Below are positions 1 through 64,000 of a DNA stretch of 64,000 nt, piece by piece; position 1 is the stretch's first letter, and every line of letters starts with the position of its first letter. The stretch lies in assembly GCF_001879715.1 (NCBI RefSeq), contig NZ_MNBW01000002.1:124001-188000 (forward strand), written 5' to 3'. A model generated the notes under the pieces. That model did no database searches, was not told the origin of the DNA, and saw only the letters and a list, made by a program, of their open reading frames with translations. Source of the stretch: Nioella nitratireducens. Its GTDB lineage: Bacteria; Pseudomonadota; Alphaproteobacteria; Rhodobacterales; Rhodobacteraceae. Made by a program: the position numbers and the translations under genes.

Positions 1-134
1 CCCACCCCGAGGCAGAGGCGCTTCGCATGGCCCTTGGGCCGCTGATCGCCGAGGACCGGTTGACGATCGCGCAAGGACCGACACCGGCCCTTGAGATTGA
101 CCTGACCGGTCCGAAGGGCACGGTGCGCCTGTGA
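1..134 (+). CDS. C-terminal end of an unidentified protein (5' truncated)
   Basis: An open frame enters from the left edge (first full codon at base 3) and ends at TGA 132-134. About 43 residues are visible, ending in PKGTVRL. The stop overlaps the GTG start of the next gene (GTGA), so the two are probably translationally coupled. No family can be named from this fragment. Confidence 0.6.
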   Translation, partial: HPEAEALRMALGPLIAEDRLTIAQGPTPALEIDLTGPKGTVRL

Positions 135-601
135 TCCGCCCGGCCCGGCCACAAGACGCGGCGGCCATCGCGGCGATCTGGAACCCGGTGATCCGCGACA
201 CCACGGTCACCTTCACAACCGCCGAGAAAAGCCTCCAAGGGCTTGCCGAGGCCATCGCCAGCCAAGCCTTTCTGGTGGCCGAAACCGGCGGGCAGGTCAC
301 CGGCTTTGCCACTTGCTCCCCGTTTCGCAGCGGGCCGGGATATGCCCGCACCATGGAACACTCGATCCACGTCTGCGCCACGGCGCGCGGGTCGGGCGTT
401 GGACGGAGGCTGATGGACGCGCTCGAAACCCACGCCCGTAGCAAAAGTGTCCATAGCCTCATCGCCGGGATTTCCGGGGAGAACACGGGCGCCATCGCCT
501 TTCATACCGCGCTCGGCTTTGCCCATGTCGGGCGCTTGCCGCAGGTCGGCTGGAAATTCGACCGTTGGCTCGATCTGGTGCTGATGCAAAAAGTCCTCTG
601 A
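131..601 (+). CDS. GNAT N-acetyltransferase, phosphinothricin acetyltransferase-like
   Basis: A 156-residue single-domain GNAT enzyme expected to transfer acetyl from acetyl-CoA to a small amine. The acetyl-CoA loop is RGSGVGRRL (about 86-94), followed by the FHTALGF segment (124-130). The C-terminal GWKFDRWLDLVLMQK stretch (140-154) is typical of the PAT/bar-like subfamily, whose members act on phosphinothricin, methionine sulfoximine or similar amino acid analogues. The true substrate cannot be read from sequence. The start is GTG, overlapping the TGA of the gene before it. Confidence 0.85.
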   Translation: MIRPARPQDAAAIAAIWNPVIRDTTVTFTTAEKSLQGLAEAIASQAFLVAETGGQVTGFATCSPFRSGPGYARTMEHSIHVCATARGSGVGRRLMDALETHARSKSVHSLIAGISGENTGAIAFHTALGFAHVGRLPQVGWKFDRWLDLVLMQKVL

Positions 602-633
602 CAAACGGGGCCTTTTCGGGCTATGAAGCGCCC

Positions 634-1317
634 ATGTCTGTGTGGACCCGTATCAGTGACGCGCTGTCTGCCCTTGCCGCTGGCGAGGGTCTGGGCGCGA
701 TGTTCGACAAGCTGCGCGAGCCGCCCGAGCGGCGCGTCGGCTTTGCCATTGCCGTAATTGCCCTTGGCGCCAAGATGGCCAAGGCCGATGGTGTTGTGTC
801 CCGAAACGAGGTGACCGCCTTCCGCGAGGTCTTTTCGATCCCGCAGGCGGATGAAAAGTCGGCGGCCCGTGTTTTCAACCTCGCGCGCGAAGACGTGGCG
901 GGATTCGAGGAATATGCCCGCAAGATCGCCAGCATGTTCGAGACCGACAGCGCGGTTCTGGGCGACCTGATGGATGGGTTGTTTCATATCGCCGTGGCCG
1001 ATGGCGAATATCACCCCGCCGAAGACGCCTTCCTTGAACGGGTGTCCGAGATCTTCGGAATGCCGCCGCGCGAATTCGCCGCCCTGCGCGCGCGCAACGT
1101 GCCCGATGCAGCCCCCGACCCCTATACCGTGCTTGGTGTCGATCCAGCGATGCCGCTGCCCGAAATCCGCAAGATCTGGCGCAGGCTGGTGCTCGACACC
1201 CATCCCGACCAGATGATCGCGCGCGGCGTGCCGCAAGAGGCGGTGAAGCTGGCGCAAAGCCGCCTCGTTTCCATCAACCGCGCCTGGGAAGAGATCGAGG
1301 CCAACCACGGACCGTAA
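634..1317 (+). CDS. TerB-J domain co-chaperone (DjlA-like)
   Basis: A 227-residue protein with an N-terminal TerB-like helical domain (about 36-150, with paired acidic ADG motifs near 51 and 122) and a C-terminal J domain (about 161-227) carrying the HPD triad at 190-192, which stimulates DnaK ATPase. This is the DjlA arrangement, but the N-terminal membrane anchor of E. coli DjlA is absent, so it is probably cytosolic. The ATG at 634 is chosen over an upstream in-frame start at 565, which would lie inside the preceding gene. The next gene starts 4 bases after its stop. Confidence 0.85.
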   Translation: MSVWTRISDALSALAAGEGLGAMFDKLREPPERRVGFAIAVIALGAKMAKADGVVSRNEVTAFREVFSIPQADEKSAARVFNLAREDVAGFEEYARKIASMFETDSAVLGDLMDGLFHIAVADGEYHPAEDAFLERVSEIFGMPPREFAALRARNVPDAAPDPYTVLGVDPAMPLPEIRKIWRRLVLDTHPDQMIARGVPQEAVKLAQSRLVSINRAWEEIEANHGP

Positions 1318-1321
1318 GACC

Positions 1322-2401
1322 ATGCGCATCGCGACCTATAACGTCGAGTGGTTCGCCAACCTCTTTGACGACGAGGGCCAACTGCTGGACGACATGCAAT
1401 GGTCGGGACGGCAGGATGTGACGCGGGCGCAGCAGATCGCCGCCCTGACGCATGTGTTTCAATCGCTCGACGCCGATGCCGTGCTGGTGATCGAGGCACC
1501 CGACAGTTCCAGCCGACGCGACGGGAGCGTCGCACTCGAAACCTTTGCGGCCCATGCCGGCATCCGCGCCCGCAAGGCCCTTGTGGGGTTCGAGAATCAC
1601 ACGCAGCAGGAAATCATGCTGCTCTACGACCCCGATCTGATCGAGGCCCGCCATGACCCAATCGGCCAAGAGACCGGCAAGAAGGGCTCTCGCACCCCGC
1701 CGCGCTTTGACGGCACCTATCGGATCGACCTCGATATCGACGCGACCGAGGATCTGGTGCGGTTCTCGAAACCGCCCCTCGAAGCCGAGATCAACAGCGT
1801 CGAGGGGCGATTTCGCCTGATCGGGGTGCACGCGAAATCGAAGGCCCCGCACGGGGCGCGGAACCACGACGAAATGATGCGGCTGGCCATCGCCAACCGG
1901 CGCAAGCAACTGGCGCAATGCATCTGGCTGCGAGAGCGGATCGACCTCCACCTGCAAGCGGGCGACGCGCTGCTGGTGGCCGGAGATTTCAACGACGGTC
2001 CGGGGCTGGACGCGTTCGAGCGGCTCTTCGGGCGGTCGGGGTTGGAAATCGTGCTTGGCACCGATCTGCCCCCCGAAGATCAGCTTTTCGACCCGCATGT
2101 GACGCGGGCGCTGCACACCCGCCTGTCGGCACAACCCACAACTGCCCGGTTCTACATCCGCGACGAGGACCGGTATCTGACGGCTTTGCTCGACTACATC
2201 ATGGTCAGCCCGCCGCTGCGCCCGTTCTGTCATGGTTGGCGGATCTGGCACCCTTTCGAAGACCCGGCTTGCTGGCACGACGAAAGCCTGCGTCGCGCCT
2301 TGCTGATGGCGTCTGACCATTTCCCGGTAACCATGCAACTGGCCGGTCCGATCCCGGACACACCCCCTTCACAGACCCCGGACGAATGCCTACCTACCTG
2401 A
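1322..2401 (+). CDS. Endonuclease/exonuclease/phosphatase family protein
   Basis: 359 residues with the metal-dependent phosphodiesterase signature of the DNase I/exonuclease III fold: TYNVEWF at 5-11, VIEAPD at 56-61, IGVHAKS around 167-173, GDFND at 221-225 and SDHFPV near 331-336. The residues needed for Mg-dependent phosphodiester hydrolysis are present. No signal peptide or membrane segment is visible. The substrate (nucleic acid, phospholipid or sugar phosphate) cannot be decided. It lies in a + strand run just after the TerB-J gene. Confidence 0.85.
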   Translation: MRIATYNVEWFANLFDDEGQLLDDMQWSGRQDVTRAQQIAALTHVFQSLDADAVLVIEAPDSSSRRDGSVALETFAAHAGIRARKALVGFENHTQQEIMLLYDPDLIEARHDPIGQETGKKGSRTPPRFDGTYRIDLDIDATEDLVRFSKPPLEAEINSVEGRFRLIGVHAKSKAPHGARNHDEMMRLAIANRRKQLAQCIWLRERIDLHLQAGDALLVAGDFNDGPGLDAFERLFGRSGLEIVLGTDLPPEDQLFDPHVTRALHTRLSAQPTTARFYIRDEDRYLTALLDYIMVSPPLRPFCHGWRIWHPFEDPACWHDESLRRALLMASDHFPVTMQLAGPIPDTPPSQTPDECLPT

Positions 2402-2403
2402 CC

Positions 2404-2745
2404 ATGAAACACGCTGCCGCTGCCCTGTTCACCCTCGCCCTTGGTGCCGCGCCCGCCTGCGCGCAGGATCAAGACGACCCGTCCCGCCTGCGCGAAGGCT
2501 GGGGCCTCTTGTCCGAGGGATCGCGCATGATCCTTGAAGGACTGGCCGACGAGATGCAGCCCTTCGTCGACGAACAGCTTGTGCCCTTCTTCACCCGGTT
2601 GACCGACCTGATCGACGATGTGGCGCTCTATGAGCTGCCCGAGATGCTGCCAAACGGCGATATCATCATCCGTCGACGCGAGCCGCTGGACCCCGATGCA
2701 CCGGACTCCGAAGGATCGGCGACCGACAGCCCGATCGACCTGTGA
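2404..2745 (+). CDS. Small secreted protein of unknown function
   Basis: 113 residues. A signal peptide is clear (MKH, a hydrophobic Ala/Leu stretch, then ACA-QD cleavage near 20). The mature part is acidic with amphipathic helices (a WGLLSEGSRMILEGLADEM segment) and an Asp/Ser-rich tail. I recognise no domain, though short periplasmic proteins of this type recur in Rhodobacterales. The ATG at 2404 directly follows the previous stop; an in-frame ATG at 2386 would lie inside the upstream gene and spoil the signal peptide. Confidence 0.65.
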   Translation: MKHAAAALFTLALGAAPACAQDQDDPSRLREGWGLLSEGSRMILEGLADEMQPFVDEQLVPFFTRLTDLIDDVALYELPEMLPNGDIIIRRREPLDPDAPDSEGSATDSPIDL

Positions 2746-2845
2746 GCCGCGCCCCTGCAGCCCGGCCCGGCCCGCATCCCCCCGCATTGCACTTTCCCCG
2801 CTTGGCAGCCTATCTGTAGCCCAAGCAACGTCAGAGAGGTTCTCC

Positions 2846-4678
2846 ATGCAATTCCCTACAATCCAGTTCCCCCAGACCGTCCGTGATGCCAACGCTGCCG
2901 GAGGCGCCGGTGATCTGGGCGACCTGCCGGAATGGGATCTGAGCGACCTCTACGCCACCCCCGACGCGCCTGAAATCGCGCGAGACAAAGACTGGGTGAG
3001 CAAGGAATGCGCCGCCTTCGCCGCCAATTACGAGGGTAAGCTGGCCGATCTGTCTGCCGATGAGATGCTGAACGCCGTGCAGCGCTATGAAAAGATCGAC
3101 CTGATCGCAGGGCGGCTTATGTCCTATGCGGGCTTGCGCTATTACCAACACACAACAGACCCGGAACGCGCGCAGTTCATGTCGAACATGCAAGAAGCGA
3201 TTACCGTGTCCACCACGCCGCTGGTCTTCTGGGGGCTGGAATTCAACCGGCTGGACGATGCGCATTTCGAAGCACTGATGGCCGCGAATGCCGACCTCGC
3301 CCGCTACCGGCCCATCTTTGACCGGATGCGCGCCATGAAGCCCTATCAGTTGTCGGACGAACTGGAAAAATTCCTGCACGATCAGTCGATGGTGGGGGCC
3401 GCCGCGTGGAACAAGCTGTTTGACGAAACCATCGCCGGGCTGACCTTCGATGTAGATGGCGAGGAGCTTGGCATCGAGGCAACGCTGAACCTGCTGACCG
3501 ACCAGACCCGCGACCGCCGCGAAGCGGGCGCGCGGGCGCTGGCCGCAACCTTTGGCGAACGGATCGGACTTTTCGCCCGCGTCCACAACACATTGGCCAA
3601 GGAAAAGGAGATTGAGGATCGCTGGCGCAAGCTGCCCACCCCGCAGACAGGCCGCCACCTGGCGAACCACGTCGAACCCGAAGTGGTGGAGGCGCTGCGC
3701 AACGCCGTCGTCGCCGCCTACCCGCGCCTGTCTCATCGCTATTACGCGCTGAAGGCCAAGTGGCTGGGTCTTGATACGCTGGAGGTCTGGGACCGCAACG
3801 CGCCCCTGCCGATGGAAGACCACCGGCTGGTCGGCTGGGACGAGGCCCGCAAGACCGTCTCGGACGCCTATGCCGATTTCGACCCGCGCATGGCGGAGCT
3901 GGCCGAGCCCTTCTTCACCGATGGCTGGATCGACGCGGGCGTGAAAGAGGGCAAGGCTCCCGGCGCCTTTGCCCATCCTACCGTGGCCGACGCCCACCCC
4001 TACGTTATGCTGAACTACCTCGGAAAACCGCGCGATGTGATGACGCTGGCCCATGAGCTTGGCCATGGCGTCCACCAACGGCTGGCGGCCGGTCAGGGCG
4101 AACTGCTGTCCTCCACCCCGCTGACGCTGGCAGAAACCGCGTCTGTCTTCGGCGAGATGCTGACCTTCCGCAAGATGCTGGCGCAGGCCAAGTTGGATGC
4201 CGAACGCAAGGTCATGCTGGCGGGCAAGGTCGAGGACATGATCAACACCGTCGTGCGCCAGATCGCGTTCTACGACTTCGAATGCAAGCTGCACGCCGCC
4301 CGTGCCGAAAGCGAGTTGACCCCCGACGATATCAACGCCCTGTGGATGTCCGTGCAGGCCGAAAGCCTTGGGCCGGTGTTCAACTTCATGGATGGGTATG
4401 AAACCTTCTGGGCCTATATCCCGCATTTCGTGCATTCACCGTTCTACGTCTACGCCTATGCCTTCGGCGATGGCCTCGTGAATGCCCTTTACGCGGTCTA
4501 CGAGGAAAGCGGCGACGACTTTCAGGAAAAGTATTTCGAAATGCTGAAAGCGGGCGGGTCCAAGCACCACAAGGAACTGCTGGCCCCCTTCGGGCTGGAT
4601 GCCTCTGACCCGGCCTTCTGGGACAAGGGGCTGTCGATGATCGAAGGCTTCATCGACCAGCTTGAAGCGATGGAATGA
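2846..4678 (+). CDS. M3 family oligoendopeptidase (PepF type)
   Basis: A 610-residue zinc oligopeptidase. The metal site HELGH is at 403-407, in the context LAHELGHGVHQ, with the further Glu ligand in the LAETASVFGE segment downstream. Family members are cytosolic and cut short peptides of roughly 6-20 residues. Length and motifs fit the PepF clade of M3. The ATG at 2846 follows an AGAGAGG ribosome site; the longer frame starting at 2618 overlaps the previous gene and is rejected. The stop overlaps the next ATG (ATGA). Confidence 0.92.
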   Translation: MQFPTIQFPQTVRDANAAGGAGDLGDLPEWDLSDLYATPDAPEIARDKDWVSKECAAFAANYEGKLADLSADEMLNAVQRYEKIDLIAGRLMSYAGLRYYQHTTDPERAQFMSNMQEAITVSTTPLVFWGLEFNRLDDAHFEALMAANADLARYRPIFDRMRAMKPYQLSDELEKFLHDQSMVGAAAWNKLFDETIAGLTFDVDGEELGIEATLNLLTDQTRDRREAGARALAATFGERIGLFARVHNTLAKEKEIEDRWRKLPTPQTGRHLANHVEPEVVEALRNAVVAAYPRLSHRYYALKAKWLGLDTLEVWDRNAPLPMEDHRLVGWDEARKTVSDAYADFDPRMAELAEPFFTDGWIDAGVKEGKAPGAFAHPTVADAHPYVMLNYLGKPRDVMTLAHELGHGVHQRLAAGQGELLSSTPLTLAETASVFGEMLTFRKMLAQAKLDAERKVMLAGKVEDMINTVVRQIAFYDFECKLHAARAESELTPDDINALWMSVQAESLGPVFNFMDGYETFWAYIPHFVHSPFYVYAYAFGDGLVNALYAVYEESGDDFQEKYFEMLKAGGSKHHKELLAPFGLDASDPAFWDKGLSMIEGFIDQLEAME

Positions 4679-5145
4679 TCCAGATCGACGACCTGCCGCG
4701 TGACCGGGTGGACGAGGTGGGACACCTCACCCTCGGTCCCGGTCAGGAGCGGTTCGTGGCTACCATCGGCGAGATGGTGACCGACCCCCTGCCCACCCGC
4801 GATTTTCATATCGTGCGGATGCAGGGCGAGGGCGTGGGGTTCTTCAAGATCGACCGGAACTACGCCCCCACCCATGACTTTGCCGAGGCCCAAGGCTGGG
4901 GCCTGCGCGGGGTGCTGGTCGGTGCTCAGTATCAGGGTCGGGGCTTGGGCCGCGCCTTGCTGGCGGCGCTTCCGGGCTATCTGGCGGCGCGCTATCCGGG
5001 TCAGAGGCTGTATTATCTGACCGTGAACTGCCGCAACACGGTGGCGCGCGACGCCTATGTCAAAGCCGGATGGCACGACATGGGCGGTCTCTACCATGGC
5101 GGCCAATCCGGCCCGCAACACATCCTTCGTTTGAGGCTGACATGA
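4675..5145 (+). CDS. GNAT N-acetyltransferase
   Basis: 156 residues with the GNAT acetyl-CoA loop QYQGRGLGRALL (about 83-94) and a C-terminal ARDAYVKAGWHDMG strand-helix pattern. The substrate is unknown. The start ATG overlaps the M3 peptidase stop (ATGA), and its own stop overlaps the next ATG in the same way, so the three genes are very likely co-transcribed and translationally coupled. Confidence 0.82.
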   Translation: MIQIDDLPRDRVDEVGHLTLGPGQERFVATIGEMVTDPLPTRDFHIVRMQGEGVGFFKIDRNYAPTHDFAEAQGWGLRGVLVGAQYQGRGLGRALLAALPGYLAARYPGQRLYYLTVNCRNTVARDAYVKAGWHDMGGLYHGGQSGPQHILRLRLT

Positions 5146-5372
5146 GCCAACCGTCCACATGGACCCGCGTTCGCATGAAGGTGAAGCGTATGCTCGTCTG
5201 GGTGCGCGCCCACGTTCCGCCCGGCCTGCGGTTACTGCTGGGGTTGGTCCTGATCGCGGGCGGGATACTGGGGTTTCTGCCGGTACTCGGCTTCTGGATG
5301 CTGCCCTTGGGGGTCGCGGTGGCGGCGCTCGATATCGCACCGCTCTGGCGTTGGCTGCAATCGCGCAAGTAG
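5142..5372 (+). CDS. Small integral membrane protein
   Basis: 76 residues. A basic N-terminus (WTRVRMKVKRM) is followed by two hydrophobic segments, LRLLLGLVLIAGGILGFLPV and LGFWMLPLGVAVAAL, and a short basic tail. It is probably an inner-membrane protein with two helices or a re-entrant hairpin. No function is recognised. The ATG overlaps the GNAT stop (ATGA), which favours this start over the upstream in-frame ATG at 5070. Confidence 0.65.
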   Translation: MSQPSTWTRVRMKVKRMLVWVRAHVPPGLRLLLGLVLIAGGILGFLPVLGFWMLPLGVAVAALDIAPLWRWLQSRK

Positions 5373-5437
5373 GTCGCTTCGCCCCGCTCGGACCGCATCC
5401 CCGTTCAGGGTTTCGGCCCTGACGCAACTCGGCATCC

Positions 5438-5707
5438 CTATTTCAACTGGCTGTCCTTTGACCCCCGGCGGTTTATCCCGCCGCGCATGTCCGGGCGGGT
5501 GTCACGATCCGAGGCACAGTCGATGCAAAGCTTCACGCCGGGAATCGCCTTGCGCCGCGCCTCGGGTATTTCTTCCTCGCATTCCGCGCAGTAGATCAGG
5601 CTTTCGCCCTGCGGTTGCGCGCGCGCCTGCATGCGTTTCAGCTCATCCTCGATCGAGGCTTCGATCTGTTCCGACACCGCGCCGTCGCGCGCCCATCCTC
5701 CGGCCAT
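5438..5707 (-). CDS. DksA/TraR-type C4 zinc finger protein
   Basis: 89 residues. An N-terminal helix (SIEDELKRMQARA) is followed by a four-cysteine zinc finger (C40, C43, C61, C64; CAEC and CIDC), the hallmark of the DksA/TraR family, which binds in the RNA polymerase secondary channel. It lacks the long coiled coil of full DksA and is closer to short TraR/YbiI forms. It is transcribed convergently with the + strand run to its left and separately from the halogenase gene on its right. Confidence 0.85.
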   Translation of the reverse strand: MAGGWARDGAVSEQIEASIEDELKRMQARAQPQGESLIYCAECEEEIPEARRKAIPGVKLCIDCASDRDTRPDMRGGINRRGSKDSQLK

Positions 5708-5770
5708 GATTGCACCATCCGTTGCGTGATCGCACGATGTTATCAGAGCACCCCCCGTCCCGAAAAGGGG

Positions 5771-7468
5771 TCAGAGCAGGCTGACCCCATCGTCGTCCAC
5801 AGCCTGCGCGGCGGGTTTCGGCGCAGGGTTCGGATTGGTGATCGGCACCTTGGGCAAGGGTTGGCCCGGCATGGCGACGGTGGGCTGCGCCATGGCGAAA
5901 TTGGGGGGGGGGTTCGGGACCGGCAATTCGCCCCGCAATTCCAGCAACAAGGTGCGGTGGTCGGCCACGTGGTTCATGGCATTGGCCACGCCACCGCGCA
6001 TCTTGGTCAGGTATTGTCCCCAGATATCGGAGGGCAAGGTCATGTTTCGCAACAAATGTGGCGAGGCATAGTCGGTGTCATAGACCCGCTTGCCCAGCAT
6101 CACCGCCTGATAGACGCCATAGTCAAAGAGCGAGTCAAACGCGAGGTCGTAGGGCTGCGGCAGGGTATAGCGCCAGAGGTCGAGGTTCGCAGCAAGACTG
6201 TCCGGCACCTCCAGCTCTTCCCGCGCGTCGATCCAGTATTGGCTGTCGGTGCGGTTGTTCAGGGCATAGTGGAGGCAGATGAAATCGCGCACCTCGTCAT
6301 AAAGATTGCCGGTGATCTTGTTGTAGCGGTCGCGCAATGGCGCAGGAAAATCGCTGTCGGGGAAGTAGGAAATCAGCCATCGGACGCCCATGTCGATCAT
6401 GTGGATCGCGGTGGATTCGAGCGGTTCGATAAAGCCCCCCGACAGACCGATGGCGACCACGTTCTTGACCCACGCATTGCGGTTGCGGCCCACCCGCATC
6501 GGGATCACGCGCGGTTCGACCCCGTTCCAGGTGTCGCCCAGATGCGCCACGAATTCATCCCGCGCCTCTTCATCCGTGCGGTGCGCGGTCGAGTAAACGT
6601 AGCCCGTGCCAATCCGGTTAAAGAGCGGCACCCGCCAGACCCAGCCCGCCCCAAGCGCATAGGACCGGGTCAGCGAGGGTATCTTGTCGGGGTCGGGATG
6701 GGGGATCTGCACCGCCATGGCGCGATCGTTGGCGAGGTATTTCGAATAAGAGATGAACGGCTCTTTCAACACCTCGTTGATGATGACGCCCTTGAAGCCG
6801 GTGCAATCAATCACAAGCTCGGTCTCGTGCCGACCGCCGCGTTTCAATTGCAGCGCGGTGACGTAGCCGTTTTCATCCTGTTCGACATGCACCACGTCGT
6901 CGCGCACATGAACCACGCCCTTTTCGGTGCAGAGCCGCTGCATCAGCCCCGAGAATTTTCCAGCGTCCAGGTGATAGGCATGGCCGATCGACATCGAATA
7001 GGGCTTTTCGCCCAAGGCACGCGGCCCCTTGCAGGCCCGGCCCAGATCGACGGCAGGCGAGTAGACTTGGGTAAAGTCGAGATTACCGGCCCCGTGCTGA
7101 AGAAAATAGTAGCCCAGATCCACACCATGGATCGGGTGGGCCCGCGCAAAGGGGTTTACGAACTCGATCGGATGTCCGGCCTTGTCGACGTTCCAGTTCG
7201 AGAACAGAACGCCCAGTTTGAACGAGGCATTGCAGGTCTTGAAGAATTCGGGTTCCGAAACACCCCCCATCCGCAGCGTGCGCGGCATCCCCGGAACGGT
7301 GGCCTCGCCGACGCCCACGGTCGGCACATTCGGTGACTCGATCAGGGTAACGGTCTTGCCCTGCCCCTGTGCCGCCCGCGTGCCGAAATAGCTTTGCAGG
7401 ATCAGCGCGGCCATCCACCCGGCCGTGCCGCCCCCGACAATGGTGATATTCTTGATCGGATCGCCCAA
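5771..7468 (-). CDS. Flavin-dependent tryptophan halogenase family protein
   Basis: 565 residues from a TTG start. FAD-binding GGGTAG is at 12-17, the catalytic Lys in NASFK is about residue 84, WVWRVP matches the WxWxIP halogenase signature, and EPLEST carries the second catalytic Glu at about 351. These enzymes use FADH2, O2 and halide to halogenate tryptophan or other indoles. A Pro-rich tail ends the protein. TTG 7468 follows GGGAGAAGG at good spacing; an ATG at 7498 is possible but would put a dyad into the coding region. No biosynthetic genes surround it, so the substrate is open. Confidence 0.85.
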   Translation of the reverse strand: MGDPIKNITIVGGGTAGWMAALILQSYFGTRAAQGQGKTVTLIESPNVPTVGVGEATVPGMPRTLRMGGVSEPEFFKTCNASFKLGVLFSNWNVDKAGHPIEFVNPFARAHPIHGVDLGYYFLQHGAGNLDFTQVYSPAVDLGRACKGPRALGEKPYSMSIGHAYHLDAGKFSGLMQRLCTEKGVVHVRDDVVHVEQDENGYVTALQLKRGGRHETELVIDCTGFKGVIINEVLKEPFISYSKYLANDRAMAVQIPHPDPDKIPSLTRSYALGAGWVWRVPLFNRIGTGYVYSTAHRTDEEARDEFVAHLGDTWNGVEPRVIPMRVGRNRNAWVKNVVAIGLSGGFIEPLESTAIHMIDMGVRWLISYFPDSDFPAPLRDRYNKITGNLYDEVRDFICLHYALNNRTDSQYWIDAREELEVPDSLAANLDLWRYTLPQPYDLAFDSLFDYGVYQAVMLGKRVYDTDYASPHLLRNMTLPSDIWGQYLTKMRGGVANAMNHVADHRTLLLELRGELPVPNPPPNFAMAQPTVAMPGQPLPKVPITNPNPAPKPAAQAVDDDGVSLL

Positions 7469-7481
7469 CGCCCTTCTCCCC

Positions 7482-7500
7482 GCTTGACCAAACGTCAAGC
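7482..7500. promoter_or_regulatory. Perfect dyad just upstream of the halogenase start
   Basis: GCTTGAC and GTCAAGC form a perfect 7-base inverted repeat around a 5-base spacer. It sits directly upstream of the GGGAGAAGG ribosome site of the halogenase gene when the TTG at 7468 is used. It could be a repressor operator or an mRNA hairpin next to the ribosome site. Confidence 0.35.
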
Positions 7501-7557
7501 AAGTCTAGACGCGAATCGGGCTCGGAGTCGAAAAAATCGGGACGCGGTGCGATTTCG

Positions 7558-8526
7558 TCAGGTCAGTTCGCCATTAAAGGCTGACTCCAGAGCCACTTGG
7601 GTGCCGCGCGAAAATTCCAACGGCACCGGATAATCGGCCCCATCCCGGACCGTTCGACCAAAGGCCTCGACCTGAGCCACATATTGCCGGGCCATGGGAT
7701 AGCGGGTCAGCCGCTCTTCTCCATCGGCGCGCACCATCCGCACCGAGGCTTCGCGGTGCACACCGGCGTTGAAAGGCGCAACCAGTTCCAGATAACCGTC
7801 AGTGCCGTGGAACGTCATCACCTGCCGGTTGGGCGCGGCCATGCTCATGTAAATCGAACAGGTGGCATCGCCGAATTCGGCCCAGATGCGGGCAGAGACG
7901 TCGACGCCGTTCTGCCAGCCGAACCGGGACTGCACATTCGTGGGTTCCGCGCCCGTGGCCAGCCGGGCCGAGCCGAGCGTATAGACCCCGATATCGCGGG
8001 TGACACCGCCGCCCAGATCGGGGTTGAGCCGGATATTGCCAGTGTCGGTCAGGCGGAAGGTAAAATAGCCGTCGATATGCAGCAGCGTGCCGATATCGCC
8101 ACCCTGCACCGCCGCACTGACCTGCTGCCATTGCGGGTGATGCGGAATCATATAGGCCTCGGCGATCAACAGGCCGGTGTCATCGCGCAGTGCGATTAGG
8201 CGGTCGATCTCTTCCGTTTTCATCGCAATCGGCTTTTCGCACAGCACATGCTTGCCCGCGCGCGCGGCCTTTTCCACCCATTCCACATGCAACGCATTCG
8301 GCAGCGGTATGTAGATCGCGTCGATCTCTGGATCGGCCAACAGCGCCTCGTAACTGTCATGCACCCGCAGTCCCGGAGCCAGTGCCCGAAAGCCCGCGGC
8401 CTTGGCCGGGCTGGAGGTCGCCAGCGCCGCCAGCACGGCGTTTTCGGAATCGTGAATGGCGGGGGCCATCGTCTTCCGGGCAAAATTCGCGGCACCCAGA
8501 ACGCCCCATCGGATCGGATCGGTCAT
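7558..8526 (-). CDS. Gfo/Idh/MocA family oxidoreductase
   Basis: 322 residues. The N-terminal Rossmann domain binds NAD(P) (WGVLGAANFARKT near 6-18), and CEKPIAMK carries the family's conserved Glu-Lys-Pro. The C-terminal alpha/beta domain binds a sugar or related polyol. Members are dehydrogenases or reductases of sugars, inositols and nucleotide sugars; the substrate is unknown. The ATG at 8526 has a GAG-rich ribosome site; the frame extends to 8562 but without support. A terminator of rpoH lies just upstream. Confidence 0.88.
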   Translation of the reverse strand: MTDPIRWGVLGAANFARKTMAPAIHDSENAVLAALATSSPAKAAGFRALAPGLRVHDSYEALLADPEIDAIYIPLPNALHVEWVEKAARAGKHVLCEKPIAMKTEEIDRLIALRDDTGLLIAEAYMIPHHPQWQQVSAAVQGGDIGTLLHIDGYFTFRLTDTGNIRLNPDLGGGVTRDIGVYTLGSARLATGAEPTNVQSRFGWQNGVDVSARIWAEFGDATCSIYMSMAAPNRQVMTFHGTDGYLELVAPFNAGVHREASVRMVRADGEERLTRYPMARQYVAQVEAFGRTVRDGADYPVPLEFSRGTQVALESAFNGELT

Positions 8527-8560
8527 TGGAAACTCCCTCGTGTTAGCGCGAACAAAGCAC

Positions 8561-8587
8561 AAAAAAGACCCGCCGGAAAGGCGGGCC
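8561..8587 (-). terminator. Rho-independent terminator of rpoH
   Basis: Read on the - strand, CCCGCC (8585-8580) pairs with GGCGGG (8574-8569) around a TTTCC loop, and after TC comes a run of six T. It lies 23 bases after the rpoH stop and separates rpoH from the oxidoreductase gene. Confidence 0.8.
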
Positions 8588-8609
8588 TTCCTGGTGGATC
8601 GGGCCGAGG

Positions 8610-9506
8610 TCAGGCGGAGGTCAAAAGCCCCTGTTCCCGAGCCAGCTCTCGCATGCGTTTTTGCAGTTTCTCGAACGCCCGCACTTCGATTTGGCGAATG
8701 CGTTCGCGGCTGACATCGTAGACCGCGCTCAGGTCTTCCAGCGTCACCGGACGATCCTTGAGGCGGCGCTGCGTCAGGATATCCCGTTCACGCTCGTTCA
8801 GCACGTCCATCGCTTCGTCCATCAAGGCCATGCGATGCTGCATCTCGTCACGCGCTTCGTAATCCTCGGCCTGATTGGCGTCTTCGTCTTCCAGCCAGTC
8901 TTGCCATTGGGTGGCGCTTTCGCCTTCGCTGCCCACCATGGCGTTGAGCGAGGCATCCCCACCCGACATGCGCCGGTTCATGGAAATCACTTCGGTTTCG
9001 GTCACGCCGAGATCATGGGCGATCTGCGCCACGTTCTCGGGCCGCAGGTCGCCGTCTTCCAGCGCGCCGATCCGGGCCTTGGCCTTGCGCAGGTTGAAAA
9101 ACAGCTTCTTTTGCGCCGAGGTCGTGCCAAGCTTCACCAGCGACCACGACCGCAGGATATATTCCTGGATCGAAGCGCGGATCCACCACATGGCATAGGT
9201 GGCCAGACGAAACCCCTTTTCGGGGTCAAAGCGTTTGACGGCCTGCATCAGGCCAACGTTGGCTTCGGAAATCACCTCGGCCTGCGGCAAACCATAGCCG
9301 CGATAGCCCATGGCGATCTTGGCGGCCAGGCGCAAGTGCGAGGTCACCATCTTGTGGGCGGCCTCGGTGTCTTCGTGGTCGACCCAACGCTTGGCCAGCA
9401 TGTATTCCTCTTCCGGTTCCAGCATCGGAAATTTGCGGATTTCCTGCAGGTATCGGTTCAGGCCCTGTTCCGGCGATGGCGCCGGGAGATTTGCATAGCT
9501 GCTCAC
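8610..9506 (-). CDS. rpoH: RNA polymerase heat-shock sigma factor RpoH (sigma-32, RpoHI type)
   Basis: 298 residues. Region 2 contains the core-binding RFDPEKGFRLATYAMWWIRA segment, the RpoH box appears as QKKLFFNLR, and region 4 ends with [18 protein letters not shown] for -35 recognition. It directs transcription of heat-shock and protein quality-control genes. The GTG at 9506 gives the standard family start (SSYANLPAPSPEQGLNRYLQ) and has an AGGGGAA site upstream; the frame reaches 9617 but those codons cover the promoter. It has its own promoter and terminator. Confidence 0.93.
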   Translation of the reverse strand: MSSYANLPAPSPEQGLNRYLQEIRKFPMLEPEEEYMLAKRWVDHEDTEAAHKMVTSHLRLAAKIAMGYRGYGLPQAEVISEANVGLMQAVKRFDPEKGFRLATYAMWWIRASIQEYILRSWSLVKLGTTSAQKKLFFNLRKAKARIGALEDGDLRPENVAQIAHDLGVTETEVISMNRRMSGGDASLNAMVGSEGESATQWQDWLEDEDANQAEDYEARDEMQHRMALMDEAMDVLNERERDILTQRRLKDRPVTLEDLSAVYDVSRERIRQIEVRAFEKLQKRMRELAREQGLLTSA

Positions 9507-9564
9507 GGTCTTCTGTTCCCCTGTTCGACAAGCTTCGAATGTAAATTCGATTAACTTAGCCTTG

Positions 9565-9593
9565 AGATGGGTGCCCCCCGGTCCTGTGTCAAG
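9565..9593 (-). promoter_or_regulatory. Sigma-32-type promoter of rpoH
   Basis: On the - strand CTTGAC (9593-9588) is followed after 16 bases by CCCATCT (9571-9565). The sigma-32 consensus is CTTGAA with CCCATnT, so the -10 element matches fully and the -35 at five of six. The start of transcription would be near 9558, giving a leader of about 50 bases before the GTG at 9506. This suggests that RpoH activates its own gene. Confidence 0.6.
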
Positions 9594-9688
9594 AGGTCCG
9601 GAGACTAAGGACGACATATCCTAGCGAAGGCTGCCCGCGCACGGCAATAGATGTTTCAAATCTCTCACGTGCAATTGCGCACATAAAG

Positions 9689-10720
9689 TCAGGCCGTTTC
9701 ACGCAAGCGTTCAAGTATCTCGGCCATGTCGGCGGGCAACGGCGCGGCAAAGCTCAGATGCTCACCGCTGACCGGGTGGTCAAAGCCGAGCGTGGCCGCA
9801 TGCAACGCCTGCCGGGGAAAGCGGTTCAACCGGTCAGCCAGGGCTTCGCCCATCTCCTTTGCGGATACCTTACGCCGCCCGCCATAGGTCTGATCGCCCA
9901 CCAGCGCGTGGCCGGCATGGGAAAGATGCACCCGGATCTGGTGGGTGCGCCCGGTTTCCAGCCAGCAATTGATCAGGGCCACCGCGCCGAACCCTTCCTC
10001 GACCCGCGCCCGCGTGACCGCGTGGCGCCCGCCCTGAAACAGCACCGCCTGCCGCTGTCGGTCGGTCTTGTGGCGGGCCAGTTGCGTGGTGATCTTCAAG
10101 ATGCCCCCGGTCTCGAAACTGACGCCGCGCACCCCGCGCAGCCGCGGGTCAGAGGGGTCAGGCTCACCGTGGCAGATCGCCAGATAGTGCCGATCGACCG
10201 TGTGTTTTTCAAACTGCGCCGCCAGCCCGTGATGGGCCCGGTCGGATTTCGCCACCACCAGCAGGCCAGAGGTGTCCTTGTCGATGCGATGCACGATGCC
10301 GGGCCGCTTTTCGCCACCGACGCCGGACAGGTTGCCGCCGAAATGGTGCAAGAGGGCGTTGACCAAAGTGCCCGCGGGCGAGCCAGGCGCGGGATGCACC
10401 ACCATGCCGGCGGGCTTGTTGACGACGATCAGATCCTCGTCCTCGAACAGGATGTCGAGCGGGATCGCCTCTGGCCGGGTTTCGACCTCGGCCGCTTCCT
10501 CGACCGTGATCTCTACCAGATCGCCCTCGGCCAGCTTGGCCTTGGCATCCGTCACGACCGCACCGTTCACGGCAACGGCCCCATCTGCGATCAATCGAGC
10601 CAAACGCGACCGGCTCAGCGCTGCTTCCTCTGGCACATCGCGGGCCACTGCCTTATCAAGGCGACCGGCAGGGTCGGCACCGATGCGGACCGCGACGATC
10701 TTGGATGTGAGGCCGGACAT
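9689..10720 (-). CDS. rluD: 23S rRNA pseudouridine synthase, RluD/RluA family
   Basis: 343 residues. An N-terminal S4-like RNA-binding domain (about 18-75) precedes the RluA-family catalytic domain. HRIDKDTSG (144-152) holds the catalytic Asp (D147), and GRTHQIRVHL is the second family motif. RluD makes pseudouridines in helix 69 of 23S rRNA; the length and S4 domain fit RluD, though RluC-type specificity is not excluded. The ATG at 10720 shares bases with the ATG of the divergent gene. Confidence 0.88.
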   Translation of the reverse strand: MSGLTSKIVAVRIGADPAGRLDKAVARDVPEEAALSRSRLARLIADGAVAVNGAVVTDAKAKLAEGDLVEITVEEAAEVETRPEAIPLDILFEDEDLIVVNKPAGMVVHPAPGSPAGTLVNALLHHFGGNLSGVGGEKRPGIVHRIDKDTSGLLVVAKSDRAHHGLAAQFEKHTVDRHYLAICHGEPDPSDPRLRGVRGVSFETGGILKITTQLARHKTDRQRQAVLFQGGRHAVTRARVEEGFGAVALINCWLETGRTHQIRVHLSHAGHALVGDQTYGGRRKVSAKEMGEALADRLNRFPRQALHAATLGFDHPVSGEHLSFAAPLPADMAEILERLRETA

Positions 10721-11039
10721 GGGGGATGCTCCGTTGACTGAGGACGACCCTGACCCGCTGAACCTGCGGGTACTGCGCCTTTTGGTGACCGCGTTGACCG
10801 TGGTGATGATTGTCGGGCTGATAACGGTCGTGATCGTCTTTGTCACCCGGTTCCCGAATGGCGATGGCGGCACGACCCTGTCGTTGCCGTCCCAGATCGA
10901 ACTGCCGGCAGGTGTGACCGCCGATGCGATCACGATGGGGGCCGACTGGTATGCGGTCGTGACCGATGATCAGATCATCCTGATCTATGACCGCAACACC
11001 GGCGCCTTGCGCCAGAGCGTCGAGATCACCGGCAACTGA
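10719..11039 (+). CDS. Small single-pass membrane protein (DUF6476-like)
   Basis: 106 residues. An acidic cytosolic N-terminus (LTEDDPDPLN), one strong transmembrane helix (VLRLLVTALTVVMIVGLITV, about 20-42) and a periplasmic beta-rich tail of about 60 residues. Small proteins of this form sit beside rluD in other Rhodobacterales; DUF6476 is my best guess for the family. The ATG at 10719 has GTGAGG at good spacing. Its start codon overlaps the start codon of rluD on the other strand, so there is no spacer between them. Confidence 0.7.
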   Translation: MGDAPLTEDDPDPLNLRVLRLLVTALTVVMIVGLITVVIVFVTRFPNGDGGTTLSLPSQIELPAGVTADAITMGADWYAVVTDDQIILIYDRNTGALRQSVEITGN

Positions 11040-11053
11040 CGGCCCGGTAGGGA

Positions 11054-12133
11054 TTAATCCGACAGGGCCGCCGCCCCCGCACGCGACATCGGGCCGATCA
11101 CCCCGTCGATGGCACCGGGATACAGCCCACGCTCTTGCAAGATCACTTGAAACGCCATCGCGGTTGCCCGGTCCCAAGGCGGCACGCGGCCACCGACCCG
11201 GCCCCGCATCTCGTCCAGATCGACATCCCCGGTTTCCAACGCCTGCACGTAAAGCTCTGCCGCGCGCTGCGGATCCGCCTCGACCCCGCGCCCGCGCTCA
11301 TACAGGAACCCGAGCGCCGCAACCGCCTCTGGCAGGCCCTCGTCCATCGCCCGTTGCGTCCAGCGAAACTGCAAGTCGGGGTCTCCGGTTCCCGGCCCGT
11401 CGAGTTCGGAATAGATCCGCGCCAGGTCCAGCACGGCTTCGATGTTGCCCTGCTCGGCGGCCATAGACAGGTAGCGCGCCGCTTCGTCCCGGTCAGGAAT
11501 ACCGAGGGCCGCATCCGCTCCACCCGGAATGCCATCGCCGGTCAGGTAGGTCTGTCCCAGCCGGAACTGCGCAAAATGATAGCCGCCATCCGCCGCCTGC
11601 CGCATCAGCGCGACCATCCGCTCGGTATCGCGCGGCACCCCCGCGCCAAGGCGATAGAGCAACCCAAGGGTCATTTGCCCGGCCGGGTCGCCGGCCTCTG
11701 CGGCAGCGCGGTAATAGACGGCTGCCGCGTCGGCATCGCGCCGCAACGGCCCGATCCCGAACAGGTGATAGTCCCCAAGCCGCGTATTGGCCGCCGCCAA
11801 CCCGCCTTGGGCGGCGGCTTCAAAGGCTGCAACCGCCTCGTCATGATCACCGTCAAGCTGCCGGATCGCCCCGATCGTGTACAGAACCTCGGGCACGTTG
11901 CTGCCCCCAGCGACCGCCTGTTCGCAAGACGGCGCAGCCTCTTGCAGGGCCGCGATCTGGGCCTCCTGCGCCTCGGGGCTGATTGGAACGCCCGCGTCGG
12001 GGGGGCCGGCCGTTTCAAGGCAAAGCGCCGCCGCAGCCTCGGCTTCGGTCTGGGCGGCAACGGCAAGAGGGGCTGTGGTCAACAAAAGGGCCAGCCCGAA
12101 ACGGGCCGCTGGAATGGTTTTGGCAGAGAACAT
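11054..12133 (-). CDS. Secreted Sel1-repeat protein with C-terminal peptidoglycan-binding-like motif
   Basis: 359 residues. An N-terminal signal peptide (hydrophobic LALLLTTAPLAVAAQ) precedes several Sel1-like helical repeats of about 36 residues (for example AANTRLGDYHLFGIGPLR, AGQMTLGLLYRLGAGV, FAQFRLGQTYLTGDG). The C-terminal LYPGAIDGVIGPMSRAG matches the PG_binding_1 repeat. It is probably a periplasmic scaffold that contacts the cell wall. The ATG at 12133 gives the signal peptide; the frame continues upstream to 12466 but that overlaps the divergent gene. Confidence 0.78.
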   Translation of the reverse strand: MFSAKTIPAARFGLALLLTTAPLAVAAQTEAEAAAALCLETAGPPDAGVPISPEAQEAQIAALQEAAPSCEQAVAGGSNVPEVLYTIGAIRQLDGDHDEAVAAFEAAAQGGLAAANTRLGDYHLFGIGPLRRDADAAAVYYRAAAEAGDPAGQMTLGLLYRLGAGVPRDTERMVALMRQAADGGYHFAQFRLGQTYLTGDGIPGGADAALGIPDRDEAARYLSMAAEQGNIEAVLDLARIYSELDGPGTGDPDLQFRWTQRAMDEGLPEAVAALGFLYERGRGVEADPQRAAELYVQALETGDVDLDEMRGRVGGRVPPWDRATAMAFQVILQERGLYPGAIDGVIGPMSRAGAAALSD

Positions 12134-12348
12134 ATCGAAGACCGCCTTGTGACTGAAATACAACGCAAAGACTAGCCAATCACAGGCCTGCCTGTCGACA
12201 GCCGATCCCCTGCCGTTTCGCAATAATACCACATTCGCGGCTGGCGAATGCCGCAAGCCTGTGCAAGCCTCTGCCCGGACAATAAAATCCATATGGACCT
12301 GAGGCAGGGCGCCCGGACAGGACCGGGACGGACAAGGTGACCCGAGAT

Positions 12349-13785
12349 ATGCGCGATTCTGGTACGACTGACAGCGTCCTCGTCGTTGATCTGGACGGCA
12401 CCCTCCTGCGGTCGGACATGCTGTTCGAATGCTTCTGGGCGGCCTTGTCCAAGGATTGGCAGGCACCGGTCACTGCCGCGCGCGCCCTTAAAAAGGGCAT
12501 ACCGGCGCTCAAGCGGGCCATGGCCGACAGCGCCTGCCCTGACGTGGCGCACCTTCCTTACAACCCCGATGTCATTGCCCATATCGAAGGCTGGCGCGCC
12601 AAGGGCGGGCGGGTCGCGCTGGTGACGGCCAGCGACCAAACCCTCGCCGACCGCATCGCCACACATCTGGGCCTTTTCGACGAGGTCTTCGGCACCACCC
12701 CCGAGGTGAACCTCAAGGGCAGCCGCAAAGCCGCTTTCCTTGCCGATCACTATGGAGCGGGCAGCTTTGTCTACATGGGCGACAGCGCCGCCGATCTGGC
12801 CGTCTGGCAACGCTCGCGGGCGGCGATCACCGTGGGCGCAAGCGGCGGTTTCCGGGCCAGGGTCGAGGCCGTCAACGGCGAGGTGTCCCATCTCAGCCCG
12901 CCCGAGCCGCTGGCATGGCCGATCCTGAAGGCCATGCGCCCACATCAATGGTTGAAGAACATCCTGATCTTCGTTCCGGTGCTGGCCAGCCATTCCGTGA
13001 CCGGGCTCAGCCTGCTGCAATGTTTGGTGGCCTTTCTGGCCTTCGGTCTGGTCGCTTCGTCCGGCTACGTGCTGAACGACCTGCTCGATCTGGACCCCGA
13101 CCGCGCTCACGCACGCAAGCGTAACCGCCCGCTGGCATCGGGCCGGTTGCAGGTGCCCGCGGGCACCGCGCTGTTCCCCGCGCTGCTGATGCTTGGTCTG
13201 GCAACCGCCGCGGCGTTGGGTCCAAGCTTTCTCGGCGTCATCGCGTTCTACTTCACCATGACCCTCAGCTATTCACTGTGGCTCAAACGCAAGGTGATCG
13301 TGGATATCTGCGTGTTGGCCGGGCTCTATACGCTGCGCATCGTGGCGGGCAGCATGGCCACCGCCGTGCCGCTGTCGATCTGGCTGCTGGCGTTTTCGAT
13401 GTTCTTCTTCTTTGCCCTTGCGGCCGTCAAGCGACAGGCCGAGTTGGTGCATGTGCAGGCCACTGGACAAACCAAGGCCGCCGGGCGCGGTTACGGGCTG
13501 GACGACCTGCCCATCGTGACCCAGATCGCCACCAGTTCCGGCCTGACCTCGGTGCTGGTTCTGGCGCTCTATATCAACTCGCCAGAGGTGCTGATGCACT
13601 ATCGCCAACCTGTGCTGCTGTGGGGGGTTTGCGTGTTGCTTCTGTTCTGGATCACGCGGGTGGTTTTCATCACCCATCAGGGCAAGATGACAGACGACCC
13701 GCTGGTCTTTGCAGTGACCGATCGCACCAGCCAGGTATCCTTCGCGGTGATCGCCGCCCTCGGGCTGGGGGCGGCATTCCTATGA
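12349..13785 (+). CDS. HAD phosphatase-UbiA prenyltransferase fusion (decaprenyl-phosphate phosphoribosyltransferase-like)
   Basis: 478 residues. The N-terminal HAD domain (about 8-190) has VVDLDGTLL with D14 and D16, a VTAS motif II and a GDSAADL motif. The C-terminal UbiA domain is polytopic and carries NDxxDxxxDxxxxxKxxRP (about 243-262) for polyprenyl-phosphate and Mg binding. By family and context it should join phosphoribosyl pyrophosphate to a polyprenyl phosphate, as Mycobacterium Rv3806c does, with the HAD part possibly removing the 5-phosphate. ATG 12349 follows AAGGTG; a GTG at 12337 is an alternative. First gene of a four-gene operon. Confidence 0.82.
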   Translation: MRDSGTTDSVLVVDLDGTLLRSDMLFECFWAALSKDWQAPVTAARALKKGIPALKRAMADSACPDVAHLPYNPDVIAHIEGWRAKGGRVALVTASDQTLADRIATHLGLFDEVFGTTPEVNLKGSRKAAFLADHYGAGSFVYMGDSAADLAVWQRSRAAITVGASGGFRARVEAVNGEVSHLSPPEPLAWPILKAMRPHQWLKNILIFVPVLASHSVTGLSLLQCLVAFLAFGLVASSGYVLNDLLDLDPDRAHARKRNRPLASGRLQVPAGTALFPALLMLGLATAAALGPSFLGVIAFYFTMTLSYSLWLKRKVIVDICVLAGLYTLRIVAGSMATAVPLSIWLLAFSMFFFFALAAVKRQAELVHVQATGQTKAAGRGYGLDDLPIVTQIATSSGLTSVLVLALYINSPEVLMHYRQPVLLWGVCVLLLFWITRVVFITHQGKMTDDPLVFAVTDRTSQVSFAVIAALGLGAAFL

Positions 13786-14210
13786 CGGGCCTATCGCTGG
13801 CGCTGCGTTACGCGCTCTTTGCCGGGATCGCGATGATCGCCAATCTCGGCACCCAACGGCTGGTGCTGGCCTTTGGCGAGACGGCCTTTGTCTTTGCCAC
13901 GGCGGTCGGGGCGGGCACTCTGGTGGGGCTGGTGGTGAAATACCTGCTCGACAAGCGCTGGATTTTCTACGACGCCTCGACAGGGCTCAGGGCGCATGGC
14001 CGCAAGTTCGCCCTTTACACAGCCATGGGGCTGGTGACGACCTGCATCTTCTGGGGCAGCGAAACGGCCTTTTGGCTGATCTGGGGCACCGACCCGATGC
14101 GAGAGCTTGGGGCCGTTCTGGGCCTGATGGTGGGCTACATGACCAAGTATTTGCTGGATCGCCGTTTCGTCTTCACCGATGGTCGCGGCATCGCGGAGGG
14201 GGCACGATGA
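13782..14210 (+). CDS. GtrA family membrane protein
   Basis: 142 residues with four hydrophobic segments and the GtrA-like patterns KYLLDKRWIF (near 46-55) and KYLLDRRFVF (near 123-132). GtrA proteins are associated with moving or presenting polyprenyl-linked sugars across the membrane. In mycobacteria the GtrA protein Rv3789 lies next to dprE1. Both ends overlap neighbours by ATGA, so it is an integral part of this operon. Confidence 0.85.
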   Translation: MTGLSLALRYALFAGIAMIANLGTQRLVLAFGETAFVFATAVGAGTLVGLVVKYLLDKRWIFYDASTGLRAHGRKFALYTAMGLVTTCIFWGSETAFWLIWGTDPMRELGAVLGLMVGYMTKYLLDRRFVFTDGRGIAEGAR

Positions 14211-15529
14211 CCGTTTCAGGATGGGGCAATTTCCCGAAACTCGACGCCCGGCTGAGCGCACCGCGCCACGAGGCCGCCCTTGCCGCACTGGTGGCCGAGG
14301 GGCGCGCCATCGCGCGTGGAAACGGCCGGTCCTATGGCGACAGCGCGGTAAGCGTGGCCAACACAATCGACATGCGCTGCTTCGACCGGATGCTGGGCTT
14401 TGACCCCGCGACCGGGCAGCTGGTGGCCGAGGCCGGGGTGATGCTGGCCGATGTGATCGACAGCTTCCTGCCCCGTGGCTGGTTTCCCATGGTGACGCCC
14501 GGCACCAAGCTGATCACGCTTGGCGGCGCCATCGCGGCAGACGTGCACGGCAAGAACCACCATGTCGATGGCAGCTTTCGCGCCTGCGTGGACTGGATCG
14601 ACGTAATGGGCCCCGACGGCGCCGTCACCCGCTGTTCCCGCGACGAAAACGCCGTGCTCTTTGGCTGGACCTTGGGCGGCATGGGCCTGACCGGCGTGAT
14701 TCTGCGCTGCGCGATCCGCCTGCGCCCGGTGAAATCCGGCTGGATACGACAACAGATGATCCCGGCCGAAAATCTCGACGCCGTGATCACCGCCTTTGAA
14801 GACAACATGGACGCGACCTATTCCGTCGCGTGGATCGACTGCGCCGCCAAGGGGGACAGGCTTGGGCGGTCTCTGGTGATGCTGGGCGAACATGCCGACC
14901 CGGGCGAGGTGCCTGCGCGCCACCGGGCAACGCCTTTCCACGCCCCCCGCCACCGTAAGATCACCTTCCCGATGAACGCCCCGTCCTTTGCGCTCAATCC
15001 GCTGACGGTGCGGGCCTTCAATGCGCTTTATTACTGGAACGGCGCGCGGCAAAAGGGGCAATCCATCGTCGACTGGGACGGCTATTTCTACCCGCTTGAC
15101 GCGATCCTGAAATGGAACCGTCTCTATGGACGCAAGGGGTTCATGCAATTCCAATGCGTGCTGCCGCAGGACACGGCGCGCGATGGCCTGAACCGCCTGC
15201 TGACCGCCATTTCCGAAAGCGGGCAAGCCTCGTTCCTGTCGGTCCTGAAACGCTTCGGCCCGCAGGACAGCCCCTTTTCCTTCCCGATGGAAGGCTACAC
15301 GCTGGCCCTCGATTTCCCACGCCATGCCCGCGCCATCGCCCTGATGCCGGACCTGGACGCGATCACGCTCGACCATGGCGGGCGCTACTACCTCGCCAAG
15401 GATTCTCGCCTTCCCGCCGATACTTTCACCGCCGCCGACCCCCGCGCAGCCGATTTCGCGGCATGGCGCCGGGACAATGGCCTCGCCGACGCCTTCGCCT
15501 CGGCCCAATCCGAAAGGCTCCACCTGTGA
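14207..15529 (+). CDS. FAD-dependent oxidase, DprE1-like (decaprenylphosphoryl-ribose 2-oxidase homologue)
   Basis: 440 residues of the VAO/FAD_binding_4 fold. GNGRSYGDS (38-46) and HGKNHHVDGSF (114-124) match the FAD-binding motifs of DprE1 closely, and the length is close to mycobacterial DprE1. DprE1 oxidises the ribose 2-OH of polyprenylphosphoryl-ribose to a keto intermediate. It sits directly before a DprE2-like reductase and after UbiA and GtrA genes, which is the mycobacterial set. The ATG overlaps the GtrA stop, and the stop overlaps the next GTG. Confidence 0.85.
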   Translation: MTVSGWGNFPKLDARLSAPRHEAALAALVAEGRAIARGNGRSYGDSAVSVANTIDMRCFDRMLGFDPATGQLVAEAGVMLADVIDSFLPRGWFPMVTPGTKLITLGGAIAADVHGKNHHVDGSFRACVDWIDVMGPDGAVTRCSRDENAVLFGWTLGGMGLTGVILRCAIRLRPVKSGWIRQQMIPAENLDAVITAFEDNMDATYSVAWIDCAAKGDRLGRSLVMLGEHADPGEVPARHRATPFHAPRHRKITFPMNAPSFALNPLTVRAFNALYYWNGARQKGQSIVDWDGYFYPLDAILKWNRLYGRKGFMQFQCVLPQDTARDGLNRLLTAISESGQASFLSVLKRFGPQDSPFSFPMEGYTLALDFPRHARAIALMPDLDAITLDHGGRYYLAKDSRLPADTFTAADPRAADFAAWRRDNGLADAFASAQSERLHL

Positions 15530-16260
15530 CGTCCCCCGTTCTGATCCTGGGCGCGCGATCCGACATCGCCCGCGCCACCGCCCGTGCCTTTGCTGCCGAA
15601 GGACACCCGATCCAGCTTGCCGCCCGCCATGCCGCGGACTTGCAAAACGACAAGGCCGATCTGGAAACGCGCTACAATGTCGAGGTCACCTTGCATGATT
15701 TCGACGTGTTGGAGGTCGACCGCCACGATGCCTTTGTCGATGGCCTGCCCGTTCTGCCCGGCATCGCCGTCTGCGCGGTCGGCAAGATGGGCGAGCAAGC
15801 GGACAACGAGACAGACACCGCCGCCGCCGTGGCCGTTCTGCGGTCGAATTTCGAGGGGCCGGCAATCCTGTTTGGGGTGCTGGCCAATCGCTTCGCCGAA
15901 CGGGGGGCGGGCACGCTGGTGGGAATCAGTTCGGTGGCCGGCGACCGGGGCCGCGCGTCCAATTATGTCTACGGATCGGCCAAGGCTGGCTTCACCGCTT
16001 TCCTGTCGGGGCTGCGTAACCGGCTTTGCAAGCGAAATGTGCACGTGGTGACGGTGAAACCGGGCTTCGTGAACACGGCCATGACGGCGCACCTGGACCT
16101 GCCCAAAAAGCTGACCGCAGACCCCGCCGAAGTTGCCACCGCAATCGTTGCCGCCGTCAATAAATCTCGCAATATCATTTACGTGCGCCCGATCTGGTGG
16201 GCGGTGATGATGGTGATCCGGAACATCCCGGAAGCGATCTTCAAGAAAACAAGCCTCTGA
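15526..16260 (+). CDS. SDR family reductase, DprE2-like
   Basis: 244 residues, short-chain dehydrogenase fold. The nucleotide-binding loop is LGARSDIARATA (about 8-19), the catalytic ISSVAG and YGSAK motifs are present, and the C-terminal IYVRPIWWAVMMVIRNIP segment is hydrophobic, as in DprE2. DprE2 reduces the keto intermediate to polyprenylphosphoryl-arabinose. The start is GTG overlapping the DprE1-like stop (GTGA); no ATG fits. It is the last gene of the operon. Confidence 0.83.
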   Translation: MTSPVLILGARSDIARATARAFAAEGHPIQLAARHAADLQNDKADLETRYNVEVTLHDFDVLEVDRHDAFVDGLPVLPGIAVCAVGKMGEQADNETDTAAAVAVLRSNFEGPAILFGVLANRFAERGAGTLVGISSVAGDRGRASNYVYGSAKAGFTAFLSGLRNRLCKRNVHVVTVKPGFVNTAMTAHLDLPKKLTADPAEVATAIVAAVNKSRNIIYVRPIWWAVMMVIRNIPEAIFKKTSL

Positions 16261-16360
16261 CGGGTCCACCTTGCGCGCGCAGAAATCTGCCCGCACTTGC
16301 AGAAAAACGGCAGGTTTCCGCCAGTGGCGCAACAGTGGCGCGGAAAACGATTCGGCGTTC

Positions 16361-16389
16361 TTGTTTCATTAATCCCTCGGGTGTATCCA
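16361..16389 (+). promoter_or_regulatory. Possible sigma-70 promoter
   Basis: TTGTTT (16361-16366) is followed after 17 bases by TATCCA (16384-16389), about 22 bases upstream of the ATG of the next gene. Spacing is ideal but the match to consensus is moderate. Confidence 0.35.
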
Positions 16390-16411
16390 AATTGCCATGA
16401 GGGACAGAAAA

Positions 16412-17950
16412 ATGAACCTGCTTACGCAGCGGGGCGTTGACAATCGGACCGAATTTCTTGAATCGCCTGCAGCCGTCATTGCGACGCTGGCGGTCTCTGC
16501 CGTTGTTTGCGCCAGCCTACTGACACTGACCGTGACCCGGGTTATTCCCGCCATCCGCCTCGCCGGGGTGGACCAGGTGGAACCCGCCCGCGTCGACATT
16601 CCACAAACCAGCCTTGGTGCCCTTCCGATGACGGAAGCCGAGCCCACCGATTTGGCCGCGACCGACCCGGCACCACGGCGCGCTGCGCCGGCAACGCTGC
16701 CGCAGATGCGCCCGGATCGGCAGGTCGCCCTGTCGGACGCCGCCACGCAACCGGCCGCCCCCGCGCCCACCGTGATCGCGGGCCGCCCGCCGGTCGCATC
16801 GACCCCGCGCCCCGATCACATCGTGGCCCTTGCCGCAGCGCGGCAAACCCAACCGGACGTCACCGCCATCGCAACGGCGCGCCCGGCACAGCGCCCGGCG
16901 ACCGCCACCGCGACTGTCGAGGCCCCCACCGAAGCAATCGCAGAGCCGGTGATCGAGGTTGCTGACATCTCGCCGCTCGCCACCGCCGTCAGCCCGCGCC
17001 CCGCCGCGCGCCCGGCCGATCTGGACACCACGCCGTCGGCCAGTTTCGTGACTCGCGCGCCGGACGCCACGGAAAATGTCGTGTTGGCTTCGGCCCCCGC
17101 AGCGGCCCCGGTGGCACAGCCCCAGACAACGTTTGCACCGAACTTCGATCGCAGCGCGAATGCCTGCTCGCGCCGTCTGGCCCGCGAAATCCCGCGCCGT
17201 CCGGGCAATGCGCAGGACGGCTCTGTCTTCGCGGCCTCGCTCCAGAACACCTCGGGCACCACCCGCGACGCTGCGGTCGCGCGAGAGGTGCTTCGCGGCA
17301 ATGTTCCCGACTTCCTGCGGGACCTTGCCCCTGTGACCTTTACCGGCGTTCTGCCCAACGGCCGCAGCGCCCAGATCACCATCTGTGTCACCCCCGACTA
17401 CCTTGCCGTCGGCGATGACCGCGACTTCATGCGCGTGCCGCTTGGGTTGGCCGCCGCCGGTCAGATCGCGGAATCGTTCAACATGATGCTGCCGACAACC
17501 CGCATGGTGGATGCCATCTATGCGCAGGCCGACCTGCGCCTGTCGCCCTCGCCGATGACGCCGGGCGCGCAAATGTCGAGCACGTCCTATTTCATGCAGC
17601 ATAACGCCACGGTCGAGCAGCAACGGCACAATGCCGGGGGCCGTCTGGGGATGCTGGTGTCGGGCCACAAGAAGGATCTTGTCCTGACCAACCGGCTCTC
17701 CTCGCACCCCGGTCGCGTCGCGATTTACGGATGGCACCGCCCCGGCGGCAACCCGATTCAGCCGCTGTCGACCGTGCACGGTGCCGAATACGCCGATTAC
17801 AGCCATGGTATCCGGCTGGTCAGCCGCACGGCCTTTGTCAACGGTCAGGCCGTCGATCTGCGCGACCTGCTGATGGATGGCACCTATGCCAGCCTGCTGA
17901 ACACCGAAGGGCCGATCGGCCGCCCCGCAATCCAGATCGCATCGCGCTGA
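16412..17950 (+). CDS. Membrane-anchored Ala/Pro-rich protein with a conserved but unnamed C-terminal domain
   Basis: 512 residues. One N-terminal transmembrane helix (AAVIATLAVSAVVCASLLTL, about 20-40) is followed by about 200 residues of low-complexity Ala/Pro/Thr sequence that may span the periplasm. The C-terminal 260 residues form a folded domain with conserved-looking segments such as SGHKKDLVLTNRL, VAIYGWHRPGG and YADYSHGIRLVSR. I recall similar unnamed domains in other bacteria but cannot assign a function. The ATG at 16412 has GAGGG 8 bases upstream; ATG 16397 has none. Confidence 0.72.
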   Translation: MNLLTQRGVDNRTEFLESPAAVIATLAVSAVVCASLLTLTVTRVIPAIRLAGVDQVEPARVDIPQTSLGALPMTEAEPTDLAATDPAPRRAAPATLPQMRPDRQVALSDAATQPAAPAPTVIAGRPPVASTPRPDHIVALAAARQTQPDVTAIATARPAQRPATATATVEAPTEAIAEPVIEVADISPLATAVSPRPAARPADLDTTPSASFVTRAPDATENVVLASAPAAAPVAQPQTTFAPNFDRSANACSRRLAREIPRRPGNAQDGSVFAASLQNTSGTTRDAAVAREVLRGNVPDFLRDLAPVTFTGVLPNGRSAQITICVTPDYLAVGDDRDFMRVPLGLAAAGQIAESFNMMLPTTRMVDAIYAQADLRLSPSPMTPGAQMSSTSYFMQHNATVEQQRHNAGGRLGMLVSGHKKDLVLTNRLSSHPGRVAIYGWHRPGGNPIQPLSTVHGAEYADYSHGIRLVSRTAFVNGQAVDLRDLLMDGTYASLLNTEGPIGRPAIQIASR

Positions 17951-17975
17951 TAGGTCACTCACGGATGCAGAAAAC

Positions 17976-18007
17976 GCCCCGCCATCGCGCGGGGCCTTTT
18001 CCTTTTT
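17976..18007 (+). terminator. Rho-independent terminator
   Basis: GCCCCGC (17976-17982) pairs with GCGGGGC (17989-17995) around a six-base loop, followed by CTTTTCCTTTTT. It lies 25 bases after the stop of the Ala/Pro-rich protein gene. Confidence 0.75.
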
Positions 18008-18041
18008 GGCCTGACAGGGTGCCGTGCCCCTGTTTGTTGGT

Positions 18042-19037
18042 TCAGTTCACATCGTGAAAGCAACGGAACCCGAGGTGATAGTTGCGATGGCTCGACGGTG
18101 ACAACACCTGACTGCCATGCCAGAACGGTGCCCGCCACCGGGCCCAATGCTCATGCGCGCGCACCGTGTCCCATATGAACCAACTGCCCTTCATTTCGGT
18201 GACCCCAAGTGTGGTCGAGCCACGGCTGGCCATCTGGTCCTCGCTGAGGGGCAGGTTCATATGCTCGGCGGCGTTGCCGTCGATGTCATAGGCGCCAAGT
18301 GGGCTGTGACATTGCGGAAACGAGCCCGCCGGATAGGTGTTCGACCCGCAGCCGGTGAAGCTGCCGCCATTGCAGCCTGCCGATTTGTGGCTGCCCGTCG
18401 CGCACACGCCCGAGCGCCACTGGCCAATCGAATACAGGTCGCTCTGAAACGCCCAGTGGGCGTTGTGCCACGCCCGCATCGCCTGTTGGCTGCCAAGCTG
18501 GAACTGGTAGTCGGGCGGCAACAGCGCCCCGGCCGCCGCCCCTTCCCATTCATGGGCGTCCCCGATCCGGCCCCCTTCGGCCGCACACAGCGCCGCCGCC
18601 TCCGAGGCGCGCACCCATGTCACGGGGTAGACCATCGGGATGTTGGGATATTCGAACATGTCGATACACACCTCGGCATCCTCGGGGCTTTCGGTCGCCG
18701 GGTCGTAAAGCGGCGCGCGATAGGGGCCGCCGCAAATCCTCTCCCACCGGGAATTGCGATAGCTCTGCTGCACATTGGCCACCGATCCACCGATCCGGGC
18801 CGCCGCCTCTTCGGGCGTCATCGGGTGGCGCGTCACCGCAGGGTTGCCTTGCCCGATATAGGATGACCCGGCAAAGATGTCGCGGATGCGGGCAATCTCG
18901 GCAGCCGAGACCCCGCGCACCTGCTGCATTTGCCGGAACATCTGTTCATTGAGGTCTTGCAGGCTTTGGGCCGCCCCCGCCCCGGCGCTCATGACGCCGA
19001 TCAAAAGGGCCACGCACGCTCGGGTGAGATATCTCAT
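18042..19037 (-). CDS. Secreted SUMF1/formylglycine-generating-enzyme-fold protein
   Basis: 331 residues with a signal peptide (CVALLIGVMSAGAGAAQ). The SUMF1 fold is shown by VCIDMFEYPN, PVTWVRASEAAALCAAEGG, AHEWEGAAAG, GAYDIDGNAAEHMNL and the terminal HRNYHLGFRCF. True formylglycine-generating enzymes use a Cys pair near the end; here only the last Cys is in place, so sulfatase activation is unlikely and a binding or other role is inferred. Many other cysteines suggest disulfides. It starts 21 bases after the 584-residue gene and is probably co-transcribed with it. Confidence 0.75.
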   Translation of the reverse strand: MRYLTRACVALLIGVMSAGAGAAQSLQDLNEQMFRQMQQVRGVSAAEIARIRDIFAGSSYIGQGNPAVTRHPMTPEEAAARIGGSVANVQQSYRNSRWERICGGPYRAPLYDPATESPEDAEVCIDMFEYPNIPMVYPVTWVRASEAAALCAAEGGRIGDAHEWEGAAAGALLPPDYQFQLGSQQAMRAWHNAHWAFQSDLYSIGQWRSGVCATGSHKSAGCNGGSFTGCGSNTYPAGSFPQCHSPLGAYDIDGNAAEHMNLPLSEDQMASRGSTTLGVTEMKGSWFIWDTVRAHEHWARWRAPFWHGSQVLSPSSHRNYHLGFRCFHDVN

Positions 19038-19058
19038 CGGGGGTCTCCTCCGGTTGGG

Positions 19059-20813
19059 TTACTCGCGTCTCAGCAGGTAGAAGAAATCGCGATTGTCGGC
19101 GAACCCCACGAAGCGTGGGATCGTGCCGTTTCGGGTGTCCTGATCGACCGCCGCCATGCCGCGCACCAAGTGCTCGGCCTCGATCCAGTCACTGTCTTCG
19201 TTCTCGGGATAAAGCGCCATGTAGGTGTGTTCCTGGCTGTTCATGTCCATCAGCATCGCATAATCGCATTGATAGGCTTGGAACGTGCGCGCCATGGCCG
19301 AAGGGGTCGCCGTCGAGAAATAAGCATAAAGCAGGAATTGCCGCCCGTTGACTTCCCGCAGGCAAGACCCGGCGCGCAACGTGCGTAGCTGGGCATCCGC
19401 CGACCCCGACCAATTGCCGGCGCCCCATTGGGTCACGCGGTCGCCCGGCACGCCCTCGCCGGTTTCCGGGTCGGGGTTGATCAGCGCCACGCCGTTCTGG
19501 CGGGCAAAGCGCAGATGTGGCAGCAATTCGTCGTTCAGTTCCTGTGTCCACGTGGTCATGCCGAAGGTGCCATCCTCGGTGACGTAGATGGTCGACAGGC
19601 CCGGCCAGAGGCGGCTCAGAACAGTGCCGTTCACCATGAATCCGTAATGGTGGCCGTGATTGAACGTGGCCAGGTCGCCGTAGCGGAATGCGCCGTGGTC
19701 CCGCTTGTAGCCGCCGGTAAAGGTGGCCGCGACCCGATCGGTCAGCGATGGGCTGAGCATTCCGACCATCACCAGCGGATCGGGGCGAGAGAACCCGTCC
19801 GGGCCCGGAATGTTCCAGTTCCGACCGGCGCCATGCGGGCGCGACGACCATTCGAACGAAGGATGATCGGTTCCCACTTCGTAGCCGATCTCGAAATGAC
19901 TCATGTCGAAGGCCACCAGGTAGACATCGGCGCGGCTTTCCACCCCGTCCAGCCAGTTGGTCTCACCGCTGCGGCTGAGGATGTCTTCGCTGATCATCCC
20001 CGGTTGCATGACGCTGGAATAGATGCCGGGCGCATCCTGCACCGCGTACCATGCGCCCGCTTCCATTCCGCCTTCGGCGCCGATCAGGTCAAAGCCGGGC
20101 GAGGCGCGCATCACCGGGAACCGGTCCAGGTCGGCACGGCCGAGCGCTTCGACAACCGCGCCCACATCTTCGGTCTCGACCTCTTCCGAAGTTTCGAGAA
20201 AGGCGTCCTGATAGAAGGTGCCCTTGATCAGGTTGACGATGGAATCGCCGAAAATCACGTTTTCGCGCAGGAACTCTGCAATCGCCTCGCGCGTGGTGTA
20301 AGACCCGGACACGCGGTTGCGCAGATAGAGCGTGTCATCGCAGATGGGCGCAAAGGGCAGCGGTTCGGCGCGCGCCTCGTCCAGCTCGGAATTGCGCCCC
20401 TCCCATGGGGCGCAGCGCACGCGGTCATCCTCGCTTTCGATCACGAGGGTCGGCGCGCCCCGGCGCAGTTCGACAGACAGCTGCCAACGGTCGGGATCGG
20501 TGCTTTCCAGATGATAAAAGGCGGCGCGCCCCTCCTCGGGTTGCACCCGTAATACGAACCACGAATTGATATTGGGGTTCATCGAGGTCAGCGTGACATC
20601 CAGCCCATCGTCGCCGGTCGCCGACATATCGTTGCGAAACGGCTGCAACGCCATGATCGAGCCGGGATTTTCGCTGTTGTAAACGTCCAGCTGCGCCTGG
20701 ATCGTGGCGTCGTCGGCGGGTTCTATGCCGGTCGCAAGGGCCGGGGCGGCAAGCATCATCAGCAACAGGGAAATGCCCCCTGCCCGACGCGCGCAATCCT
20801 GTGAAAAATTCAT
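19059..20813 (-). CDS. Secreted 584-residue protein, possibly phosphodiester-glycosidase-like
   Basis: 584 residues with a signal peptide (ISLLLMMLAAPALA). The N-terminal third is unfamiliar. The C-terminal half has the order NHGHHYGFMVNGTV, TIYVTEDGTFGMTTW, RFARQNGVALINP and YQCDYAMLMDMNS, which resembles the NAGPA/DUF2233 phosphodiester glycosidase fold, but this is a weak pattern match. The ATG at 20813 gives the signal peptide; the open frame upstream to 21128 is not used. It is divergent from the Lrp-type gene and precedes the SUMF1-fold gene. Confidence 0.6.
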   Translation of the reverse strand: MNFSQDCARRAGGISLLLMMLAAPALATGIEPADDATIQAQLDVYNSENPGSIMALQPFRNDMSATGDDGLDVTLTSMNPNINSWFVLRVQPEEGRAAFYHLESTDPDRWQLSVELRRGAPTLVIESEDDRVRCAPWEGRNSELDEARAEPLPFAPICDDTLYLRNRVSGSYTTREAIAEFLRENVIFGDSIVNLIKGTFYQDAFLETSEEVETEDVGAVVEALGRADLDRFPVMRASPGFDLIGAEGGMEAGAWYAVQDAPGIYSSVMQPGMISEDILSRSGETNWLDGVESRADVYLVAFDMSHFEIGYEVGTDHPSFEWSSRPHGAGRNWNIPGPDGFSRPDPLVMVGMLSPSLTDRVAATFTGGYKRDHGAFRYGDLATFNHGHHYGFMVNGTVLSRLWPGLSTIYVTEDGTFGMTTWTQELNDELLPHLRFARQNGVALINPDPETGEGVPGDRVTQWGAGNWSGSADAQLRTLRAGSCLREVNGRQFLLYAYFSTATPSAMARTFQAYQCDYAMLMDMNSQEHTYMALYPENEDSDWIEAEHLVRGMAAVDQDTRNGTIPRFVGFADNRDFFYLLRRE

Positions 20814-21087
20814 ATAGGTCAAAATCAGCTCCAAACCTTTCGGTGCAGGCCGGGTCTGGCCCCTTCCCGACCGCCACCGCCCTGATTTTCCGAGTTTCGA
20901 TGCTGCAACAATTCGGTCAACCGTGCAATGGCAGCATACCTGCCCTCCATATCTCCTTTGCTCACACGTTTGCGTGATCGTCCCACCAGATCGAGGACTA
21001 TCGCTGCGACGGGATCGCTGCCCCACGACCGGCACGGCTTGACAATCCGGCAGCTTCCGGCAGATTTCCGACAAATCAACGGCGAAC

Positions 21088-21594
21088 ATGGCATTTTGTA
21101 TGCGTGACTCTCTCGACAGACGTATCATCCGCGAGCTTCAGAAGAACGCCCGCGCCTCAACCTCGACCATCGCACAATCCATAGGGGTTGCGCGCTCGAC
21201 GGTGCATGAACGCATCGCCCGGATGGAGAAAGACGGCACGATCGCTGGATATTCGGTCGTTCTCAGCCGCAACCCCGGCGAAGAGACCGTTCAGATCCTG
21301 ATGCTGCTGGAGATTCGGCAACAAGACACACGCAAGATCTTGCAGCGTTTGAACGCTTACCCCGAAATACAGGTGTGTTTCTCGATCAATGGCGAGTTCG
21401 ACCTTTTCGTCACCGCCGAGGCACCGCGCATCGAGGATCTCGACGTGCTGGTCGATGAAATCGGCGAAATTCCGGGCATCGTGCGCACCAACACCTTCGT
21501 CGTGTTCGGTCGCAAGATCGACCGCCGATCCGACGAGACCGCAGAACGGATCTTCCGGCAAATGCAGGCCCTGTCGGCAACTGGCGATGCATAA
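21088..21594 (+). CDS. Lrp/AsnC family transcriptional regulator
   Basis: 168 residues. The N-terminal helix-turn-helix (LDRRIIRELQKNARAS, then TIAQSIGVARSTVHERIARME) is followed by an AsnC-type ligand domain (about 65-145). It is probably the local amino-acid-responsive regulator of the lysine-catabolism genes that follow on the same strand. ATG 21088 and ATG 21100 are both possible; neither has a strong ribosome site. Confidence 0.88.
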   Translation: MAFCMRDSLDRRIIRELQKNARASTSTIAQSIGVARSTVHERIARMEKDGTIAGYSVVLSRNPGEETVQILMLLEIRQQDTRKILQRLNAYPEIQVCFSINGEFDLFVTAEAPRIEDLDVLVDEIGEIPGIVRTNTFVVFGRKIDRRSDETAERIFRQMQALSATGDA

Positions 21595-21702
21595 TCCGGC
21601 AAAATGACGGAAATCACCCCGATTGCGAACAATCGGTAAGCGACGGACGAACCGCAGATCGCTCAGGCTTGGCGAAAGAACACCGAGCAGGAGGCATGGG
21701 AA

Positions 21703-22812
21703 ATGCGGAACTGGACTGTATGCATTGTCGGGGCTGGCAAGATCGGCGGCATGATCGCCGAACTGCTCAAACAATCGCCCCACTATTCCGTCACCATCGT
21801 CGACAGCGTTTTCGCCAATCTCGCCCCGTTCCAACAGGCCGGGTTCCGGGTGGCGCAGGCCGACGCAAGCGACCCCAGGGCACTGGCGGAAACGCTCACC
21901 GGTGCCGATGCCGTGATCAGCGCCGCGCCCTATTTCCTGACCCCCACGATCGCCGAGGCCGCCAAGCTGGCCGGCGCGCATTACTTCGACCTGACCGAAG
22001 ACGTCGCCGCGACCGAGGCCGTGCGCAAACTGGCCGAGGGGGCCGGGACCGCCTTCATGCCGCAATGCGGGCTGGCACCGGGCTTCGTCGGTATCTCGGG
22101 CGCGCATTTGGCCAAGCAGTTCGATCAGCTCGACACGCTGTCGCTGCGGGTGGGTGCGCTGCCGCTGTACCCCACCAACGCGCTGAAATATAACCTGACG
22201 TGGTCCACCGACGGGCTGATCAACGAATACTGCAACCCCTGCGACGTGATCGACGGCGGCGAGCGGCTCAAGGCCGCGCCGCTGGAAGCGCTGGAAGAAT
22301 TTGGCCTCGATGGCGTGGAGTATGAGTGCTTCAACACCTCGGGCGGGCTTGGCACGCTGACCGAAACCCTGTCGGGCAAGGCGCGGAAAGTGTCCTATCG
22401 GACGATCCGCTACCCCGGCCACCGCGCCATCGTGAAGATGCTGTTGCAGGATCTGCGGCTGGAGTCCCGCCGCGACCTGATGCGCGAGATTTTCGAGACA
22501 GCCCTGCCCCGCACCGATCAGGACGTGGTGCTGATCTATTCCACCGCGACCGGCTGGATCGACGGCGAATACCGCGAAAAGAGCTTCATCAATAAATCCC
22601 TCGCCGGGCAGGTCAACGGCAGGACATGGGGCGCGATCCAGTTGACGACGGCCTCGGGCGTGACCGGCGTAATGGACCTGATGCGCACAGGCAAGCTGCC
22701 CGCCAAGGGTTTTGTCCGGCAAGAGGACGTGCACCTCGACGATTTCATGACCACCGAGTTTGGCCGATACTTCGGCAAGGGTGCGCTGACCCACCTCGAC
22801 AGCGCCGCCTGA
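21703..22812 (+). CDS. Saccharopine dehydrogenase family protein (probable lysine 6-dehydrogenase)
   Basis: 369 residues. The N-terminal Rossmann motif is [13 protein letters not shown] (7-19), and the C-terminal domain is that of the saccharopine dehydrogenase/lysine 6-dehydrogenase family. The length fits the short family members that oxidise lysine to 2-aminoadipate 6-semialdehyde rather than the longer bifunctional enzymes. The next gene encodes the enzyme for the semialdehyde, which supports lysine degradation. GGAGG precedes the ATG. Confidence 0.8.
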
Positions 22813-22838
22813 TCCCCTCCCAGAAAGGACACGAACAC

Positions 22839-24341
22839 ATGACCGCACGCGAAACGCTTTCCGCCCTTGGCCTGTCCGAGGACATGCTGTCCGGCGGCAG
22901 CCTGAAAGTGACCTCGCCCATCGACGGCAGCACGCTCGCTGACCTGACCGAGACCAAGGCTGCCGACATGCCCGCCGTAATCGCCAGGGCCCAGACAGCC
23001 TTCGCCGCATGGCGCACTGTGCCCGCCCCCCGCCGGGGCGAATTGGTGCGCCTGTTGGGCGAAGAACTGCGCGCCGCCAAGGACGATCTGGGCCGCCTTG
23101 TCAGCTACGAAGCCGGCAAGATCACGTCAGAGGGTCTGGGGGAAGTGCAAGAGATGATCGACATCTGCGACTTCGCCGTTGGCCTGTCACGGCAACTCTA
23201 CGGCCTGACCATCGCCTCGGAACGGCCCGGCCACCGGATGATGGAAACATGGCACCCGGTGGGCCCCGTCGGCGTCATTACCGCCTTCAACTTCCCCGTC
23301 GCGGTGTGGTCGTGGAACACGGCCCTTGCGCTGGTCTGCGGCGATCCGGTGATCTGGAAACCGTCGGAAAAATCGCCCCTGACCGCGCTGGCCTGCGCCA
23401 ACATCTTCGCCCGCGCCGTCGCCCGCTTCGGCGAGGACGCGCCCGAGGGCCTGTTGCAGGTCATCATTGGCCGCGCCGATCTGGGCGAGGCTCTGGTCGA
23501 CAGCCCCGACGTGCCGGTCATCTCGGCCACCGGATCGACCCGCATGGGCCGCGCCGTCGGTCCGCGCGTGGCGGCCCGGTTCGGGCGGTCGATCCTTGAG
23601 CTTGGCGGCAACAACGCGATGATCGTCGCCCCCTCGGCCGATCTGGAAATGGCCGTGCGCGCCATCGTCTTTTCCGCCGTCGGCACCGCCGGGCAACGCT
23701 GCACCTCGCTGCGCCGCCTGATCGTGCACCGCTCGATCCGCGACGACTTGGTGGACAGCCTCGCCAAGGCCTATGCCGGCTTGCCGGTGGGTCATCCGTT
23801 GGCGGACGGCACCCTTGTCGGCCCGCTGGTGGACGAGGCCGCAGGCCAAGCCATGGCCGACGCGCTGGACAAGGCACGCGCCGAAGGCGGCACCGTCCAC
23901 GGCGGAGCCCGCGTCACCGAAGGCGTGCCCGATGGCGGCGTCTACATGGCCCCCGCCATCGCCGTGATGCCGGACCAGTCCGAGGTGGTGAAGACCGAAA
24001 CCTTTGCCCCGATCCTCTACGTCATGGCCTATGACGCGCTGGACGAGGCTCTGGATATGCAAAACGCCGTGCCGCAGGGCCTGTCGTCCTGCATCTTCAC
24101 CATGAACATGCGCGAGGCGGAACGCTTCGTGTCTGACGAAGGCTCGGATTGTGGCATCGCCAACGTCAATATCGGCCCCTCTGGCGCCGAAATCGGTGGC
24201 GCGTTCGGCGGGGAAAAGGAAACCGGCGGCGGGCGCGAAAGCGGCTCGGACGCGTGGAAGGCCTACATGCGCCGCCAGACCAACACCATCAACTACTCGG
24301 CCGAGCTGCCGCTGGCGCAAGGCGTGTCCTTCGACATCTGA
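22839..24341 (+). CDS. Aminoadipate-semialdehyde dehydrogenase, ALDH7 (antiquitin) type
   Basis: 500 residues. Aldehyde dehydrogenase catalytic residues are Glu254 (in LELGGNNA) and Cys288 (in GQRCTS). The VQEMIDICDFAVGLSRQL and FNFPVAVWSWN stretches are typical of ALDH7/antiquitin, which oxidises 2-aminoadipate 6-semialdehyde (in equilibrium with piperideine-6-carboxylate) to 2-aminoadipate with NAD. It starts 26 bases after the lysine dehydrogenase gene, with AAAGGA before ATG 22839, and completes the lysine step. Confidence 0.88.
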   Translation: MTARETLSALGLSEDMLSGGSLKVTSPIDGSTLADLTETKAADMPAVIARAQTAFAAWRTVPAPRRGELVRLLGEELRAAKDDLGRLVSYEAGKITSEGLGEVQEMIDICDFAVGLSRQLYGLTIASERPGHRMMETWHPVGPVGVITAFNFPVAVWSWNTALALVCGDPVIWKPSEKSPLTALACANIFARAVARFGEDAPEGLLQVIIGRADLGEALVDSPDVPVISATGSTRMGRAVGPRVAARFGRSILELGGNNAMIVAPSADLEMAVRAIVFSAVGTAGQRCTSLRRLIVHRSIRDDLVDSLAKAYAGLPVGHPLADGTLVGPLVDEAAGQAMADALDKARAEGGTVHGGARVTEGVPDGGVYMAPAIAVMPDQSEVVKTETFAPILYVMAYDALDEALDMQNAVPQGLSSCIFTMNMREAERFVSDEGSDCGIANVNIGPSGAEIGGAFGGEKETGGGRESGSDAWKAYMRRQTNTINYSAELPLAQGVSFDI

Positions 24342-24435
24342 CCAATTGGTCCCGGCCCCGGCTTGATGCAGATCATGCCGCGGGTCGGACCGGTTTGCGA
24401 TGCTTTTCCCATCAAGCCCACGAGGGGAGGAGCTT

Positions 24436-25011
24436 ATGAAACCGGTATCTCTGGCTTTTGCAACGATTGTCAGCCTTGGCGCAAGCAGCGGCTTGGCAGA
24501 CCAGATTGTGACGTTGCCCGACGGTGCACAAGTTATCTTGCGCGATAATCACACCTGGGAGTTTGCGGTCAGAACCCCTCCTCCGAATACCCAAGCCCTG
24601 GAGCAATATTGCTACCGATATGCGGGGCGTGCATCCGAGCAGGCAGAGGTCAATCTGCAAGCCCAGTGCGGCAACGCAGGTGAAGCATGGCATCAGGACT
24701 GGAACGCACATCGGGCCTGGTGCCTGTCCCAGCCGCCTGATCTACCGTCACAAGAGATTTTGACCCGCGAAGCGGCGCTTTTGTCCTGTACGGATCAGCG
24801 CCTCGATTGCAGACGCTACGCGAGCATGGCGCGTGAACATGAGCAGCAGAATCAGATAAATGGATGCGGGTTTGTCGGCGAAGCATGGCATGTTGACCTG
24901 AATGGTCACTATGCTTGGTGTTTGCAGCAGACCGAAACACGCCTTCTGGAAGAAACCGCCGAGCGTGAACGCGCCTTGGCGCGCTGCGTCGCAGACCGCA
25001 CGACACAATAG
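24436..25011 (+). CDS. Secreted Cys-rich protein with a duplicated GEAWHxDxNxHxAWC motif
   Basis: 191 residues. A signal peptide (SLAFATIVSLGASSGLA) is followed by a short VTLPDGAQVILRDNHTWEF segment resembling DUF3157-type periplasmic proteins. The rest carries two copies of a motif, CGNAGEAWHQDWNAHRAWC and CGFVGEAWHVDLNGHYAWC, each with paired Cys, His and Trp. Cys spacing suggests disulfides or metal binding. Function unknown. ATG 24436 has a strong GGGGAGGAG site; the in-frame ATG 24400 is not needed. Confidence 0.72.
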   Translation: MKPVSLAFATIVSLGASSGLADQIVTLPDGAQVILRDNHTWEFAVRTPPPNTQALEQYCYRYAGRASEQAEVNLQAQCGNAGEAWHQDWNAHRAWCLSQPPDLPSQEILTREAALLSCTDQRLDCRRYASMAREHEQQNQINGCGFVGEAWHVDLNGHYAWCLQQTETRLLEETAERERALARCVADRTTQ

Positions 25012-25039
25012 CGTGTCTAAGGGTGTATGAACGGGGAAA

Positions 25040-25116
25040 TGGTACCGCCTCCCCGGCTTGAACGGGGGACCTCTGGATCCACAATCCAGCGCTCTAACCA
25101 ACTGAGCTAAGGCGGC
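25040..25116 (-). tRNA. tRNA-His (GTG anticodon)
   Basis: On the - strand the sequence folds as a 77-base tRNA with CCA encoded. The acceptor stem is GCCGCCT with AGGCGGT, the D arm GCTC/GAGC, the anticodon stem CTGGA/TCCAG with loop TTGTGGA (anticodon GTG, His), and the T arm CCCCG/CGGGG with TTCAAGC. The discriminator is A73 and the first pair is G1:U72, with no encoded G at -1. This is the known alphaproteobacterial form of tRNA-His, which differs from the usual G-1:C73. Confidence 0.95.
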
Positions 25117-25164
25117 ACTGGCGGGGTGGATAGCCCCCCGTGACGGGGAATGCAAGCCTCTCTG

Positions 25165-25653
25165 TCACCTCAATTTCAGCTTCCATGTCTGTTCGATCAG
25201 CGGCTGGCCGAACGAGGTCACGGGCCGACTGTCGATGCAGTCGAACCCGGCTTTTTCATAAAGCGCGCAGGCCGCTTGGTGGCTGGCATGGGTCCAGAGC
25301 ACCAACTCGCGATAGCCCCTGTCCCGCGCATGGGCGATGCAGGTGGCCAGCATCCGCTTGCCCAGACCCACCCCCCGCGATTCGGGGGTCAGCAGGAAAA
25401 GCCGCAGCTTGGCCTGCCCCGGTTTGGGGCCGTTCACACAGAATATCGACCCCAGCCGGTGACCGCCGCGCCATGCGATCCAGGCCCGTTCGCAGGACGG
25501 ATCACGGTGGCGCAGGAACGTCACAAGGATCTCGGCCACCAACGGCTCGAACGTCCAGTCGAACCCTTCCTCGGTGGCATAGTGCTCGGCATGGGCCTGG
25601 ATCAGCCAGCCGGCATCGCCGATTCCGATATCACGCAACTCGATCTCGTCCAT
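25165..25653 (-). CDS. GNAT N-acetyltransferase
   Basis: 162 residues. The acetyl-CoA loop is SRGVGLGKRML (about 93-103) and the family's C-terminal ALYEKAGFDCI pattern is present. It resembles the acetyltransferase half of MarR-GNAT fusion proteins (starting IELRDIGIGDAGWLIQAHAE) but has no helix-turn-helix part. ATG 25653 is chosen; the frame runs on to 26028 across the divergent gene. Substrate unknown. Confidence 0.82.
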   Translation of the reverse strand: MDEIELRDIGIGDAGWLIQAHAEHYATEEGFDWTFEPLVAEILVTFLRHRDPSCERAWIAWRGGHRLGSIFCVNGPKPGQAKLRLFLLTPESRGVGLGKRMLATCIAHARDRGYRELVLWTHASHQAACALYEKAGFDCIDSRPVTSFGQPLIEQTWKLKLR

Positions 25654-25791
25654 TCCGCGCGCCCACGCTCCGCTTGCCTTCTGCCGATCCCCGCGCGAGT
25701 ATTTGGCCTTGTCAGCCGTCAGGCAAGCCGCTACCTCACGGGCTTTCCGAAATCTGACGCGAAACGGGCGGTTTGCGCCCCGGAGGACAGC

Positions 25792-25989
25792 ATGGGCATC
25801 AACAAGGAAAGCGATATCTCGGCAGGTCTGCAAATCGGCCCCACCAACATGGGGATGGTCCGGATCTTCGTCGAGGGCGACGGGATCGACCTGCCGCTGG
25901 ATTTCGACCCCGACGAGGCGCTTGAAATCGCGGAAGAACTGCGCGCGGCGGCAGAAGCGGCGCAGGCCATGGGCAAGGGCAAACCGTGA
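25792..25989 (+). CDS. Small conserved protein (DUF6324-like)
   Basis: 65 residues, acidic, with ISAGLQIGPTNMGMVRIFVE followed by LPLDFDPDEALEIAEEL and a helical Ala/Glu tail. Small proteins of this form are common in Rhodobacterales; DUF6324 is my best recollection. A perfect GGAGGA precedes ATG 25792. Divergent from the GNAT gene and convergent with mmcB, with a repeat element between. Confidence 0.7.
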   Translation: MGINKESDISAGLQIGPTNMGMVRIFVEGDGIDLPLDFDPDEALEIAEELRAAAEAAQAMGKGKP

Positions 25990-26030
25990 TCCCCTGCCAT
26001 GCGTCCCGGCACCGGTAATACCCTGCACCG

Positions 26031-26082
26031 GCGAGGGGCGCTGCCCCTCGCGCTCCCCGGAGTATTTTCACAAAGAAGAAGG
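26031..26082. repeat. Dispersed hairpin repeat, copy 1
   Basis: GCGAGGGGC-GCT-GCCCCTCGC is a perfect 9-base hairpin (26031-26051), followed after a few bases by CCGGAGTATTTTCAC and AAGAAGAAGG (26057-26082). A second copy with the same architecture lies at 36883-36936. Both copies sit between convergent genes, so a bidirectional terminator role is plausible. Confidence 0.7.
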
Positions 26083-26097
26083 CGCGGAAAATTTTAG

Positions 26098-26571
26098 TCA
26101 AATGCTTCCGGGCTTGGGGTCGCGATAGGCGTGCAAACGCTGCGCCGCCGTGCGGGCGAAGCTGCGCGTCAGCACCTTGCGCCGTGCCGCCGCCAATTTG
26201 CTTTCCGGCCCCATCCGCAGAATCTCGGCATCATAGGCATCGGCGATGATCAGCCCGGTGCCCTCGGGCAACAGGTCGATTGGGAAGGCCTGATCGACGG
26301 CCCAGAAATAGCGGTCGCACCAGTCGAGATAGCCGTCCCATTTCGAGTCGGAGGTAAAATCGGCCCGGCTGGATTTGCACTCGACCACCCAGATTTCCCC
26401 TTTCGGGCCAAGGGCCATGACATCCACCCGCTTGCCACGTTCCGGCACGAATTCCTCCAGCGTGGCGAAGTCGTGCTGGCGCAGGTGGCGGCACACGCCG
26501 CGCGCCAGCAATTGGCCGGGCATCAGGTCGGTCGGGGCAGAGTCGCGCATCATCCGGGCAGAATGGAACAT
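26098..26571 (-). CDS. mmcB: MmcB family DNA repair protein
   Basis: 157 residues. The PGQLLARGVCRHLRQHDF, VDVMALGPKGEIWVVECK and DFTSDSKWDGYLDWCD segments match MmcB (DUF1052), a nuclease-like alphaproteobacterial protein linked to the ImuABC damage-tolerance pathway in Caulobacter. The acidic/Lys pattern (D...E.K) suits a PD-(D/E)XK-like core. Exact start uncertain: ATG 26571 or the ATG pair about 21 bases downstream. Its start is close to the promoter of the divergent 6S RNA. Confidence 0.85.
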   Translation of the reverse strand: MFHSARMMRDSAPTDLMPGQLLARGVCRHLRQHDFATLEEFVPERGKRVDVMALGPKGEIWVVECKSSRADFTSDSKWDGYLDWCDRYFWAVDQAFPIDLLPEGTGLIIADAYDAEILRMGPESKLAAARRKVLTRSFARTAAQRLHAYRDPKPGSI

Positions 26572-26602
26572 TGCGCGAACAAATGCAATTGAAACGCGCC
26601 CC

Positions 26603-26631
26603 TTGCCGGAACGCCCCCGAAGCCCTATGTC
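26603..26631 (+). promoter_or_regulatory. Probable promoter of the 6S RNA candidate
   Basis: TTGCCG (26603-26608) and TATGTC (26626-26631) with exactly 17 bases between them. Initiation near 26638 would place the transcript start at the base of the closing stem of the structured RNA. Confidence 0.5.
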
Positions 26632-26637
26632 CGATTG

Positions 26638-26804
26638 CAGGCGGGGTCTGCCCTTCCCGTGACGGGCGATATTCCAGTGGCCTTAAGCAATTCCGAGGGA
26701 GCTGGCTCTGTCCGGGCCGTGGTCCGTTTACCTGGCGCCCACCTGTATATACAGGTCCTCGGGAATTGAGATCCCTACGGTTGTGGTGGTCCCGCCTACC
26801 AAGG
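26638..26804 (+). ncRNA. ssrS: Probable 6S RNA
   Basis: A non-coding stretch of about 165 bases folds like 6S RNA. A closing stem pairs 26639-26648 with 26788-26797 (10 pairs including two G:U). A large internal bubble follows, with GCGATATTCC on the 5' side that resembles the GCCGATATTTC of E. coli 6S. A terminal stem then pairs CAATTCCGAGG (26688-26698) with CCTCGGGAATTG (26757-26768). A promoter lies just upstream and a terminator just downstream. 6S RNA binds sigma-70 RNA polymerase. A different structured RNA is not excluded. Confidence 0.6.
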
Positions 26805-26806
26805 AA

Positions 26807-26841
26807 AACGCCCGGTCGCCGCATGGCGCACCGGGCGTTTT
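26807..26841. terminator. Bidirectional terminator
   Basis: AACGCCCGGT pairs with ACCGGGCGTT around a second small stem (CGCC/GGCG), flanked by A and T runs on both sides. It ends the 6S RNA candidate on the + strand and the convergent membrane protein gene on the - strand. Confidence 0.75.
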
Positions 26842-26890
26842 CATGATGTGGCAAGGGCCAAGACCGGCCCCGACCGCCGCGCGACCCGCG

Positions 26891-27208
26891 TCAGGTGCGG
26901 CGCTGCTCGGCCCGCACCGGGATGGCAACGGCGTCGAGCACCGGCAGCGCGTCGCGCTTGCCGCCCTGACCATCATCTTCGTCGGTCTCTTCGCCCATCG
27001 ACATGATCTTGTAGCCGATCTGTGCCGAGCCGAAAGTGATGGTGCCAAAGACGATCAGCATGACAACGGCAATTGGCCCCTCGGCGGTATGGGTGACCAG
27101 ATGCCAGAGATTGCCGACGTTGAAATAGAGGATCATCGCCGTGAAGGCGACCGAGATCCCCAAGCCGATGAAGGCGTGTTTTATGATGAGTCGGATGTGA
27201 TCGGGCAT
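26891..27208 (-). CDS. Small two-helix membrane protein
   Basis: 105 residues. Two hydrophobic helices (HAFIGLGISVAFTAMILYF, about 11-29, and IAVVMLIVFGTITFGSAQIG, about 47-66) are followed by an acidic cytosolic-type tail (EETDEDDGQGG). No known function. A consensus GGAGG lies before ATG 27208, so the frame upstream is ignored. Confidence 0.72.
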   Translation of the reverse strand: MPDHIRLIIKHAFIGLGISVAFTAMILYFNVGNLWHLVTHTAEGPIAVVMLIVFGTITFGSAQIGYKIMSMGEETDEDDGQGGKRDALPVLDAVAIPVRAEQRRT

Positions 27209-27332
27209 GGCAACCTCCTTGACGTTGTCAAACAAGGTAACATGCACGCGCAACACTTCAAGCATCGGTCCTGCGGCATCAGCGCCCATCGGCCAAGGCC
27301 CGCCAGCGCAGGCCGGTTCTTGCCCCGCCGGA

Positions 27333-27818
27333 TCAGAACGCTTCGGGCTTGGCCTCGCGCGCCATGTGATCCAGCACGGCGTTCACGAACTTGGGCTCGC
27401 GCCCCTCGGGGAAGAACGCCCGCGCGACATCGACGAACTCGGTGATCACCACCTTGGGCGGCGTGTCGGTCGCAAGAATTTCCGCAGCGGCCGCCCGAAA
27501 CAGCGCCCGGATCGTCGGGTCGATCCGGTCGATGGGCCATGTCGCCACCAGCGCCCGGTCGGTCATCTGGTCGATCTTGGCCTGCCAGTTCACCGCCTCG
27601 TCCAGAAGTCTTGAAAACAGCTCGGGGTCGCCCTCGGCCAAGGCTTCGCCCGCCACCTCTTCGCCAAAGCGATGGTCGAGGAACTCGCGGCGCACTTTTT
27701 CAACCGTCTGGCCCGCCGCCTCCATCTGAAACAGTGCCTGCACGGCATAAAGCCGCGCCGCCGATTTCATCTGGCGTTTTTCCTCGCGGCTGGGGCCTTT
27801 CGGTTGATCGCTGCTCAT
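27333..27818 (-). CDS. nusB: Transcription antitermination factor NusB
   Basis: 161 residues. The all-helical NusB fold is recognisable from ARLYAVQALFQME, LLDEAVNWQAKIDQM, WPIDRIDPTIRALFRAAAAEI and VVITEFVDVARAFF. NusB with S10 binds boxA RNA and supports rRNA antitermination. It is the last of the ribB-ribH-nusB operon: its ATG overlaps the ribH stop (ATGA). Confidence 0.93.
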   Translation of the reverse strand: MSSDQPKGPSREEKRQMKSAARLYAVQALFQMEAAGQTVEKVRREFLDHRFGEEVAGEALAEGDPELFSRLLDEAVNWQAKIDQMTDRALVATWPIDRIDPTIRALFRAAAAEILATDTPPKVVITEFVDVARAFFPEGREPKFVNAVLDHMAREAKPEAF

Positions 27819-28366
27819 GCGCTGGCTGGTCCTTTTGCGTCGCCGGCGATCAGCATCTCCTGACCGGCTGGCTTGAATCCGACGCCGCCTTTAGGCCCTG
27901 CGAACCGGCGCGTCAACGCGATAAGGTGCAAGGCCGCCGCCGCCGCGCCGCCGCCCTTGTTCTGGTCGGCGGGATCGGCGCGGACGTCCGCCTGCGGGCG
28001 GTTTTCCACGGTCAGGATGCCGTTGCCGATGCAGGCCCCTTCCAGCCCCAGCAACTGAAGCGCGCGGGACGAGTCGTTGCACACGGTCTCGTAATGGGTG
28101 GTCTCGCCCCGGATCACGCAGCCAAGCGCAACGAAACCGTCGAAATTCGATTGGCGAAAGGCGATGCGGATGGCCGTGGGCACTTCCAGCGCGCCGGGCA
28201 CTTCGATAATCTCGTGGCCTGCGCCCGCCGCGTCCAGCGTGGCCACCGCGCCCGCGATCATGTTGTCGGCGATGTCCTTGTAATACGGCGCAACGACGAT
28301 CAGCACCTTGACGGGTTTGTCAAAGGACGGCAGCGGCAGGGTGTAGTGGGTTTCCGATCCGGCCAT
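27815..28366 (-). CDS. ribH: 6,7-dimethyl-8-ribityllumazine synthase
   Basis: 183 residues. Lumazine synthase signatures are VPGALEVPTAI, FVALGCVIRGETTHYE and GNGILTVENRPQA. The enzyme condenses 5-amino-6-ribitylaminouracil with dihydroxybutanone phosphate, the penultimate riboflavin step. The ATG overlaps the TAA of the preceding ribB gene, and the stop overlaps nusB. Confidence 0.94.
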   Translation of the reverse strand: MAGSETHYTLPLPSFDKPVKVLIVVAPYYKDIADNMIAGAVATLDAAGAGHEIIEVPGALEVPTAIRIAFRQSNFDGFVALGCVIRGETTHYETVCNDSSRALQLLGLEGACIGNGILTVENRPQADVRADPADQNKGGGAAAAALHLIALTRRFAGPKGGVGFKPAGQEMLIAGDAKGPASA

Positions 28367-29490
28367 TATCCAAGCTCCGAGATTTTTCGGGTGCCGACGA
28401 TTTCCAGCCCGTAGGCATCCAGCCCCACCACCTTGGGCGTGGGCGAGTTGGTCAGCAGCACCAGTTGCGACAGGCCGAGCGAGGACAGGATCTGCGCCCC
28501 CAGCCCGTATTGCCGCAGCGTCTGCGGCGACGCCTCTTCCGAGGCCTGAACCTTCATCGAGGTATCGCGCAAGAGCACCACGACACCACGCCCCTCGCGG
28601 GCCACCTCCTCCATCGCGTGGCCGAACTCGGCCGCCCGGCCCGTGGGGCCGGTGCCGACGATATCCAGCAGCGGGTCCAGCGAATGCATCCGCACCAGAA
28701 CCGGCTCATCTCGGGTCAGGTCGCCCTTGCTCAGCACGATATGCTCATCGCCATGGGCGGTGTCGGTATAGACGCGCATCGCCCATTCGCCGCCGAATTC
28801 CGAGGTGATCGTGTCCTCGCGGACCACCTTGACGAGGTTGTCGTAGCGACGGCGATAGGCGATCAGGTCGCTGATCGTGCCGATCTTGAGGCCATGCAGT
28901 TGCGCAAAGCCCACCAGATCGGGCAGCCGCGCCATCGACCCGTCTTCCTTCATGATCTCGCAGATCACCCCCGCCGGGTTCAGGCCGGCCAGTCGGCTTA
29001 CATCCACCGCCGCCTCGGTATGCCCCGCACGCACCAACACGCCGCCATCGCGCGCCCGCAAAGGGAACACATGGCCCGGCGTCGCAATGTCCTGCGCGGT
29101 CTTGCCCGCGTCGATGGCCACCGCGACCGTGCGGGCGCGGTCATGGGCCGAAATGCCGGTCGAAACACCCTCGCGCGCCTCGATCGACACCGTAAAGGCC
29201 GTCTCGTGGCGCGAGGAATTATACGACGCCATCAAAGGCAGTCCGAGCGCGTCGATCCGCTCGCCGGGCAGCGACAGGCAGATCAGCCCCCGCCCGTGGG
29301 TCGCCATGAAGTTGATCGCATCCGGCGTCGCCATCTGCGCCGGGATCACCAGATCGCCCTCGTTCTCGCGGTCCTCGTGGTCGACGAGGATGAACATCCG
29401 CCCGTTGCGCGCGTCCTCGATGATTTCCTCGATGGGCGAAATGGCGTCCTTGTAGTCGGTCTCGACCGAGCCGGGGGTCTCGTAGGTCAT
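28366..29490 (-). CDS. ribB: 3,4-dihydroxy-2-butanone 4-phosphate synthase with degenerate GTP cyclohydrolase II domain (RibBX type)
   Basis: 374 residues. The N-terminal RibB domain is intact (LVDHEDRENEGDLV, TGISAHDRA, HVFPLRA, GHTEAAVDV). The C-terminal half aligns with RibA but lacks the three zinc-binding cysteines of GTP cyclohydrolase II; the segment MHSLDPLLDIVG replaces the usual Cys-containing one. Such RibBX proteins are described in Proteobacteria and do not have cyclohydrolase II activity, so a RibA must be elsewhere. ATG 29490; the frame upstream is divergent promoter DNA. Confidence 0.88.
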   Translation of the reverse strand: MTYETPGSVETDYKDAISPIEEIIEDARNGRMFILVDHEDRENEGDLVIPAQMATPDAINFMATHGRGLICLSLPGERIDALGLPLMASYNSSRHETAFTVSIEAREGVSTGISAHDRARTVAVAIDAGKTAQDIATPGHVFPLRARDGGVLVRAGHTEAAVDVSRLAGLNPAGVICEIMKEDGSMARLPDLVGFAQLHGLKIGTISDLIAYRRRYDNLVKVVREDTITSEFGGEWAMRVYTDTAHGDEHIVLSKGDLTRDEPVLVRMHSLDPLLDIVGTGPTGRAAEFGHAMEEVAREGRGVVVLLRDTSMKVQASEEASPQTLRQYGLGAQILSSLGLSQLVLLTNSPTPKVVGLDAYGLEIVGTRKISELG

Positions 29491-29634
29491 GGGTCGTCCC
29501 TTCACGATAGCTTGGTCGAGGGGATAGCGCAGCCAACAGGCCCTGACCAGAGGCCACTCCGCCGAAACAGGCGCTGGACACGACGTCGGGCCGCAGCCTA
29601 GCATCGGCAAAACCGCACAGAGCAGGGGCACGCG

Positions 29635-30690
29635 ATGCGCAGCAGCCGGATGATCACCGCCGTCGAGGCCCATGCCGAGGGCGAACCGGGCCGGGTCATC
29701 ACCGGCGGGCTGCCGCCGATTCCCGGAAGGTCTGTCTTCGAGAAGATGCAGTGGATGCAGGCCAACGCCGATCATATCCGCCTGCTGATGCTGCGCGAAC
29801 CGCGCGGCAACCCGGCGCTGTGCTGCAATGCGCTGGTCGCCCCCTGCCACCCCGAGGCGGAGGCGGGCGTGATCATCATGGAACAAACGGAATACCCGCC
29901 CATGTCCGGCTCGAACGTGATCTGCACGGTCACGGTCCTGCTGGAAACGGGCATCCTGCCGATGGTCGAGCCGGTGACGGACTTCACCCTCGAAACACCC
30001 GCCGGGCTGGTGCGCGTGCGGGCCGACTGCGCCGAGGGCAAGGTTACGCGGGTGGGGTTTCGCAACGTGCCATCCTTTGCCGTCCATCTCGATGTCACGA
30101 TCGACGTGCCGGGGTTTGGCCCCGCCATTGTCGACGTGGCGTGGGGCGGGATGTTCTATGTCATCGCAGAGGCCGCACAGTTCGGGCTGGAAATCGCGCC
30201 CGATTCAGGGGCCGACATGGTGCGCCTGTCCGAGGCGCTGCGCCGCGCGGCAGTCGCGCAACTGCCGGTGACCCACCCCGAAAACCCGGCGCTCACCGGG
30301 CCGACCATCTCGCAACTGACCGGCCCCGCGACCCGCACCGGCACCCATGGCCGCAGCGCGGTAACCGTGTCCAACAGCCTCGCCCCGCCGCCCAGTGTCG
30401 CCTCGCTGCCCGGCGCGCTCGACCGGTCGCCCTGCGGCACCGGCACAGCGGCGAAAATGGCCTGCCGATATGCGCGCGGGCTGCTTGACGTTGGCGAAGA
30501 CTACGTGAACGAAGGGCCGCTCGGCACCACCTTCACCGGGCGCATCGAAGACCTGACACAGGTCGGTCCCTACAAGGCCATCGTGCCCTCGATCTCGGGA
30601 CAGGGCTGGATTTACGGAATCAGCCAGTACACGCTCGACCCGACCGATCCGTTTCAGCAAGGGTTTCGGGTCGGTGACATCTGGGGCTGA
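29635..30690 (+). CDS. Proline racemase family protein with Ser/Cys pair (hydroxyproline epimerase/dehydratase type)
   Basis: 351 residues. The family's two catalytic positions are Ser91 in PMSGSN and Cys267 in SPCGTGTAAK. Proline racemase and 4-hydroxyproline epimerase use Cys/Cys; family members with Ser first have been reported with trans-3-hydroxyproline dehydratase and/or 4-hydroxyproline epimerase activity. So hydroxyproline catabolism is likely, the reaction open. It is divergent from ribB with 144 bases between. No other hydroxyproline genes are adjacent. Confidence 0.83.
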   Translation: MRSSRMITAVEAHAEGEPGRVITGGLPPIPGRSVFEKMQWMQANADHIRLLMLREPRGNPALCCNALVAPCHPEAEAGVIIMEQTEYPPMSGSNVICTVTVLLETGILPMVEPVTDFTLETPAGLVRVRADCAEGKVTRVGFRNVPSFAVHLDVTIDVPGFGPAIVDVAWGGMFYVIAEAAQFGLEIAPDSGADMVRLSEALRRAAVAQLPVTHPENPALTGPTISQLTGPATRTGTHGRSAVTVSNSLAPPPSVASLPGALDRSPCGTGTAAKMACRYARGLLDVGEDYVNEGPLGTTFTGRIEDLTQVGPYKAIVPSISGQGWIYGISQYTLDPTDPFQQGFRVGDIWG

Positions 30691-30717
30691 GGGGCACGGC
30701 GCGTCGATGCGGACCGC

Positions 30718-31290
30718 CTAAGCCGGAGCGAAGAACCGGTCCGCCGGAATCACCCCGGCCAGCTTGCCCGCCGCGCACCATTCCCGTTCCACCGCCGTGG
30801 CCGAGACCAGCACCACCCCATCCGCAGGCACCCCCTGCGCCCGCACCATCGCGCGGATACGGTCGCGCGTGGCCGACCAGCTTTCGGTGAACCGGGGCGC
30901 GGCGTCGGCGTGGTCCAGCAGCCCGGCATTGGCCGCCAGCACCGCCTTGGGATGGACCGGGGCATAGATCGCCGCCACCCGCTCTGCCGCGCCATCCAGG
31001 GCCCCCAGCCGATCCGCCGCCACCATCGGCAGTGCCGTGCGCGTCGGGGTCAGGTCCAGCGCGTTGCCGGATAACAGGAACGCCACCACGTCATGGCCCG
31101 AGGCCGCGCGGATCGAAGCATATGTGGTATAGTCGATCCCCAATCGCTTGGCACGCGCCACGCGCACCCGCAGAATTTCGATCGGCAGTGTCTTCAACAG
31201 TGATTTCCGGGCCTTGCCCCATGCATGTTTGCGAAAGCCATAGCCCGGCTCCAGCGACGGCCCTCCGTTATGCCCGATGCTGCTCATCAT
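30718..31290 (-). CDS. Conserved protein of unknown function
   Basis: 190 residues, beginning MMSSIGHNGGPSLEPGYGF, a start I associate with unnamed Rhodobacterales proteins. It is mainly helical, basic at the N-terminus (KHAWGKARKSLLK), and has no membrane segment. AGGAG precedes the ATG pair at 31290/31287. It overlaps the preceding small gene by about 23 bases, suggesting a ribE-orf83-orf190 operon. Confidence 0.65.
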   Translation of the reverse strand: MMSSIGHNGGPSLEPGYGFRKHAWGKARKSLLKTLPIEILRVRVARAKRLGIDYTTYASIRAASGHDVVAFLLSGNALDLTPTRTALPMVAADRLGALDGAAERVAAIYAPVHPKAVLAANAGLLDHADAAPRFTESWSATRDRIRAMVRAQGVPADGVVLVSATAVEREWCAAGKLAGVIPADRFFAPA

Positions 31291-31519
31291 CCGTCTCCTG
31301 TGCCAACCACGCCACCGCGTTCCGGCCAGCCTGCCATGCCGCCGCCGCGCTGTCGAACCCTCCCGCGCCGGTCACCACGCGCCAGCCATGGGTATCTTCC
31401 GGGTCACGACGGCATTCCTGCCATTCGAACAGACCGTTGCCCATGTCCAGCAGATCGACACAACGTTGCTCGGTTGCATCGTTGACCGACCTGAGGACGC
31501 GCGGCCTTACTGGTCCCAT
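31268..31519 (-). CDS. Small protein of unknown function downstream of ribE
   Basis: 83 residues with a plausible folded sequence (CVDLLDMGNGLFEWQECRRD, then WRVVTGAGGF). It overlaps the end of ribE by 13 bases and the start of the next gene by 23, so it is probably translated from the same message. The ATG at 31519 has GCAGGA immediately next to it, which is too close; a start at an internal Met is possible. Confidence 0.5.
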   Translation of the reverse strand: MGPVRPRVLRSVNDATEQRCVDLLDMGNGLFEWQECRRDPEDTHGWRVVTGAGGFDSAAAAWQAGRNAVAWLAQETDDEQHRA

Positions 31520-32097
31520 TCCTGCAACCGCGCCACGTAGCGGGCCAGCGTGTCGATCTCAAGGTTTACGAGGTCGCCCACCTTGGCCGCGCCCCAGGTT
31601 GTCACCTCTTGGGTGTGGGGAATGATGTTGACGCCAAAACGCGCGCCCTCGACCTCGTTCACCGTCAGCGAGGTGCCGTTCAGTGCGACCGAGCCCTTGG
31701 GAGCGATATACTTGGCCAGCGCGTCGGGGGCCTTGAAGGAAAACCGTGTGCTGTCGCCCTCGGGCGTCATCGCCACGATCTCGGCCACGCCATCGACATG
31801 ACCAGACACGATATGCCCGCCCAACTCGTCCCCCACCTTCAGCGCGCGCTCAAGGTTCACCCGCGTGCCGACGGTCCAGCCGCCGATCGTGGTCTTCGAC
31901 ACGGTCTCTTCCGAGATATCCACGTCATACCAACCGGGGCCGAGATCGACGACCGTCAGGCACACGCCGTCGCTGGCGATCGACGCGCCCAGTTCGATGG
32001 TGGCGGTGTCGTAGGCGGTCTTGATCCGCGCCCGCAGGTCGCCGCGCTTGTCCAGCGTGTCGATGGTTCCGACATTGGTGATGATGCCTGTGAACAT
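31507..32097 (-). CDS. ribE: Riboflavin synthase, alpha subunit
   Basis: 196 residues with two homologous lumazine-binding barrels: MFTGIITNVGTI at the start, GVCLTVVDLGPGWYDVDIS, then GHIVSGHVDGVAEIV, LNGTSLTVNEV in the second half. It dismutates two ribityllumazines to riboflavin. It heads a small - strand operon; nothing like an FMN riboswitch is visible upstream. Confidence 0.94.
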   Translation of the reverse strand: MFTGIITNVGTIDTLDKRGDLRARIKTAYDTATIELGASIASDGVCLTVVDLGPGWYDVDISEETVSKTTIGGWTVGTRVNLERALKVGDELGGHIVSGHVDGVAEIVAMTPEGDSTRFSFKAPDALAKYIAPKGSVALNGTSLTVNEVEGARFGVNIIPHTQEVTTWGAAKVGDLVNLEIDTLARYVARLQEWDQ

Positions 32098-32250
32098 GGC
32101 ACTTTTGCCTCTCTCAATACGTCCTGTCCGAGGTAGCCCGCCACGCGGCCTGGAACAAGCCCCGCGCGAGAGTCACATTGCTGGCACAAACCGGCCCTCA
32201 TGCCGCCCATTGCAGGTGCAAAGCTCTGGCCCTGACGCTAAGCCCATATC

Positions 32251-33561
32251 ATGCGCAAGAGGTTCCCCGTGCCGGTTCCGGCCCACCAATCCAGATCCTT
32301 CCTGTTCTTGCAGGGGCCACACGGCCCCTTCTTTCATCGTTTGGGCAAGATGCTGCGCGCGGCGGGGGCCGAGGTCTGGCGTGTCGGCTTCAATCAGGGC
32401 GACAGCGCCTTCTGGCACCACCGGCCCAGCTATATCGCCTATCGCGGCAGCCCGGATGGCTGGCCTGCCCGGTTGGAGCAAATCCTCGAAGAAAAGAAGA
32501 CCACCGACATCGTGCTTTATGGCGACACCCGCCCCATCCACGCGGCGGCAGTCGCGGCGGCACGGGCCCGCGGGATCACCGTGCATGTCTTCGAAGAGGG
32601 CTATCTGCGCCCCTACTGGGTGACCTACGAACGCGGCGGGGCAAACGGCCATTCGCGGTTGATGAAGACCACTGTCGCCATCATGCAGACCGCGCTCAAG
32701 GGCCTTGATCTCGACCTGCCCGACGCCCCGGCCCGCTGGGGGGACATGCGCCAGCACATCTTCTACGGCGCGCTCTACCATTGGTTCGTGATGTTCCTGA
32801 ACATCCGCTACCGCAATTTCCGCCCGCACCGCGACATCACCGTGGCCCGCGAATTGCGCCTTTACCTGCGCCGCATTGCGCTGATGCCCGCCATCGCCGC
32901 CAGCCGCATCATCGCCACCTACCGAATCAAGACCGGCGGCTTCCCGTATCACATCGCCCTGTTGCAACTGGAACACGACGCGTCGTTCCGGGCGCATGGC
33001 CCTTTCGCCAGCATGACCGAGTTTCTCGAGATGCTGATCGAGGGCTTTGCCGCCGGTGCGCCGCAGCACCATCACCTTGTCCTCAAGGCCCACCCGCTGG
33101 AAGACGGGCGCGCGCCCATCCGGCGCACCATCCGGCGACTCGCGCGCCAGCACGGGCTGGACGGCCGAGTTCATTACGTGCGCGGCGGCAAGTTGGCCCG
33201 GCTGTTGGATGACGCCCGCAGCGCGGTCACGGTGAACTCGACCGCCGCGCAACAGGCCCTGTGGCGCGGCCTGCCCCTCAAGGCGTTTGGAACGGCGGTC
33301 TACCTCAAGCCGGAATTCGTCTCGACCCAATCGCTGGAAGACTTCTTCCAGATCCCGACCCGCCCGGACAGCAAGGCCTATCGCGATTATCGGCACTACC
33401 TGCTGGAGACCTCGCAGATCACCGGCAGCTTCTATTCCGCCCGCGGACGGCGGCAACTTTTGCGGCAAGTGGTCGACATGATGCTTGCCCCCGAAGACCC
33501 CTATGACGCATTGGAAGCAGGCCGACCGGCACCAAGGCAACACCTGCGGGTCGTCAAGTAA
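32251..33561 (+). CDS. kpsS: Capsule polysaccharide beta-Kdo transferase, KpsS-like
   Basis: 436 residues of the Capsule_synth (PF05159) family. FLFLQGPHGPFFHRLG at the N-terminus, FEEGYLRPYWVTYE (about 113-126), VLKAHPLEDGR (about 275-285) and TVNSTAAQQAL are typical. KpsS and KpsC build the Kdo linker on phosphatidylglycerol for group 2 capsules exported by an ABC transporter. First gene of a + strand kpsS-kpsD/wza-kpsC set inside the riboflavin region. Confidence 0.86.
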   Translation: MRKRFPVPVPAHQSRSFLFLQGPHGPFFHRLGKMLRAAGAEVWRVGFNQGDSAFWHHRPSYIAYRGSPDGWPARLEQILEEKKTTDIVLYGDTRPIHAAAVAAARARGITVHVFEEGYLRPYWVTYERGGANGHSRLMKTTVAIMQTALKGLDLDLPDAPARWGDMRQHIFYGALYHWFVMFLNIRYRNFRPHRDITVARELRLYLRRIALMPAIAASRIIATYRIKTGGFPYHIALLQLEHDASFRAHGPFASMTEFLEMLIEGFAAGAPQHHHLVLKAHPLEDGRAPIRRTIRRLARQHGLDGRVHYVRGGKLARLLDDARSAVTVNSTAAQQALWRGLPLKAFGTAVYLKPEFVSTQSLEDFFQIPTRPDSKAYRDYRHYLLETSQITGSFYSARGRRQLLRQVVDMMLAPEDPYDALEAGRPAPRQHLRVVK

Positions 33562-33645
33562 GGAAAATCTGGCCTTGGCGCACGAAATTCGCTAGGTTGG
33601 GAAAAAAGATAATCGAGGCAGTACAGGCAATAAGGAGCCAAATCC

Positions 33646-34788
33646 GTGAAATCGATGGCTTCCCGAGGGGCGCGATTCGTCGCCCTCGTGGTCATTGTGT
33701 CGCTGGTGGCCACATGTGGTCTGCCGCGCACTGGCCCCAATCGTCGTGAACTATTCGCTGGATCCGTGCAACGAGAGGGCGACGCCTTCGTCGTTTCCGT
33801 CAACGACCGCGTGCTGCGGGCCACCTCGGTGGTCGAGGCGCTCGGCTTCTCCAGCGACTTCACCAATGCCGGCCTGATCGGGGCCGACACCATCAGTCCG
33901 GGCGACACCCTGTCGCTTTCGATCTGGGAAAACGTGACCGACCCGCTTCTCGGCGCCCAAGGTGCCCCCAGCACCGTTCTGGACGAGGTGCAGGTCGACA
34001 GCGCCGGGTTCATCTTCATCCCCTACGCAGGCCGCGTCCGCGCGGCGGGCAGCACCCCCGACCAGTTGCGCCAGACGCTCAGCCGCAATCTCGACGCGCA
34101 AACGCCTGATCCGCAGATCATCGTGCGCCGGGTGGCAGGCGATGGCGCGACCGTCTCGGTGGCCGGGGCTGTCGGGTCTCAGGGGGTTTACGCGATCCAG
34201 CGGCCCACCCGCACCCTGTCGGCGATGCTGTCGCGCGCCGGCGGCATCGCGGTCGAGGCGGAAACCGCCCGTGTGACCGTGGTTCGGGGCGACCGCACCG
34301 GCACGATCTGGTTCAACGATCTCTACGCTCACCCGGAACTGGACATAGCCCTGCGCTCGGGTGACCGCATTCTGGTCGAGGCCGATACCCGGTCGTTCAC
34401 CGCGCTCGGCGCAACCAACAGCCAAACGCGGGTGCCGTTCAACACGCAGACGATCTCGGCGATCGAGGCCATCGCCACCGTGGGCGGCCTCAACCCCAAC
34501 CTTGCCGATCCCACCGGCGTTTTCGTGCTGCGCAACGAGCCCGAGGAAATCGCCCGGGGCGTTCTGGGACGCACCGACATCGTCGGCACGCAGCGCTTGA
34601 TCTACGTGCTGGACCTGACCGAACCGAATGGCATGTTCCAGGCGCGCGATTTCGTGATCCGCGACCAGGACACGCTCTATGTCACCGTGGCCCCCTTCGC
34701 CCAGTGGAACCAGGTCATCAGCGCGCTCACCGGCACGCTCAGCACCGCAGGCTCCATCAGCAGCCTGGCCGCTAACACCGGCGGCTGA
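33646..34788 (+). CDS. Polysaccharide export protein, Wza/KpsD-like outer-membrane channel
   Basis: 380 residues. A signal peptide with a possible lipobox (VSLVATC, Cys near 24) is followed by the Poly_export domain (ISPGDTLSLSIWENV near 86-100 and VDSAGFIFIPYAGRVRA) and SLBB-type domains (SVAGAVGSQGVYAI, then AIATVGGLNPNLADPTGVFV). It should form the outer-membrane exit for capsule. The Thr before Cys makes lipidation uncertain. AAGGAG precedes the ATG. Confidence 0.85.
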   Translation: MKSMASRGARFVALVVIVSLVATCGLPRTGPNRRELFAGSVQREGDAFVVSVNDRVLRATSVVEALGFSSDFTNAGLIGADTISPGDTLSLSIWENVTDPLLGAQGAPSTVLDEVQVDSAGFIFIPYAGRVRAAGSTPDQLRQTLSRNLDAQTPDPQIIVRRVAGDGATVSVAGAVGSQGVYAIQRPTRTLSAMLSRAGGIAVEAETARVTVVRGDRTGTIWFNDLYAHPELDIALRSGDRILVEADTRSFTALGATNSQTRVPFNTQTISAIEAIATVGGLNPNLADPTGVFVLRNEPEEIARGVLGRTDIVGTQRLIYVLDLTEPNGMFQARDFVIRDQDTLYVTVAPFAQWNQVISALTGTLSTAGSISSLAANTGG

Positions 34789-34792
34789 TCCG

Positions 34793-36850
34793 ATGCCGGG
34801 CCATGACCCGACCCCGCCCGCCGGAGCCACCGCGCCCCGGCGGGCGTTCTATTTCACCGGCGGGTTCCTGACCAATCGCCGGGTGCGCCGTATCCTTGCC
34901 TTGGCAGGCCACGACCTGCGCCTCGGCAAGCCGGGGCCACAGGATGACGTGCTGGTCTGGGGCCACAGCCCCTATGCGGCGCGCGGCGAAAAGGCTGCCA
35001 GGGCAACCGGCGCCCATCTGGTCCGGGTCGAGGATGCCTTCCTGCGCTCGCTCCATCCCGGCCGCGACGGCGAACCGCCGCTTGGCCTGACCATCGACCG
35101 GCGCGGCGCTTGGTTCGACAGCCGCCAGCCCTCGGACCTCGAACATCTGCTCGCCACCCACCCGCTGGACGACACCGCCCTGCTCGACCGGGCGCGTGAC
35201 GTGATCGCCCGGCTGCGCGAAGGCCACCTGACGAAATACGCCGCCGTCGATCCCGCCCTGCCCGCGCCGCGCCCCGGCTATGTGCTGGTGATCGACCAGA
35301 CCCGCGGCGATGCCTCGATCCGTCTCGGCGGCGCAACCGACGCGACCTTCCGCGAAATGCTGGTGCTGGCGCAGGAGGAAAACCCAGGCGCGCGCATCGT
35401 CGTCAAGACCCACCCCGAAACGGCGGGGGGCCACCGCGCAGGCCATTTCGGGCCCGAGCATGGGAGCGACCGGATAACCCTTTGCACCGAGCCGCTGTCC
35501 CCCTGGACCCTCATGGAGGGCGCGGTCGGCGTCTACACCGTCTCATCACAACTGGGATTCGAGGCGATCCTTGCGGGCCACAAGCCCAAGGTCTTCGGCC
35601 AGCCCTTCTATGCCGGCTGGTCCCTGACCGACGACCGCAACCCTGTTGCCCGCCGCACCCGGCGGCTGACGCGCGCGCAACTGGTGGCCGCCGCGCTGAT
35701 CCTCTACCCCCGCTGGTATGACTCGTACCGCGACCGGCTCTGCGGGGTCGAGGACGTGCTGGCCTCGCTGGAGGCCCGCGCCCGAACGTGGCGCGAGGAC
35801 CGCCACGGTTACAGCGCCCTTGGAATGCGCGCATGGAAAAAGGCCCCGCTGCAAAAGGTCTTCGGGCAGGCGGGCCAACCCCTGCGCTTTGCCAGAACAA
35901 CAGCGGCGGCGCTGGCCCATGACCGCCCGGTGATGGTCTGGGCGGGCAAGGAAACCAGCGAGTTGCGCGAGACCTGCGACCGGGCGGGCCGCGCGCTGAT
36001 CCGGGTCGAGGATGGGTTCCTGCGCTCGCGCGGGCTGGGGGCCAACCTGATCCCGCCGCTCAGCCTCGTGCTGGACGATCTGGGCATTTATTACGACCCG
36101 ACCCGCCCAAGCCGGTTGGAGCATCTGATTGCGCAGGCCGCCGCCCTGCCCCCCGAACGGTTGTCGCGGGCGGACCGGCTGATCGCGGCGCTACGCGACA
36201 CCCGCGTCGGAAAATACAATCTCGGCGGGGCGACCGACCTGCCCGACCCGGGTGGGCGCCCGGTGGTGCTGGTGCCGGGACAGGTGGAAGACGACGCCTC
36301 GATCCGGCTTGGCGCGGGGGCGATCCGCACCAATCTCGACCTTTTGCGACAGGCGCGGGTGCTGACCCCGGACGCGTTCCTCGTCTACAAGCCCCACCCG
36401 GATGTAGAGGTCGGCCTGCGCCCCGGCGCCATCGAAGCAGAGGATCTGGCGGGGCTGGCCAATCACGTGGCGGATCATGCAGACCCGATGGCGCTGCTCG
36501 ACCGCGCCGACCGGGTGGTGACCATGACGTCGCTTCTGGGGTTCGAGGCGCTGCTGCGCGGGGTGCCCGTGACGGTGACCGGCGCACCCTTCTACGCGGG
36601 CTGGGGCCTGACCGACGACATCGGCCAGACCCCGGCCCGCCGCCATGCAAGGCCCAGCTTGCCCGCCCTCGTCCATGCCACCCTGATCCGCTACCCGCGT
36701 TACCACGATCCCGTCACCGGCCAGGCCTGCCCGGTGGAAGTGGCGGTCGAGCGGCTGGCGTCGGGCCAGATCCCTGCCCCGGCGGTGCGCCTGCGGGCGC
36801 TGGCCAAGCTGCAAGGCTGGTTCGCAGGGCACGCGTGGCTCTGGCGGTGA
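34793..36850 (+). CDS. kpsC: Capsule polysaccharide beta-Kdo transferase, KpsC-like
   Basis: 685 residues made of two homologous halves, each with HLVRVEDAFLRS or ALIRVEDGFLRSRGLG, a DDASIRLG/GDASIRLG segment, KTHPE or KPHPD and GQPFYAGW/GAPFYAGW. This tandem architecture and length fit KpsC, which adds alternating beta-Kdo residues. ATG 34793 is 4 bases after the previous stop. No kpsMTE transporter genes are in the window. Confidence 0.9.
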   Translation: MPGHDPTPPAGATAPRRAFYFTGGFLTNRRVRRILALAGHDLRLGKPGPQDDVLVWGHSPYAARGEKAARATGAHLVRVEDAFLRSLHPGRDGEPPLGLTIDRRGAWFDSRQPSDLEHLLATHPLDDTALLDRARDVIARLREGHLTKYAAVDPALPAPRPGYVLVIDQTRGDASIRLGGATDATFREMLVLAQEENPGARIVVKTHPETAGGHRAGHFGPEHGSDRITLCTEPLSPWTLMEGAVGVYTVSSQLGFEAILAGHKPKVFGQPFYAGWSLTDDRNPVARRTRRLTRAQLVAAALILYPRWYDSYRDRLCGVEDVLASLEARARTWREDRHGYSALGMRAWKKAPLQKVFGQAGQPLRFARTTAAALAHDRPVMVWAGKETSELRETCDRAGRALIRVEDGFLRSRGLGANLIPPLSLVLDDLGIYYDPTRPSRLEHLIAQAAALPPERLSRADRLIAALRDTRVGKYNLGGATDLPDPGGRPVVLVPGQVEDDASIRLGAGAIRTNLDLLRQARVLTPDAFLVYKPHPDVEVGLRPGAIEAEDLAGLANHVADHADPMALLDRADRVVTMTSLLGFEALLRGVPVTVTGAPFYAGWGLTDDIGQTPARRHARPSLPALVHATLIRYPRYHDPVTGQACPVEVAVERLASGQIPAPAVRLRALAKLQGWFAGHAWLWR

Positions 36851-36854
36851 CAGG

Positions 36855-36936
36855 GTGTCGCCGCGCGGTCGCGCGGCGACACGCGGGGGGCGCTGCCCCC
36901 CGCCCCCCCCCCGGAGTATTTTCACCAAGAAGAAGG
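36855..36936. repeat. Dispersed hairpin repeat, copy 2, with an extra palindrome
   Basis: A perfect 12-base inverted repeat (GTGTCGCCGCGC at 36855-36866, complement at 36871-36882) is followed by GCGGGGGGC-GCT-GCCCCCCGC (36883-36903), a C run, and the CCGGAGTATTTTCAC plus AAGAAGAAGG tail (36911-36936) also found in copy 1 at 26031-26082. It lies between convergent kpsC and ribD. Confidence 0.72.
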
Positions 36937-36938
36937 GA

Positions 36939-38036
36939 TCAGTCGGCGCGGGTCCATTCATGAAGCACATCGCCCGCGACGGGCCGGGTTGCGCGCAGGC
37001 GAAAGCGCGGCGCTTCTGCCAAGGCCGCAAGCCCCATGGCCCCGATCCCCGGCTGTCCCTCTGCCCCGATGGCAAGACCTGCGGTGACCCCCACGAGATC
37101 ATCGACAAGATCGCCTGCCAGCAGCGAGGCGGCGAGCGCCCCGCCGCCTTCGCAGAACACCGAGGTCAGCCCGGCGCCCCCGAGAACCGCCAGCGCGGCG
37201 GCGGGGTCGATCTGGCCGCCCGCTCCCGGCGCGACCGTCAGGCAGCGGGCACCCTGACCTTGCCATGCCGCGCGGCGGGCGGGGTCTGCCCCCGGACCGC
37301 AGAGCAGCCAGACCGGCACATCGGCGGCGGTGCGGGCGAGTTGGCTGTCCATCGGCAGGTCGAGATGGCGCGACAGCACCACGCGCACAGGCTGGCGCAC
37401 CGCGCCCATGCCCCGCACGGTGAGCGAGGGGTCATCGGCCCGCACCGTCCCCGCCCCCACCATCACCGCGTCATGGCGCATCCGCATGGCGTGAACGGCG
37501 CGCCGTGCCTCGGGGCCGGTGATCCACTGGCTTTCGCCGGTTGCCGTGGCGATACGCCCGTCGAACGAGGTGGCGAGTTTCAGCGTCAGGCGAGGCCGCC
37601 CTGCAACCACGCGCGACACGAACCCGCGATGCGCGCGGGCGGCGTCCTGTTGCAACACGCCCGTGGTCACCGCGATCCCCGCCGCGCGCAGCCGGGCGAT
37701 CCCGCCGCCATCAGTGCGCGGATCGGGGTCGGTCAACGCCACCACCACCCGCGCAACCGAGGCGCGGATCAGCGCGTCGGCACAGGGCGGGGTCTGGCCC
37801 CAATGGGCGCAAGGTTCCAGCGTGATATAAGCCGTGGCTCCGGCGGCCGCGTCACCGGCCTGCGCCAGGGCGACCACCTCGGCATGGGGGCGGCCACCGG
37901 GCTGCGTCCATCCGCGCCCGATCACCCGGCCATGCTTGACGATCACGCAGCCCACGGCGGGGTTGGGCCAGACCTGCCCATCCCCCCGCGCGCCAAGGCC
38001 AAGGGCAAGGCGCATCCAGCGGCTGTCATCCGGCAT
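36939..38036 (-). CDS. ribD: Bifunctional riboflavin deaminase/reductase RibD
   Basis: 365 residues. The N-terminal deaminase domain has the zinc motif HAE (about 51-53) with PCAHWGQTPPC (about 75-85), and NPAVGCVIV before it. The C-terminal reductase domain begins near 145 (PRLTLKLATSFDGRIAT) and ends with FCEGGGALAASLL. It performs deamination and reduction of the pyrimidine intermediate. ATG 38036 is 3 bases after the nrdR stop. Confidence 0.94.
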   Translation of the reverse strand: MPDDSRWMRLALGLGARGDGQVWPNPAVGCVIVKHGRVIGRGWTQPGGRPHAEVVALAQAGDAAAGATAYITLEPCAHWGQTPPCADALIRASVARVVVALTDPDPRTDGGGIARLRAAGIAVTTGVLQQDAARAHRGFVSRVVAGRPRLTLKLATSFDGRIATATGESQWITGPEARRAVHAMRMRHDAVMVGAGTVRADDPSLTVRGMGAVRQPVRVVLSRHLDLPMDSQLARTAADVPVWLLCGPGADPARRAAWQGQGARCLTVAPGAGGQIDPAAALAVLGGAGLTSVFCEGGGALAASLLAGDLVDDLVGVTAGLAIGAEGQPGIGAMGLAALAEAPRFRLRATRPVAGDVLHEWTRAD

Positions 38037-38039
38037 GGG

Positions 38040-38507
38040 TCAGCTTTCGGGTTGATCCGGGGGCCGCAATTCCGAGACGAAATCCTCGAAATCGTCGGCG
38101 GCCTGAAAATTCTTGTAGACGCTGGCAAAGCGCACATAGGCGACGGTGTCGATCCGCGCCAAGGCTTCCATCACGATCTCGCCGATGGTCTTGGAGGGGA
38201 TATCGGTATCGCCCATGCTTTCCAGCCGCCGCACGATGCCCGAAATCATCTGGTCGATGCGTTCCGGGTCTATGGGGCGTTTTTGCATCGAGATGCGGAT
38301 CGAGCGTTCCAGCTTGTCGCGGTCGAAATCCTCGCGCTTGCCGTTGGTCTTGATGACCACCAGATCGCGCAACTGCACCCGTTCATAGGTGGTGAACCGC
38401 CCGCCACAAGCCGGACAGAAGCGCCGCCGCCGGATGGCGACGTGATCCTCGGCAGGACGCGAGTCCTTTACCTGCGTGTCGATGTTTCCGCAAAACGGGC
38501 ACCGCAT
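38040..38507 (-). CDS. nrdR: Transcriptional repressor NrdR
   Basis: 155 residues. The N-terminal zinc ribbon (C3, C6, C31, C34 in MRCPFCG and RFCPACG) is followed by an ATP-cone domain ([18 protein letters not shown]). NrdR represses ribonucleotide reductase genes according to nucleotide levels. It heads the nrdR-ribD operon, a common proteobacterial arrangement. Confidence 0.95.
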
Positions 38508-38560
38508 GGGCCAGCCCCCCTTCGTCTTTCCGAACCGCCTCTTGGGGTCTGTCGCCCCAG

Positions 38561-38569
38561 TTATCCACA
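38561..38569 (+). promoter_or_regulatory. Perfect DnaA-box sequence upstream of nrdR
   Basis: TTATCCACA matches the strong DnaA box exactly, in the 144 bases between nrdR and the methyltransferase gene. A single box does not make an origin; its role, if any, is unknown. Confidence 0.35.
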
Positions 38570-38651
38570 GGCACTATAGGTCAGCCGCGACACCTTGGGT
38601 AGGGGGGATTTGCGCACCGCTAGATGATGCGCCGTGGGGGAGTCCGAACAG

Positions 38652-39335
38652 TCACACTGCCTCGGGGTGGCGAAAGCTGCGGGCGATGTAGGTTTGGCCC
38701 ACTTCCGGCAGGATACGTTCATCGACCTGAACCATGCCGAGCCCCTCGAAAATCGGTCGGTACTTGCGGGGAAACAGCTTGTAGCTCTGCTGATCCTCGT
38801 TCTCGACCACCAGAAGCGTGCCCTTGGTCACCCGCACCATGTGCTCGAACACCCATTCGCTGTCGGGGTGGATATGCAGCAGGACCGCTTTGGAAAACAC
38901 GAGGTCGAAATGCCGGTCCGGCATCGAAACGATGGCGTCTTCCACTGCCATGTTGTGCACCTTGGCGATGTCGGCGGCTTCGGGAAACAGCTCGGCCATC
39001 TTGGCGACGGCCTGCGGATTGATCTCGATGCTGCTTAGGTCGCTCCAGCCGTGATCGAGAAAGCTTTGCAGCGACCGGCCCACGTTACTGCCGATCTCCA
39101 GCACCGGCCCCTTGGGAACCGACAACTCCTCGGCCAGCCGCACAAGCGCCTCGCTCTTTTCGGTCAGGTCGATATAGGCGCCGGGCTGGTTGTTCTTGCC
39201 CGGCGGGTCGCGCCAGTAATCCTGGATGGAGTGTTGCGAGGGGCGGGCTTTCTCGGACTCGCGGCCATAAACGCGGCTCAGCACCGCGTATCGCGCCTTG
39301 CGCAGGGCGTTGCGCAGCTTGTTTGCCTTGACCAT
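38652..39335 (-). CDS. Class I SAM-dependent methyltransferase
   Basis: 227 residues. The SAM-binding motif I is PVLEIGSNVGRSLQSF (about 77-92), motif II ends SSIEINPQAV, and HFDLVFSKAVLLHI follows. The N-terminal 40 residues are very basic (KLRNALRKARYAVLSR). It resembles methyltransferases in polysaccharide or lipid loci, but the substrate cannot be stated. It is a single gene, upstream of nrdR on the same strand. Confidence 0.82.
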   Translation of the reverse strand: MVKANKLRNALRKARYAVLSRVYGRESEKARPSQHSIQDYWRDPPGKNNQPGAYIDLTEKSEALVRLAEELSVPKGPVLEIGSNVGRSLQSFLDHGWSDLSSIEINPQAVAKMAELFPEAADIAKVHNMAVEDAIVSMPDRHFDLVFSKAVLLHIHPDSEWVFEHMVRVTKGTLLVVENEDQQSYKLFPRKYRPIFEGLGMVQVDERILPEVGQTYIARSFRHPEAV

Positions 39336-39404
39336 ATCGTCTCTCCTCCGACCCTCACCCCGTTGGTGCTTAGCCTAGTGCGGCGAGGCGCACAATCGTC
39401 AGGC

Positions 39405-39827
39405 TCACCCCGCCTGAAACTTGGCCATCACCGTGCGCGCGTGCGGGCGCATCCGATGCTCGACCACGTAGATCCCCTGCCATGTGCCCAGCACCATTTG
39501 CCCGCCGGTGACCGGGATCGACAGCGACACCGGCATCATCGCCGCCTGGATATGGGCGGGCATGTCGTCGGGGCCTTCATAGGTGTGGGTCAGGTAGGCC
39601 ATGGACGGATCGCTCGTCGGTGGCACAAGCCGGTGAAAGAAGGCCGTCAGGTCGGTCTGCACCTCGGGGTCGGCATTTTCCTGGATCAGCAGCGAGGCCG
39701 ATGTATGTTGGATGAACAGTGTCAGCACCCCGTCGCGCGCGCCTGCCCCGGTCAGCCACTGGCGCAGCTTGCCGGTAAATTCATACAGGCCGGGGCCATG
39801 GGTCTGGATATCGAACGGGGTCAGCAT
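39405..39827 (-). CDS. YjbQ/UPF0047 family protein
   Basis: 140 residues. HTSASLLIQENADPEVQTDL, YLTHTYEGPDDMPAHIQAA and GTWQGIYVVEHR are diagnostic of the YjbQ family, with conserved His and Asp/Glu for metal binding. E. coli YjbQ has a weak thiamine phosphate synthase activity; the physiological role is not settled. ATG 39827 matches the family's start. Confidence 0.87.
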   Translation of the reverse strand: MLTPFDIQTHGPGLYEFTGKLRQWLTGAGARDGVLTLFIQHTSASLLIQENADPEVQTDLTAFFHRLVPPTSDPSMAYLTHTYEGPDDMPAHIQAAMMPVSLSIPVTGGQMVLGTWQGIYVVEHRMRPHARTVMAKFQAG

Positions 39828-39871
39828 GGGCCGCAGAATGCGCCGCCTCGCCCGGCCACGTCGAGGGGAAA

Positions 39872-40060
39872 TCAGTCGAAACTGGCCGAGCCCGCCACGA
39901 TGCCGGAACTCATCCGGGCGTTCAGTGCGCTGGCCGGGTCTTCCGCCGCCGTCCTCAGCAGGGACACCACGGCAATGGCCAACCCACAAAGGAAGGCTGT
40001 CAGCACGACCCAATCAGTCGAAATCGCACCGGCGTCGTCGCGCACAAAATCGGAAAACAT
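39872..40060 (-). CDS. Flp/TadE-type pilin-like small protein
   Basis: 62 residues. FVRDDAGAISTDWVVLTAFLCGLAIAVVSLL is a class of Flp-like prepilin N-terminus in Rhodobacterales: an acidic pre-helix with Gly-Ala, then a hydrophobic helix. AGAGGAA precedes ATG 40060. Only this pilin-like gene is at this position; TadE/TadG genes lie 11 kb away at 51-53.8 kb. Confidence 0.65.
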   Translation of the reverse strand: MFSDFVRDDAGAISTDWVVLTAFLCGLAIAVVSLLRTAAEDPASALNARMSSGIVAGSASFD

Positions 40061-40207
40061 TCTGTATTCCTCTGGCGAAAGCCCCCAACTCGGCATATTT
40101 GAGCCATCAATCAGGCGATTTCCCGGCGCTCATGCGACAAGAGCGTGACCTCTGCCCCATGCCACCAGCGCTGGACTCCGCCTCGCCCCCACAAGATACT
40201 TGCGCCC

Positions 40208-42136
40208 ATGAGTCTCCCGCCCGGCTTCCTTGACGAACTGCGCACCCGCACCTCGCTTAGCCAGGTGGTCGGGCGCAAGGTCATGTGGGATCAGCGCAAA
40301 TCCAATCAGGCCAAGGGCGACATGTGGGCGCCCTGCCCGTTCCATCAGGAAAAGACCGCCAGTTTTCACGTCGATGACCGCAAGGGGTTCTATTACTGCT
40401 TCGGATGCCACGAAAAAGGCGACGCCATCAGCTTCGTCCAATCGACCGAGAATGTGGGCTTCATGGAGGCGGTGGAAATCCTTGCGCAAGAGGCCGGGAT
40501 GCCGATGCCCGCCCAAGACCCGCAGGCCCAGCAAAAGGCCGACCGGCGCAGCCAGATCGCCGACGTGACCGAGGCCGCCGTCGCGTGGTACCGGATGCAG
40601 TTGCGTGCGGGCGCAGGTGCGGCGGCGCGCGACTATATCAACCGGCGCGGACTGGATCAGGCGGCGCAGGACCGGTTTGAAATCGGCTATGCCCCAAATG
40701 CCCGCCAAGGCGCATTCCAGGCATTGAAGGGCAAGGGCTTCGACCCCGAGCTGATCATCGCCGCGGGCATCGCTACCAAGCCCGACGATGGCGGCACGCC
40801 CTATGACGCGTTCCGCGACCGCATCACCTTTCCGATCCGCGACCCGCGCGGGCGTTGCATCGGCTTCGGCGGGCGGGCGATGGACCCGAACGCGCGCGCC
40901 AAATACCTCAACTCCCGCGAGACCGAGCTGTTCGACAAGGGCCGCGCCCTCTACAACCACGGCCCCGCGCGGGAAGCGACCGGCAAGGGCCAGCGCCTGA
41001 TCGTGGCCGAAGGCTACATGGACGTGATCGCGCTCGACCGGGCCGGGTTCACCGGTGCCGTCGCGCCGCTTGGCACCGCCATCACCGAGCACCAGTTGCA
41101 GATGCTGTGGCGCATCTCGGACGAACCAATCGTGGCGCTCGACGGCGACCGGGCCGGGCTGCAAGCAGCGATGCGCTTGATCGACCTTGCCCTGCCGTTG
41201 CTGGAAGCGGGCAAATCCTTGCGCTTTTGCCTGCTGCCACAGGGCACGGACCCCGACGATCTGATCAAGGCCAAGGGTGCCGACGCGATGGCCGAGTTGC
41301 TGGCGCGCGCCGAACCGATGGTCACCCTGCTCTGGCAACGCGAGACCGAGGGCAAGGTCTTCGACAGCCCCGAGCGGCGCGCCAGCCTCGACCGGTCCCT
41401 GCGCCAGGCGGTCAGCCGGATCAAGGACATGTCGCTGCGCAAACATTACGGTCAGGCGCTGAACGACCTGCGGTTCCAACTGTTCCGCGCCCCACGCCGC
41501 AGCGACTGGCAGCCGGGCCAGCGCGGCGGGCCACATCGCGGCCCTGCCGCGCCCATGGCCGCCACCCGCGCCACGCCGCTGGCCGCCGGGGCCATGTCCG
41601 ATCTCGACATGCGGTCTGCCCTGATCCTTGCCACGCTGTGCCTGACGCCCGAGATGATCGACGAATTCGAAAACGCGCTCGACCGGCTGGAACCCACCGA
41701 CCCCGATCAGGCGCGTCTGGCGGGCTTTCTGCTGGGCACAACCGAGCGTGACGCCAACCGCCTGCGCGATGCACTCGCCCAGGCTAATTTGCTGCCAACC
41801 CTTGAAAACCTGCTGTCGCTTGGCCACGTTCGCATTGCCCCTCCCGTGCGCTCGCCGGGCGACCGGACCAAGGCAGCCCAGTGTCTGGCTGAAGAATTTG
41901 CGAAATTGGCGGCGCGGCGCGGCATCGAGGATGAAATGGCCGAGGCGCTGGCAGATCTGGGCGACGGTGGCGACTCGCGGCTCAGTTGGCGTCTGAACAG
42001 CGCCCTTCACGCCCGCCAACAGGCCGACGCACCCAAGACGGGCGACGGAAATTCGAACCCAGAGGATGAGACCGCCCTGTCCAAACGCTTGGCCGACTTG
42101 ATCGAAACCCGCGCATGGGAAAAGAAAACCCGCTGA
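40208..42136 (+). CDS. dnaG: DNA primase DnaG
   Basis: 642 residues. The N-terminal CHC2 zinc finger has CPFHQEKTASFHVD with YYCFGCHEKGD (about 40-70), followed by the primase core and TOPRIM domain (IVAEGYMDVIAL around 265-276, with ALDGDRAGLQA further on). The C-terminal helicase-binding part is present. It makes primers for replication. ATG 40208 was chosen because it begins the family's SLPPGFLDELR sequence. Confidence 0.95.
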   Translation: MSLPPGFLDELRTRTSLSQVVGRKVMWDQRKSNQAKGDMWAPCPFHQEKTASFHVDDRKGFYYCFGCHEKGDAISFVQSTENVGFMEAVEILAQEAGMPMPAQDPQAQQKADRRSQIADVTEAAVAWYRMQLRAGAGAAARDYINRRGLDQAAQDRFEIGYAPNARQGAFQALKGKGFDPELIIAAGIATKPDDGGTPYDAFRDRITFPIRDPRGRCIGFGGRAMDPNARAKYLNSRETELFDKGRALYNHGPAREATGKGQRLIVAEGYMDVIALDRAGFTGAVAPLGTAITEHQLQMLWRISDEPIVALDGDRAGLQAAMRLIDLALPLLEAGKSLRFCLLPQGTDPDDLIKAKGADAMAELLARAEPMVTLLWQRETEGKVFDSPERRASLDRSLRQAVSRIKDMSLRKHYGQALNDLRFQLFRAPRRSDWQPGQRGGPHRGPAAPMAATRATPLAAGAMSDLDMRSALILATLCLTPEMIDEFENALDRLEPTDPDQARLAGFLLGTTERDANRLRDALAQANLLPTLENLLSLGHVRIAPPVRSPGDRTKAAQCLAEEFAKLAARRGIEDEMAEALADLGDGGDSRLSWRLNSALHARQQADAPKTGDGNSNPEDETALSKRLADLIETRAWEKKTR

Positions 42137-42145
42137 GTCGGGTGT

Positions 42146-42162
42146 GCGAATCATCGATTCGC
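42146..42162. other. Palindrome between dnaG and rpoD
   Basis: GCGAATCATCGATTCGC is a 7-base inverted repeat around a 3-base centre, 9 bases after the dnaG stop and followed by AATTAAAA. It could be a weak terminator or an mRNA processing site that sets the rpoD/dnaG ratio. Confidence 0.4.
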
Positions 42163-42220
42163 AATTAAAACATCATGAAACGTGAGGGGCGAATCACCTC
42201 GCCCGCGAAGGGGATACCGA

Positions 42221-44236
42221 ATGGCAAAAGATACCGACGATCGTAAACCCGACGGTGACGAGCCCGAGACCAGCCTCGACATGAGCCAAGCCGCCGTCAA
42301 GAAGATGATCGCGGAGGCCAAGACCCGAGGCTACATCACCTACGATCAGCTCAACACGGTATTGCCACCCGATCAGGTCGGGTCGGAGCAGATCGAAGAC
42401 GTGATGTCGATGCTGTCGGAAATGGGCATCAACGTGATCGAGGACGAAGAAGCCGAAGACGACGGCGACCAGCAAGGCGGCTCCACCGCTGTTGTGCAAA
42501 CCTCGTCGCGCGACGTGGCCGTGTCCTCGGGCGATTCCGAGAAACTCGACCGCACCGATGACCCGGTGCGCATGTATCTGCGGGAAATGGGCAGCGTCGA
42601 ACTGCTGTCCCGCGAGGGCGAAATCGCCATCGCCAAACGCATCGAGGCCGGCCGCAACACGATGATCGCCGGGCTGTGTGAAAGCCCCCTGACCTTTCAG
42701 GCCATCACCATCTGGCGCGACGAACTTCTGGATGAAGAAATCCTGTTGCGCGACGTGATCGACCTCGACGCCACCTTTGGCCGCGCGTTGGAAGAAGACG
42801 GTGAAGAGGCCCCGGTCGTGCCGGGCGTCACCCCGGTCGCCGCCGCTGGCGACACCACGGGCGACACCGCCCCGGCTGCCGAGAAAAAGGAAAAAGAGCA
42901 AGAGCTTGACGCCGACGGCAACCCGATCACCTCTGATGACGACGAGGACGAAGACGATCAGGCCAACATGAGCCTTGCCGCGATGGAGGCCGCGCTCAAG
43001 CCGCGCGTGCTGGAAACGCTCGACCGGATCGCCGACGATTACACCCGCCTGTCCGAAATGCAGGATCTGCGGATCTCGGCCACGCTGAACGAAGATTCCA
43101 GCTTCTCCTCTGACGAAGAGGCCGAATACCAGCAATTGCGCTCGGAAATCGTGCTTTTGGTGAACGAGCTGCACCTGCACAACAACCGGATCGAGGCGCT
43201 GATCGACCAGCTTTACGGCATCAACCGCCGTGTCATGTCCATCGACTCCGGCATGGTTAAACTGGCCGATCAGGCCCGCATCAACCGCCGCGAGTTCATC
43301 GAGGAATATCGCGGCTACGAGCTTGACCCGACGTGGCTCGACCGGATGTCGGACAAGCCGGGCCGGGGGTGGCAGGCGCTGCTCGAACGTTCGCGCGACA
43401 AGGTCGACCAACTGCGCGCCGACATGGCGCAAGTGGGCCAGTATGTCGGCCTCGACATCAGCGAATTCCGCCGCATCGTGCAGCAGGTCCAGAAGGGCGA
43501 GAAAGAGGCCCGGCAAGCCAAGAAGGAAATGGTCGAGGCCAACCTGCGCCTCGTGATCTCCATCGCCAAGAAATACACCAACCGCGGGTTGCAATTCCTC
43601 GACCTTATTCAAGAGGGCAACATCGGCCTGATGAAAGCGGTCGATAAATTCGAATACCGCCGCGGCTACAAGTTCTCGACCTACGCGACGTGGTGGATCC
43701 GTCAGGCGATCACCCGCTCCATCGCCGACCAGGCCCGGACCATCCGCATCCCGGTCCACATGATAGAGACAATCAACAAGCTGGTCCGCACCGGCCGCCA
43801 GATGCTGCACGAAATCGGCCGCGAACCGACGCCGGAAGAATTGGCCGAAAAGCTGCAAATGCCGCTGGAAAAGGTCCGCAAGGTGATGAAGATCGCCAAG
43901 GAACCGATTTCGCTGGAAACCCCGATCGGCGACGAGGAAGACAGCCAGCTTGGCGATTTCATCGAGGACAAGAACGCCGTCCTGCCGCTGGATTCAGCCA
44001 TTCAGGAAAACCTGAAGGAAACCACGACGCGGGTGCTGGCATCCCTGACGCCGCGCGAGGAACGCGTCCTGCGGATGCGCTTCGGCATCGGCATGAACAC
44101 CGACCACACGCTGGAAGAGGTCGGCCAGCAATTCAGCGTCACCCGCGAACGCATCCGCCAGATCGAGGCGAAAGCGTTGAGGAAGCTGAAGCATCCGAGC
44201 CGCAGCCGGAAGCTGCGGAGTTTCCTCGATCAGTGA
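42221..44236 (+). CDS. rpoD: Housekeeping RNA polymerase sigma factor RpoD (sigma-70)
   Basis: 671 residues. Region 1.1 is at the N-terminus ([20 protein letters not shown]). A non-conserved acidic insert includes SDDDEDEDD near 246-254. Regions 2.3-2.4 contain [20 protein letters not shown], and region 4 ends with [28 protein letters not shown] precedes ATG 42221. It follows dnaG as in the macromolecular synthesis operon; rpsU is not present. A strong terminator follows. Confidence 0.96.
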
Positions 44237-44240
44237 TTAG

Positions 44241-44268
44241 AAAGGCGCCCTGCGGGGCGCCTTTCCTT
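44241..44268 (+). terminator. Rho-independent terminator of rpoD
   Basis: AAAGGCGCCC (44241-44250) pairs perfectly with GGGCGCCTTT (44255-44264) around TGCG, followed by CCTT. It lies 4 bases after the rpoD stop. Confidence 0.8.
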
Positions 44269-44550
44269 GATACATCCCTACCAGCAGAAAGCCGTAGGGT
44301 GGGCAGTCCTACCCCCAATCAACCGCCCTCGCCGACGCGCGCGGTGGCGATCCTGACTTCTGAACAGCGCCCTTGGTCCGCGCCGGGCACCGCCCCCCCT
44401 GTCATCCCCGCGAAAGCGGGGACCTCCCACCACCCTGCACATGGCCGGAGAGACCCTGCGACGACGGCGCGACAGTGCCCAACACGCCGCCCCATGGACA
44501 AGCCCACCCGGCTTTGCTTCACTCTGCCCGACACCGCAAGGAGCGCACCC
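44269..44550. other. Non-coding stretch with one palindromic repeat
   Basis: No convincing gene is seen on either strand. It holds one short palindrome at 44401-44424 (CCCCGCGAAAGCGGGG core) of the family clustered at 62 kb, and the AAGGAG ribosome site of the next gene near its right end. Confidence 0.5.
44401..44424. repeat. Short palindromic repeat (REP-like), isolated copy
   Basis: GTCAT followed by the CCCCGC-GAAA-GCGGGG hairpin and ACC. The same 24-base unit, sometimes with G for C (GTCATGCCCGC...), occurs seven more times between 61961 and 62670. Confidence 0.75.
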
Positions 44551-44817
44551 ATGTCCCTGTTCAAGAAACTCTTCGGCGGCGCGGCCGCCAAGCCCCCGGA
44601 ACCGGTGGTCTACAAGGACTTCAGGATCTTCCCCGAGCCGGTGAAGGAAATCGACGGCTACCGCATCAGTGCCCGGATCGAGAAAGAGGTGGGCGGTGTG
44701 ATCAAGACCCATGACCTGATCCGCGCCGACATGCTGCACACCGCCGAGCAGACGTCCGACGCCGCCGTTTTCAAGGCCAAGTCCCTGATCGACCAGATGG
44801 GCGACGACCTGTTCTGA
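44551..44817 (+). CDS. HlyU family protein
   Basis: 88 residues. MSLFKKLFGG, then YKDFRIFPEPVKEIDGYRISARIEKEV and a helical tail (DAAVFKAKSLIDQMGDDLF) match the short HlyU family, distinct from Vibrio ArsR-type HlyU. Function is not established; often annotated as a regulator. AAGGAG precedes ATG 44551. 21 bases before the DCC gene. Confidence 0.78.
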   Translation: MSLFKKLFGGAAAKPPEPVVYKDFRIFPEPVKEIDGYRISARIEKEVGGVIKTHDLIRADMLHTAEQTSDAAVFKAKSLIDQMGDDLF

Positions 44818-44838
44818 CCCGGCGCGAAAGGCCCCGCC

Positions 44839-45282
44839 ATGCAGCTGCCCCCGCGCCTCTCTGACCAGATCGGTCCCGCCCCGGTGGTGGTGTTCGACGG
44901 GGAATGCGTACTGTGTTCCGGCTTTTTCCGGTTCCTTCTGCGGCATGATCACGACAGGCGGTTCCGCTTTGTCGTGGCCCAATCACCCCTCGGCGATCAG
45001 CTCTATCAGGCGCTTGGGCTCTCTATCGAAGACTACGAGACGAACCTGGTGATCATCGGCGGACGGGTCCATACCAAAGCCCGCGCCTTTGCGGCGGCCA
45101 TGCGCACGCTTGGCTGGCCATGGCGAGGTCTGGCGATGACCGGCTGGCCACCTGCCTGGATGACTGGCCCGCTTTATACGCTCATTGCCCGCAACCGCTA
45201 TCGCTGGTTCGGACGCCATGACAGCTGCATGATCCCCGACGCCGATCTGCGTGCCCGGTTCCTGCCCGGCGGGTGGGGCTAA
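44839..45282 (+). CDS. DCC family thiol-disulfide-like protein
   Basis: 147 residues. The DGECVLC motif (about 20-26) is the hallmark of the DCC1 family, a thioredoxin-like group predicted to be thiol-disulfide oxidoreductases. The C-terminus contains YTLIARNRYRWFGR, typical of the family. Its TAA overlaps the ATG of the next gene (TAATG). Confidence 0.87.
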   Translation: MQLPPRLSDQIGPAPVVVFDGECVLCSGFFRFLLRHDHDRRFRFVVAQSPLGDQLYQALGLSIEDYETNLVIIGGRVHTKARAFAAAMRTLGWPWRGLAMTGWPPAWMTGPLYTLIARNRYRWFGRHDSCMIPDADLRARFLPGGWG

Positions 45283-45815
45283 TGGACCCGGTCGCTTGCG
45301 TTGCTGCCACGACAGGGCTTGTCCTGCCCCCGGCCATCGAGGCCTTGCATACGGTCGATGGCGAGACCCGGTTTCAGGGCCGCTGCGCCGTGACCCGCGG
45401 GCCGTCGTGGCTCGCCCGCATGGCGCTGTGGCTTGGCGGGTTTCCGCAGGCCGCCCCCCATCTGCCGGTCACCTTGCTGATCCAGCCGGGGCCGGATGGC
45501 GGCTGCACCTGGCGGCGCGACTTCGGCGGCCATGTCACGCAATCCCGCCTGAGCGTCTCAGGCGATGGCCGCGAGGTCGTGGAACGCTTTGGCCCGATCC
45601 GCCTGCGGATGTCGCTGCGGATGGCGGACGGGCGGCTGCACTACGGCATCGACCAGATGCATGTTCTGGGTCTGCCCATGCCCCGCTGGCTGACCCCGCG
45701 AAGCGAGACCTGCGAGTACCAGACCGAGGCGGGCGATTTCGGCTTTGACGTGTCGGCATCGCTGCCATTTGCCGGGCTGCTGATCCGATATCACGGGCAG
45801 TTGCGCCGGGCCTGA
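45282..45815 (+). CDS. DUF4166 domain protein
   Basis: 177 residues. The GETRFQGRCAVTRGPSW, CTWRRDFGGH and RYHGQLRRA segments fit DUF4166, a beta-rich domain of unknown function often near DCC proteins. The start ATG overlaps the DCC stop; an in-frame GTG at 45273 is an alternative. Followed by a terminator-like repeat. Confidence 0.75.
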   Translation: MDPVACVAATTGLVLPPAIEALHTVDGETRFQGRCAVTRGPSWLARMALWLGGFPQAAPHLPVTLLIQPGPDGGCTWRRDFGGHVTQSRLSVSGDGREVVERFGPIRLRMSLRMADGRLHYGIDQMHVLGLPMPRWLTPRSETCEYQTEAGDFGFDVSASLPFAGLLIRYHGQLRRA

Positions 45816-45823
45816 GACCGCTG

Positions 45824-45893
45824 TTTCGTCTGCACGGGGGGTGTACAGGGGGTGTACGGGGGGTGCACGCAGGACACCCCCCTGTTTTTGGCC
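45824..45893 (+). repeat. Terminator-like dispersed repeat, copy 1
   Basis: About 65 bases: TTTCGTCTGCACGGGGGG, then three near-copies of a GGGGGTGTAC element, then a CACCCCCCTG arm and TTTTT. CAGGGGGTGT can pair with ACACCCCCCTG, giving a hairpin followed by five T. It lies 8 bases after the DUF4166 stop. A nearly identical inverted copy is at 60981-61046. Confidence 0.75.
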
Positions 45894-45894
45894 C

Positions 45895-46449
45895 TCAGGC
45901 CAGCGCCTTCCGGGCCGCGACGGCCTTCATCGCAACCTCGATTTCATGCACCGCCGTGCGCGCCATCGAGCGGAACACCATGATCTCGAACGCCTCGCCC
46001 GACACCCGCAAGAACAGCGCGGACATGTGCCCCAGCAGGCTGCGCGCAACGTGCCCGCGCTTGAACACTCCGGGGTTCAGGTCAAGCGGGGTCAGGCGTG
46101 CCAAAACATCCTCAACTCCTTGACCTTCCAGTCGAAAAACCGCCCAGGCATCGCTTTGATCGGTCAGGGCCGCGTGCTGGCGCATGGCGGCATCCACCGC
46201 CACGCCCAACACCATCGCCTGCCCCGCCCCCGACCAGACCGCCCGCGCGCCCTCGCGGCCAGAAGAGCGGTTGGGCTTCGGCAGCTCCATTCCCGCCAAC
46301 GCCCTGAGCCGGTCCGAGGCCGCCACCGCCTGCCCATCGAAGGGCGCCACCGAGGTGATCGGCCCAACATCAAGCTCGACCAGCGTCAAGCCATTGACTT
46401 CAAAAGGTAAAATCCCTTCCGAGGGAGATTTTGCAATCAGCCTAACCAC
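45895..46449 (-). CDS. soxG: Sarcosine oxidase gamma subunit
   Basis: 184 residues of the SoxG family: LVELDVGPITSVAPFDG at the N-terminal side, LTPLDLNPGVFKRGHVARSLLGHMSALFLRV and FRSMARTAVHEIE in the C-terminal half. The subunit belongs to the four-subunit enzyme that oxidises sarcosine. GTG 46449 is preceded by AAGGGGAG and overlaps the soxA stop; an ATG at 46473 lies deeper in soxA. Confidence 0.88.
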   Translation of the reverse strand: MVRLIAKSPSEGILPFEVNGLTLVELDVGPITSVAPFDGQAVAASDRLRALAGMELPKPNRSSGREGARAVWSGAGQAMVLGVAVDAAMRQHAALTDQSDAWAVFRLEGQGVEDVLARLTPLDLNPGVFKRGHVARSLLGHMSALFLRVSGEAFEIMVFRSMARTAVHEIEVAMKAVAARKALA

Positions 46450-49372
46450 GCAATCTCTCCCCTTCCGGATCAATGAACACAGGCGAGCAGATTTCCACCC
46501 GCGTCTCGACCCCGCGCAAATGATCGACCAGTTTCACCACGTCGCCCACCCGGTTCGGGCCGTCCTGCAAAAAGCCAAGCCCGATGAAATGGCCCAAGGT
46601 GGGCGAAAACGCGACCGAGGTCACATAGCCCAGATCGTTCACCCGCGTCGGCGCGGCATCGGTCTCGAACAGATGTGCCCCGGCGGTCAGCTCCTTGACT
46701 GCGCCCACTGGCTTCAACCCGATAAGCTGTTGACGATGCTTGCCTTTCAGGCCTTCACGTTGCGCCGCAGGCTTCCCCACGCACATCTTCTTGGCCGAGA
46801 CCATCCGGTCCATTCCAATATCAAAACACGTCACCCGCCCGTCGATTTCCGAATGGGTGATAAAGCCCTTTTCGATCCGCATGACATTGAGCGCCTCCAT
46901 CCCGTAGGCCCCGCCGCCAAGCGTCTCGGCCTGTGTCACCAACTGGCGATACAGCGCATCGCCATACCGCGCGGGCACGGCGATCTCATAGGCATGTTCG
47001 CCCGAGAACGAGATGCGGAAAAGCCGACCCTGCACCCCCATGACCGACACGTCACCACACCCCATATAGGGGAAGCTCTCATTGTCGATCGGCGCATCCA
47101 GCAGCCCGTTCAGAAGCTCCCGCGATTTCGGCCCGACGACGCTGAATTGCGCCCATTGCTCGGTGACAGATATGAAGCGCACATTCAGGTCGGGGCGGTG
47201 ACATTGTTGAACGAAATCAAGGTGTTTCATCACCTCTCCCGCCGCCGCCGTCGTGGTGGTCATGACGTAGTGGCTCTCGCCCAAACGCGCGGTGGTTCCG
47301 TCATCCATGACATGCCCATCCTCGCGCAGCATCAGGCCATAGCGCACCTTGCCCACCTTCAGGGTCGAGAACATGTTGGTATAGACGAAGTCGAGGAAAG
47401 CCGCCGCATCCGGTCCCTGGATGTCGATTTTTCCAAGCGTGGACACGTCGCAAACGCCAACCGCGTTGCGGGTCATGGTAACCTCGCGGTCACATGCCTG
47501 CCGCCACGTGGTTTCGCCGGGGCGCGGGAAGTAGCTGGGGCGATACCACAGCCCCGCCGGGACCATCGGCGCGCCCCGGTCCACGCTGGCATCGTGACTG
47601 GTGGTGAAGCGTTCGGGGGCAAAGCCCTGGCCCTGCGCGCCTGCCCCGATGGCAGCAATCGACACCGGCACATAGGGGGGGCGGTAGGTGGTCGTCCCGG
47701 TTTCCGGGATCGCGCGGCCCGTCGCATCGGCCAGAATGGCCAGGGCCCCGATATTGGAGTTCTTGCCCTGATCCGGCGCCATGCCTTGTGTCGTGTAGCG
47801 CTTCATGTGCTCGACCGAAGTGAACGCCTCTTGCGCGGCCAGCTTGATATCCTTGGAGGTCACGTCGTTGGCGAAGTCCAGCCAAGCGCGGCCCTTGCCC
47901 TTGACCAGCCAGAGCGGTTTCGAGCCTCCCACGGCGTCGCTTGCCTGTGGAATCTCCATCTCTGGCAGCTTTCCGCCAAGCGCCGTCAACGCCCGCTTCG
48001 CGGCCTCTACCCCCTCGGCCAGACAACCCGCCGTGGAATAGGTGCCTTGGCAGGCGCCCGCCGGGGTCAGCCCCGGCACGGCGTCGGGCGCTGGCACGAA
48101 GCCCGTGATCTCTTCGTTCCACACCGGTCGGCCATTCATGTGGCAGGTCATGTGCAGGGTCGGATTCCAGCCGCCGGACATACCCAGACAATCCGTGGCT
48201 ATTTTTTGCTCGGCCCCGTTGTGGCGAATGGTGATCTCGCTCAGTGCCTTTCGCCCCTTGGTGCCGATCACCTCGCCCCCGGCATAAAGCGGATAATCCC
48301 CCAAAGCCTTGGCGTCGGGACGGCTGTCCACAACACCCGCGACGTCGATGCCGCAGGCCATCAGGTCGACCGCCGTGCGGTGCGCGTCGTCATTCGTGGC
48401 AAACAGCGTCACCTTGCGCCCCGCCACTACGCCGTAGCGGTGCAGGTAGCTGCGCACGGCGCTGGCCATCATGATGCCGGGGCGGTCGTTCATCGGAAAG
48501 GCCAGCGGCCGTTCCAGGGCCCCCGCCGCCAGCACCGCCTGCCGTGCATGGATGCGCCAAAAGCATTCCTTGGGCAGTTCGGCCGGCCCGTTCACATGCA
48601 GGCCGACCCGCTCCAATGCGCCATAGGTGCCCTGATCGTAAGCCCCCGTCACGGTGGTGCGGGACATCAGCCGCACACGGCCCGTTTCGCGCAGGGCTGC
48701 AAGAATCCCGCCGACCCAGTCCGCGCCGGGCTGGCCGTCGATCTCCTCGTCCTCGGACAGAAGCCGCCCGCCAAACTCGTTGGTTTCCTCGGCAAGGATC
48801 ACATCCGCCCCGCCAAGCGCCGCCGTCAGCGCTGCCATCAGGCCGGTGGGGCCAGAGCCAATCACGAGGATATCGCAATGGGCAAAAGCCTTTTCATAGT
48901 GGTCGGGGTTGTGCCTGCCCGACAACGCGCCAAGCCCTGCCGCGCGGCGGATCACCGGCTCATAGAGCCTTTCCCAGAAGGCGCGCGGCCACATGAAGGT
49001 CTTGTAGTAGAACCCGGCACTCAGGAAATTCGGGAAGAGGTCATTGACCGACAGGAGGTCATAGGCCAGCGGCCCCATGCGGTTCTGGCTATGGGCCTCC
49101 AGCCCGGCATAGACCTCCTGCACCGTGGCGCGGACGTTCGGCACCTTGGCCGCGCCGCGCCCGACTTCCATCAGCGCATTGGGTTCTTCCGCCCCCGCCG
49201 TCAGAACCCCGCGCGGACGGTGATATTTGAACGACCGCCCCATCAGCCTGACCCCATTGGCCAGCAAGGCCGAGGCCAGCGTGTCGCCCTTGAAGCCCGT
49301 GTATCGCTGCCCGTCGAAACTGAATCGGATCTGCTCGGCGGCGTCGATCCGGCCCTTGCCTTCGATCCGCAT
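46442..49372 (-). CDS. soxA: Sarcosine oxidase alpha subunit
   Basis: 976 residues. The N-terminal region resembles a ferredoxin-like domain without cluster cysteines (YTGFKGDTLASALLANGV), then a FAD/NAD domain (CDILVIGSGPTGLMAAL, about 165-182) and a C-terminal GcvT-type tetrahydrofolate-binding domain (from about 600). It oxidises sarcosine to glycine and passes the one-carbon unit to tetrahydrofolate. Its ATG overlaps the soxD stop. Confidence 0.95.
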   Translation of the reverse strand: MRIEGKGRIDAAEQIRFSFDGQRYTGFKGDTLASALLANGVRLMGRSFKYHRPRGVLTAGAEEPNALMEVGRGAAKVPNVRATVQEVYAGLEAHSQNRMGPLAYDLLSVNDLFPNFLSAGFYYKTFMWPRAFWERLYEPVIRRAAGLGALSGRHNPDHYEKAFAHCDILVIGSGPTGLMAALTAALGGADVILAEETNEFGGRLLSEDEEIDGQPGADWVGGILAALRETGRVRLMSRTTVTGAYDQGTYGALERVGLHVNGPAELPKECFWRIHARQAVLAAGALERPLAFPMNDRPGIMMASAVRSYLHRYGVVAGRKVTLFATNDDAHRTAVDLMACGIDVAGVVDSRPDAKALGDYPLYAGGEVIGTKGRKALSEITIRHNGAEQKIATDCLGMSGGWNPTLHMTCHMNGRPVWNEEITGFVPAPDAVPGLTPAGACQGTYSTAGCLAEGVEAAKRALTALGGKLPEMEIPQASDAVGGSKPLWLVKGKGRAWLDFANDVTSKDIKLAAQEAFTSVEHMKRYTTQGMAPDQGKNSNIGALAILADATGRAIPETGTTTYRPPYVPVSIAAIGAGAQGQGFAPERFTTSHDASVDRGAPMVPAGLWYRPSYFPRPGETTWRQACDREVTMTRNAVGVCDVSTLGKIDIQGPDAAAFLDFVYTNMFSTLKVGKVRYGLMLREDGHVMDDGTTARLGESHYVMTTTTAAAGEVMKHLDFVQQCHRPDLNVRFISVTEQWAQFSVVGPKSRELLNGLLDAPIDNESFPYMGCGDVSVMGVQGRLFRISFSGEHAYEIAVPARYGDALYRQLVTQAETLGGGAYGMEALNVMRIEKGFITHSEIDGRVTCFDIGMDRMVSAKKMCVGKPAAQREGLKGKHRQQLIGLKPVGAVKELTAGAHLFETDAAPTRVNDLGYVTSVAFSPTLGHFIGLGFLQDGPNRVGDVVKLVDHLRGVETRVEICSPVFIDPEGERLRG

Positions 49373-49644
49373 CAGCCCCTCCCCCGCTTGGCGTCGCGGG
49401 CCAGGTCGACCCGCAGGATGTCATGGGTGGTGGTATCGCGTTCGACCAGCAGCCAACTGGTGCAGCCCGCCCCGTGATACCACAGGTCGCGGGTCACGCC
49501 CGCCGGGTTGTCGCGCAGGTGCAGATAGGTGTCCCACGCAGGGCTCCAGCCCTCATCCGCGGGGCGGTCGAGATAGGTCTCGTGGCCCATATAGGTGAAT
49601 TCCCGTTGGTCCCGGTCCCCGCAAAGGGGGCATTTGATCCGCAT
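49372..49644 (-). CDS. soxD: Sarcosine oxidase delta subunit
   Basis: 90 residues. The zinc-binding CPLCG (5-9) is followed by GHETYLDRPAD, WDTYLHLRDNPAG and WYHGAGCTSWL, the SoxD signature. ATG 49644 is 13 bases after the soxB stop; the frame upstream runs into soxB. It is a small structural zinc subunit of the complex. Confidence 0.94.
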   Translation of the reverse strand: MRIKCPLCGDRDQREFTYMGHETYLDRPADEGWSPAWDTYLHLRDNPAGVTRDLWYHGAGCTSWLLVERDTTTHDILRVDLARDAKRGRG

Positions 49645-49657
49645 GGTCTCTGTCCCC

Positions 49658-50908
49658 TCAGTGCAGGTTGTGCTGGCTGCCCTTGGCCTCTTCATCCATG
49701 ACAAAGCCGGTGTTGAACCGGTCCAGCCGATGGCGCGTGGCGGCCTCGTGCGGGCGGTCGGTGGCAATCAGATGGGCATAGCAATGGCCCGAGGCGGGCG
49801 TTGCCTTGAACCCGCCATAGCACCAGCCCGCATTGACGTAGAGCCCGTCGATATGGGTCTTGTCGATGATGGGGGAGCCGTCGGACGACATATCCATGAT
49901 GCCCCCCCAAGACCGTAGCATCTTGGCCTTGCCGATCATCGGCATCAGGGTCATGCCCGCTTCCAGCACATGTTCGGCGGCATGAAGGTTTCCGCGCGCG
50001 GCGTAGGAGGCGTAGAAGTCGATGTCGCCACCGAAGACCAGCCCGCCCTTGTCGGACTGGCTGATATAGAAATGCCCCATGCCATAGGTCACCACGGTGT
50101 CGATCACCGGCTTTAGCCCCTCGGTCACGAAGGCCTGCAACACGGTGCTTTCAATCGGCAGGCGCATCCCGGCCATCGCCGCCACTTGGCCGGACCGGCC
50201 TGCCGCGCACATGGCGACCTTCTTGGCGCGTATCGCGCCACGGCTGGTCTGCACACCGATGACCTTGCCGTTTTCCACATCGATTCCCGTCACTTCGCAT
50301 TTCTGGATCAGGTCCACGCCCCGGCTGTCGGCGCCCCTTGCATAGCCCCACGCCACCGCGTCATGGCGGGCGGTGCCGCCGCGCGGGTGGTAAAGCCCAC
50401 CAAAGACAGGGAAGCGGGTCTGGTCGTAATCCAGATAGGGAACCATCCGGCGACAGGCCTCTCGATCCATCAAGATCGCGTCGTCGCCCTGGTTCACCAT
50501 CGCATTGCCGCGCCGGGCATAGGCGTCGCGTTGCCCATCGGAATGGAACAAGTTCAAGATGCCGCGCTGGCTGTGCATGACGTTGTAGTTCAGATCCTGT
50601 TCCAGCCCTTCCCAAAGCTTCAGGGAATGCGAGTAGAACTCGGAATTTCCGGGCAGGCCGTAATTGGCGCGCACGATGGTGGTGTTGCGGCCCACGTTGC
50701 CGCCGCCCAGATAGCCCTTTTCCAGAACGGCGATATTGGTCAGCCCGTGTTCCTTGGCCAGGTAATAGGCCGTAGCCAGCCCGTGCCCCCCGCCGCCGAT
50801 GATGACGACATCATACTCGGCCTTTGGCGCGGGATCCCGCCACGCCGGTTTCCAGCCACGGTTTCCGGTCAAGCCTTGCTTGAGAACCTGCCACCCCGAA
50901 TAGCGCAT
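49658..50908 (-). CDS. soxB: Sarcosine oxidase beta subunit
   Basis: 416 residues. FAD-binding VVIIGGGGHGLATAYYLA (about 34-51) and the DAO-type fold place the covalent flavin and sarcosine site here. KCEVTGIDVENG and AGWCYGGFKATPASG (near the C-terminus) are typical. AAGGAG precedes ATG 50908. First gene of soxBDAG. The operon would serve breakdown of glycine betaine, dimethylglycine and sarcosine. Confidence 0.95.
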   Translation of the reverse strand: MRYSGWQVLKQGLTGNRGWKPAWRDPAPKAEYDVVIIGGGGHGLATAYYLAKEHGLTNIAVLEKGYLGGGNVGRNTTIVRANYGLPGNSEFYSHSLKLWEGLEQDLNYNVMHSQRGILNLFHSDGQRDAYARRGNAMVNQGDDAILMDREACRRMVPYLDYDQTRFPVFGGLYHPRGGTARHDAVAWGYARGADSRGVDLIQKCEVTGIDVENGKVIGVQTSRGAIRAKKVAMCAAGRSGQVAAMAGMRLPIESTVLQAFVTEGLKPVIDTVVTYGMGHFYISQSDKGGLVFGGDIDFYASYAARGNLHAAEHVLEAGMTLMPMIGKAKMLRSWGGIMDMSSDGSPIIDKTHIDGLYVNAGWCYGGFKATPASGHCYAHLIATDRPHEAATRHRLDRFNTGFVMDEEAKGSQHNLH

Positions 50909-51028
50909 AACGTCTCCTTGCCGGGGGCAACGAGCCCCGTCAGGGCGCAGTCTAGACAGGCAACTCACAGAAGGAAATGTAGGGCCACGACATTGGGCAG
51001 TCTCTTTTCGACGGAATGGCGCGGGCTG

Positions 51029-51727
51029 TCACCAGTGCCGACCGCGCCCCCCCGAGACGTTGTGCCCCCAATAATCCCAGTTGTCCCAATCGGGATTGTC
51101 GTTCGTCACTTCGTCATCTGGCGGGCCGTCGATGTAGTAGAACCCGTCCTGCCCCGAAGGCGAGGCGTTGTTGTTGTAGACGAACGAATTCGGCAGGTCC
51201 GCAACAAAGGCGACCTGTCCCGCGAAGCGGGGGCGCGTGACGGTGAAATTGGTGAACTCCTGCGCGCTCAGGCCGACACTGAACGCCGGGTTATAGGGCA
51301 GGAAGGTTTCGATCATCAGCAACCGGTCGCCGAAAGACATGATCGGGATGCGGTCGATGAAGTCAGGAAAATCGCTCGCGCGGATATAGGTCAACCCGTC
51401 TGTGCCATGCGACCAGTCGATCCGATAGCCGCCATCCTGCCGGGTGATCTGCGTCACCCGCAGGGACGACCCGGCGGTGTTGCGGGTCAGGAACTGAAAC
51501 ACATCCGCCAGCCCCTCGATATCGGTGCTGGCGATTTCAGTGGTGCGGCGCGACAGGACGTCTGCCACGGCATAGGTCGCCTTGACCGAGGTGCTGTAGG
51601 TGCGGAACGCGTCGAAGAAGACGAAGCTGGCCACGAAAACCCACGCCAGGATCGGGGTGATGATCACCGCCTCGATCGCGACCGATGCCCCGTCTTCCTG
51701 CCAGAACCGTTTGATCAATTTTCGCAT
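51029..51727 (-). CDS. TadE/TadG-type pseudopilin
   Basis: 232 residues. The prepilin-like N-terminus (WQEDGASVAIEAVIITPILAWVFVASFVFFDAF) with an acidic Asp-Gly-Ala-Ser motif and hydrophobic helix identifies the Tad pseudopilin group. The C-terminal ~170 residues form a periplasmic domain ending in aromatic Asp/Asn/Trp-rich sequence (NDNPDWDNWDYWGH). It sits with two related genes and is likely part of a tight-adherence pilus. Confidence 0.78.
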   Translation of the reverse strand: MRKLIKRFWQEDGASVAIEAVIITPILAWVFVASFVFFDAFRTYSTSVKATYAVADVLSRRTTEIASTDIEGLADVFQFLTRNTAGSSLRVTQITRQDGGYRIDWSHGTDGLTYIRASDFPDFIDRIPIMSFGDRLLMIETFLPYNPAFSVGLSAQEFTNFTVTRPRFAGQVAFVADLPNSFVYNNNASPSGQDGFYYIDGPPDDEVTNDNPDWDNWDYWGHNVSGGRGRHW

Positions 51728-51737
51728 CTTATGCCCC

Positions 51738-52271
51738 TCACGTCGGTTCGTTGACGAAGACGGTGGCGGCCATCAGGTGAATATCCCCCGCGTCGTCGCG
51801 CGTCAGGTTCAGGCCAAGTCCCGAGATCGGCAGGATGCGGTCAACCAGGGCACAGGCCCGGATCAGCATCAGCTCGTTGTCGGCCCCCGGATTGAAGGTA
51901 TTGGCCGGGTGCACCTCGTCATTGGCCTGATCGGCGCAGAGCGCATCATAGGACGGAAGGGCGTATGTATCCTGATTGATCACTTGCAGATCGAGACGCA
52001 GCATTTCGGTGCAATTGGGAATGAGGCTGGTGTTGCTGCAAATGTTCTCGGCGATCTGATCATGGGTCACCGTGATCCCGGAGGTCAGGCGCAGGTAGCG
52101 CACCGCGTTGTCGAGCGACCGCTCCAGCATCACCTGCCGGGTCAACAGCATCGCGGTTTCGAACGCTGCCACGAACAGGAAGATGACAATCGGGAAGACA
52201 ATCACGAATTCCACCGTCGCGTTGGCGGCGTCGCCCTTCAGAAAGGATCGGATACGGTTTTTTCCCCACAT
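51738..52271 (-). CDS. TadE family pseudopilin
   Basis: 177 residues. KGDAANATVEFVIVFPIVIFLFVAAFETAML is the TadE-like segment. The rest is a periplasmic domain with paired cysteines (NICSNTSLIPNC, ALCADQ, RACALVD). Gap to the next gene is 10 bases; the three genes are co-transcribed. TadE/F-type pseudopilins prime Flp pilus assembly. Confidence 0.82.
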   Translation of the reverse strand: MWGKNRIRSFLKGDAANATVEFVIVFPIVIFLFVAAFETAMLLTRQVMLERSLDNAVRYLRLTSGITVTHDQIAENICSNTSLIPNCTEMLRLDLQVINQDTYALPSYDALCADQANDEVHPANTFNPGADNELMLIRACALVDRILPISGLGLNLTRDDAGDIHLMAATVFVNEPT

Positions 52272-52280
52272 GGCGCGTCC

Positions 52281-53831
52281 CTACTGGATCAGCCGAAGCT
52301 GGTTGATCGAGGCGGCGATCGAGGCAAATGCCTCGCCGATCTCGATCCCCTCGGCATCGTAATAATGGGCTGGCGTGGTGGCGCATTGCTGCATCACGTC
52401 TTCGCCATGGGTCGGGGCCTCGAAGGCGACGGTAAACACGATGATCCCGGCGGCGTTGGCCTGATCGCAGATGCTCAGCAGGTTGGCATCCGCCGCGCTG
52501 GAACCGGCGTAAAGCTCGACCGCGTCATAGCGCAGGTCGTAGTAGTAGTTCCAATCCCCGGCCTCGTAGAAGAATTCCCCTGCAAGGGTGCGCGCCGTGT
52601 AGGTCGCCCAGAGTTCCGGCCACGGGATGGCTTCGGCATTGTTCCCGCCTTCGGGATAGTTCTGATAGCTGCGGTTGCTGTGCCAATAGTAGAGATCGTA
52701 GTTCGGCAGGTAGACCGAGATATGGTCGTTCGACGGGTCACGGAACACAGTTGACGGCCCGCGCTTGTATTCCTGCGCGATGTCATACTGGCTGGTGTTC
52801 TGGCCGTCCGTCATCAGGATGACGATCTTCAGCACCTCATCCTCGTCGTAGGAAAAGGGACGGCCCTGAAAATCGGTATCGACCGAACCGGCGGCAATCA
52901 GATTGGACACAGCAGGCTGCGCGGCCGGGTCCAGCAGGCCGACGCCCCATTTCATGCCAAGGTCAATCGCGGTGTTGCCATTGGCGTTCAGGCTATTGAC
53001 CAAGCTGTGCAGCGCATCGGCGTCATTGGACCAAGGCAGGATCGCCGCATAGTCGCTGGTCGGGCAGTGCGGGCTGCGGAAATAGCGATAGCTGTTGCGG
53101 TTGTTGTAGTCGAAATGCGCAATCCGTTCGATCGCGACACTCGGATCAATCGCGGTCTGAGAATAGTCCAGCGCGTCGAACCGCGTGCAGTTCGACGCGG
53201 AATGTTCGTCGGACAGCGTAAAGACGCTGGCCAGCGTGCTGCCCGCGTTGACCTGACTGTTGTAGGGAATGATCGAGATGGAGACCTGCTGTTCGTCCTG
53301 ATTGGCCTCGAGCACCGTGTCGATGAATTCGTTGGCCGCGTCCTGCATGTTGTCGATCTTGTGGTTCGAGCCCATGGAGCCGGAGATATCCAGCACCATC
53401 GAAATCTCGATATCCATGATCCGTTCCTCTGCCGTGCCACGCGCCGGCGAGGTCAGGGCGTAGACCCCGAACATGTTCATGAAATCGGCGCGCAGGTCCA
53501 TCTCGGCATAAGCCGACACCCGGCGATAGTTCAGCCCCTCGTCCACGTTGACGTTCAGGCGATAATTCTCCAGCCCCGAGGTGGCGAAATAGTCGATCAC
53601 CACCGTTTCGGGGTCTTCGGTCTGGTTCAGGGCAGCGGCGGCCAGCACGGCGCGGTCGAGCGTATACTGCAACTGGGTGCGCTGTGTCTCGTAGCGCATC
53701 ACGTCGATGGCAATGCCCCCGGCGGCCAGCATCAAGATGAACATCATCAGGGCGAAAATCGTCACCGTCCCGGTCTCGTCCCGCCAGAAGGTGGCACGGG
53801 CGGCGTGATCTGAGTCTGTCGCTCTGAACAT
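52281..53831 (-). CDS. TadG-type protein with von Willebrand A domain
   Basis: 516 residues. The N-terminal TadE/TadG segment (WRDETGTVTIFALMMFILMLAAGGIAIDVMRYE) is followed by a large VWA domain with the MIDAS motif DISGSMG (near 155-161) and ILMTDGQNT. TadG proteins are pilus-associated and surface-exposed. ATG 53831 is chosen; the frame upstream to 54053 is intergenic. First gene of this - strand cluster. Confidence 0.85.
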   Translation of the reverse strand: MFRATDSDHAARATFWRDETGTVTIFALMMFILMLAAGGIAIDVMRYETQRTQLQYTLDRAVLAAAALNQTEDPETVVIDYFATSGLENYRLNVNVDEGLNYRRVSAYAEMDLRADFMNMFGVYALTSPARGTAEERIMDIEISMVLDISGSMGSNHKIDNMQDAANEFIDTVLEANQDEQQVSISIIPYNSQVNAGSTLASVFTLSDEHSASNCTRFDALDYSQTAIDPSVAIERIAHFDYNNRNSYRYFRSPHCPTSDYAAILPWSNDADALHSLVNSLNANGNTAIDLGMKWGVGLLDPAAQPAVSNLIAAGSVDTDFQGRPFSYDEDEVLKIVILMTDGQNTSQYDIAQEYKRGPSTVFRDPSNDHISVYLPNYDLYYWHSNRSYQNYPEGGNNAEAIPWPELWATYTARTLAGEFFYEAGDWNYYYDLRYDAVELYAGSSAADANLLSICDQANAAGIIVFTVAFEAPTHGEDVMQQCATTPAHYYDAEGIEIGEAFASIAASINQLRLIQ

Positions 53832-54116
53832 CTTTTCAGCCCCTCGAAGTTGAGTGAGTCGCCGGTCGGCACGGTCCGACCCAGCCGTTGTTTCGTTTAC
53901 AAGGACGGCAGAAATTAGGCGAAAACGGGCTGGAAACAGGGTGTTTCCCCTTCCATGCAGGCAGTGCCCGGCGGATTGCCGGGTTTGAAAAGTCTTTTTG
54001 GCGGTTTCGGGCAACCCTTTCTTGAACCTGTGATCCACCTGTGGTCCGCTCAAAAAATGGGCAGTTTGTTGACGTGAAAACGATTGCCCGCAGGAACGCG
54101 CAAGGAGGTAATCGCG

Positions 54117-55547
54117 ATGTCCGCCACGGGTGAACCGAGTTTCCGTCAGTCAGTCGATTTGATGTTCAACCGCGCAGCGTCCTTGATGGATCTTCCACCC
54201 GGGCTGGAGGAAAAGATCCGCGTCTGCAACGCGACCTACACCGTTCGCTTCGGGGTGCGGCTACGCGGAGAAATCCGGACGTTCACCGGCTATCGCTCGG
54301 TCCATTCGGAACATTTCGAACCGGCCAAGGGCGGCATCCGCTACGCCCCCAACGTGCATCAGGACGAGGTCGAGGCGCTGGCCGCGCTGATGACCTATAA
54401 ATGCGCCTTGGTGGAAGCGCCCTTCGGCGGATCGAAAGGCGGTTTGTGTATCGACCCCCGCCACTACGACGATTTCGAGCTGGAACAGATCACGCGCCGC
54501 TTCGCCTATGAGCTGATCAAGCGTGACATGATCAACCCGGCCCAGAACGTGCCCGCCCCCGACATGGGCACCGGGGAAAAGGAAATGGCCATCATCGCGG
54601 ACCAGTATGCCCGGATGAACACCACCGACATCAACGGCAAGGCCTGCGTCACCGGCAAACCGCCCCATGCAGGCGGCATCCGGGGCCGGGTCGAGGCGAC
54701 GGGGCGCGGTGTGGAATACGCCCTGCAAGAGTTCTTTCGCCATCCCGACGATGTGAAAACCGCGGGCCTTTCCGGCACCTTGGACGGTAAGCGGGTGATC
54801 GTGCAGGGGCTCGGCAACGTGGGCTATCATGCGGCCAAGTTCCTCTCGATCGAGGATGGCTGCATCGTGACCCATGTGATCGAGCGTGACGGGTTCATCA
54901 TGAACCCCAAGGGCCTGAACATCGACGCCGTGCGCGACTGGATCACGGAACACGGCGGCGTCAAGGGATACCCCGAGGGCGAGTATCACGAAGAGGGGCT
55001 GAAGGGGCTGGAAGAGGAGTGCGACATCCTCATCCCCGCCGCGATCGAGGGTGTGATCAACATGCACAACGCGCATGAGATCAAGGCCCCCCTGATCATC
55101 GAGGCCGCCAATGGCCCCCTCACCGCCGGAGCGGATGAAATCCTCCGCCACAAAGGCGTGGTGATCATCCCAGACCTTTATGCCAACGCAGGCGGTGTGA
55201 CGGTGTCCTATTTCGAATGGGTGAAGAACCTGAGCCACATCCGCTTTGGCCGGATGCAGCGACGTCAGGAAGAGGCCCGGCACCACCTGATCGTGAACGA
55301 GTTGGAGCGGCTCTCGGCCGATAGCGGCGTCGGCTGGCAGCTCAGCCCCGACTTCAAGGAAAAGTACCTGCGTGGCGCGGATGAGCTGGAGTTGGTTCGC
55401 TCGGGCCTCGATGACACGATGCGCGCGGCCTACCAGTCGATGCGCGAGGTCTGGCACACCCGCAACGACGTAAGCGATCTGCGCACGGCGGGCTTCATGG
55501 TCGCCGTCGGGCGGGTCGCGGCCAGCTATCGGGCAAAGGGCCTGTAA
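54117..55547 (+). CDS. Glutamate/leucine/phenylalanine/valine dehydrogenase family (glutamate dehydrogenase type)
   Basis: 476 residues. Substrate-site PAKGGIRYAPNVH (about 65-77), catalytic YKCALVEAPFGGSKGG (about 91-106) and the Rossmann motif VIVQGLGNVGYHAA are all intact. The enzyme interconverts glutamate and 2-oxoglutarate, or acts on a related amino acid; glutamate is most likely. AAGGAGGT lies before ATG 54117. Upstream 285 bases are divergent with tadG. Confidence 0.88.
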   Translation: MSATGEPSFRQSVDLMFNRAASLMDLPPGLEEKIRVCNATYTVRFGVRLRGEIRTFTGYRSVHSEHFEPAKGGIRYAPNVHQDEVEALAALMTYKCALVEAPFGGSKGGLCIDPRHYDDFELEQITRRFAYELIKRDMINPAQNVPAPDMGTGEKEMAIIADQYARMNTTDINGKACVTGKPPHAGGIRGRVEATGRGVEYALQEFFRHPDDVKTAGLSGTLDGKRVIVQGLGNVGYHAAKFLSIEDGCIVTHVIERDGFIMNPKGLNIDAVRDWITEHGGVKGYPEGEYHEEGLKGLEEECDILIPAAIEGVINMHNAHEIKAPLIIEAANGPLTAGADEILRHKGVVIIPDLYANAGGVTVSYFEWVKNLSHIRFGRMQRRQEEARHHLIVNELERLSADSGVGWQLSPDFKEKYLRGADELELVRSGLDDTMRAAYQSMREVWHTRNDVSDLRTAGFMVAVGRVAASYRAKGL

Positions 55548-55566
55548 TCAATCGACGCGGGGGGCG

Positions 55567-56055
55567 TTACAGCTCCCCGCGTTGTTGCGCGATCAGGATC
55601 GACATGAGGTCGGCCACGGCCTTGGATTGCGTGCCCGAGGTCGCCCCACCCACCATAACCATCCGTCCACGCCGCCACCACAGCCCCGGCGCATAGGCCG
55701 ACGGCGCCTTGTCCTTCAGGGACAGGCGAAACCCGGCGGCGGGTTTGAAGGCGAAGAAACCCCGGTCGACCTTGGCCACGTTGTCAAGCCGGGCCAGAAC
55801 GCGACCTTCTTGTTCCCGCAACTCTTCGCGGGTCAGTTCCAGCACCCTTCCGGACACACGCCACAAGGTGACGGCCAGCCAGAGACTGCCAAGACCCACG
55901 AGGATCAGGAACAGGGAAAAGCCGATATCGCTCGGCGGATGGGTAGCCGCGATCAGGACCAGCAAGGCCCCAAGCGCCCCAAGCGAGCCAGCCGCGATCA
56001 CCCGGCGTGGCAGGTTGGGGGTGATCCGTTCCAGAACCTCGGTGTTGTCGGTCAT
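55567..56055 (-). CDS. Two-helix membrane protein of unknown function
   Basis: 162 residues. Two hydrophobic helices (AAGSLGALGALLVLIAATHP and IGFSLFLILVGLGSLWLAVTL, about 20-70) are followed by a cytosolic beta-rich domain (RVLELTREELREQEGRVLARLDNV) resembling a PH-like membrane-associated domain. No name recognised. ATG 56055 is chosen; the upstream frame is non-coding in character. Confidence 0.68.
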   Translation of the reverse strand: MTDNTEVLERITPNLPRRVIAAGSLGALGALLVLIAATHPPSDIGFSLFLILVGLGSLWLAVTLWRVSGRVLELTREELREQEGRVLARLDNVAKVDRGFFAFKPAAGFRLSLKDKAPSAYAPGLWWRRGRMVMVGGATSGTQSKAVADLMSILIAQQRGEL

Positions 56056-56199
56056 CGGGCCTCTCGTGCGGTTTTCCGGCTTAGAGCACGGTGCGGGCTG
56101 AAAGGCCAGCGCCGACGCACGAGGCGTGTCGTCGCCTGACGTCGGGGGCAGGCCGGGGCCTGCCCGCCCCCCTATTGCGCAGGACAAAAAAACGCGGCG

Positions 56200-57153
56200 T
56201 CAGGCGTTGCGCTGCACCTCGTAGCCCGGTTCCTCGGGCTCGTCATCGGTCATTTCCGCAGGGAATCCGGGATATCGGATGTCGAGTCCCGTCGCCTCTT
56301 CCAGCCGCTTGATGATATTGGGCGACAGCTCCCGGTCGCCGAAACGCGCGATCCCGTCCTTGAATATCTCGATCATCAGCGGGTTCATTTCCAGCGGCAC
56401 CTTGGCCCGGTCCGCGACCTCCTGGAACAGGCCGATATCCTTGAGCACGAGATCCATGGTAAAGGAAATATCGCGCGAGCCGTTCAGGATCACCTGGCTT
56501 TCGGTTTCATGGACGAAACTGGTGCCCGAGGAAATCCGGATCGCCTCGTAGGCGGTGCCGAGGTCCATCCCCGCCCCGGCGGCCACGGTCAGCGCCTCGC
56601 AGCAGGAGATCAGGTTGGCGGTGGCGAGGTAGTTGGTGATAACCTTGAGGACCGAGGCCGTGCCGATCGGCCCGGTATGCAGAACCCGGCGGCCCATCTT
56701 GGTCAAAAGCGGCAGGATTCGATCGAAGGTCTCGCGGTCACAGCCCGCAAAGATGGAGATGTTGCCGGTATCCGCCCGGTGACAGCCGCCCGAGACAGGG
56801 CAATCCACCGCCGCACCACCCGCGGCGATGACCTTGGCACCGAGGCGTTTGACCTCGGCTTCGTCGGTGGTGCTCATTTCCAGCCAGATCTTGCCGGGCC
56901 CCATCGCCTCCAACAGCCCGTCTGGCCCTTCGACCACCATCGCCGAAATGTCAGGGCGCGGCAGGCAGGTGATCACCGCTTCACACGCGCGCAGCATCTG
57001 GGCCGGGCTGTCGCCAGCGGTGGCGCCGCGCGCCACGAAATCGGCCACGCGCCCCTCGTCAAGGTCGCGCACCATGACCTCCACCCCGTTGCGCAAGAGC
57101 GATCCCGCCAGCTTGCCACCCACATTTCCCAGTCCGATAAACCCGACCTTCAT
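56200..57153 (-). CDS. NAD(P)-dependent oxidoreductase, 3-hydroxyisobutyrate dehydrogenase family
   Basis: 317 residues. Rossmann motif VGFIGLGNVGGKLA (3-16), DCPVSGGCHRADTG substrate motif (about 122-135) and the KVITNYL segment with the catalytic Lys are present. The family reduces beta-hydroxyacids (3-hydroxyisobutyrate, tartronate semialdehyde and others). The specific substrate is unclear. ATG 57153; no strong partner genes around it. Confidence 0.85.
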   Translation of the reverse strand: MKVGFIGLGNVGGKLAGSLLRNGVEVMVRDLDEGRVADFVARGATAGDSPAQMLRACEAVITCLPRPDISAMVVEGPDGLLEAMGPGKIWLEMSTTDEAEVKRLGAKVIAAGGAAVDCPVSGGCHRADTGNISIFAGCDRETFDRILPLLTKMGRRVLHTGPIGTASVLKVITNYLATANLISCCEALTVAAGAGMDLGTAYEAIRISSGTSFVHETESQVILNGSRDISFTMDLVLKDIGLFQEVADRAKVPLEMNPLMIEIFKDGIARFGDRELSPNIIKRLEEATGLDIRYPGFPAEMTDDEPEEPGYEVQRNA

Positions 57154-57322
57154 GGTCACTCTCCCTTGTCTCGTTTCCGGCCAGCCTCGGGGCTGGTCAT
57201 GCCCCTGTCTTTCCCGAAAGCGACGCCTGCAATGGCGCACATAGGCCGTTTGCGGGACCGCAATTGCCGGGTGCGCGCCCCTGCCCTAGGTTCAGGTCAA
57301 ACGGACAGAAGGAGACGCGACC

Positions 57323-58234
57323 ATGTCCATCAGACCCGTCACAGAGGCCCGCCTTGCGCGGCCCACCATGGAAGGCGCAGGCGTGCATCTGCACCGGGCC
57401 TTCGGCTTTCAGGACCCGAGCGAGCTGGACCCGTTCCTGCTGTTCGACGATTTCCGAGGGGATCAGCCGTCCGACTACCTGCGCGGCTTCCCGTGGCACC
57501 CGCATCGGGGGATCGAGACGATCACCTATGTTCTGGCCGGAACCGTCGAGCATGGCGACAGCCTTGGCAACACCGGCAAGCTTGGCGCGGGCTCGGTCCA
57601 ATGGATGACCGCCGGGTCGGGCATCCTGCATCAGGAAATGCCCAAGGGGAATGCCAAGGGGCAGATGCACGGCTTTCAGCTCTGGGGCAATCTGCCCTCC
57701 AGCCTGAAGATGACCGCCCCCCGCTATCAGGACATCGAGGGCAAGGATATTCCCGAGGTGATCGACGATGACGGCACGGTCGTGCGGGTGATCGTGGGTG
57801 ATTTCTGGGGCAAGCGTGGCCCTGTCGACGGCATCGCTGCCGATCCGCAATACCTGGACGTGACGATACCTGCGGGGGTCAACAAGACCTTCAAGATCGA
57901 CACCTACCGCCGGGCCTTCGCCTATGTGTTCGAGGGGGCGGCCGCCTTTGCCGATGCTTCGCAGCCCGAGGGCGTGTTGCTGGAAAAGGAAGTCATGGGC
58001 CAAGAAGTCAACATGCGCGACCTGTCGGGCAACCGGACGTTGATCCGCTTTGGCACCGGCGATGAGGTGACGGTGCAGGCGGGATCCGAGGGCGTGCGTT
58101 TCCTGCTCATATCCGGCGCGCCGATCGCCGAGCCGGTGGCATGGCACGGCCCGATCGTCATGAACACGCAGGCCGAGATTCAGCAGGCCATGCGCGATCT
58201 GAGGAACGGCACCTTTCTGGCACCGCAACACTGA
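57323..58234 (+). CDS. Pirin family protein
   Basis: 303 residues. The pirin cupin is clear from FLLFDDFRG, FPWHPHRGIETITYVLAG, GAGSVQWMTAGSGILHQEMP and the second barrel (EGVRFLLISGAPIAEPVAWHG). His58, His60 and His/Glu residues near 100 should bind one metal ion. Bacterial pirins have quercetinase-like or regulatory roles; not decidable here. GGAG precedes the ATG. Confidence 0.9.
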   Translation: MSIRPVTEARLARPTMEGAGVHLHRAFGFQDPSELDPFLLFDDFRGDQPSDYLRGFPWHPHRGIETITYVLAGTVEHGDSLGNTGKLGAGSVQWMTAGSGILHQEMPKGNAKGQMHGFQLWGNLPSSLKMTAPRYQDIEGKDIPEVIDDDGTVVRVIVGDFWGKRGPVDGIAADPQYLDVTIPAGVNKTFKIDTYRRAFAYVFEGAAAFADASQPEGVLLEKEVMGQEVNMRDLSGNRTLIRFGTGDEVTVQAGSEGVRFLLISGAPIAEPVAWHGPIVMNTQAEIQQAMRDLRNGTFLAPQH

Positions 58235-58242
58235 ACACAAAC

Positions 58243-58268
58243 CCGCCGGAGGCGTCAGCCCCCGGCGG
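58243..58268 (-). terminator. Possible terminator of the 27-residue ORF
   Basis: CCGCCGG and CCGGCGG form a strong hairpin; on the - strand it is followed by GTTTGTGTT. It lies downstream of the small ORF at 58295-58378 and could also affect the convergent pirin gene. Confidence 0.4.
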
Positions 58269-58294
58269 ATAATCCGTCGTCGCAGTCGAAGCGT

Positions 58295-58378
58295 TCAGAG
58301 AAGGCCGATCAATAGGGCCGGTGCCCCGAACATGCCTGCGATGATGAGGAAGAGCGACAGCGTGAGGCCCTTGAACAT
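58295..58378 (-). CDS. Predicted 27-residue membrane miniprotein
   Basis: ATG 58378 with AAAGGAA upstream opens a 27-codon frame, MFKGLTLSLFLIIAGMFGAP and seven more residues (ALLIGLL), ending in TGA. One hydrophobic helix with a basic residue at the N-terminus is consistent with a single-pass membrane protein. It lies alone between pirin and the 124-residue gene, with a possible terminator after it. Too short to be certain. Confidence 0.5.
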   Translation of the reverse strand: MFKGLTLSLFLIIAGMFGAPALLIGLL

Positions 58379-58471
58379 GGCGTTTCCTTTCGTGATGTCC
58401 TGATGTCCGCGAAAGGGGATCTAAGTCGGTAGAGATCCGCTGTTATGCGGCGGGCGGTCGCAGGCCGGACG

Positions 58472-58846
58472 CTAAAGGCCCCCGCGCCAGACCAGAACGA
58501 CGATCAGCAGCACAAGCACCGCGAAAATTCGAAAGGCAATCTCGCCCAACAACCCTGCCCGCGCCCGCGCGCGGCGGGTTTGGGGGTCGCTCTGCTTCAA
58601 CCACGCTTCGATCCGACGGGCGGCCTGCGCGGCCCCCGTGCCGTCGGTCACCCGCGCCAATCGCGGGTGTTGCGCCCGTTCGAGCGCCGCAAGGATCAGC
58701 GCCCCGTCGGCACGCCGCGCACGGGGCAGGCGGCGCCCGGCCTGATGCAGTGCCCTGTCCAGACTGTCGGCCCGCACATCCAGCTTGTCCCGCATCAACG
58801 CGGCCAGCCTGTCCGCCGTCCCTTGCAGCTCGTGAAGATCAGCCAT
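58472..58846 (-). CDS. Tail-anchored protein of unknown function
   Basis: 124 residues. A basic, helical, probably cytosolic domain (ELQGTADRLAALMRDKLDV, RARRADGALILAALERAQH) ends in one hydrophobic C-terminal helix (LLGEIAFRIFAVLVLLIVVL, about 100-119). No family recognised. ATG 58846 is preferred to the in-frame start at 58873. Confidence 0.6.
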   Translation of the reverse strand: MADLHELQGTADRLAALMRDKLDVRADSLDRALHQAGRRLPRARRADGALILAALERAQHPRLARVTDGTGAAQAARRIEAWLKQSDPQTRRARARAGLLGEIAFRIFAVLVLLIVVLVWRGGL

Positions 58847-58943
58847 CCCGCCACGCCCCCTGAAACCCGACACAGGATATCGCTATGGGGCGGCGGCCTC
58901 AACGGCTCTGGCACGACGCGCGGGAATGGGCTAACCCGGAACA

Positions 58944-59705
58944 ATGCTGACCACGACCCTCACCGGTGATCCGACCGACCGACCGCCCCTGTTGATCGCG
59001 CATGGCCTGTTCGGCTCGGCGCGGAACTGGAACGTTGTTGCAAAACGCCTGTCCGACACGCGGCAAGTGCTGAGCGTCGACATGCGCAACCATGGGGAAA
59101 GCGGTTTCGCGGCAAGCCACAGCTATGTCGACCTTGCCGCCGATCTGGCCGAGGTGATCGCGGCCCATGGCGGCAACGCGGATGTGCTGGGCCATTCCAT
59201 GGGTGGGAAGGCCGCGATGATGCTGGCCCTGACTCAGCCAGATCTTGTGCATCGTCTGGTCGTGGCCGACATCGCACCTGTGCCCTATGGCCACAGCCAG
59301 TCCCACCTGATCGAGGCGATGCGGTCGGTGGACCTGTCGCGCATCGAGACCCGGCGCGATGCCGATGCCCAGTTGCAACCGCTGGTGGCCGAGGATGGCG
59401 TGCGCGCCTTCCTGCTGCAATCGCTGGACGTGAAGGGCAAGCGTTGGCGGCTGAACCACGACGTTCTGGAAGCGGACATGGACAAGATCACCGGCTGGCC
59501 CGAGGACGTCTCGGGCCAGTTCGACGGGCCGGTCCTGATGCTGTCGGGGGCCGAGTCGGATTATGTCCTGCCCGAACACCGCGACCGCATCCGGGGGTAT
59601 TTTCCCAAGGCGCGGTTTGCGAAGATCCCCGGCGCGGGCCATTGGCTTCACGCAGACAAACCACGAGAGTTCGAGGCCGCGATCCGCGCGTTCCTGGACG
59701 CCTGA
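58944..59705 (+). CDS. Alpha/beta hydrolase, YbfF-like esterase
   Basis: 253 residues. The nucleophile elbow GHSMGG (about 83-88, Ser85), oxyanion region IAHGLFGSARNW (about 18-29) and the catalytic His in GAGHWLHADKP (about 231-241) are present; the acid Asp is likely in the SGAESDYVLPEHRD region. E. coli YbfF acts on short acyl esters. A small ester or acyl-CoA substrate is inferred. Confidence 0.87.
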   Translation: MLTTTLTGDPTDRPPLLIAHGLFGSARNWNVVAKRLSDTRQVLSVDMRNHGESGFAASHSYVDLAADLAEVIAAHGGNADVLGHSMGGKAAMMLALTQPDLVHRLVVADIAPVPYGHSQSHLIEAMRSVDLSRIETRRDADAQLQPLVAEDGVRAFLLQSLDVKGKRWRLNHDVLEADMDKITGWPEDVSGQFDGPVLMLSGAESDYVLPEHRDRIRGYFPKARFAKIPGAGHWLHADKPREFEAAIRAFLDA

Positions 59706-59851
59706 AACTGCCCTGATCTTCCGTGCGGTGGCCCATGCCGGCACAATGGCCCGCATCCCGGCAGGAGGATGGCACACCAAAGGCGGTGCACCTTGTCATG
59801 GGCCAAGTCGAACCGGGTGCAGGGGCGTGTATTTTCGCCCGGCTATCGGTA

Positions 59852-60361
59852 TCAGCGCTTCTTGACGAACTCGGTCAGGATGACGATGCGCTGCCCTTCG
59901 ACACGACCCTCGATATGGGCCGGGTTATCTTGAACCAGCGAAATCCCCCGCACGGCCGTGCCACGTTTCGCGGTGAAGCCACCGCCCTTGACGGGCAAGT
60001 CCTTGATCAAGACCACCGTATCGCCTTGGGTCAAGGGAACGCCGTTGCTGTCCTTGTGGGCGCTTTCCTGTGGCACATTTTCGACCCAGGCGCGCATGTC
60101 ATCGTCCAGCCAGAGCTGATCGGCCAGATCGCGGGCCCATTCCTCGGTCGAGAGCCGCGCCAGCATCCGGGCCGACAGCACCTGAACCGCCGGTTCCTCG
60201 GACCACATGGACGATGCCAACCCGCGCCAGTGGTTGGGGTCAGGCGTGCCGTCGATCTGGGAAATGCAGGTGTCGCAGATCTCAACGGTCGCACCCTCGG
60301 GGCCGCCGGTGACGGCAAAGACGGTGAGCGGCGCGTCGGCGGCGCAGAGGGGGCAGGTCAT
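59852..60361 (-). CDS. PhnA-like (YjdM family) zinc-ribbon protein
   Basis: 169 residues. Zinc ribbon with CPLC (3-6) and CDTC (about 29-32), and a C-terminal PhnA domain (DSNGVPLTQGDTVVLIKDLP, then KRGTAVRGISLV and HIEGRVEGQRIVILTEFVKK). The YjdM/PhnA family is not the phosphonoacetate hydrolase of the same name; its function is unsettled. GGAG precedes the ATG. Confidence 0.85.
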   Translation of the reverse strand: MTCPLCAADAPLTVFAVTGGPEGATVEICDTCISQIDGTPDPNHWRGLASSMWSEEPAVQVLSARMLARLSTEEWARDLADQLWLDDDMRAWVENVPQESAHKDSNGVPLTQGDTVVLIKDLPVKGGGFTAKRGTAVRGISLVQDNPAHIEGRVEGQRIVILTEFVKKR

Positions 60362-60443
60362 GGCGGAGAACTCCGATAGAAGGGGTTTTCTCCGCTATAG
60401 AACCCTGCCACCCGCTTGGGCAGAGGGCAGGACCGCGCAGGTC

Positions 60444-60878
60444 TCAGGGCCGGATGTAGGCGTAGCCATCTTCCTGCAACTCGATCAGCCGCACAACGCC
60501 TGACGGCGTGATGCTGACGCCGTCGAAAAGCGGCACCTCTTCGCCCGCCGCCTCGCTCATCCGCCGGTGGGTGTTGCCGCAGGCCGAAAAGGCCAGATTG
60601 TCCATCCCAAGGGTCATGGTTTCGATCCGGTCAGCAACCGGACTTCTCCCTGGAATCAACATGTTAAGGCCAGGGCCGTAGGCGACGAGCTCGATTTCCA
60701 CGGTGTCGCCTTGCGCGGCGTAGTAGGTAGAGACGTTGACGGCGTTGTTGAGCGCCATGTTCATCACCTGCGGGTCGTTCTGGTCGACATGGATGGCCAC
60801 GTGGTGGGCCACGCCCTCGGCCAAGGCCCCACAGGTCGACATGGCGACAAGTGCCGCCGAAACAAGCATTTTTTTCAT
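60444..60878 (-). CDS. Secreted DsrE family protein
   Basis: 144 residues. A signal peptide (MLVSAALVAMSTCGALA) precedes the DsrE-like domain, with HHVAIHVDQNDPQVMNMALNN, VEIELVAYGPGLNML and a single Cys in AFSACGNTHRRM that could serve as a sulfur carrier site. Periplasmic DsrE-like proteins are poorly characterised. MKKMLVS start or the Met at 4 are both possible. Confidence 0.8.
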   Translation of the reverse strand: MKKMLVSAALVAMSTCGALAEGVAHHVAIHVDQNDPQVMNMALNNAVNVSTYYAAQGDTVEIELVAYGPGLNMLIPGRSPVADRIETMTLGMDNLAFSACGNTHRRMSEAAGEEVPLFDGVSITPSGVVRLIELQEDGYAYIRP

Positions 60879-60980
60879 GAGTATCCTCCCTGTTCGTCCC
60901 CGAAGCCTAGCGGATTCGCGTCACGATTGCGACAAAAATTCACAGGTATGAATATTTGAGTGTGTCGCCGTTGCAGCCCC

Positions 60981-61046
60981 GAAAACAGGGGGGTGCCATG
61001 CGTACACCCCCCGTACACCCCCTGTGCACCCCCCGTGCAGACGAAA
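60981..61046 (-). repeat. Terminator-like dispersed repeat, copy 2
   Basis: Inverted relative to copy 1 at 45824-45893 and nearly identical over about 65 bases, including the GGGGGTGTAC elements and the CACCCCCCTGTTTTC end. It begins just after the stop of the 60-residue membrane protein gene on the - strand, so like copy 1 it sits directly downstream of a gene in the same orientation. Confidence 0.75.
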
Positions 61047-61047
61047 T

Positions 61048-61230
61048 TCACTTTCCGCCCATGGCCCGCGCGACGACCCACGCGGCGGGAAAGGCCAGGA
61101 CGAAGCCGCCGAGAACCGCCGCCGTGATCGGAACGGCCCCCACCCATCCCGCGACAAGAGCGATGACGAGGAACACGCCCGCAAGGGTGGCGCCGATGAA
61201 GAGGTGGAGGAGGAGGAGAAGATAGGACAT
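61048..61230 (-). CDS. Small two-helix membrane protein
   Basis: 60 residues, almost entirely two hydrophobic helices (LLLLLHLFIGATLAGVFLVI and ITAAVLGGFVLAFPAAWVVA). Small proteins like this are common next to Rhodobacterales genes and have no known function. The ATG at 61230 has a weak AGGA upstream. Confidence 0.6.
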   Translation of the reverse strand: MSYLLLLLHLFIGATLAGVFLVIALVAGWVGAVPITAAVLGGFVLAFPAAWVVARAMGGK

Positions 61231-61346
61231 GGGGGATGTCCTAGCCGGTGGGAAGGCGGGGGGCTTTGATTTGGGTCAGGGTGGGAGATTTGCGCCCAGT
61301 CTCCGATCGGTTATCTTGGACATAATATGATCCGAGAATCTGGAAA

Positions 61347-61925
61347 GTGTCAGCCGAAATGGCGCATCACATAGAAAAGTTGCTGCCTCGGCGCTTTTTG
61401 CTCGAACTCGGCACCTACGTGCAAACTTGTGCGCATATCGAGCTGCTGGCTTGTGGACTTTTGGTCTGCCTAAAAGGGAAAAACCCGTCGGACCCCGATT
61501 GGTTCGCAAGCTACAGTACAACGAGAAAACTGGGGACCGCTGACCTTAGAATTCAATTGGAAAGCGCGTCAAGCAAAGCGGGTGACTATGGCTTTCAGAA
61601 AGATCTGAAGGCCCTTTGTGATTGGATAAAGCAGTTTACGAACAACAGACATATTGCCGTTCATGGAGCTTTCGTTGGAACCCCTGAAGGATTCCTAAGA
61701 GTCGATTATCTTCACAAAGAGAAGCGCAATGGAAACCCTGAATTTCGTCGCGAACGCACCGCTGTAACCCCTGAAATTGTCGCGGAAGCACTGAATGACG
61801 CGGATAGAATATACATCACATTGATGGGAATGCTGGAACAAATCCGCCTAGGTCTATCGAGTGAGGTCTATCGTGCTGCTATTCCATGTGTTGTTCACCC
61901 AGACGGCAGTCCGAATTCTCAATAA
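61347..61925 (+). CDS. Orphan protein with a HEPN-like R-x4-H motif
   Basis: 192 residues, mainly helical. The segment NNRHIAVHGAF (about 100-110) contains an Arg-x4-His motif like that of HEPN RNases and related domains. GC content and codon use are clearly lower than in neighbours (many A/T third bases), pointing to recent transfer. It is flanked on the right by a tandem-repeat block. The start is GTG 61347 or ATG 61359. Function unknown; a HEPN assignment needs structure-based comparison. Confidence 0.6.
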   Translation: MSAEMAHHIEKLLPRRFLLELGTYVQTCAHIELLACGLLVCLKGKNPSDPDWFASYSTTRKLGTADLRIQLESASSKAGDYGFQKDLKALCDWIKQFTNNRHIAVHGAFVGTPEGFLRVDYLHKEKRNGNPEFRRERTAVTPEIVAEALNDADRIYITLMGMLEQIRLGLSSEVYRAAIPCVVHPDGSPNSQ

Positions 61926-61960
61926 CAGCGCGCTTTGGAAGAGCGCTTTGCTTGACTTGA

Positions 61961-62232
61961 GGTCCCCGCTTTCGCGGGGATGACAGGTGTAGCGATCAAC
62001 CGTTCGGGCTGTCATGCCCGCGTAAGCGGGTATCTCTCGGGACTCGCCTTGTACGCTAAATGACGTGTGGTGCGTATGGATGGTGGTCCCCGCTTTCGCG
62101 GGGATGACAGGTGTATCGATCAACCTTTCGCGCTGTCATGCCCGCGAAAGCGGGTATCTCTCGGGACTCGGCTTGTACGCTAAATGAAGTTTGGTGCGTA
62201 TGGATGGTGGTCCCCGCTTTCGCGGGGATGAC
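61961..62232. repeat. Two full tandem 124-bp units plus a partial third
   Basis: Unit A is 61961-62084, unit B 62085-62208, and a third begins at 62209 and breaks off after about 24 bases. A and B differ at fewer than ten positions. Each unit carries two of the palindromes in opposite orientation (61961-61984 and 62011-62034; 62085-62108 and 62135-62158) plus about 50 bases of unique sequence. No coding frame is likely. Confidence 0.9.
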
Positions 62233-62240
62233 AGGGGGCG

Positions 62241-62537
62241 CTAAAGGCGCAGCTCGGTCGCCAGGTCGCGCCAGTCCGGGTTCATTGCTTCAATCATCTC
62301 CACCTTCCACGCCCTGTTCCACTTCTTGATCCGCTTTTCGCGCAGAATGGCCTCGCGGATATCCGCGTGCGGCTCGAACCAGACCAAGCGGTGCAGATTG
62401 TACCTGCGCGTGAAGCTGTTGGCCCTGCCCTGTCTGTGTTCGACAACCCGACGCTCAAGAGTGTTGGTGACGCCGGTGTAGAGCGTTCCATTCGGCCGGT
62501 TGGTCAGGATATAGGTGAAATAGCTATGGTCCCGCAT
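62241..62537 (-). CDS. GIY-YIG nuclease superfamily protein
   Basis: 98 residues. YFTYILTNRPNGTLYTGVTN (about 6-25) is the GIY-YIG signature; the conserved Arg (RRVVEHRQG) and Glu (KRIKKWNRAWK region) follow. Stand-alone GIY-YIG proteins of about 90-100 residues (UPF0213-like) are common and their function is unproven. It ends next to the repeat block on its left and is flanked by palindromes on its right. Confidence 0.87.
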   Translation of the reverse strand: MRDHSYFTYILTNRPNGTLYTGVTNTLERRVVEHRQGRANSFTRRYNLHRLVWFEPHADIREAILREKRIKKWNRAWKVEMIEAMNPDWRDLATELRL

Positions 62538-62596
62538 GGGCGCAGGATGGAGCGCGGAGAGTTAAGTGGGAGTTAACGGTGGAGTGGATGTTGGGG

Positions 62597-62670
62597 GGTC
62601 CCCGCTTTCGCGGGGATGACATGTGCTCCGTTCAGGCCCTTCGCCTGTCATCCCCGCGAAAGCGGGGACC
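62597..62670. repeat. Inverted pair of palindromic repeats
   Basis: Two 24-base palindrome units at 62597-62620 and 62647-62670 in opposite orientation, with 26 bases between them. Together they can form one long hairpin between the GIY-YIG gene and lepA. Confidence 0.8.
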
Positions 62671-62694
62671 CCAAGCCACACGCGCGACGCGACC

Positions 62695-64000
62695 TCAGTT
62701 ATCCATCTTCAACGCATTGATGAACGCGCTTTGCGGGATCTCGACCTTGCCGAACTGGCGCATCTTCTTCTTGCCCGCTTTCTGCTTGTCCAGAAGCTTG
62801 CGCTTCCTTGTGGCGTCGCCGCCGTAGCATTTGGCGGTCACGTCCTTGCGCAGGGCGGCCAGCGTTTCGCGGGCGATGACGCGGCCGCCGATGGCGGCCT
62901 GGATCGGGATCTTGAACATGTGGCGCGGGATCAGATCCTTGAGCTTTTCGCACATGGCGCGGCCCCGCATCTCGGCGCGGTCGCGGTGTACCATGGTGGA
63001 AAGCGCATCGACCGGCTCGTCGTTCACAAGGATCTGCATCTTGACGAGGTAGTCCTGCCGGTAGCCTTCCATCTGGTAATCGAACGACGCATAGCCCTTG
63101 GTCACCGATTTCAGGCGGTCGTAGAAGTCGAACACCACTTCGTTCAGCGGCAGGTCATAGACCACCATGGCGCGGCTGCCCGCATAGGTCAGGTCAAGCT
63201 GGATGCCGCGACGATCCTGGCAGAGTTTCAGCACGTCGCCGAGATACTCGTCGGGCACGAGGATGGTCGCCTTGATCCGCGGTTCTTCAATGTGATCGAC
63301 ATAGGTCAGGTCGGGCATGTCGGCGGGGTTGTGCAGCTCCTGCATCGTCCCGTCCTTCATGTAGACATGGTAGATCACCGAGGGGGCCGTGGTGATCAGG
63401 TCGATATCGTATTCGCGTTCGATCCGGTCGCGGATGACTTCGAGGTGCAAGAGCCCGAGGAAGCCGCAGCGGAAGCCGAAGCCGAGCGCGGCGGAGGTTT
63501 CCATCTCGTAGCTGAAGGAGGCGTCGTTCAGCGCCAGTTTCTCGATCGCGTCGCGCAGGTCTTCGAATTCGGCGGAATCCACGGGGAAGAGGCCGCAGAA
63601 AACAACCGGCTGCGAGGGTTTGAAGCCCGGAAGAGCTTTCTCGCAGGGTTTCTTCTCATGCGTGATGGTGTCGCCGACGCGGGTGTCGCGGACCTGCTTG
63701 ATCGAGGCGGTGAGGAAGCCGATCTCTCCCGGTCCGAGGTCCGCGATGTTCTGCATGGCGGGCTTGAAGACGCCGAGGCGGTCCACCGGGTAGGTGCCGC
63801 CGGTCTTCATCATGCGGATGCGGTCGCCCTTCTTGATAACCCCGTCGATGACACGGATGATGACGACGACACCGAGGTAAGAGTCATAGTAACTGTCCAC
63901 GAGCATCGCCTTGAGCGGCGCATCGCGGGTGCCCTTGGGCGCGGGCAGGCGCTTGACGATGGCCTCCAGCACGTCCGGGATGCCGACGCCGGTCTTGGCG
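62695..64000 (-). CDS. lepA: Elongation factor 4 (LepA), C-terminal part
   Basis: The frame is open to the right edge; about 435 residues are visible. Sequences such as [29 protein letters not shown] and [24 protein letters not shown] (split here by no stop) are those of the LepA elongation, G'-like and unique C-terminal domains. LepA is a ribosome-associated GTPase acting in translation and initiation. The GTPase domain lies beyond the window. Confidence 0.95.

Follow-up and report, generated by a model that had tools for sequence, protein, structure and literature searches.

A predicted polyprenyl-phosphoryl-D-arabinofuranose donor operon in Nioella nitratireducens and a GT87 candidate for its transferase

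D-Arabinofuranose is best known from the mycobacterial wall, and its biosynthesis pathway is targeted by drugs. Citrobacter youngae O1 and O2 use a three-component pentofuranose system in which ORF15 carries a HAD phosphatase domain at the N-terminus of a UbiA-family polyprenyl phosphoribosyltransferase (PMC11127046). D-Arabinosylation of the Pseudomonas type IV pilin (Harvey et al. 2011, via PMC11127046) is described as fed by a phosphoribosyltransferase of the same family, and the P. syringae phosphoribosyltransferase is described with its phosphatase domain at the C-terminus (PMC11127046). The four-gene noeCHOP set of Azorhizobium caulinodans is tied to Nod factor arabinosylation (PMC2443382).

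Here we analyse a four-gene operon of Nioella nitratireducens that lies within a 64,000-nucleotide window, the whole stretch of DNA analysed. It is best read as a polyprenyl-phosphoryl-D-arabinofuranose donor module, a chemistry that we infer from sequence. A DprE1 gene is present in 73 of 198 sampled genomes of the family; if this reading is true, the same kind of lipid-linked donor is made by many alphaproteobacteria too.

Gene layout and predicted donor synthesis

Four ORFs make up the operon (12349-16260; Table 1). Their products are, in order, a HAD-UbiA fusion, a GtrA protein, an oxidase resembling DprE1 and a reductase resembling DprE2. Neighbouring ORFs overlap by 4 nt at all three junctions (ATGA, ATGA and GTGA), the start of each gene lying over the stop of the previous one, and the HAD-UbiA ORF has an alternative GTG start at 12337. 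The sequence-only reading had described an overlapping four-gene set, and the ORF positions, junctions and Pfam and NCBIfam domains bear this out, with the Pfam cut-offs exceeded for HAD, UbiA, GtrA, FAD_binding_4 and adh_short alike. A chance origin is excluded by the NCBIfam matches, whose best E-values range from 2e-51 to 1e-181 across the four genes, and by the recurrence of the gene set: among the 19 type A loci in the family besides our own, every one of which was read, HAD-UbiA and GtrA are each found in 18, and DprE1 and DprE2 both in all 19.

Table 1 Features of the operon, with positions in the window
Feature	Position	Strand	Profile matches and prediction
HAD-UbiA fusion	12349..13785	+	PRK08238 604 bits, cut-off 351; predicted 5-phosphoribosyltransferase acting on polyprenyl phosphate, with a phosphoribose phosphatase domain at the N-terminus
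HAD phosphatase domain, residues 12-151	12382..12801	+	PF12710 45 bits, cut-off 27
UbiA transferase domain, residues 217-446	12997..13686	+	PF01040 89 bits, cut-off 34
GtrA	13782..14210	+	NF037976 gtrA_1 173 bits, cut-off 50; PF04138 40 bits, cut-off 26; predicted flippase (or anchor) for lipid-linked sugar
DprE1-like FAD oxidase	14207..15529	+	NF053785 382 bits, cut-off 500; predicted C2 oxidation of polyprenyl-phosphoryl-ribose
DprE2-like SDR reductase	15526..16260	+	PRK07102 353 bits, cut-off 267; NF053786 188 bits, cut-off 250; predicted 2-keto reduction to arabinose

The UbiA domain ranks first with PRK08238 (604 bits) and then with decaprenyl-phosphate phosphoribosyltransferase (162 bits), against 47 bits for haem O synthase and 36 for UbiA_proteo. 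By sequence, the best PDB match of the fusion is 8j8j, a decaprenyl-phosphate phosphoribosyltransferase (E 2.5e-30). The protein carries the ND--D---D motif of UbiA-family polyprenyl phosphoribosyltransferases; in an alignment of 13 sequences N243, D244, D247, D251 and R362 are invariant and E365 is nearly so. The HAD domain contains the motif D14-x-D-G-T, with predicted phosphatase activity on the 5-phosphate. At 14 of the 20 loci with a short UbiA ORF (<380 aa), the + strand of the locus also encodes a separate protein with the HAD motif, 191-220 aa long; a profile scan confirmed one of these proteins (L138) as HAD. This pattern points to the phosphatase being part of the pathway.

The oxidase matches the DprE1 profile best (runner-up 41 bits), its best PDB match by sequence is DprE1 (E 2e-76), and it is 38% identical to mycobacterial DprE1. 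It retains R58, Y60, H132, K134, W230, Q334, Q336, K367, F369, D389 and K418 of the M. tuberculosis enzyme, and differs at three listed positions (C387 to A367, N385 to T365 and Y314 to F294). Lys418 and Cys387 are among the residues with a functional role in DprE1. In the reductase, PRK07102 leads the profiles, followed by DprE2, the best PDB match by sequence is DprE2 (E 1.4e-29), and the SDR residues S136, Y149 and K153 are invariant in an alignment of seven. The residue mapping, SDR residues and top PDB matches mark the two as an oxidase/reductase pair of the DprE1/DprE2 type; we name them DprE1-like and DprE2-like because both score under the NCBI equivalog cut-offs for the mycobacterial enzymes (NF053785 and NF053786).

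The arabinose-donor pathway proposed by the earlier reading is supported by these family profiles, PDB sequence matches and retained key residues; profile searches placed neither the oxidase and reductase outside DprE1/DprE2 nor the UbiA domain in the ubiquinone or haem O clade. We consider donor synthesis up to arabinose, through the UbiA, HAD and DprE1/DprE2-like activities, to be likely. The product would be polyprenyl-phosphoryl-beta-D-arabinofuranose: the UbiA domain would act first, as a polyprenyl-phosphate 5-phosphoribosyltransferase, the fused HAD domain would remove the 5-phosphate, the DprE1-like enzyme would oxidise C2, and the DprE2-like enzyme would reduce it from the opposite face, turning ribose into arabinose. 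The lipid-linked sugar would then cross the inner membrane via GtrA. We infer these steps from homologues, in which flipping by GtrA is itself unproven. Finally, a GT-C enzyme would move the arabinose onto an envelope acceptor, the best candidate here being a single GT87 gene.

There is a small chance that the module instead yields another epimer or stays at ribose, the oxidase and reductase acting on another carbon or another lipid-linked sugar. The modest identity of the oxidase and the sub-cut-off scores of both enzymes would fit this, but the residues presumed to act in the DprE1 site (a lysine, a histidine, glutamines and a tyrosine) are retained. In the work of Kelly et al. (PMC11127046) an epimerase alters the added pentose, yet DprE1/E2 homologues accompany candidate Araf-glycan systems and an ORF13 homologue accompanies the Xylf ones.

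A GT87 protein as candidate transferase

Two kinds of partner, Emb-like or GT-C, had been envisaged for the operon, and the genome yielded one candidate of the second kind. The Emb profile (PF04602) gave 0 matches in this genome and matched the positive control, C. glutamicum; PMT_2 (PF13231) likewise found no match. A single GT87 gene was found (G000:C2:44368-45612; PF09594 111 bits, cut-off 25), unlinked to the operon and adjoining ilvB; the names ilvB and ilvN at this locus are backed by NCBIfam. Beside the operon no transferase was recognised, and among the called window genes UbiA is the sole multi-TM gene of at least 330 aa. The gene caller is crude: the short GtrA gene of the window escaped it, as did GT87 in 5 of 20 stretches.

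Across genomes, GT87 tracks the operon and PMT_2 does not, which supports GT87 as the transferase. GT87 stands directly beside the same operon at 6 of 121 loci read (120 distinct), in several genera. Within the family it occurs in 40 of the 73 genomes with DprE1 versus 6 of the 125 without, the control PMT_2 giving 41/73 versus 51/125; in the class sample, GT87 is present in 21 of 54 DprE1-bearing genomes and 42 of 331 others. A tree-aware Pagel test of GT87 and DprE1 gave p 0.0002 (PMT_2 p 0.97) with several rates at their bounds; when the rates were left unbounded, the test returned LR 20.8 and p 0.0004. A wider count of sister pairs came to 17 to 0 (control 7 to 7), but these pairs are not path-disjoint; we therefore give weight to the Pagel test and report the pair count in its strict disjoint form, which is underpowered (~4.5 pairs in favour and 0.4 against, with 5.2 ties; median p 0.125).

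The GT87 protein of this genome finds the operon-linked GT87s by blastp at E 1e-20 to 3e-9 and sits in their sister clade in the tree. None of three GT87 proteins compared with NCBIfam was assigned to a family, and a PDB sequence search with our own protein found no match. The predicted model of an operon-linked homologue that is 28% identical to it (L090:10072-11307) resembles PimE (Z 26.8 over 365 residues, rmsd 3.8), followed by ALG3 (Z 23.2) and ALG6 (19.5); the arabinosyltransferases AftB (10.5), EmbB (9.3) and AftA (8.3) score far lower. The closest solved structures are thus mannosyl- and glucosyltransferases. AftC is a GT87 member.

That PimE, a mannosyltransferase, is the closest solved relative favours a serious alternative, which we hold to be quite possible: the donor operon works as proposed, a GT-C enzyme outside GT87 uses the donor, and GT87 takes another polyprenyl-phosphate sugar, e.g. 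mannose. GT87 is missing from 33 of the 73 DprE1-bearing family genomes, and its presence without DprE1 in 6 family and 42 class genomes also counts against it as the transferase. Unrelated GT-C-like neighbours adjoin the operon at other loci, among them multi-TM genes without Pfam matches, e.g. at L075, L107 and L141. Against this alternative stand the operon-linked GT87 genes and a co-occurrence that PMT_2 does not share. From linkage, co-occurrence and the fold in relatives, we lean modestly towards GT87 as the enzyme of the transfer step; if that is true, GT87 has an arabinose-using branch outside Actinobacteria.

The GT-C-like neighbours are not all one family: among ten scanned, a single one, at L116, matched Pfam (PMT_2). 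When our genome was searched with the GT-C-like gene that lies within the operon of Heliomarina (L075), no match appeared, in a search run without a positive control.

A second operon type and a possible wider system

The family also contains a second operon type, with an LPG-synthase-like membrane protein in the GtrA position, never seen together with the first type. If both are donor modules, this would point to a flippase role open to membrane proteins of unrelated families. Tentatively, we picture a widespread, undescribed D-arabinosylation system in Rhodobacteraceae-type alphaproteobacteria, with two donor-module forms that were not seen to share a genome: HAD-UbiA/GtrA/DprE1/DprE2, or a divergent HAD-UbiA together with an LPG-synthase-like flippase, in many cases next to genes for a Tad pilus. 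Both forms would feed GT87s that are mostly unlinked and lie at recurring sites among housekeeping genes (following ilvB, or near aspS and carB). These enzymes would decorate an envelope glycan or pilus with D-arabinofuranose. The names aspS, carB, SCOT, CpaC, CpaF, recF and LysE were assigned by eye. An 81-aa candidate pilin in the type-B locus L066 was negative in a Pfam search and is not claimed as a pilin.

Arabinosylation of a lipo-chitooligosaccharide, as by noeCHOP in Azorhizobium, is most improbable: a similar gene set exists in the same class (PMC2443382) and the genome-wide NodA profile has one match (34 bits, Pfam cut-off 22), but window ORFs read by eye revealed no nod genes, upholding the earlier view that nod context is lacking at the locus, and the match, a short GNAT-like gene on another contig beside a recF-like gene (named by eye), lies in no recognised nod cluster and was rejected as a nod gene.

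Comparison with described systems

As in Citrobacter ORF15, the HAD domain is fused N-terminally, and the ND--D---D and R--E spacing of the residues tested in ORF15 is matched. Entry via lipid-linked ribose is likewise predicted in common with C. youngae, and DprE1/E2 homologues are reported in arabinose candidate systems (PMC11127046). In C. youngae the flippase is of the MATE type, the GT-C enzyme is a linked GT136 member, and O2 has ORF13 as its epimerase; the cluster described here has GtrA as its candidate flippase, with predicted flipping, and DprE1 plus DprE2, and no GT-C transferase was recognised among the called window genes. In contrast to the Pseudomonas pilin system, no pilin gene was recognised beside our operon.

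The operon shares with the mycobacterial decaprenylphosphoryl-arabinose pathway a UbiA phosphoribosyltransferase, a GtrA protein of the Rv3789 type, DprE1 and DprE2. Mycobacterial Rv3806c works with a separate phosphatase, Rv3807c, whereas an unrelated HAD domain is fused here; also unlike mycobacteria, this genome has no Emb match, and Cys387 of DprE1 aligns with an alanine. Closest in taxonomy is noeCHOP, also a four-gene set of an alphaproteobacterium, compared here through its published description; unlike at noeCHOP, nod genes were not recognised by eye among the window ORFs. An Ancylobacter locus (L080) has a gene order identical to that of our operon.

This kind of system is already known, from noeCHOP in Azorhizobium and from the HAD-UbiA synthase that Kelly et al. 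described in 2024 (PMC11127046). What is added here is GT87 as a good candidate for the missing transferase, and with a candidate named the question becomes directly testable.

The operon and its enzymes

The four genes with overlapping starts and stops read from the sequence are borne out, with 4-nt overlaps at all joints, and the operon matches its surroundings in composition (G+C 0.643 vs 0.640 for the window). The oxidase scores 382 bits against DprE1 (PDB match E 2e-76, 38% identity over 436 residues). It keeps 11 of the 14 positions compared, which we took to be key residues of mycobacterial DprE1; Cys387 is replaced by Ala, Asn385 by Thr and Tyr314 by Phe. The reductase reaches 353 bits against PRK07102 and 188 bits against the DprE2 profile, and a PDB sequence search gives DprE2 as its closest solved relative. 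Profiles and PDB matches thus uphold the assignment of both enzymes to the DprE1/DprE2 kind, though neither reaches its NCBI equivalog cut-off, and we therefore name them DprE1-like and DprE2-like.

The HAD-UbiA fusion is matched best by PRK08238 (604 bits, cut-off 351) and second by the decaprenyl-phosphate phosphoribosyltransferase profile (162 bits). The ubiquinone (36 bits) and haem O (47 bits) transferases score far lower; a place in either of these clades would have spoken against the pathway assignment. Against PF01040, the two other UbiA genes of the genome score 202 and 198 bits vs 91 for that of the operon. The HAD nucleophile motif is D14-L-D-G-T; N243, D244, D247, D251 and R362 are invariant in the HAD-UbiA alignment (n=13), and E365 is nearly so.

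The three downstream neighbours (512-aa, FGE-sulfatase-like and 591-aa proteins) have relatives in 7 to 8 of 41 clustered loci. Among the genes called in the window by a crude caller, which missed GtrA itself, no GT-C-sized membrane protein was found besides the UbiA gene.

Features in the window, in its source genome (G000) and in stretches read around matches (L numbers)
Feature	Location	Strand	Remarks
Four-gene operon	window 12349-16260	+	4-nt overlaps ATGA, ATGA, GTGA
Sel1-repeat protein	window 11054-12163	-	upstream neighbour
512-aa protein	window 16412-17950		downstream; no Pfam family
FGE-sulfatase-like protein	window 18042-19037		downstream
591-aa protein			third gene downstream of operon; no family
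Tryptophan-halogenase family protein	window 5771-7498	-	425 bits
TadE-like and Tad/VWA pilus-assembly genes	window 51738-53831	-	PF07811, PF13400
Region adjoining TadE-like/Tad genes	window 51029-51727		similar-looking by eye; no Pfam match
NodA-profile match	G000:C84:62241-62528		34 bits (cut-off 22), within 177-aa GNAT-like protein; recF-like and LysE-like genes adjoin
Own GT87	G000:C2:44368-45612 = L214:9369-10613		directly after ilvB; ilvN nearby
Operon-linked GT87	L047
Operon-linked GT87	L076		Solirhodobacter
Operon-linked GT87	L090		Paenirhodobacter; two genes
Operon-linked GT87	L093		Erythrobacter
Operon-linked GT87	L100		Novosphingobium
Operon-linked GT87	L118	opposite	Bradyrhizobium

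Two operon forms and variant loci

A search at E 1e-20 found DprE1 in 73 of 198 family genomes, one gene in each. Two forms of operon were distinguished: type A in 20 genomes, the window included (DprE1 identity 51-100%), and type B in 53 (41-47%). They were not found together in any of the 73 DprE1-bearing genomes (hypergeometric p 0.0013, uncorrected for ancestry). All 19 other type-A loci were read; DprE1 and DprE2 are present in 19/19, HAD-UbiA and GtrA each in 18/19. Of the type-B loci read (21 of 53), 20 have an LPG_synthase_TM protein ahead of DprE1 (PF03706 confirmed on one) and 17 have HAD-UbiA facing the other way; 14 carry a cluster identified as RcpC/CpaB from the member tested. 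We read type B as a second, diverged donor operon, suggesting a swap of flippase. The set LPG_synthase_TM, DprE1, DprE2 and divergent HAD-UbiA is that of the type-B stretches L053-L073 (for example L070:8312-12861), many of them with Tad-pilus genes, as shown by the RcpC/CpaB cluster; the pilus is perhaps the acceptor.

In a midpoint-rooted tree of 121 DprE1 loci (120 distinct; L036 equals L092), the 21 type-B genes form a single clade (support 1.0), and the smallest clade holding the 20 type-A genes also takes in 33 genes of named records (for example Ancylobacter, Agrobacterium and sphingomonads). The named-genome loci used, which span several phyla, were the best 80 of at least 585 DprE1 relatives found among at least 589 stretches by a pattern scan.

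Of 20 loci whose UbiA ORF is shorter than 380 aa (one of them, L153, is possibly cut by the stretch end), 14 encode a HAD-motif protein of 191-220 aa as a gene of its own, in the same direction as DprE1. The one scanned, from L138, exceeds the cut-offs for TIGR01490 and Pfam HAD. We take the separate gene as a putative split form of the fusion, although phmmer detects no resemblance of these proteins to the fused HAD domain of the window. The HAD motif in the separate UbiA gene of L122, L125 and L132 reads DLEGA, so this HAD may be impaired and replaced. A Bradyrhizobium locus (L112:7019-7825) carries an undecaprenyl-diphosphatase (UppP) gene ahead of DprE1-DprE2, and at that place five further Bradyrhizobium loci show a gene known by size and TM count (268 aa, 8 TM). 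Between GtrA and DprE1 in Heliomarina (L075:6443-7999) lies a 518-aa, 10-TM protein with no Pfam or NCBIfam match, which may be a GT-C enzyme from a family not yet described.

GT87 as candidate transferase

The sequence-only reading proposed to search the genome for an Emb-like or GT-C arabinosyltransferase. Profile searches of the source genome (4.01 Mb, 84 contigs) gave no matches to Emb or to the control GT-C family PMT_2, and one gene of GT87 (PF09594), which answers that proposal in part.

GT87 accompanies DprE1 in the family sample, occurring in 40/73 genomes with DprE1 vs 6/125 without (Fisher p 1e-15; type A 8/20, type B 32/53); the PMT_2 control gives 41/73 vs 51/125 (p 0.04). The class sample (n=385) shows 21/54 vs 42/331 (p 1e-5), and 19/52 vs 42/328 (p 1e-4) without its five own-family genomes. 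Shared ancestry was modelled on a midpoint-rooted rpoB tree that covers 100 of the 198 family genomes: all DprE1-bearing genomes with a listed rpoB row (n=57; 16 type A, 41 type B), four of the six that have GT87 but no DprE1, and 39 more taken as they stood in the table. Raw GT87 counts on these genomes are 29/57 vs 4/43. Pagel tests gave LR 22.1, p 0.0002 for GT87 and DprE1 (type B alone, p 0.0009), LR 0.49, p 0.97 for PMT_2 and DprE1, and p 0.71 for GT87 and PMT_2. Strict disjoint pairs, only 10 in number, gave on average 4.5 agreeing, 0.4 disagreeing and 5.2 tied for GT87 (median p 0.125), and 3.3, 2.1 and 4.5 for PMT_2 (p 1). On this midpoint-rooted tree of a single gene, the model test therefore backs the association, but the strictest test does not do so yet. 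Exceptions are many, which is what one would expect with other GT-C families acting in other genomes.

GT87 adjoins the operon in 6 of 121 loci read, and in two class-sample genomes (G254, G404) a match lies 1 to 1.7 kb from DprE1, judged by coordinates alone. The own GT87 shares 23-28% identity with the operon-linked proteins across the alignment. In a midpoint-rooted tree of 38 rows, its clade is sister to that of the operon-linked GT87s (joint support 0.97). Thirty of the rows are family loci, each from a different one of the 46 matching genomes; the remaining 8 include two duplicates. Both sister clades contain GT87s unlinked to the operon, and the own clade includes two from genomes without DprE1. 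Twenty other GT87 stretches were examined and the gene was called in 15: it follows an ilvB relative in four (G197, G063, G185, G082) and sits beside a gene read by eye as aspS in nine, often with carB; seven of these nine come from genomes of type B and two from type A.

An AlphaFold model of one operon-linked GT87 (L090:10072-11307; 6-row alignment, mean pLDDT 84.5, pTM 0.86) matched PimE both in Foldseek (9dm5, E 4e-5, TM 0.68/0.72) and in VIA-align (Z 26.8, 365 residues, rmsd 3.8). ALG3 came next (Z 23.2), then other mannosyl- and glucosyltransferases. With the arabinosyltransferases AftB (Z 10.5), EmbB (9.3) and AftA (8.3) far lower, the modelled fold is GT-C and PimE-like and does not say arabinose. 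AftC is presumably a GT87 enzyme.

Comparison with known systems

The observation of the sequence-only reading is correct, and its interpretation as a donor pathway of a known kind is sound. What is added here is a specific candidate transferase, GT87, and the two-form operon pattern across the family. The fused phosphatase-synthase is already known from Kelly et al. 2024, who also report DprE1/E2 homologues among candidate arabinose systems (PMC11127046). The conserved residues of the HAD-UbiA fusion have the same spacing as N247, D248, D251, D255, R366 and E369 of Citrobacter ORF15, of which the same paper gives the first four as important and alanine mutants of the last two as still active (PMC11127046). 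Excerpts of the Azorhizobium genome paper tie noeCHOP to arabinosylation (PMC2443382), and a paper on the GtrA-type Rv3789 records a dispute between flippase and anchor roles (PMC7389260). Among the titles and abstracts listed, with subscription papers mostly outside the search, none deals with such an operon in Rhodobacteraceae or with GT87 as its partner. The GT87 members named in passages of two papers are mannosyltransferases only (PMC8476585, PMC8522060). AftC appears in an extract of its description as a protein of 433 aa and 10 helices without a C-terminal extension (PMC2610374). The modelled operon-linked GT87 fits AftC, as described there, in size, helices and the acidic residues of the first loop.
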